26,111 nucleotides of DNA, taken from the NCBI RefSeq assembly GCF_000003605.2, contig NW_003156735.1, positions 45,060 to 71,170 on the forward strand, written 5' to 3'. How positions within the stretch are numbered: the first letter of the stretch is position 1; the number at the start of each line of letters is the position of its first letter. A program made the translations under genes and the position numbers. The notes under the pieces were generated by a model. The model had not been told where the DNA came from and did not search any database. It saw nothing but the letters and a program-made list of their open reading frames with translations. The DNA is from Saccoglossus kowalevskii. Taxonomy: Eukaryota > Hemichordata > Enteropneusta > Harrimaniidae. Positions 1-26,111 of the stretch are shown here, in pieces.

Positions 1-155
1 ACAAAGCAAACAGAACCAACATATACACCTGAAAGTCTGTGCTCCAAATAGTCACCGAGGTTGTTTATAAACAAAGCAAACAGAACCAACATATACACCT
101 GAAAGTCTGTGCTCCAAATAGTCACCGAGGTTGTTTATAAACAAAGCAAACAGAA
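1..155. repeat. 70-bp tandem duplication (2.2 copies) at window edge
   Basis: Bases 1-70 and 71-140 are identical, and 141-155 repeats the first 15 bases of the unit. The repeat lies inside the reverse-transcriptase coding region of a LINE fragment on the minus strand. Because 70 is not a multiple of three, the extra copy shifts the reading frame and ends the ORF at 52. The array starts at base 1, so its true copy number is unknown. Perfect identity fits a very recent duplication or an assembly artefact at a contig end. Confidence 0.95.
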
Positions 156-792
156 GAGGTGACAAAATAGATCCTTGTTGAACCCCACATAGACATTTAT
201 ACGTTTCCGTTACCCCGTTTGGGCTTCGTACACGAGACTTTATATTGCTATTCATAGACTGTACAATTTTGAAAAAGCGACCATGAAGACCATTTTTTAG
301 CAATTTAAAGATTAACATATAATGATTAGGATGGTCGAACGCTTTTTCAAAATCGACAAACACACAATAAAGTCTGCTCTTAAGAGTGAAATATCTATTT
401 ATGATGGTGTCTAATATAAACATATTATATAGCGTACTATACGACTTGTGAAATCCAGCTTGATTTTCGTTTCAAGAGCAATTTCTTTCGACCCATTTGT
501 TCAATCTGGTATATATTATAGAAGCAAATACTTTACCCAGCAGTGATAATAATGTAATTCCCCTATAGTTATTAACATTGTTGAATTCACCCTTTTTGTG
601 TAGCAGTACAATAAACCTCAATACCCAATCACTCGGAAAGTAACCAGCAGAATATAACTTATTAAATAATTTAACTAGTATAACTGTAAATTTAGTGGGA
701 CATTTTTTTAACAATTCTACTGGTATTCCATCATACCCCGTAGCTTTACCCCTTTTCATGTCATGAATTACTTTGTTAACTTCCTTATAATA
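52..792 (-). pseudogene. LINE (non-LTR retrotransposon) reverse transcriptase, broken and 5'-truncated
   Basis: On the minus strand two ORFs (472-954 and 52-423) share one frame and are separated by a single TGA at 472-474. Together they give a non-LTR reverse transcriptase in the usual motif order: KRGKATGYDGIPVELLK, then the NNYRGITLLSLLGKVF block, then NQAGFHKSYST just after the stop, then motif A (YCVFVDFEKAFD), then motif B (GVQQGSILSPLLFALFINNL). The catalytic motif C (YADD) is absent because the 70-bp duplication shifts the frame just before it would appear. No endonuclease domain is seen upstream (above about 800), so the copy is 5'-truncated, and its 3' end lies off the left edge. 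The style resembles Jockey/CR1-group elements of marine invertebrates, but I do not assign a clade. It cannot be active. Residues 1-57 of the 472-954 ORF do not resemble RT and may be flanking DNA. Confidence 0.9.
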
Positions 793-960
793 TATGAATG
801 CGAGTGTGTAAATTACCCCTGAAATATGGATTGTCATTGTACAATTATGCATAGGCAGTAACAATAAATTATAATCAATATCTTTTAAATGCATTCCATA
901 TGTTTTTGTCCGAAAGATCTTTGCACACAAATAGAATAGTAAATATGATCTCATTTATAA

Positions 961-3900
961 AGGGATTCCAAGCAAACGGTCATTATAGATGACATTTGGA
1001 AATGTTGTGAGCCTGTTTAGTGTATTGAACCTTGAGAGGAAAAATATTATATGACTTTATTTATATAATAACAAACTAATATTTACGAATCCAGGCACTA
1101 TACATAACGTAATTGGAACGCTTTGTATTTTTGCCTTGAAAGTGCTACGTTTGCAGCCAAAATTTTAACTTGACCATAATGATATTTTTTTTATTTTAAA
1201 AAAGGCTCGACTAAATATTACCCACATTGTATGCTTGATTTATGGGCAATTAAACGTTTAAAATTAATATTCGTTGCAATAATAGAAAACTGCCGAATAT
1301 TGCGCCCTCTGTGACCATGAACAATGTGAGCTATCATGTTGTTTATCAATGATACTGGCCCCTAAATCACACTCCATCTGGTTACTTAAATTAAAGTAAT
1401 CTGAATACTAGCTATTCTTCTAAGTGTAGGCTACTTAGTTGTCACCGAGTGGATGCGAGGAGGCAAGTGAACAGTGAGTATCGTGACATATACGTACAGA
1501 GGTCAATTATAGAATGGAATATAATTGTACAGTCATTTTCATTATAAAATCACGAGTAACCTGGTCTGTGTAGTAGCAGTACGTCTGTTTGTTGACTTAT
1601 ATTTAGTAATTCAGTACAATTTATTTTCATTTCAATTTCTGTGCACTTCTGAATCTCATGGGTCTTTGACTTTCTGACTTCTGGAATTGCAACTCTACCG
1701 TATTCACCTCAATATACATCGCCGCAAATACGTACATATAATATACAATTAGTATGTTTCTCATTTCCAATGTACAATAATTGACACGTACTAATTGTTC
1801 GACTAATAAATCACAGTCATGCTAATCTTTCCATGCCAGCACATCTGTATCTAATATGATACGGGACAGAGATCGTACTTGAGATGCAAGCGTAAATTGA
1901 AATTAATAAGTGCTGAAATTAACACACACCGAGATATCGACACGTTATCAGTGAACTCATATCAATGGACGATATTAACATATCCGTTTAACTTAGTAAC
2001 TGAATAACGTGAATAGCCATGCGTGTCGGAAATCCTACGGCGCAAAGTCGTGTGTGGATTTGTATTGAAAATCTTTGTCGCATCACGCACGAAACAGACC
2101 ATGGTAACATTTATCATCTGCACAAGTCTGTTTGTATTTATTTCCGCCACGTGCTAACTCGCTTACTGCAGCAACAATTACCTTCAGTGTACGTTAAGGA
2201 TAGTCAATTGAAACATGTTCATACTTGTTAAGCGTCAAACACGGAATTTGTATATTTAGGAGCAAATATGCCATTCAGAAACTTTCATCAGTGTCATTGT
2301 CAAAGCTTCACTGCTCCGAGCATACTGCACAAATATATATTATTCGCTCAATTGTAAATAGCCTGCTTGCTGCATGCATTATGCGTTTTGTAGAGTCTCG
2401 GATCGAGACTGCAGTGCGGTGGTACGTTTGTTCAGAACACTTTGCCTACATCTGAGGTACTCATGCGTAATCAATTGTATTCGTTCTTCACAAGAACGCT
2501 TAGCATAGTGAAAATGAGCTGGTTAAAACTGAACTTTCCTGTAATTTAATGGTACAATTTATTCATATTTATATTCCTAGTCTGTCTGTTTTTTATTATG
2601 AGACTCGATACATTAATAATATGTATATTGTACCTGCATTTCAGTTGTCATAATACATCGTTTTGATTGATCGATAGCGCACTTTTACTTATGCAAGCCG
2701 AGATTAAATGGTAATTTTTTCGTGTTTAGAAGAAGGTCTCAAAATCGACGAAAAATATATTTTTGATGTGGACATAGCACATAAATGCAGAAGGTTGAAA
2801 CTCTTGGGAAGCGTGAGAAAAATAAATCTTTGAATTAGAATTGTCAGTGGCTTACTCGTGAACCTCGAAACGGGTGTGTGCTGTTAAACGGTTAGTCTTT
2901 TTCGAAATCGTTTCAATTGAGACCATTGTACACATATGCATGTTGCAGCTAACCGTAACTACACGACTACACTCACAACACTTGAATGCGAGCGCAAATT
3001 TGCGCCACCGCTCAATGTATCTATAATCGCTGCAGCAAGCTAGTTCCATTTCTTGCTCTTGGGAGTGGTTAGTCTTTAATTCAATTATTCATTCGTTCAA
3101 GATATGTTAGGTTCATCCTAAACATTAAACGACGTTATATTTTCAATCAATGCTAAGGCGCATTATTTTACTCCTTTCCGTGCAAACGTGTCAAAGGGAC
3201 GTCTCCGTGGCAACGAAACATTCGAATCAAGCGTCTCATTGAAAATCATCACCCTGTTACATGACATTTCGCTGGCGATACTTGGTAGAGTACTTACCAT
3301 ATAAAGTTTGTAGGAAAGTGGATATTGCCTCAAATGGCCTTCGTCTTTTTCTTTCATAGTTATTTATAGTTGATTAAGTTCAAAATAAATTCTCTAGACT
3401 GTGTTCAAACTAATGATTGACTTCAGTTTCATTGTATTATAAACTGTGTGTTTTAGTTTTTGAAAAAAGTAAACGAAATACTTGATTATTTGTGTAAATT
3501 GAAATAAACGGCTACATCATGTAAGTAAATTATGCATCTTCCGTAGCAAAAGCAATAATTCGACGAGCACCGGACTGACAGTGGAATGGTATGTAACCTC
3601 TCATTCTTATACACATATCTATTATCTTAAATTTATTTACATTTTCTTGAACAAAATACACTGTGAAGGTCGAGAAATGAAAAAATAATTTGACTTTGAA
3701 CTTTCGTACTTTAATGTGCACAATGTAGTCTATTTAATAAGTTTTTCTTTCCTTTTATGCACCAGTAGCGTTAACTGCTTTGAAGATCATTTTTTATAAC
3801 TCGTTTTTTACATCATGTATGAAATGTCCGCGTGTTGGCCAATTTGTGAATGATTTAATACGACTGACAGAATTGCATCAATAGAATAAACAGCCAATGT

Positions 3901-5741
3901 CAATAGAGTAGCCAAGGTGTTAAAATAGACCAAGTAATGGACAATATTTTGCATATGTTTTTAACGCGTGCTTTTTCGTTCATTTCGTGTACATTTTTGG
4001 ACTCATAACCCTCACAACCTAATATTACACGTAATAACGTAACGACTTCTCACGTTTTCCCGGTAAAGGCGTAGTGCTGTTCCATCTTTGGACACCAGCC
4101 AACAAATATTTGCTGTTTTACTTAACAAAGAGACTCAGCACTAAACACAAACGAACAATTTCCCGACTTAAAGTAGGACTTAGACCGTGTTTATATCCAA
4201 AAACCCTCTGGGAGATCGAGTTGTAAGCAGAACCTTTCATAAATATTTTCTGAAATCAAATCCGCATAATTGTGTAACACGTTGACCTGTACCCAATGAT
4301 AAGTTGCGTCTATTTAGACCAACATTTAATAAAAGGTATTGCAGAAAAAAACATCAAAACTCCAAAATTATTCATGAACATTTTAGTATTAAAAATATTC
4401 CGCTCTAGGGTCTGAGTAGCCTGAACGCACCAAAAGAGACACGTATTGTAAAATAAAGCGTGGATTATAAGCACTGTTGTATTAGCGTCCCACCGACTGA
4501 AACAATTGAATATGTAAGGTCAGTTATGATTGTGTCAATTCACGCTCTCTTGATAATTATTGGACGAATCGGGAACCGCAACATTTGAAATTTAAGCGTT
4601 TGGCAAACAAGAAATTACTCCCAAAGGAAATCATATGAATCAGAACACATATGCTTCAGAATCATTTTATTCTGAGAGACCGACATAGTATGTTGCCATA
4701 GTTACAAGACATTCTATTTACGGCGACTGAAAGACTTATAGGCCAGAGAGTATGAGACAATATTTTTTTTGGAAATAACCATATCTACACAAGAATATGA
4801 CAAATAAAAAACATTTTAATTGATATTGTCAAAACATGCCTATATTATGAGTCCTGATTTTTAGTTGAAACACAAATTCAAATATTCGATCGGGTTACGT
4901 GAGCAACTATAGTACGATGTAATAAACCAGGTTGAACTATTTCACGGCAGTGTGCTGGACAAATAAATATGTATACCAATGCAAAGACAATTATGTAGAT
5001 TTCTTGGAAATATAATACATAGTTTTCCGCTCAGTCCGTTGTGTGTTGGAAAAAAAATACTGACAAATAGGGATTGCCGAACATAAAACTTCAGCGACAG
5101 CCGGCTAACTCGTACAAATCCTGAAATAAAAAAAAAGTCTGTTTATGTATAACTTGGGAAAGAAAAGAGGAAAGATCGACATCTACCGACGTCATAAACA
5201 TGGCTTATATTCGCCGGCGAGTAAATAGGTGTATTCATGGTTCGGCTGTAGTAAATTTGATCGCTATCTAATTCAATTTGTATTCCCTTGGTTGACTTAT
5301 CGGTAAAGAACCTAGCCCTAATATCTGATGTGCTGCGGGCCACACGCTCGCTAAGAATCAGGAATAACATTATTGTGAAAACATACAATATTTCAAGTGG
5401 TTCAGATGCGATTCTATCAACAAGTTAACGCCATCAGTTTCTGAATTCAATATATCCTCGGTTAATTACTGTAGCGATGTTTCCATATTCAAGAGAGCCG
5501 CACTTGAATCATTGAGGAATTCACACAACCGCGGATAGCGTACAGCCTGCAGTTGCGTGTATTGGGAAATTATATACGTATTTTTTTGTATTTTCTTTTT
5601 ACCGCAGTCTAATCTCTGTGGCAGTGGTTTCCAGTTTAGCGCGTTTCATTGAAAGTAGTGTGCATTGTGCCAACCACAGTTGGCTAAGACGGACGCAACA
5701 AACATCGTAGAATCCTCGGCTCGCGTACAAAGCAAGATTGC
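961..5741. other. Non-coding/intergenic stretch, no supported gene
   Basis: This is AT-rich sequence with only short open frames, none longer than about 81 codons and none with recognisable domains. A few splice-like signals occur, for example a minus-strand GTAAGT at 3297 after a 20-codon open frame, but nothing joins into a gene model. A good minus-strand acceptor at 5742-5743 is described with the peptide gene. Confidence 0.6.
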
Positions 5742-6024
5742 CTGCAGTCAAAATGTACAAGACACAGCCACGCCATTCTGTCCTCGGGTGTATTCCTCCC
5801 ATATTCTCAATTCTTGATCACGGTTTCGAAAAAATCCTTCAACTCATGTGCTTGTGCTGGCGGGAGTGCAAATTAATTCAAGCATTGATAAATGGTCACT
5901 ACCGTACGATTCCTAACCTTTCTATCCACTACATCAAATTATATCTTATCACATAATGTACATATCTCATCTTTAAAAAAGTAATTGTGAACTGGCTGGT
6001 AACGGAACATATATACGGTCTTAC

Positions 6025-6122
6025 CTAGCGTCTCCCAACTCCAAAATGATAAAACGTTTTACCATGATTGGAGTCCCGTTTCCTTTCTGGGTCTATGACA
6101 TCATTGCCCATATAGTCTGATT
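6025..6122 (-). CDS. Terminal coding exon of putative amidated neuropeptide precursor
   Basis: The exon follows a very strong acceptor: a pyrimidine-rich tract (6125-6150) ending in CATTAG at 6123. It enters in phase 1, and only this frame is open; both other frames stop early. It reads SDYMGNDVIDPE, then RKR, then DSNHGKTFYHFGV, then GRR and TAG (6025-6027). This is the classic end of a neuropeptide precursor: a tribasic convertase site, a 13-residue peptide, Gly as amide donor, a dibasic site and stop. The predicted product is DSNHGKTFYHFGV-amide, secreted from neurons or endocrine cells. The entry phase matches exon 2 (9838-9880), with the shared codon becoming GAA (Glu). The joined precursor is 90 residues, with one peptide copy at its C-terminus. 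I do not recognise the family; the FGV-amide end only loosely recalls allatostatin-A-type FGL-amides. The stop is followed directly by a GTAAGA donor at 6024, so the 3' UTR may be spliced, perhaps to the acceptor at 5742. Confidence 0.55.
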
Positions 6123-8330
6123 CTAATGTGGAAAACAAAAATATTTGAATTAGATATCGACAAACAATAGATCATTTGAAATAATTCGGTTGATCGTGAA
6201 TTCAAAACATTCTGTATAAACTACACGAAATTAGTGCACACTCCGAGATTTGAAAATTTCAATGAAATGAGTATACAAATGATCATGAGTGACAGTACAC
6301 CCATTACAAACATCATGTAAAATTAAGTATTCTATAATAGTGACCTATTATCAATTGAAGTATATTTATTATTTTCAAGATTTGTTCATCAAGCGTATTC
6401 ATGTGTAATTTGTTAGCATGCGCAACGTTATATATCGAAGAAAATGGTCATATACGCTTCATATTATCGCCCTGGTTCACTGGGCCATATGAATCATCCT
6501 CAACTCCCTGGCCTTTGGGGGACCGAGTAGCGCAAGGTATAACAGTGATCGCGAATAATTGTGAGTGTGTTGCCCAGCAGAATCATAGCCACTGAGACGA
6601 TGCTTCTTTAAAGAACGCTAATTAGATATAGGTATAGTCAGTAAAGACTGCCACCAGTGAGACGTAACCCTAGGACTGAAATGCTTTCACTAAGCTTTGT
6701 ATACTCAATCGAACAATGTTATACTATAACATTCATATCAATGTGTCTGTTTTACACGCCCGTATACTACATTGTTGGTGGTGTCTTGATGTGTCGAAGA
6801 TGAACCACAGTGGAAGTAGTTGAAGTAGTTTTCAACTAAATGTAAGTTTGTTTGTATGTTACAATTATTAGTTTTACTACTATGGCATTGCAAATATGAC
6901 GTAACCATAGTTTCAACACCATTATATATAGGTTATCACCTATTTGTTGAGTTGGTTGATAAGCTTACCGAACGTCTGACGTAAAATCGACCGCTTTGAT
7001 TTTGAATAGCTCAATGTCGAAGTGCCGTTCATTTAGAAGGGAGTATTACATTGAGATGCCCTTATTTCATCAAAATTGGCTATAATCAAATGTCTATAGC
7101 ACATTTTGTAGCGTGTAGTTTCAGTCGTAACGCGTGATCTCGCAGTGAACGTGTAATTCTCTATTGTTGTCATACAGTCTGAACTGTGCATATCATAGTA
7201 CCATCGTACACAAAGACTAACGACGTTCTGCATGTATATCGCCACGTGACACATTATTATAGTGCCATTTCACACTGTGTTTGTGTCATAAAATCTTACA
7301 TCGTGAAGTTTCATTATATTCTTTGTTATATTTGTGTAACAAGGCTTATCGACATTTTTAAATTGCAAATTTTTCCCTAGTATAATTTCAATATTTATTA
7401 TTAAAAACCCGCCAAAAATATAAATGTTAAAATGAATCAACAGTGTGTTTCCTTCACTGCCAACCTGATTTTGTTGCTGATAAAATAGGTCAAATATTAT
7501 TTACAAAAGGACATTGTAGCAGCGACTGTAATAGACCAAAATGAAAAGCACTTTTTTCACTAAAATCCCACTAACATTATATAATACTTCTTCATTCAAA
7601 AGTACCCTGTAAGACGGAGTATATATAACATGTGTAACTCTACCGTACAATTTAAATATACCTTTTTACTACGGAAAACAGTGGTAAAATATTTCCATAT
7701 ATTCACTTGATTTTGAGTAGAGTGACTAAATATGTTGATTTTATGATCTCCATCCTCAAAATATGAAACCGTTTTTTCTGAAATATCAATATTGTATTGT
7801 TTATCATTGTACGGGAGTAGTGAATTGTGGGTATTATTTAAATTAGATTGGCGGTACCCGACATGTCTTCAAGTAAAGGTGCAAAGGGTGATTTTGACAG
7901 ATGGTTAATTCAGCTTGAATGGCATTTTCCCTAAATATTGTGCAAATGGGGGGGTGATTTCATATATATCTGTCACACTAATTCACATCACGTTATTTGG
8001 TCGAAGCAACGCAATTGGCGAGTGACATGCGACGAATACAAGACTTTTGAAATAAAATGCTTACTCTCGCGATATTCAAACGCACGCAACACGAGACTCT
8101 GCCACTGCCGATGTCCTTAGTGCATTACAGTGAAATTAATGTAATATAATAAAATCGTTGTTACAATCACGTCACTGACTACGCACATTATGTCGAAGTC
8201 GAAGGAATTAAGGAAATGGACATATATCAAATTACCGTAATTGGTTCCCATCTTATCGAAAGAAATACGCGTCTGGTTGTTTTACATTGATATTTGCCGT
8301 TTGGAGTTACGAGTGTTTTGACATAAGAAA

Positions 8331-8381
8331 CAACAACAACAACAGCAACAACAACAGCAACAGCAACAGCAACAACAACAA
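8331..8381 (+). repeat. CAA/CAG trinucleotide tract (17 triplets)
   Basis: Seventeen consecutive CAA or CAG triplets: 13 CAA and 4 CAG. Every interruption is an A-to-G change at the third position, so in one plus-strand frame the tract encodes 17 glutamines without a break. That frame runs on about 30 more codons to a TAG and stops a few codons upstream. No other sign of a gene is present, so a microsatellite is the simplest reading. Confidence 0.9.
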
Positions 8382-8958
8382 CATGTTATGGTTCAGTACA
8401 GTGTTATACAGACATGTCATATCAGTAATTTAGCATATTCCCTAAATTTAATAACACTACTAGCGTACGCGGATTAGTTATTGGATGTGAAACAGAAACA
8501 GCGGTACAAAATAAGAATTATTGTCTGTACTTCGCGGTGTTCTCGCAATATCAGTATGATCATCAGTTATTAACGAGGCATACACGATATTGATATAGCG
8601 GTTATACATATTCTGAGTAAGACGAGAGCATTTCAATATATTCTTTTTTTAATATTTTATGTTTGTCAGGTTACTGATCGGCACGTGTATATTATATGTT
8701 ATACGGAAGCTGATTATAATATAAAACAGCAATAATTTTCGGGGATTAATCGATATTTTTTTTGGGACCTCAGTTTATGCAATATGACTATGAAGGATTT
8801 TGTTTTACTCAGTCATCGATCGTGTAATATGTTGCTTACCCACACCTTATTTATGAAATCCCGAAGTCATCTCTCGTTTTATTTGCATTTAAACATAATT
8901 ATCCTTTACACCCGCTACGTGTGACCCACACCTAACAAAACGTCGATTATTAACACTA

Positions 8959-8964
8959 TTTAAT
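8959..8964 (-). promoter_or_regulatory. Possible variant poly(A) signal ATTAAA
   Basis: ATTAAA on the minus strand, about 170 nt downstream of the TAG that closes the cysteine-rich alternative exon (9135-9256). It is the commonest variant of AATAAA. In AT-rich DNA the hexamer is frequent, so its position is the only support. Confidence 0.2.
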
Positions 8965-9134
8965 GCAGTAATTGGTCACCATGCCCGTCAATCAGACGCA
9001 ACTAATACATTAAAATAACACTATATTGATGAACAATTGAAATTAAACAATATTAAACATTTCCATCCTTTTCTAGGATCAACAACCGCACGCGTATCAG
9101 CGTATCGTCCACTGTGCGCCTCCAATGCATGCCT

Positions 9135-9256
9135 CTACTGGATTACGCCACAGCAGAATCGTATAGACAGTTTATTACCCCCATCGTGACATTTCGCTGC
9201 ACAACACGATGTTCGTGTAATGTAACCGTTAAATATTGAATCAGGTGAATAATTCA
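9135..9256 (-). CDS. Possible alternative terminal exon encoding a cysteine-rich peptide
   Basis: The acceptor is good: a T-rich tract and a branch-point-like CTGATTAAC precede CAG at 9257. The exon enters in phase 1, the same phase that exon 2 (9838-9880) leaves, and runs 40 codons to TAG at 9135-9137. The encoded tail begins NYSPDSIFNGYITR and then TSCCAAKC, an 11-residue spacer and FCCGVIQ. That is a CC-x3-C-x11-CC pattern with five cysteines, after an Arg that could be a monobasic cleavage site. Joined to exons 1 and 2 it gives 98 residues: signal peptide, propeptide and small Cys-rich domain. The odd cysteine count is unusual unless the product dimerises. The CC-x3-C start recalls insulin A chains, but there is no B chain and the next spacing is wrong. 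It may be an alternative 3' end of the gene, the end of a separate gene, or chance. It is less convincing than the terminal exon at 6025-6122. Confidence 0.3.
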
Positions 9257-9837
9257 CTGAGTTAATCAGAAAGTCAAAAAGTAACGCGGATGTGTAAATC
9301 AACTTTTTTTATGCGCATTAGTCATGGTCATAGTTAATGAAGATTCATTGGCAATGTATCTGAGTGACGTATTAACAGTACTAGTGGTAATATTCAGAGA
9401 ACAAACACGAAAACGCAACAAACTATATGTCTCTATTTTGTGACGTGCTGCCTTCTACGGAACATGCAACGGGAATCACTTTCTGGCAACAAACGCTTCA
9501 TGATTCGGATCCAAAACACCATTTGACGGTCTTGCCGAATATAGTATATTACAGTGGATAAATATGACACCGATTTCGAAATGAAGGAAGAGAAGACGTG
9601 TAACAACTCACAAAAGTACAAGTCTATTAAAGGCACGGCATGCGAAATTATAGGACTTGTGATGAGATATTCAAACCTATTATTGACGCCGTAATTGCTC
9701 ACCTGGGCTTTTTACGAAATCATGCAAGAGCACACCGGGGATTGACATAATGGCAATGGAGGTAATAAAGTATCTGTCTATTGGCTTTTCCAGCATTATT
9801 ACAAATCGGACTAAGAAATACGCTATGTGACTCTTAC

Positions 9838-9880
9838 CTCCCGCTACTGAATTTGATAGTTGACTTTGTCTTTGTTCTTC
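9838..9880 (-). CDS. Middle exon (43 nt) of putative peptide precursor gene
   Basis: This short exon has near-ideal splice sites on the minus strand: a pyrimidine-rich acceptor ending TTTCCACAG at 9881 and a donor GGGAG|GTAAGAG at 9837. It continues exon 1 exactly in phase 0 and reads EEQRQSQLSNSVAG, leaving in phase 1. The sequence is polar with no basic cleavage site, typical of a spacer propeptide. Its exit phase fits both candidate terminal exons (9256 and 6122). The frame also stays open past the donor for about 50 codons to a TAA near 9680, so intron retention would give a longer tail with no peptide features. I favour splicing because both sites are strong. Confidence 0.6.
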
Positions 9881-10312
9881 CTGTGGAAATACAGTAAAAA
9901 CGAACGATTGTGAGTGTTATCAATATGACTTTTGGATATGAATAATTTATTTATAAATATGTAATTTCCAGAGATATATGCATAATATACACTGGACTAT
10001 TATTATAATCCTAGTAAAGATGGATAATTCAATATTTGAACCAAACAAACTACTTATTTGTATTTATAAACCACATCTTCAAAACTGTTTATATATTTGG
10101 CTAAATGTTAAAAAAATGAGGACATGTGAAATATATTTTTATATAGTTAATGTAGAAATGATGTCATCAATTTCAGTCCCTACGCACTACTGGCACAATA
10201 TTTATATTGTAAAACGTAATTTCACAGTGATAAGTTTTCGTAATATACGAACTCATCAGAAGCTCCCTCGTATGTGTACTGGCATGTTCAGTCGTCAACA
10301 AATGGGACTTAC

Positions 10313-10479
10313 CAGAATTATGTTAATAATTTCTCTGACAACCGCTGCGATCCGTCCTTCGAGGTCGGCATTGTCTCGAAGTGGTATAGCTGCAATACCA
10401 TACACGAAAACCATAAAGACAAGCGCACAAGCTCCGCACTTCATTTTATTTTTTCTGTTTTCTGGTTATCTTTAAGATC
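10313..10479 (-). CDS. First coding exon: signal peptide and propeptide of secreted peptide precursor
   Basis: The exon starts after an acceptor-like TATATTTGCAG (10480-10490), so a 5' UTR exon probably lies upstream. Translation starts at ATG 10442-10444; in-frame TAA codons lie just upstream, which fixes the start. The first 19 residues, MKCGACALVFMVFVYGIAA, form a good signal peptide with a small-residue cleavage site. Residues 20-44 begin IPLRDNADLEG and continue as an amphipathic helix (RIAAVVREIINIIL). The coding part is 44 codons (10313-10444) and ends in phase 0 at CTG|GTAAGT, a perfect donor (10307-10312). Exon 2 follows after a 432-nt intron. An N-terminal propeptide starting (A/I)-P-(F/L)-R followed by an amphipathic helix recalls vertebrate calcitonin precursors, but no calcitonin-like mature peptide follows, so I do not assign that family. 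The product should enter the secretory pathway. Confidence 0.65.
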
Positions 10480-10490
10480 CTGCAAATATA

Positions 10491-11225
10491 CAATGTAATA
10501 CGTCACTGAGATGCACCGCTAGTGGTCACTTTCCGCTCAAACTCATGTTTAATTTACGTTTCTTACTGTCGGTTTCATGTAAATAACCAATGTATATTAC
10601 ACGTGTTTTAAAATTCGCATACGACCCATAATAACACTGGGAGACGTGACGAGTGTAGTAATATCATCTAGTGTTGTTTGCTTTAGAAACTTTAGAAACA
10701 AGGTAGCCTAATATTTTCTTTCAAATACAAGTTTTTTTTTCGCGATTTTCTCGTTCATAACTATAGCAAGACTAATCTAAAACATATCAGGTATCAACTT
10801 TGAACCTTGGACTTTCAGAATAGAATAGTATATAACAACGGTGTGACACTGAGAAAAGCTAGCAAGAATATTCTTCAAAAGAGTAATAACAGACGAGCTC
10901 AATGGGGTGGAAGGAAATTACTGTGGTTCTGTTATCGGCAAAATTAAAAACAGTACCTAAGCGTGAGTTTTTGAAATGGTTATTATTCTTATCTGTGTCA
11001 TCCACAGCTAAACTACAAACGTCATCGTTCATGACATTGGAATTAGGAACTTCCATGTGAGATAATTTTATTTATCTACCGACAGTTTGTTAAATTGTAT
11101 AACATTATAAATCAGGTGTCTGTTCTATGAAGCATCTCCTAATCCGAAATGTGAAATTATTCATATAAATCACATGAGGCCGAATTAGCAGTACAACACA
11201 ATGTTACCAAAATACAAACTGCCTA

Positions 11226-11229
<4 letters not shown>
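10491..11229. other. Probable upstream region of the peptide gene; no firm gene
   Basis: This should hold the 5' UTR exon and promoter of the minus-strand gene if it starts nearby, but I cannot place a start site. A 65-codon minus-strand ORF at 10859-11056 has acidic composition and no recognisable domain, and on the plus strand a good acceptor (ATCCACAG, about 11008) is followed by a short open frame. Neither forms a supported gene. Confidence 0.4.
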
Positions 11230-11272
<43 letters not shown>

Positions 11273-11285
11273 GAGGGGAGAGAGG
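11230..11285. repeat. Imperfect (AG)n microsatellite
   Basis: About 56 bases of alternating A and G, with a few GGG interruptions in the right half. On the minus strand it gives the SLSLSL run in a 69-codon ORF, which is a low-complexity artefact. Confidence 0.95.
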
Positions 11286-11997
11286 AAAGGATCCTGCCCG
11301 GAAGTAGCGCTCCATCGCGGAATGTTCGGTAGTTTGTTGCATAATTGAGTGCATCACTAGACAACGTACCTTTGCAAGGCATCGTGTAGCTCAAGGAGCG
11401 CTGCTAATAAAAAAATGTATGAGACAAGAGCTCTTCGAATTTCTTAAAGTGAACTCAAAACGGAGTATCCCTGTTATTATATTAAACGTGTTGGAGCCCT
11501 ACATACACAAATTGGCCATCAGCCGATTATAGTCGGTTTGTACCTGAAATCAAATAAATGATATATTTTCAGTGCAGTATTTTTTTATAATTATTATATT
11601 TTTTTTAGTTATTATTACTTCACGATAATTAATACTTTTTACCCATGACATCGAAACTAGCTTTAACAAAAATAAAAAATGGAAGGCCTGATTTACAAAG
11701 CCACAATAATGGACGTATTTTAATATATTCACCTTTGGGGTTCACTCCACACATCAGTAAATTTGAAGAGATTGTGAGCGCTTGCTACGTGGTAAATGGA
11801 CATTGTTATTTATACCTATGGCTAATATTGCACCGCCAGCTATGATTACTTTTAGACAGATCACTGACATGCCTTATTAATGCATGATAACCGCAAGCCG
11901 TTGAGCACCGCACGAATCCTCCTAATGGCGTAGTCATTGTAGTTAGATTTCCAGGAACATTTTTTCCTTCTTAGACAGTTACGGTAACTTCTTCTAG
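11286..11997. other. No supported gene
   Basis: AT-rich sequence with short chance ORFs on both strands and T-rich runs around 11580-11640. Nothing recognisable was found. Confidence 0.6.
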
Positions 11998-12208
11998 ATT
12001 CAACAGGAAAGCATATGACATGATTCTGATCCTAATTGCGTTAATACATCCTTCTAAGATTGTATATAATAGCGAATTAAATTGCACGGACAACATTGAT
12101 GAGGAATACAGTATACGATCTCGTCACAACACAATTTATAAAAAAAAAAATTATTTAATGATGCGACTGTGTCAAACATTTTATGTTTTGAGACAATGTT
12201 TATTGTAA
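11998..12208 (+). CDS. Weak candidate small secreted protein ORF
   Basis: A plus-strand acceptor (AACTTCTTCTAG, ending 11997) is followed by a 62-codon ORF from ATG 12020 to TAA 12206-12208. It begins MILILIALIHPSKIVYNS, which resembles a signal peptide, and then reads ELNCTDNIDEEY before a basic, Tyr- and Leu-rich tail. A weak donor (GTATAC) at 12111 would end the exon in phase 1 after residue 30. Hydrophobic I/L runs arise easily in AT-rich DNA, and an A9 run lies inside the ORF. No family is recognised, so this may be chance. Confidence 0.2.
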
Positions 12209-14138
12209 CCCCATTTGTACCTAGTCACAAGCACAAATAAACTTCACCAGTTCTTGATCAAATAAATAAATAATATAACACAGATGAATTGTAATCGTTC
12301 GTAACCCATATAAATAAGCGATTTTATATTAGAAGTAATATTTTGATACTAATAATCATTGGATTTGGGAGATACCGAAATGACCACCCACACTTCCTAT
12401 ATATGATATGAACGTAATGGGTAATAGTTTTATAATTCTACCTCATAAACTACATTGTTATATTCATCTCGTTTGCAATAAAACTCAGATTCTACATGTC
12501 ATTGAAATCAATGCATTTAAATACATTTAAACCCACAAATAAAGCACACTGTTTTTTTATGTGACAGCTAGTTGCTGATATATCAAATTGTCAGGTTAGC
12601 ACTTGGCAAATGCATTTTAATATTAGTTACAATATCTACGCAGGTAGTAGCGGTAGTGGGTAAAGTTAATAGTTTCATTACACCTGAATGAAATGGCACT
12701 TGAATGAAATAACTGACCTTGTAGTCTCTACAGCGTGGCAAGAATACAGTTGTATGTATGATATCATTCATGTATATTTGACTTTTTCCTTATAGAGAGT
12801 GCATGAGCGACGATTTTCCATTGTTCACTCTCACAGCGCGAAGGTTACACTTTGTTGCGGAAGTGTAATTAAATATTTTTCACATGCAATTTCAATAAAT
12901 CTAATAATAATAAGAATAATAATAGAAAAAAAAACCGGTGTTTGTATTTTTCGAAACTAGTCAATACACGCATGCATATTCATGGTAAATATATATTTTA
13001 AAATCTGTAGCCGTATTTTGAATCGATTTTCTACCGCGGATAAAAAATTCTGCTGAACATTCAGTTGCATTTCGTCCGACCGCATATGGGTATATAAATT
13101 CATTTCATGGTATCCCACGGTGATTGGTAATACGATTACACCATGATACATAACGTGAACCGTGTGAGTAGGATATATTCAGTCGAACATCTCGACATCT
13201 AGTAAATTATTTGGCAAACATAAATTCAAACTGCACCTACTTCTATGATCTGAATGAATTACCATGATACTCCTGATTGAATTTTACAAATTTTAAAAGT
13301 TATTAATGTTAAAAGTCGTATTTTCTTTCAGCGATGTAACAAGTGCATTACAGCGAAAACTTAAGCACATATAAAGTTACGTTTTTTGTTTTGTTTGTTT
13401 TTTTTTGGAAAATTAATTTGATCCAACCTGGAGAGCATACAACGAAATATATTAGCGCATCAGTTTCTATTAGATTCAAATATGATAGAAATCAATACAC
13501 AGCTTGTATATATGATACAAATCCGCGAGGTAAAGTAGTTTACACAATCCCACGAGATTACACCTAGGTAGATTATCAGATGTCATCGGAATAGATAATA
13601 TAATAAAGAAGCGTTTACCTAGGGAGTGTGCTAATGAATGCAGTTATATTGATGTGCAATTGACATGGGTGCAACATTAGTAAATCGATCAGGTCCACCC
13701 CGGGCTAATATACGCATTAAGTAAAACAAGAAAGACATGCTGAACAGTCTCGCTGGGAAGGTACGCGTATCACGAAGCAGCCGTAAGATTGTAACCTACT
13801 CAACTTACTCGGGGAAACTATCTTTCCGTCGAATCAGGTACATCCACATATGATCGGGCATTCACGCGATTTGATTGTAATTTGATGGTATTTGGCTTAT
13901 AAAAATGGCATTTTTAGACGCAATATTACTGTGAGAAAAAACGCCCCTATTTTCCAATCGATTGAGTTGTGTATATGATTCAAGTAATCATTCGATTTGA
14001 TATTGACAATAGCAAATGATACAACCTTTTTAAATCCCTTATTCGTTTAGTGAAATAAAAATAATCGGTTGATTGATCGATTATTATATGGTCATTTAAA
14101 AAAAACGGCCAATACTTTGGCGATATAGCGTACATGAG
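12209..14138. other. No supported gene
   Basis: AT-rich, with a short AAT-rich stretch at about 12901-12925 and a T-rich run near 13381-13409. A good plus-strand acceptor (TTTTCTTTCAG) ends at 13331 but leads only to short frames. Confidence 0.6.
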
Positions 14139-14166
14139 AATACAATACAATACAATACAATACAAT
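14139..14166. repeat. (AATAC)n pentanucleotide microsatellite
   Basis: Five full AATAC units and a partial sixth, without mismatches. Confidence 0.95.
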
Positions 14167-15166
14167 TTTAATAAAAATATGAAGTGAATTTCGACTATAC
14201 CTGATATAATGTAGTAAACCTTCCCAGGTATCCCAGGTAAGCAATCGTGGTGGAAATCTCACGGACTAACAACGACGCGTGCTAACTGCGTTACTTATAT
14301 ACTCACTATACCCGGGTCATCAGTGACGAAGGGAAGACGTGGGATGGCGTCTTCTGATTAGATAAAAGTTAATGTAGGCGCCATGACGTCACCAGCGTCT
14401 TCATTGGCCCGAGCTGACACGCAATAAAGCTTCCGCGATCGATTGGGGCGAATCGCCATCCAAATGAGCACGAGGAAGTGCGTAGACTACGATTGCTATT
14501 TCAGTTTTTCCAATAGACTGTTGATGAGTAACAAATCCCGACAAAATGTAAAGGTAAATCCGATGGGTTTTGCATTCATTATTTTCAATTAGTTCGGTAT
14601 TGTTACAAGCCGTGAATTCTAAAATACACGTAATTAAGATATCGATCGTAATCAGCGTTTCCATCATGTAGTCCCGCAGTTTACACGACACACAAGACCC
14701 ATGATGAACATTCTAATAAGTAAGAGATTGCTGTTGATTTTTTCCCCTAACAATTTATTCAATACAACGATTGAGGGCGTTTATTTCTAATTACATAGTA
14801 TTATTATATGTGTGAATAGTTTTTAACTAAATTTGACTTAATAGTTGAAAATTAAACATTTTTGTTTTTTACTTCAACCAATCCAAGCCATGAATGAACA
14901 ATGAATACCGGATAAGCTAGATAGATGTTTGGTTTTACATGCTTAATGCATTTTACACGAAACAAAATATATTTACACTTACAAATTAAATAGTATAAAC
15001 GTACAATTTGGTATAATGTATTCTAGACGAATGCCATGATAGTTTACGGCATAAATTTCGGCAAACGGCATTGTCAATAGTATTTTAATTCTTACTATTA
15101 CGTCACTGGGTTATGATGGCGAGGTGTGAGTCACATGAAAGCCATTTTTTTAGTGGGAGGGCCTCC
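14167..15166. other. No firm gene; GC-richer patch with a CRE palindrome
   Basis: Around 14290-14480 the sequence is GC-richer than its surroundings and holds a perfect CRE palindrome TGACGTCA (14384-14391). The minus-strand ORF at 14401-14691 (96 codons) crosses this patch. Its early residues include a hydrophobic stretch, but the length is within what chance allows and no domain is recognised. A good minus-strand acceptor and a GTGAGT donor near 14300-14350 bracket a 47-nt segment without a partner. Confidence 0.4.
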
Positions 15167-15344
15167 AAAGGAAATAATTCGTAATAGTAGTTTATAAATA
15201 TATAAACGCTGCTCGGACTGATAAATATGATATATAGAAAATAATATTTGGTAANNNNNNNNNNNNNNNNNNNNNNNNNNNNNNNNNNNNNNNNNNNNNN
15301 NNNNTACCAAATATTATCTACTATATATCATAAAGGAAATAATT
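15167..15344. repeat. Inverted repeat flanking an assembly gap, bracketed by a 13-bp direct repeat
   Basis: The sequence left of the gap (about 15226-15253, ending ATATTTGGTA) and right of it (15305-15332, starting TACCAAATAT) are reverse complements over about 28 bases with three mismatches. Outside these arms, AAAGGAAATAATT occurs at both 15167-15179 and 15332-15344. A foldback structure explains why the assembly broke here. The direct repeats could be a target-site duplication or an unmerged contig overlap. Confidence 0.75.
15255..15304. other. Assembly gap (50 N)
   Basis: Exactly 50 N, which looks like a placeholder length rather than a measured one. Confidence 0.99.
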
Positions 15345-16754
15345 GACAGACAACATAACGTGTAACCCCATCGTGATATATACATAGGAGCAAGTACATC
15401 ATTTAATTACTTCTAGCAGAAGGTATTGTCCTAATGTAATATGCGTCGAAACCAAATACATAATTGGGGCTGTCAAATGAAGACCGCGGCACCTTTATTC
15501 GATGGTGTGCCCATTGTGCTGTTTCGCTAATGTACCGCATGGGATTTATTTTTGGCCTCGATTTTGTCTCGATCACATTCATAAACCTTCCAACTTAATT
15601 AGCTGTGCTTACGTCGTCAAGAATCAAGTTGTTTTTTTTCTTTCGTTTTCTATGTTTTCAGTACAATCAATAATCGGTAGAACTTCATCAAATGTTTTAA
15701 TAACAATGTTGTTAAAGCAGAGGTGTATGACCAGTTATTGTCAATGATGGTCAATGGTCTCAACTACATTTCTTTTGAAGATATGGTAGCTACATCACAA
15801 AATCAGGATGGTGACGGGAGTACTGATGCGGTTATCTGTGCATTACACGTGTTCAATACAGACACATACATGTCAAAGGCTACGCATGAATATAAACAGT
15901 GACCGTAATTTAACAGGTCTAGTCGGAGGAACATGCATCAAATCTCGTCTTCGTTGTATAATATGGTGTCAAATAATAAACAGTAAAAGTGGAAATATTG
16001 TGTCTGCATATACGTTTGTTTCCATGGACACCATGTTCAACGCAGTGAGACACTGACAGTAAATCAAAAAACTGTAACGCGTGTATGTATATTACCATAG
16101 TAACCGACAATGAATTTCAGTGGAGGTATGGAATCAAGGTTATAGCGCACAATGGAATTCGTCTAAGCCTTTCACTTGGACATCCGAGTACTTGATTCAA
16201 TTTTGTATCTATAAAAATGCTCGTGACGCCAACGGATATATGTGAGAATATACGAATGACAACAATTATTGGTAAATCAAAGTTTCATTTTTTTATTTTT
16301 CAAAAATTAATTATTTCAAATATTCTTTCATCTTACTCACGTGGTACAGATCTAAGAAGCACGCTTAAAGTAAATTATACTGAGAGTGTTTAATAACACT
16401 TAATTAAATTAATTAATTAAATATTGTTTTACATTACAATCATACGCATACAAGAACATGCTAGCAATATGGTAAATATACAAAAAATAAAGCAGTCTGA
16501 TTTAATATATCAGTAAAATATAAAAAAATAGATACCGTAAAACGCATTCAACGCATCTTTAAGTTATTCATAAAAAAACTCCCCAGTGTTGTAATTAAAT
16601 TAACATAATATGAAATGCGACACCATGTAATATCATGCCATCAACTTCAGCATACCAGGTAATGGAACCGTATAGAAATATTGAAATATCAGTTTAAGCA
16701 TAGTAACATTGTTAGGAAATAACTCTAGTGTCTTCTTGTGATTTTACATAACAG
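15345..16754. other. No firm gene; one perfect X-box-like motif
   Basis: A very strong plus-strand acceptor (a T-rich tract to TTTTCAG at about 15661) leads into a 28-codon open frame ending at 15747 that I cannot place in a gene. ATTACCATAGTAAC at 16091-16104 matches the RFX X-box consensus RYYNYYATRRNRAC. AATTAATTAATT-rich sequence lies at about 16400-16424. Confidence 0.4.
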
Positions 16755-16830
16755 GATGCGGAAGTTGAAAGTATGTTCTTTTATAAAATATTAAATATCG
16801 CGATCGCCGTTTATTTTTCCGGGAGTGGTG
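16755..16830 (+). CDS. Candidate plus-strand signal-peptide exon
   Basis: This is a 76-nt exon with good signals at both ends: a pyrimidine-rich acceptor ending ACATAACAG at 16754 and a consensus donor GGTG|GTAAGT at 16831. Only the frame starting GAT GCG GAA is open throughout. Within it, ATG 16773 opens MFFYKILNIAIAVYFSGSG, a plausible signal peptide, and the exon leaves in phase 1. This mirrors the minus-strand peptide gene: 5' UTR acceptor, short signal-peptide exon, donor. A short out-of-frame upstream ATG lies at 16756. Phase-compatible partners are 16954-17015 and, further on, 18699-18922. No family is recognised. Confidence 0.35.
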
Positions 16831-16953
16831 GTAAGTTGAGCTCGATAGAACAGTTCTTCATGCGGTGGTGTAGTCGTCTACAATAAAAACCATGTACAAA
16901 TTCGCGCATACCCATATGGGATTTGACGTATCGAATGAATCTTGTTTTTCAAG

Positions 16954-17015
16954 GAAAGGGCTGTCAATTTCAAGTCGTGCCTATCACCGTACAAGTACAA
17001 CACGCCACATTCTAG
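16954..17015 (+). CDS. Possible second exon following 16755-16830
   Basis: A good acceptor (CTTGTTTTTCAAG, ending 16953) is followed in phase 1 by KGCQFQVVPITVQVQHATF and TAG (17013-17015). Joined to 16755-16830 across a 122-nt intron it gives a 39-residue secreted product with one cysteine. The G-C-x(8)-T-V pattern superficially resembles the start of glycoprotein-hormone alpha-2 subunits, but the rest of the cystine knot is missing, so I give this no weight. In phase 0 the same acceptor opens a longer frame (see next entry). Confidence 0.2.
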
Positions 17016-17193
17016 TTTGAAAAAAATTCACATAACAAAACAACGTCGTTGGTGTCGCCGCGAACCGTGGGAGCCATTTTCCTGTCACGAGTGTGCGATT
17101 TGCAATTGTTTACGAAGTACTGACACGTTGTCGGATGCCCCAATGTCACTTGAAGCGGACAATGCCTTCACAAATGATGTAGATAAGGGTTAG
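16954..17193 (+). CDS. Alternative phase-0 open frame with six cysteines after the same acceptor
   Basis: From the acceptor at 16953, phase 0 gives 79 residues to TAG 17191-17193. It contains the basic run KQRRWCRR, then a cluster SCHECAICNC, then an acidic tail. There are six cysteines in total. The GC content rises over 17041-17170. The phase does not match the exon at 16755-16830, so another upstream exon would be needed. No known domain is recognised, and it overlaps the previous candidate; at most one of the two is real. Confidence 0.2.
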   Translation, partial: ERAVNFKSCLSPYKYNTPHSSLKKIHITKQRRWCRREPWEPFSCHECAICNCLRSTDTLSDAPMSLEADNAFTNDVDKG

Positions 17194-17673
17194 AGATAAT
17201 ATATTTGTATGTAATCATAAATTATAAATGTATTAACGGAAATCCGGACACAAACACAAAATCTACGTCAACGTTGTGGAACGTGTATAGTTTTAATCCT
17301 CTTTGCGGGTCACGGCAGAAAATACGCTCAATGATTCCGGATACAGATGATACGTTACCGTGTAACGCCGAACCTCTCATTTTGAAAGCTGTTACTCACA
17401 GTTTTGACATTTGTAGATTTACGTAAAATTACATGAATGTTTCATAATATATTACAATATATGTGAGACATTATTACAATCTAGCAGATAGCATATGCAC
17501 GTGTAATATTAACCGGTATGAATCGTAATATATTGTTCAAACTTGGCAGAACTAAATTTTCGTAAAAGCGTATATTATTTATCATATTTAATCATTCAGC
17601 CTAAACTTGATTATATACAATGATAACATGGTACTCACTCATCATCCCTCCCCCACCACCAGTGACCAAGACC
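17194..17673. other. No supported gene
   Basis: AT-rich sequence with only short chance frames. Confidence 0.6.
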
Positions 17674-17704
17674 GCTGCCATGGCAACCGATATTTGAAAC
17701 CAAT
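17674..17704. promoter_or_regulatory. RFX-type X-box with adjacent CCAAT box
   Basis: GCTGCCATGGCAAC (17674-17687) matches the X-box consensus RYYNYYATRRNRAC bound by RFX factors. Twelve bases on lies CCAAT (17700-17704, in ACCAATCA), the NF-Y site. RFX and NF-Y sites occur close together in several known promoters, including those of ciliary genes and MHC class II. A C-rich tract (17646-17661) sits just to the left. On the minus strand the X-box also supplies an ATG in good Kozak context, opening MAAVLVTGGGGGMM before a GTGAGT donor, but the Gly run comes from the C-rich tract and is not trusted. The consensus alone is expected about once in this much DNA by chance. Confidence 0.3.
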
Positions 17705-18070
17705 CAGCTATTCATTTCCCGTGCTTGTATAATAATTTGCCTGTCATGTTGCTGTCAATGTCATTGTCGTCGGAGAAATTATAAGCGTGGCCAATTACGT
17801 ATTGTATATTTGCAAACAATGATGATTACATCTTATAGTGTATGTAATGTCATTGAGTGCACGTTTTTGGAAATGTGTGTGTAATTTGTCGATCTGCTCA
17901 AATCACTATTTTTTCCATATGTACATTGCGCGAATATCTTTAATTAAAAACGTGAACTTCAGTTTTTTTGTTTTTTTTCCACGATTTGCTAAATATATTA
18001 TTACGCGAAGCAATAAACCCGTATATATATAGTACTTATATTATAGCGTTATCGATACCAGTCGATTTTA

Positions 18071-18078
18071 TGACGTCA
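18071..18078. promoter_or_regulatory. Perfect CRE palindrome TGACGTCA
   Basis: An 8-bp CREB/ATF consensus site. It is one of three in the window (also 14384-14391 and 23616-23623), and this one lies between the X-box/CCAAT pair and the GC-rich peak. Confidence 0.3.
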
Positions 18079-18258
18079 TTGCAGCAGATTATTCGCGATA
18101 ATGTATTACATTATTGAGCATCAAGGCCCTGTGTCATGGATATGAATACAATGTTGTTTTGGAAAACGAATAAAGGAGAAACTATTGAAAAAAAAGAGAA
18201 ATTGTTAGATATCAAGTATTTAGTATCAAAATCAGCATCAAATGAAACGGTCCATTAC

Positions 18259-18440
18259 CAATAACAGCGGATTTCAATATCGAAATCAGACAATTTTGTG
18301 AAGGCGTCATCGTTTTCTCTGTACGCTAACGCGCGTTCGGTCGAAGCGTTCCATCTAGTACGCGCGCTTCTAGATTCCGCAACTGATGCCGCTCCCGATG
18401 CCGCTGTCCTGGTGGCCTCTTGGTTAATAGTTCGCCCCAT
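18259..18440 (-). CDS. Candidate first exon in GC-rich patch, unknown protein
   Basis: ATG 18438-18440 sits in fair Kozak context (ACACGATGG) and opens a 61-codon frame starting MGRTINQEATRTAASGAA. It continues Ala-, Ser- and Arg-rich and ends acidic (NDDAFTKLSDFDIEI). A donor-like TTATTG|GTAATG at 18258 would end the exon in phase 2; without splicing it stops at TAA 18255-18257. There is no signal peptide or known domain. The frame lies in DNA of about 58% GC with many CpG, where stops are rare, and the opposite strand is also open over 18265-18453, so the coding strand is uncertain. Confidence 0.25.
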
Positions 18441-19010
18441 CGTGTTGATGAAGTGAGGTTAACCGAGGATAATTTATCCAAGCAAATGCGATAAACGCTC
18501 TGTTTTTGTAGTGAGAAGTACCACACAATTTGCGAAACGAGATCGACGATGACCGACGTGACTTTTCTCAGCGTCGGCTACCGGTAAATGTCACAGTCCG
18601 GGCACAGTTTACATAAGCAAAAGAAAGTATCCGTGTTTTCAGGTGTGTATTTTTTATTTATACAGTCAGATTAAAATCACTGTTTGTTCTCCTTCTAGGA
18701 TGGCTAACACCCACCAGCTTTCTAGCTGCAGTACATGTATTTGTAAAATCACCGACCTCCCGTGGAATTTCAAATAACTATTACACAGACAGGACAGTTG
18801 CCAATAACATCTACCTTGATGGTTTGAAAATACTAGTGGGATGGGGTAACGATGTAACTACGTACATGTACCCCGGGTACGCACCCATACGCACCGTCAG
18901 CTGGACCACTGCAGCGATCTAGCGTAGCGTAGTGCAAGGCCGCGAAGGACACCGATCGATACGGCGTACCAGTTACGGCGTGATGTTCGCTCGGACGATC
19001 ACTGCAATGC
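18300..19010. promoter_or_regulatory. CpG-rich, promoter-like region (two peaks)
   Basis: By hand count, 18301-18420 is about 58% GC with about 16 CpG, and 18841-19010 is also about 58% GC with frequent CpG. The surrounding DNA is strikingly more AT-rich. Clustering of GC and CpG with candidate first exons suggests a promoter, possibly bidirectional, but no TATA box or start site can be fixed. Confidence 0.35.
18699..18922 (+). CDS. Candidate plus-strand exon after a strong acceptor, unknown protein
   Basis: A strong acceptor (TGTTCTCCTTCTAG, ending 18698) is followed in phase 1 by a 73-codon open frame to TAG 18920-18922. It starts WLTPTSFLAAVHVFVKSP, includes NNIYLDGLKILVGWG and ends YAPIRTVSWTTAAI. 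The composition looks protein-like, but there is no recognised domain. It has the phase needed to follow the signal-peptide exon at 16755-16830. Its right part lies in GC-rich DNA where long frames arise more easily. Confidence 0.25.
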
Positions 19011-19249
19011 TACTCCACACATCAGTTACTCATTCACTCACAATGTACATGAGCTCAATACAATAATATTTGATGGATTAAAACTAGTTTCTTTCCAAAT
19101 GAGATTGTGGAAGCAATTTCCAGAAAGACATTGTTAATTATTCAGATTCACGGGCCAGTGACTGTGAAACTACTCTGTTCACTGTGGATTTTTCTCCAAA
19201 TTGTTCTGCTTTTTAGAGCCAGCAAATCCCCTGGTATTGACAACGCTAC

Positions 19250-19408
19250 AAAATAACAACAATAATGAACTCCCCGACAACCCATAATGGACTCAAGCAA
19301 ACTTTGTGCTCCATATATGTACTCGGCTCATGCCTCGTACATATATGTCGCATAAAGTGAGCTTCCGCCCATTATGGGTTGGCGGGTCGTTCATTATTGT
19401 TAAAATAA
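19250..19408. mobile_element. Palindromic MITE (145 bp) with 7-bp target-site duplication
   Basis: The outer arms 19258-19290 and 19369-19401 are reverse complements over 33 bases with three mismatches. The palindrome continues inward, less perfectly, to an exact 11-bp pair (19312-19322 with 19337-19347) around a 14-base loop. AAAATAA occurs directly on both sides (19250-19256 and 19402-19408), a likely target-site duplication. No transposase is encoded, so this is a non-autonomous foldback element. Transcribed, it would form a long hairpin. Confidence 0.75.
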
Positions 19409-22400
19409 ACTCGTACATTCCAGAATTCGGAGTAGGAGTATAGTATAGTACTGCATTGCACGAGATAAGACCCCATATTTGTTAGGTCCCGAATTTGTTC
19501 ATCCACCTTCAATACATATCAACATATTCACACGAAAAATAATAAAAGGAAAGATAAATACTCTACAGCATCTATGATAATATTAGTTAACGAGGCCAGC
19601 CGATATGGAACGCTGAATCGACTCGCTATTGTTGTACTAACAATCATGTTCATTATAATAACGACTGTATCTCGAGGAAGGAAAGACTGAATCATAGTAA
19701 TAAGTCTATTTTTACTTTATCTCATAAAACTAAATTAAAGATTATAATTTCTCATCTGGGAGAGATTAAAGAGATCTATATGCAATCTGCTGCCCATTAC
19801 CCGCGTTAAATTTCATTATTACAGCTTTAAATGTCTGCAGCAGGTTTGACAGTGTCACTGATCAATCAGGGAGGGCTCATCAAGCAACACATTGTAACTA
19901 CAAGACGTATTTAGCGACTTTTCAATGAAACCTAATTTTGTAATGCCTGATATTTGTTGAAAAAAAAGTTATTTATTGCTAAAACCATGAATGTAGACGT
20001 GATAATGAATGTCGCATTTCATTTTCTATATACCCGTATTCTTTTTTTTAAGAGTGTTCCGCGGTGAATCGTGTACTGTGTGACCCCAAGAGTATTTGTA
20101 TGGTGTCTAGCTTTGATATTGAATGATTCCCGTTCCGTTCCGTTCATATCTATCAAGAACGAACTATTCGATAGCCCTACTGATTTGATTTGTGCGAGGG
20201 ATTTATAATTTATAATCGTCTGCAAACAATCCACTAGTCAAATTATGCATCGGACATAAGTGCCTTATTCCTGTCAATGCTGCTTGGTATCATATAGTGT
20301 CATAACATTTTGAAATATCACAGACAAAAGGAAACACTGTCCGGCTTTATATAAACGATTACTTTCTTCCAAATCTAAAGACAAAAAACGAGTCGAATTG
20401 AAGGTTAAATGTATATTTCATTAAAATATTTCAAAATTGGCAGCTTTACGGTGGATTTTATTGTTATATTTTGTTTGTTCATATCTTATAATTTTTGCTC
20501 GTTGATCGATCACAAGTCATATAATATTATTCGTATGGATGCTTATACCGTTGAAAAATTGGCATATAATTTATTCAGTTTCCAGTATGATTCCAGTTTT
20601 CTTTTATATACAATGGAAGTTTATTTCACCCCTACAAATGTACTGTATCTATGTGTACTGTCATGCGCAGTAGTTCACAATTTGATTACGACTCAAACTG
20701 CCTTAAGTAATATTGCAAGTTATTCAGTGAAGTTATTTAAACGGCATGTTCGCATTACATCTGACATTCATACGTCATGAAATTACTGTTGCATAATTAT
20801 ATTGCAAACTATAATTGATTACCGACGATACTAAAGTAGAACACATCACAGTGGGTGAAATGTGACAATATATTCATTCCTCCTTGTCCGATTACAAGAT
20901 ATAAACTATAGATAACGATAAATGATACACACTTGTGGGAGCAATCATCATGTTTTAAATGCCCATCACTCACCGCGTAAAAAAAATTTAACTGGCGTAT
21001 TGCTTCAATTTATACTGATCGTCAAGCTAAAGTTGAAATGTATTACTGCAATTTATCGCCTAAAAGAGTGAAAATCTACTTCGATTCCTACACTTTTCCA
21101 ATGACATTTATTCCTCTCAAGATTTAATCACTTTCGTATAGGCACTTGTAAATTAGTTGTTGAATGATCTCATCACAGGGAAATCATATGAGTGCTGCCT
21201 ATTTCCATCGTGGTTATCACATCTTATCATGTATATTGTTGCCACTTTAGAAAATAAAAAGGGAAAACTCATGATTTCAGTTGAAATAATAATGAATGAA
21301 AATAATAATGAAATAAGATGATTTTGAAATTCGCGTCTCATCCAATATTTACTTTTAATATTATAGTTTCAACTAGGAAGCGATAAAGCCCGAATAAGAG
21401 GGAATTTTGGAATATAAAAGTCCTCCACGATAGAAAATGGATTTTATCTGCAAGAACCTAACCATTTAGAAATATATATTTTGCGGGATTTTTCACTGAA
21501 TTACCCGGAATTGGTTATGGAAAAGGGGCGCCTTCCCTTTTTTTTTTGAAAAATCTTGTACACCTCCAGTACACATAAGGGAGCGGTTGAGCTCTCGAAA
21601 TTTTGTTCATACAATTAGAATAAAAATTAAAGCAGGTGAGTCGTTTACACAAAATCTGCATAAAGGCCAACTTTTGAATATTTATAACTAGCGAAAAAAC
21701 CCACATACAATAAAATAGCTAAAAGCCAATGATCGATATCGAGTTCCATATAGATCAGCATGTCTGTCAGCTCTGAATTTGCACCCGTCCTTTATGGTTT
21801 TCTCTTACCGCATTAACACGTAGTCGGTGTTACATTTACATTCATAGAAAAATTTATGGAACAAAAAATAAAAAAATAAAAACGTAGGACATTTGTGATA
21901 TAACAAACAGTCTTGGTACAATTTATGAAGACAAAAAGATTTAACTTGGGAAAACTCGTCAGACTTGAAAACAGGACATTTTGTGTATATATAGTCTCTT
22001 AGTGGAGCATTCTGATTGGCCGGGAAGCACTTGGTGTGCTTTAAGTGAAATTGTGATAGGGGTAAATCAAATTTCAGCAGCAATTTTTGTTCTTGTCGAA
22101 TATTACTTGGCTTCATATCAAAAGTAGAGATAAATATATAAATAGCATTTCTTTTTTAATTGTTTTTCATCAAAATTACCCTACACAGGGTTACCGTGCA
22201 CCCGACATCCCGTAACTTCGTTTTTTTCGATTGACTATAAATTCGTTTAAAAGAAGAAAAAATATGTTAAAAATAAAAAAAGATGGGATTGCCTATAGCT
22301 AATTTTTTGCACATTTAGACAATCAATAGAGTTGATTGGTATATATTCGCGTGGAAAAGGTTTAAACCTCTCATAATGCACCAAATAAATGTATATTAAA

Positions 22401-24740
22401 GTAGAATGTAATATTTCAGTAAAATCAAAGATCGTGAAAATACATTTTGAGTTTTATTTTCATTAAGACGGTTTTTATTTTGAATATGTTTACTAATCGA
22501 AAAGGGAATTTATTTATTCAAACTACATCCGACACCAACTTGTTATATTTCGAAATATTTATTTTCATGCAAAAATATATATTATAAGTCAATTGAAAGG
22601 CATTTCAATGTTAAATAGTGGTGTCTTTAGATTTTGTAAATGTGTCTTCCAATGACATGTAAACAATTGACATAAATATTGATTATGGTAATATTAAATC
22701 CTAAATGCATTGATATATGCAGAACAACATAATTTTGTAATCAGTCTTGCCTTGTGTGGGGTACATGACTGACCATCGTTTATGTGGCATGCCGTATTTT
22801 GATGGCACACTGTGCCTTCACATAGCAACTACAAATGCTTCTATGCTCGACATCTGCACTGCATGTTCTTTTCATTTCTATTATTGGTATTCATTGGAAT
22901 ATTTTTCCAGTCGTTGCCTACTGTTCTGATGCTGTAAAGTTTTGAGTCTTACCATTGCTTGTGAGAGTAAATAATTACGTAACTGAATATTTGACAGATG
23001 TGTGAATAATAAACACTGTCAGAGAAATGTGCTCTATATATTCAAAGCACATTTTCTTTTCTTTCGAGCCTCGTTTTAAGAAAGTTTCCTTTTGAGCATT
23101 TCTAACTTCAATCGCCCTTAGATCATCTCTCTCAATATCACTATTCGGTGGTTCACTGAAATATATGCTGTAGACGTTGTTTTATTTCAAAGACAATATA
23201 AAAATAAATAGCAATTTCGCATTAGATGACTTTTGAATACGCGAGTTCCTGGAATGGTTCAGAGTAACCCACGGTTAGTATTGTTTCATTTTTTGTTTTG
23301 ATTTTCGTAAATATCTAATAAAATGAGCATGGTCAAATCCACATTTAATAACCCACGATTCTTTTCTACTACGGCATGGCATTAATCTGTGTTTCATTAT
23401 TATAAAACCTTTGGAATACAGGATTTTGTAATTCATTTTGGGTTGATTTAGTAGCATTATTTGAACATAAATGTATTTAATAACGAAGTGTGTTATCGCT
23501 TGCTGAGTTTTATACCCGCTATATTCTATGAGACCTGCGAGCAAACACATATTAAGCATTTACCTGCGGTCACTATGGCATTATCCAAGAATGCAGAATG
23601 TGCCCGGCGTCCATGTGACGTCATCCTTAAGCACACTCCTCTAATACATACGTTCATCCTGTCTGCCAAATTTACAGTTTGTTGGATAGTTTCATCGTTG
23701 AATCCACATTCCTTGCGCTATCTCATCATACGCCAATATACCAGTATCTTCTAAAATAATAATCCGTCTCATATTGTTGGCGACTATCTTGAATTTATGC
23801 TAATTACCCCCCCCCCCCCCTATTTTTGTAAAATGTGTCCCGGCTTACTTGGTTCAGCACTCTCATATTATTTTAAAAATAACTTTCAAATCCATTGTCA
23901 CACAATATCAAACACAACTCTCCTTATAATCAAAATGAAAAATCCCTGAAACAGCAAAATTTACCATGTATGGACTTTGAAGGGCTGAAATATGGTGAAA
24001 CTAAATTGCTCCTTTATGTAGCTATTATTGACAAACGTACTTTTTGTTTTTTAAGTTGGTTATGCGAACTTGACTGTATTTAATTCATTCTGTTTCCTTA
24101 TCTTTGCAACGCACGGATTCGTTTCGCACCGCACTACTTGATGCAAATATACATGAGATATGTTATAGAATACATTATTCCTCTTTCCTACATCTTTCCA
24201 TAATTATCTCTTTCTCGAAAAAAATAATAATTCCTCAATCTTAGGCGAAAACATTCTTGGGAAAAGTTTTCATGGCTTTCTTGTACGCGAATAGATGTGA
24301 AACTGATACATGTGATTAAACAAACATCACGCACTTCTACGAAATTATTGAAAGGTTGTGAAGTAGAAAATTGAAAGCTAGTTTCACAGTAAAGGGGATG
24401 TATTCAGTCAGATTAAACAACTAAGTCTAAACGAAATATTTACGTTTCCTTATATGAACTTACGAGCACTGTATTGTCAACGAGAGCATCATTGTTTTTT
24501 TATAAATTACCAGCGCTTGTGTTGTATCTAGAAACAGTTTAAGGCCTAAGAACCAGAAGAGCATTACTGACAATATAAATATGCAAGTACATTATACTTA
24601 CCAATTGATCGTGTTTCGCCAGTTTATTTTTGTACTTTATATTGTGACTTGGAGCACTAACGACGGGGAAATAAATAATGGAGTAGACGATGTATTTCTA
24701 TTTTCGTTGATTCTGTCATTTTGTTCAGTTAAGATGAACA
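19409..24740. other. Long AT-rich stretch with no supported gene
   Basis: Chance-length ORFs only. The longest are 123 codons (20409-20780, plus) and 103 codons (21805-22116, minus); both are hydrophobic or low-complexity and lack domains. A perfect CRE palindrome is at 23616-23623. A plus-strand acceptor (ATATTTTTCCAG) ends at about 22909 but leads only to short frames. Confidence 0.5.
23807..23820. repeat. C14 homopolymer
   Basis: Fourteen consecutive C, surprising in such AT-rich DNA. The exact length may be a sequencing estimate. Confidence 0.95.
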
Positions 24741-26111
24741 CGCCCATTTCACTATTCGTACACGCATTCCTATGTGTGCCCATTTCACTATTCAGACACG
24801 CATTCCTATGTGTGCCCATTTCTCTATTCAGACAAGCATTCCTATGTGTGCCCATTTCACTATTCTTAGACGCATCCCTATGTGTGCCCATTTCACTATT
24901 CTTAGACGCATTCCTATGTGTGTCAATTTCACTATTCAGACACGCATTCCTATGTGTGCTCATTTCACTATTCTTACACGCATTCCTATGTGTGCCCATT
25001 TCTCTCTTCAGACACGCATTCCTATGTGTGTCCATTTCACTATTCATACACGCATTCATATGTGTGCCCATTTCTCTATTCAGACACGCATTCCTATGTG
25101 TGTCCATTTCTCTATTCAGACACGAATTCCTGTGTGCCCATTTCACTATTCTTAGACGCATTCCTATGTGTGTCCATTTCACTATTCAGACACGCATTCC
25201 TATGTGTGCCCATTTCACTATTCTTACACGCATTCCTATGTGTGCCCATTTCACTATTCAGACACGCATTCATATGTGTGCCCATTGCACTATTCGTACA
25301 CACACATTCCAATGTGTGCCCATTTCACTATTCAGACACGCATTCCTATGTGTGCCCATTTCTCTATTCAGACACGCATTCCTATGTGTGCCCATTTCAC
25401 TATTCTTAGACGCATTCCTATGTGTGTTCATTTCACTATTCAGACACGCATTCCTGTGTGCGCCCATTTCACTATTCTTACACGCATTCCTATGTGTGCA
25501 CATTTCACTATTCTCAGACGCATTCATATGTGTGCCCATTGCACTATTCGTACACGCATTCATATGTGTGCCCATTTCACTATTCGTACACGCATTCATA
25601 TGTGTGCCCATTTCACTATTCGTACACGCATTCCTGTGTGCCCATTTCACTATTCATACACGCATTCCTATGTGTGCCCATTGCACTATTCATATACGCA
25701 TTCCTATGTGTGCCCATTTCACTATTCTTACACGCATTCATATGTGTGTCCATTTCACTATTCGTACACGCATTCATATGTGTGCCCATTTCACTATTCT
25801 TACACGCATTCCTATGTGTGCCCATTTCACTATTCATATACGCATTCCTATGTGTGCCTATTTCACTATTCGTACACGCATTCCCATGTGTGCCCATTTA
25901 AATATTCGTACACGCATTCCTATACGTACCCATTGCACTATTCGTACACGCATTCCTATGTGTGTCTATTTCATTATTCATACACGCATTCCTATGTGTG
26001 CCCATTTCACTATTCATACACGCATTCCTATGTGTGTGCATTTCACTATTCGTACACGCATTCCTATGTGTGTGCATTTCACTATTCATACACGCATTCC
26101 TATGTGCGTCT
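24741..26111. repeat. 36-bp minisatellite, about 38 copies, running off the right edge
   Basis: The consensus is CACGCATTCCTATGTGTGCC followed by CATTTCACTATTCNNA. There are 37 full units from 24761 to 26090, with partial units at both ends. Thirty-four units are 36 bp, two are 34 bp (starting 25121 and 25625) and one is 38 bp (starting 25299). Because 36 is a multiple of three, ORFs open on both strands (for example a 12-residue GTHRNACxNSEM repeat on the minus strand). The indels and an in-frame TAA at 25898-25900 break those frames, so coding is unlikely. Variant units form a higher-order pattern of about seven units. Confidence 0.97.

Follow-up and report, generated by a model that had tools for sequence, protein, structure and literature searches.

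A probable three-exon gene of the acorn worm Saccoglossus kowalevskii predicted to encode a single amidated peptide with an allatostatin-like ending

Do three short minus-strand exons in the hemichordate Saccoglossus kowalevskii encode a neuropeptide precursor, and to which signaling system would such a peptide belong? The window, the whole 26,111-nucleotide stretch of DNA that we analyzed, very probably contains a real peptide-precursor gene, judging from its sequence. That the product is a single-copy deuterostome neuropeptide and the ligand of a receptor of the AstA/galanin clade we regard as close to an even call. The narrower proposal, that the gene is a deuterostome allatostatin-A (AstA) and that its single-copy YXFGV-amide acts on the AstA-type receptors of hemichordates as their endogenous ligand, is put forward tentatively. 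The features of the gene model are as follows.

10445-10479, minus strand: 5'UTR segment of exon 1, with an acceptor-like TTTGCAG just before it (10480-10486; 7.5 bits, rank 55 of 2,319 AG sites)
10313-10444, minus strand: coding part of exon 1, with the predicted signal peptide and the start of the propeptide; donor CTG/GTAAGT, phase 0
9838-9880, minus strand: exon 2 of 43 nt, entered in phase 0 and left in phase 1, encoding propeptide EEQRQSQLSNSVAG
9703-9880, minus strand: putative long form of exon 2, with donor CAG/GTGAGC at 9702, in phase, giving a 135-residue product
6025-6122, minus strand: exon 3, with the end of the propeptide, the RKR convertase site, DSNHGKTFYHFGV, GRR and TAG as last codon
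6037-6075, minus strand: coding sequence of the predicted 13-residue mature peptide, DSNHGKTFYHFGV-NH2, with positions counted from the stop codon
6028-6036 and 6025-6027, minus strand: GRR and the stop codon, after the mature peptide codons
6017-6024, minus strand: donor GTAAGACC adjoining the stop codon (TAG/GTAAGA; 8.9 bits, rank 15 of 3,139)
4650-5120, minus strand: candidate 3'UTR exon of predicted extent, carrying AATAAA (4671-4666) after a 12.8-bit acceptor (5120)

The three exons (10313-10479, 9838-9880, and 6025-6122) join in phase, and their coding length of 132 + 43 + 98 = 273 nt translates as MKCGACALVFMVFVYGIAAIPLRDNADLEGRIAAVVREIINIILEEQRQSQLSNSVAGESDYMGNDVIDPERKRDSNHGKTFYHFGVGRR followed by a stop, a precursor of 90 residues. 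The join, with its donors and acceptors, is as the initial annotation had it. Scored with generic metazoan weight matrices, the donor of exon 1 reached 10.8 bits (fourth of the 3,139 GT sites on both strands of the window) and that of exon 2 10.4 bits (sixth), and the acceptor of exon 2 (9.1 bits) ranked 14th of the 2,319 AG sites of the window. The exon 3 acceptor is mediocre (5.6 bits), and its rank of 122 among the same AG sites makes its earlier description as strong an overstatement. A direct join of exons 1 and 3 was ruled out since it loses the frame, for which exon 2 is needed; skipping exon 3, with joins to 5856, 5152, or 5120, gave no cassette. Exon 3 had also been taken to be the terminal exon. 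The good donor immediately after its stop codon makes this unlikely; exon 3 is probably not terminal, and the sequence suggests an intron in the 3'UTR just past it. The acceptor at 5120, downstream of exon 3 on the minus strand, has the top score among the window acceptors listed. Nothing in the window matched in scans for Rfam families or tRNAs.

The product has a hydrophobic core near its start (Kyte-Doolittle 3.0 over 10 residues), consistent with a signal peptide that by the -3/-1 rule would cover about residues 1-18. The predicted signal peptide, propeptide, RKR site, and amidated peptide are followed in order by GRR and the stop, which supports the earlier proposal that a split gene is laid out here like a peptide hormone precursor; RKR directly precedes DSNHGKTFYHFGV, which is followed by G, RR, and the stop, and one peptide copy is predicted per 90-residue precursor. 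Pfam searches with the precursor gave no significant match (best E 0.26; none to Allatostatin, PF05953), and the best match among PDB sequences had an E of 1.4. A search of running text in the literature covered, as distinct from figures, supplements, and public S. kowalevskii annotation, found this ending in no paper that by its title concerns neuropeptides. The string YHFGV occurs once in the literature searched, where a silkworm-pupa hydrolysate is described. Insect peptides such as PaOGS36577, an initial candidate identity, were dropped because the host is a hemichordate. As a marker of the organism, the genome search returned a vasopressin-type exon, CFISDCARG, with a neurophysin exon about 2.6 kb downstream of it; CFISDCARG is listed as the S. 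kowalevskii vasopressin-type peptide (PMC7181382). Mollusc, annelid, and echinoderm origins, suggested at first by similar reverse transcriptases, were set aside in view of this exon. A stricter vasopressin pattern with proline required had no match in the genome, which fits the unusual alanine of CFISDCARG.

The mature peptide had been called unrecognised. This holds for the precursor outside the five-residue ending, where no similarity was found, but not for the ending itself: YHFGV-NH2 is one conservative change (L to V) from the Y/FXFGL-amide that is reported to define AstA (PMC9263205). The random match frequency of [FY]xFG[LIVM] is about 7e-5, a figure that belongs to a comparison made after the peptide had been seen and with many families mentally compared. 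Using patterns blind to TTA/TTG leucines and to intron-split endings, on an assembly with both gaps and withheld stretches, we found [FY]xFG[LIVM]G followed by two mostly basic codons and a stop at three places in the genome (one in the reversed control) and [FY]xFG[LIVM]G followed by K-R/S at two isolated places (none in the control), with no cluster. Only one of the five motif places found genome-wide, this gene, has a recognisable precursor architecture. The others were judged to be chance: C2594 (YSFGLGKK-stop), the one of these four that the exon-join search covered, had a best acceptor of 4.6 bits and an upstream stretch of about 9.8 kb lacking any first exon with a signal peptide, and C4504 (RKKYNFGIGKK-stop), C2717 (FLFGLGKR), and C4772 (FHFGIGKR) were each assessed by eye in a 3 kb locus. 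The Pfam Allatostatin model, which has 11 positions, gave a single chance-like match genome-wide (E 4.8, below the cut-off), located elsewhere than this gene; it also matched in one of 14 control genomes, that of a cyanobacterium.

Candidate receptors were found in the same genome. Drosophila AstA-R1 had at least 134 matches (133 of 628 candidates scored), the best two being full length at 45% identity (E 5e-72 and 3e-70), the next at 39% (E 7e-59 and 1e-48), and later full-length ones at no more than 35%. The genes L020 and L021 share 45% identity with AstA-R1 versus 35-38% with human GALR1/2, and L022 shares 40% with AstA-R1 versus 42-44% with GALR1/2. A 10-row tree grouped L020 and L021 with Drosophila AstA-R1 (87/92, below the starred level) and L022 with the galanin receptors (95/94). 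In the first tree, of 15 rows, AstA-R1, L020, and L021 formed no clade of their own and shared a fork (54/46) with six other receptors; a grouping of AstA-R1 with the GALRs was not rejected (p-AU 0.069). Human GALR1 shares 43% identity with AstA-R1, close to the value for L020 and L021, so the distinction between AstA and galanin types depends for the most part on alignment scores (648 and 624 versus 548) and the tree. Kisspeptin receptors, nearer to which AST-ARs have been placed (PMC4489612), were in neither the 15-row nor the 10-row tree; compared with L020, the KiSS-1 receptor scored 161 bits and GALR2 202 bits. By identity and the 10-row tree, L020 and L021 count as AstA-type receptors in the genome that carries the peptide gene, and AST-AR genes have been reported in hemichordates (PMC4489612). 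We found no described ligand for these AstA-receptor-like genes in the literature searched, and according to PMC5860471 no galanin-type peptide had been identified in echinoderms as of 2017.

The predicted peptide resembles the AstA of arthropods (FGL-amides, Pfam PF05953) in its amidated aromatic-X-F-G-aliphatic end with predicted dibasic flanks, and in that receptors nearest AstA-R1 occur in the same genome. It differs from AstA in having V in place of L, which sets it outside Y/FXFGL-amide (Y, F, and G fit, and X is free), in its one copy where arthropod precursors have several, and in its deuterostome host and the lack of a PF05953 match. Galanin and spexin are single-copy peptides in short precursors, a trait of vertebrate systems that this gene shares, and the galanin-receptor-type gene L022 is present; unlike theirs, the peptide end is AstA-like, and DSNHGKTFYHFGV has no resemblance to the galanin and spexin sequences known to us. 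Copy numbers of 4 to 14 are given for arthropod AstA precursors (PMC8514136), and luqin precursors are reported to be single-copy in ambulacrarians versus multi-copy in ecdysozoans (PMC4772807). The likeness to kisspeptins lies in a related receptor clade and in F-G-aliphatic near the C-terminus. Kisspeptins are described as ending in NXFGLRY-amide (PMC9263205) and those of echinoderms as carrying the motif RXLPF-amide (PMC9793003), whereas our peptide ends in FGV-amide, without the terminal R-F/Y, and has neither FGLR(F/Y)-amide nor LPF-amide.

It is distinctly possible, if short of probable, that the gene is a real hemichordate precursor of a lineage-specific family with some other receptor and that the YHFGV-amide ending is coincidental. 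The gene anatomy, the splice sites, and the rarity of such models in simulation fit this, as do V for L, the single copy, and the lack of any likeness beyond the ending. Lineage-specific single-peptide precursors with a comparable anatomy are, moreover, common in ambulacrarians: of 20 predicted crinoid precursors, 19 (PCNP2-20) are without homologues in other echinoderms according to their authors (PMC9793003); our ending is not shared by the peptides that section 36 of that paper spells out in its text rather than in figures. Against coincidence stand the low random frequency of the ending, its union with a precursor architecture at one of five genome places, and the presence of AstA-type receptors for which no ligand was found described. 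The deuterostome-AstA reading calls for caution because of the identity between AstA-R1 and GALR1 and because the motif patterns leave TTR leucines uncovered.

That open frames and splice-like sites mimic a precursor where there is no gene is unlikely. Comparable models (signal peptide, dibasic site, and G-basic-stop in two to three exons) arose in 2 of 300 order-3 Markov windows and in 27 of 2,000 order-4 windows, a rate at which a genome of 572 Mb would contain hundreds, and the rank of the exon 3 acceptor and the other in-phase joins (long exon 2; 9796 start) also suit chance. However, only 4 of the 2,000 order-4 windows had such a model when donors of at least 10.3 bits were demanded, three of the top 15 donors in the window sit exactly at exon ends of this model, and the tribasic and dibasic sites, amidation glycine, and stop are all ordered. 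About 60 kb of real sequence from the same contig (43,666 + 16,409 bases without N, including about 4.9 kb of the window's own start) held no comparable model; the window held seven on the minus strand, each of which ends in exon 3, and none on the plus strand. The simulation thresholds were chosen after the gene had been seen, so this rarity is supportive rather than decisive. A search of the genome with the product matched, at E <= 0.001, nothing beyond exons 1 and 3 of this gene; the gene thus has no recognisable paralogue and is not a repeat.

Very unlikely, finally, is a differently spliced gene, with further exons after exon 3 or exon 3 as an alternative exon bearing its own stop, and with the long exon 2 or the 9796-start form as the usual one: the donor at the stop and the acceptor at 5120 favor it, as do donor 9702 (12.2 bits), which outscores donor 9837 and keeps the phase, and a two-exon model starting at 9796 that also passed the model search, but the in-frame stop ends the protein regardless of downstream exons, the long form brings in a hydrophobic stretch, which is unusual for a propeptide, and the mature peptide is unchanged in all forms.

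In our preferred reading, a single-copy neuropeptide for a receptor of the AstA/galanin clade, we infer expression, processing, amidation, and receptor pairing as follows. Splicing would join three or more coding exons in the transcript of this Saccoglossus neuropeptide gene, and the signal peptide would send the product into the secretory pathway. There, a prohormone convertase would cut after RKR, a carboxypeptidase would strip RR, and the C-terminal glycine would be converted to the amide, yielding one DSNHGKTFYHFGV-NH2. This peptide would most likely signal via the AstA-type GPCRs L020 and L021 or via L022, the neighbouring receptor of galanin type, and the YHFGV-amide end would form the part that binds the receptor.

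The receptors for AstA, galanin, and kisspeptin are reported to go back to a single bilaterian ancestor, and hemichordates to keep the AstA receptors lost in chordates (PMC4489612); according to PMC9263205, only Panarthropoda have canonical AstA peptides. Genes of this class, with short exons and one short peptide, escape open-reading-frame scans. Since a single deuterostome genome contains both a candidate ligand and cognate receptor genes, one receptor assay could test the pairing directly. If the gene is indeed a deuterostome AstA, signaling by this peptide and receptor would predate the protostome-deuterostome split and have survived in acorn worms, and the ancestral AstA precursor may have been single-copy.

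The three minus-strand exons proposed in the initial annotation are present in the window, and their join into one coding sequence of 273 nt held on translation, which gives 90 residues and a stop.

Exons of the candidate neuropeptide precursor gene (window positions)
10313-10479, minus strand: exon 1, containing the start codon and encoding a hydrophobic stretch that resembles a signal peptide, then the beginning of the propeptide
9838-9880, minus strand: exon 2, 43 nt, entered in phase 0 and left in phase 1
6025-6122, minus strand: exon 3, reading RKR, DSNHGKTFYHFGV, GRR and TAG in that order

Exon 2 is required because the frame is lost when exon 1 is joined directly to exon 3. When the 90-residue product was searched against the whole 572 Mb assembly, the sole matches were its own exons 1 and 3.

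Splice sites were scored with a generic weight matrix. Donors 1 and 2 ranked 4th and 6th among the 3,139 GT sites of the window, and the acceptor of exon 2 ranked 14th among its 2,319 AG sites; the acceptor of exon 3, previously called strong, is ordinary (122nd of 2,319). A donor that had been overlooked, GTAAGACC, lies directly 3' of the stop codon (15th of 3,139 GT sites), and about 900 bases past it a 12.8-bit acceptor at 5120 is followed by AATAAA at 4671-4666, an arrangement that suggests an intron in the 3'UTR. The strongest donor on the window's minus strand (12.2 bits) stands at 9702, in phase with exons 1 and 3, and would permit an extended exon 2 carrying a hydrophobic insert.

Chance occurrence of such a gene was evaluated by simulation. 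Any comparable two- or three-exon precursor appeared in 2 of 300 windows at order 3 and in 27 of 2,000 at order 4, or in 4 of 2,000 at order 4 when donors had to score 10.3 bits or more. The same model search returned seven models in the real window, all on the minus strand and ending with exon 3 (variants in start codon and exon 2 donor, plus one two-exon form from 9796), and no models in about 60 kb of real contig sequence, 4.9 kb of which overlaps the window's start. Because the search criteria were set post hoc, with the gene already seen, this support is good, not decisive; a real precursor gene is very likely.

Other features of the window
52-954, minus strand: reverse transcriptase pieces; 52-471 matches Pfam RVT_1 (E 3.8e-12), and 472-954 matches no Pfam family
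within 1-155: 70-base tandem duplication
24742-26106: 36-base unit repeated in tandem about 38 times, open in several frames on both strands and richer in C than in G on the plus strand

The adjoining sequence (C4611:71171-101000, L008-L010) is N throughout in the version analysed, either a gap or masked. Some 40 kb from the candidate gene, a second neuropeptide-like precursor lies in one frame on the minus strand (L004:513-827, C4611 about 10513-10827), with the layout MRQVTVITAALMAMCLLIHSVNVSA, then KSSRLHSYQSSGTAMFG-KR, then a tail at the C-terminus; GTAA comes immediately after its TAG stop, as in the candidate gene. Its peptide could possibly end ...SGTAMF-amide, an ending for which a full-text literature search gave no relevant match.

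Elsewhere in the genome, Pfam Hormone_5 identified two neurophysin-like exons, and the first of them has, some 2.6 kb upstream, an exon reading ...CEACFISDCARGGKRSPG.... A passage of PMC7181382, the only source in the searched literature to contain the string, gives CFISDCARG-NH2, whose seventh residue is an unusual alanine, as a peptide of the acorn worm Saccoglossus kowalevskii. This marker points to a hemichordate, most likely Saccoglossus or a close relative of it. The second neurophysin domain (L015, C3808:144108-144341) is separate from the vasopressin-type gene and has one TAG within the match. It possibly belongs to an NG-peptide type precursor, known from ambulacrarians.

The candidate gene is predicted to yield one peptide of 13 residues, amidated at its C-terminus and ending Y-H-F-G-V. 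Following the established processing of peptide precursors, we infer every step after translation: signal-peptide cleavage would be followed by a convertase cut after RKR, a carboxypeptidase would trim RR, and amidation at the glycine would release DSNHGKTFYHFGV-NH2. Allatostatin A (AstA) peptides are defined in PMC9263205 by the ending Y/FXFGL-amide; since the candidate has V as its last residue, one copy and no Pfam match, we did not classify it among the AstA peptides.

Rival ligand genes were sought genome-wide. The Pfam Allatostatin model matched one place, below cut-off (E 4.8) and in a chance-like frame. The pattern [FY]xFG[LIVM]G with two mostly basic codons and a stop occurred at three places (the candidate gene and contigs C2594 and C4504) versus one in the reversed control, and the same motif followed by K and R/S at two isolated places (C2717 and C4772) versus none; both patterns leave out the leucine codons TTA and TTG. 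Precursor architecture was absent around C2594 (exon-join search) and around C4504, C2717 and C4772 (3 kb loci by eye), so that, as far as these patterns and exon-by-exon searching of an incomplete assembly reach, nothing pointed to a multi-copy AstA precursor of the arthropod style.

The transmembrane region of the Drosophila AstA receptor AstA-R1 had at least 134 matches in the genome (133 of 628 candidates scored).

Receptor loci
C173:133382-134251: L020, single open frame, receptor gene nearest AstA-R1
C2950:411077-411943: L021, single open frame, receptor gene nearest AstA-R1
C453:210959-211834: L022, single open frame, receptor gene nearest galanin receptors

L020 and L021 were the first two among the matches scored, with 45% identity to AstA-R1 over the full region. 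In alignments of trimmed regions they have 35-38% identity to human GALR1 and GALR2, and L022 has 44% and 42% to these galanin receptors and 40% to AstA-R1; because AstA-R1 and GALR1 share 43% by the same measure, percent identity by itself distinguishes the two types by a narrow margin only. Alignment scores to AstA-R1 were 648 (L020), 624 (L021), 548 (GALR1) and 547 (L022). In PDB, the best match of L020 was galanin receptor 2 (202 bits), then galanin receptor 1 (185), with somatostatin receptor 2 (184), opioid receptors and the KiSS-1 receptor (161) further down; L022 likewise matched galanin receptor 2 best (231 bits). A 15-row tree was weakly resolved, and AstA-R1, L020 and L021 were not a separate clade. 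With L023, L027, L028, L030 and L031 removed (three long-branched rows and two that a branch of 3.32 separated as a pair), the 10-row tree grouped AstA-R1 with L020 and L021 (87/92) and L022 with GALR1 and GALR2 (95/94); a constraint placing L020 and L021 with the GALRs was disfavoured (p-AU 0.035), and one placing AstA-R1 there was not rejected (p-AU 0.069). From these scores, identities and trees, the latter built without a kisspeptin receptor of known identity, the genome probably encodes two AstA-type receptors and one or more galanin-type receptors. Two partial AstA-R1 matches at C2108:374462-375647 on the minus strand (48% over 5-114; 37% over 107-291, containing one TAA) are perhaps a third AstA-R-like gene, interrupted or intron-bearing.

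A passage of PMC8514136 describes AstA peptides as absent from deuterostomes, and one of PMC5860471 describes galanin-type peptides in echinoderms as yet to be identified. We regard it as rather doubtful that the candidate is a true deuterostome AstA orthologue, and its assignment as a ligand of the AstA/galanin receptor clade is tentative, just short of an even chance; otherwise it would be an ordinary neuropeptide specific to its lineage. The candidate peptide probably works like an AstA peptide, and its likeliest targets would be the AstA-type receptors L020 and L021, followed by the galanin-type L022.
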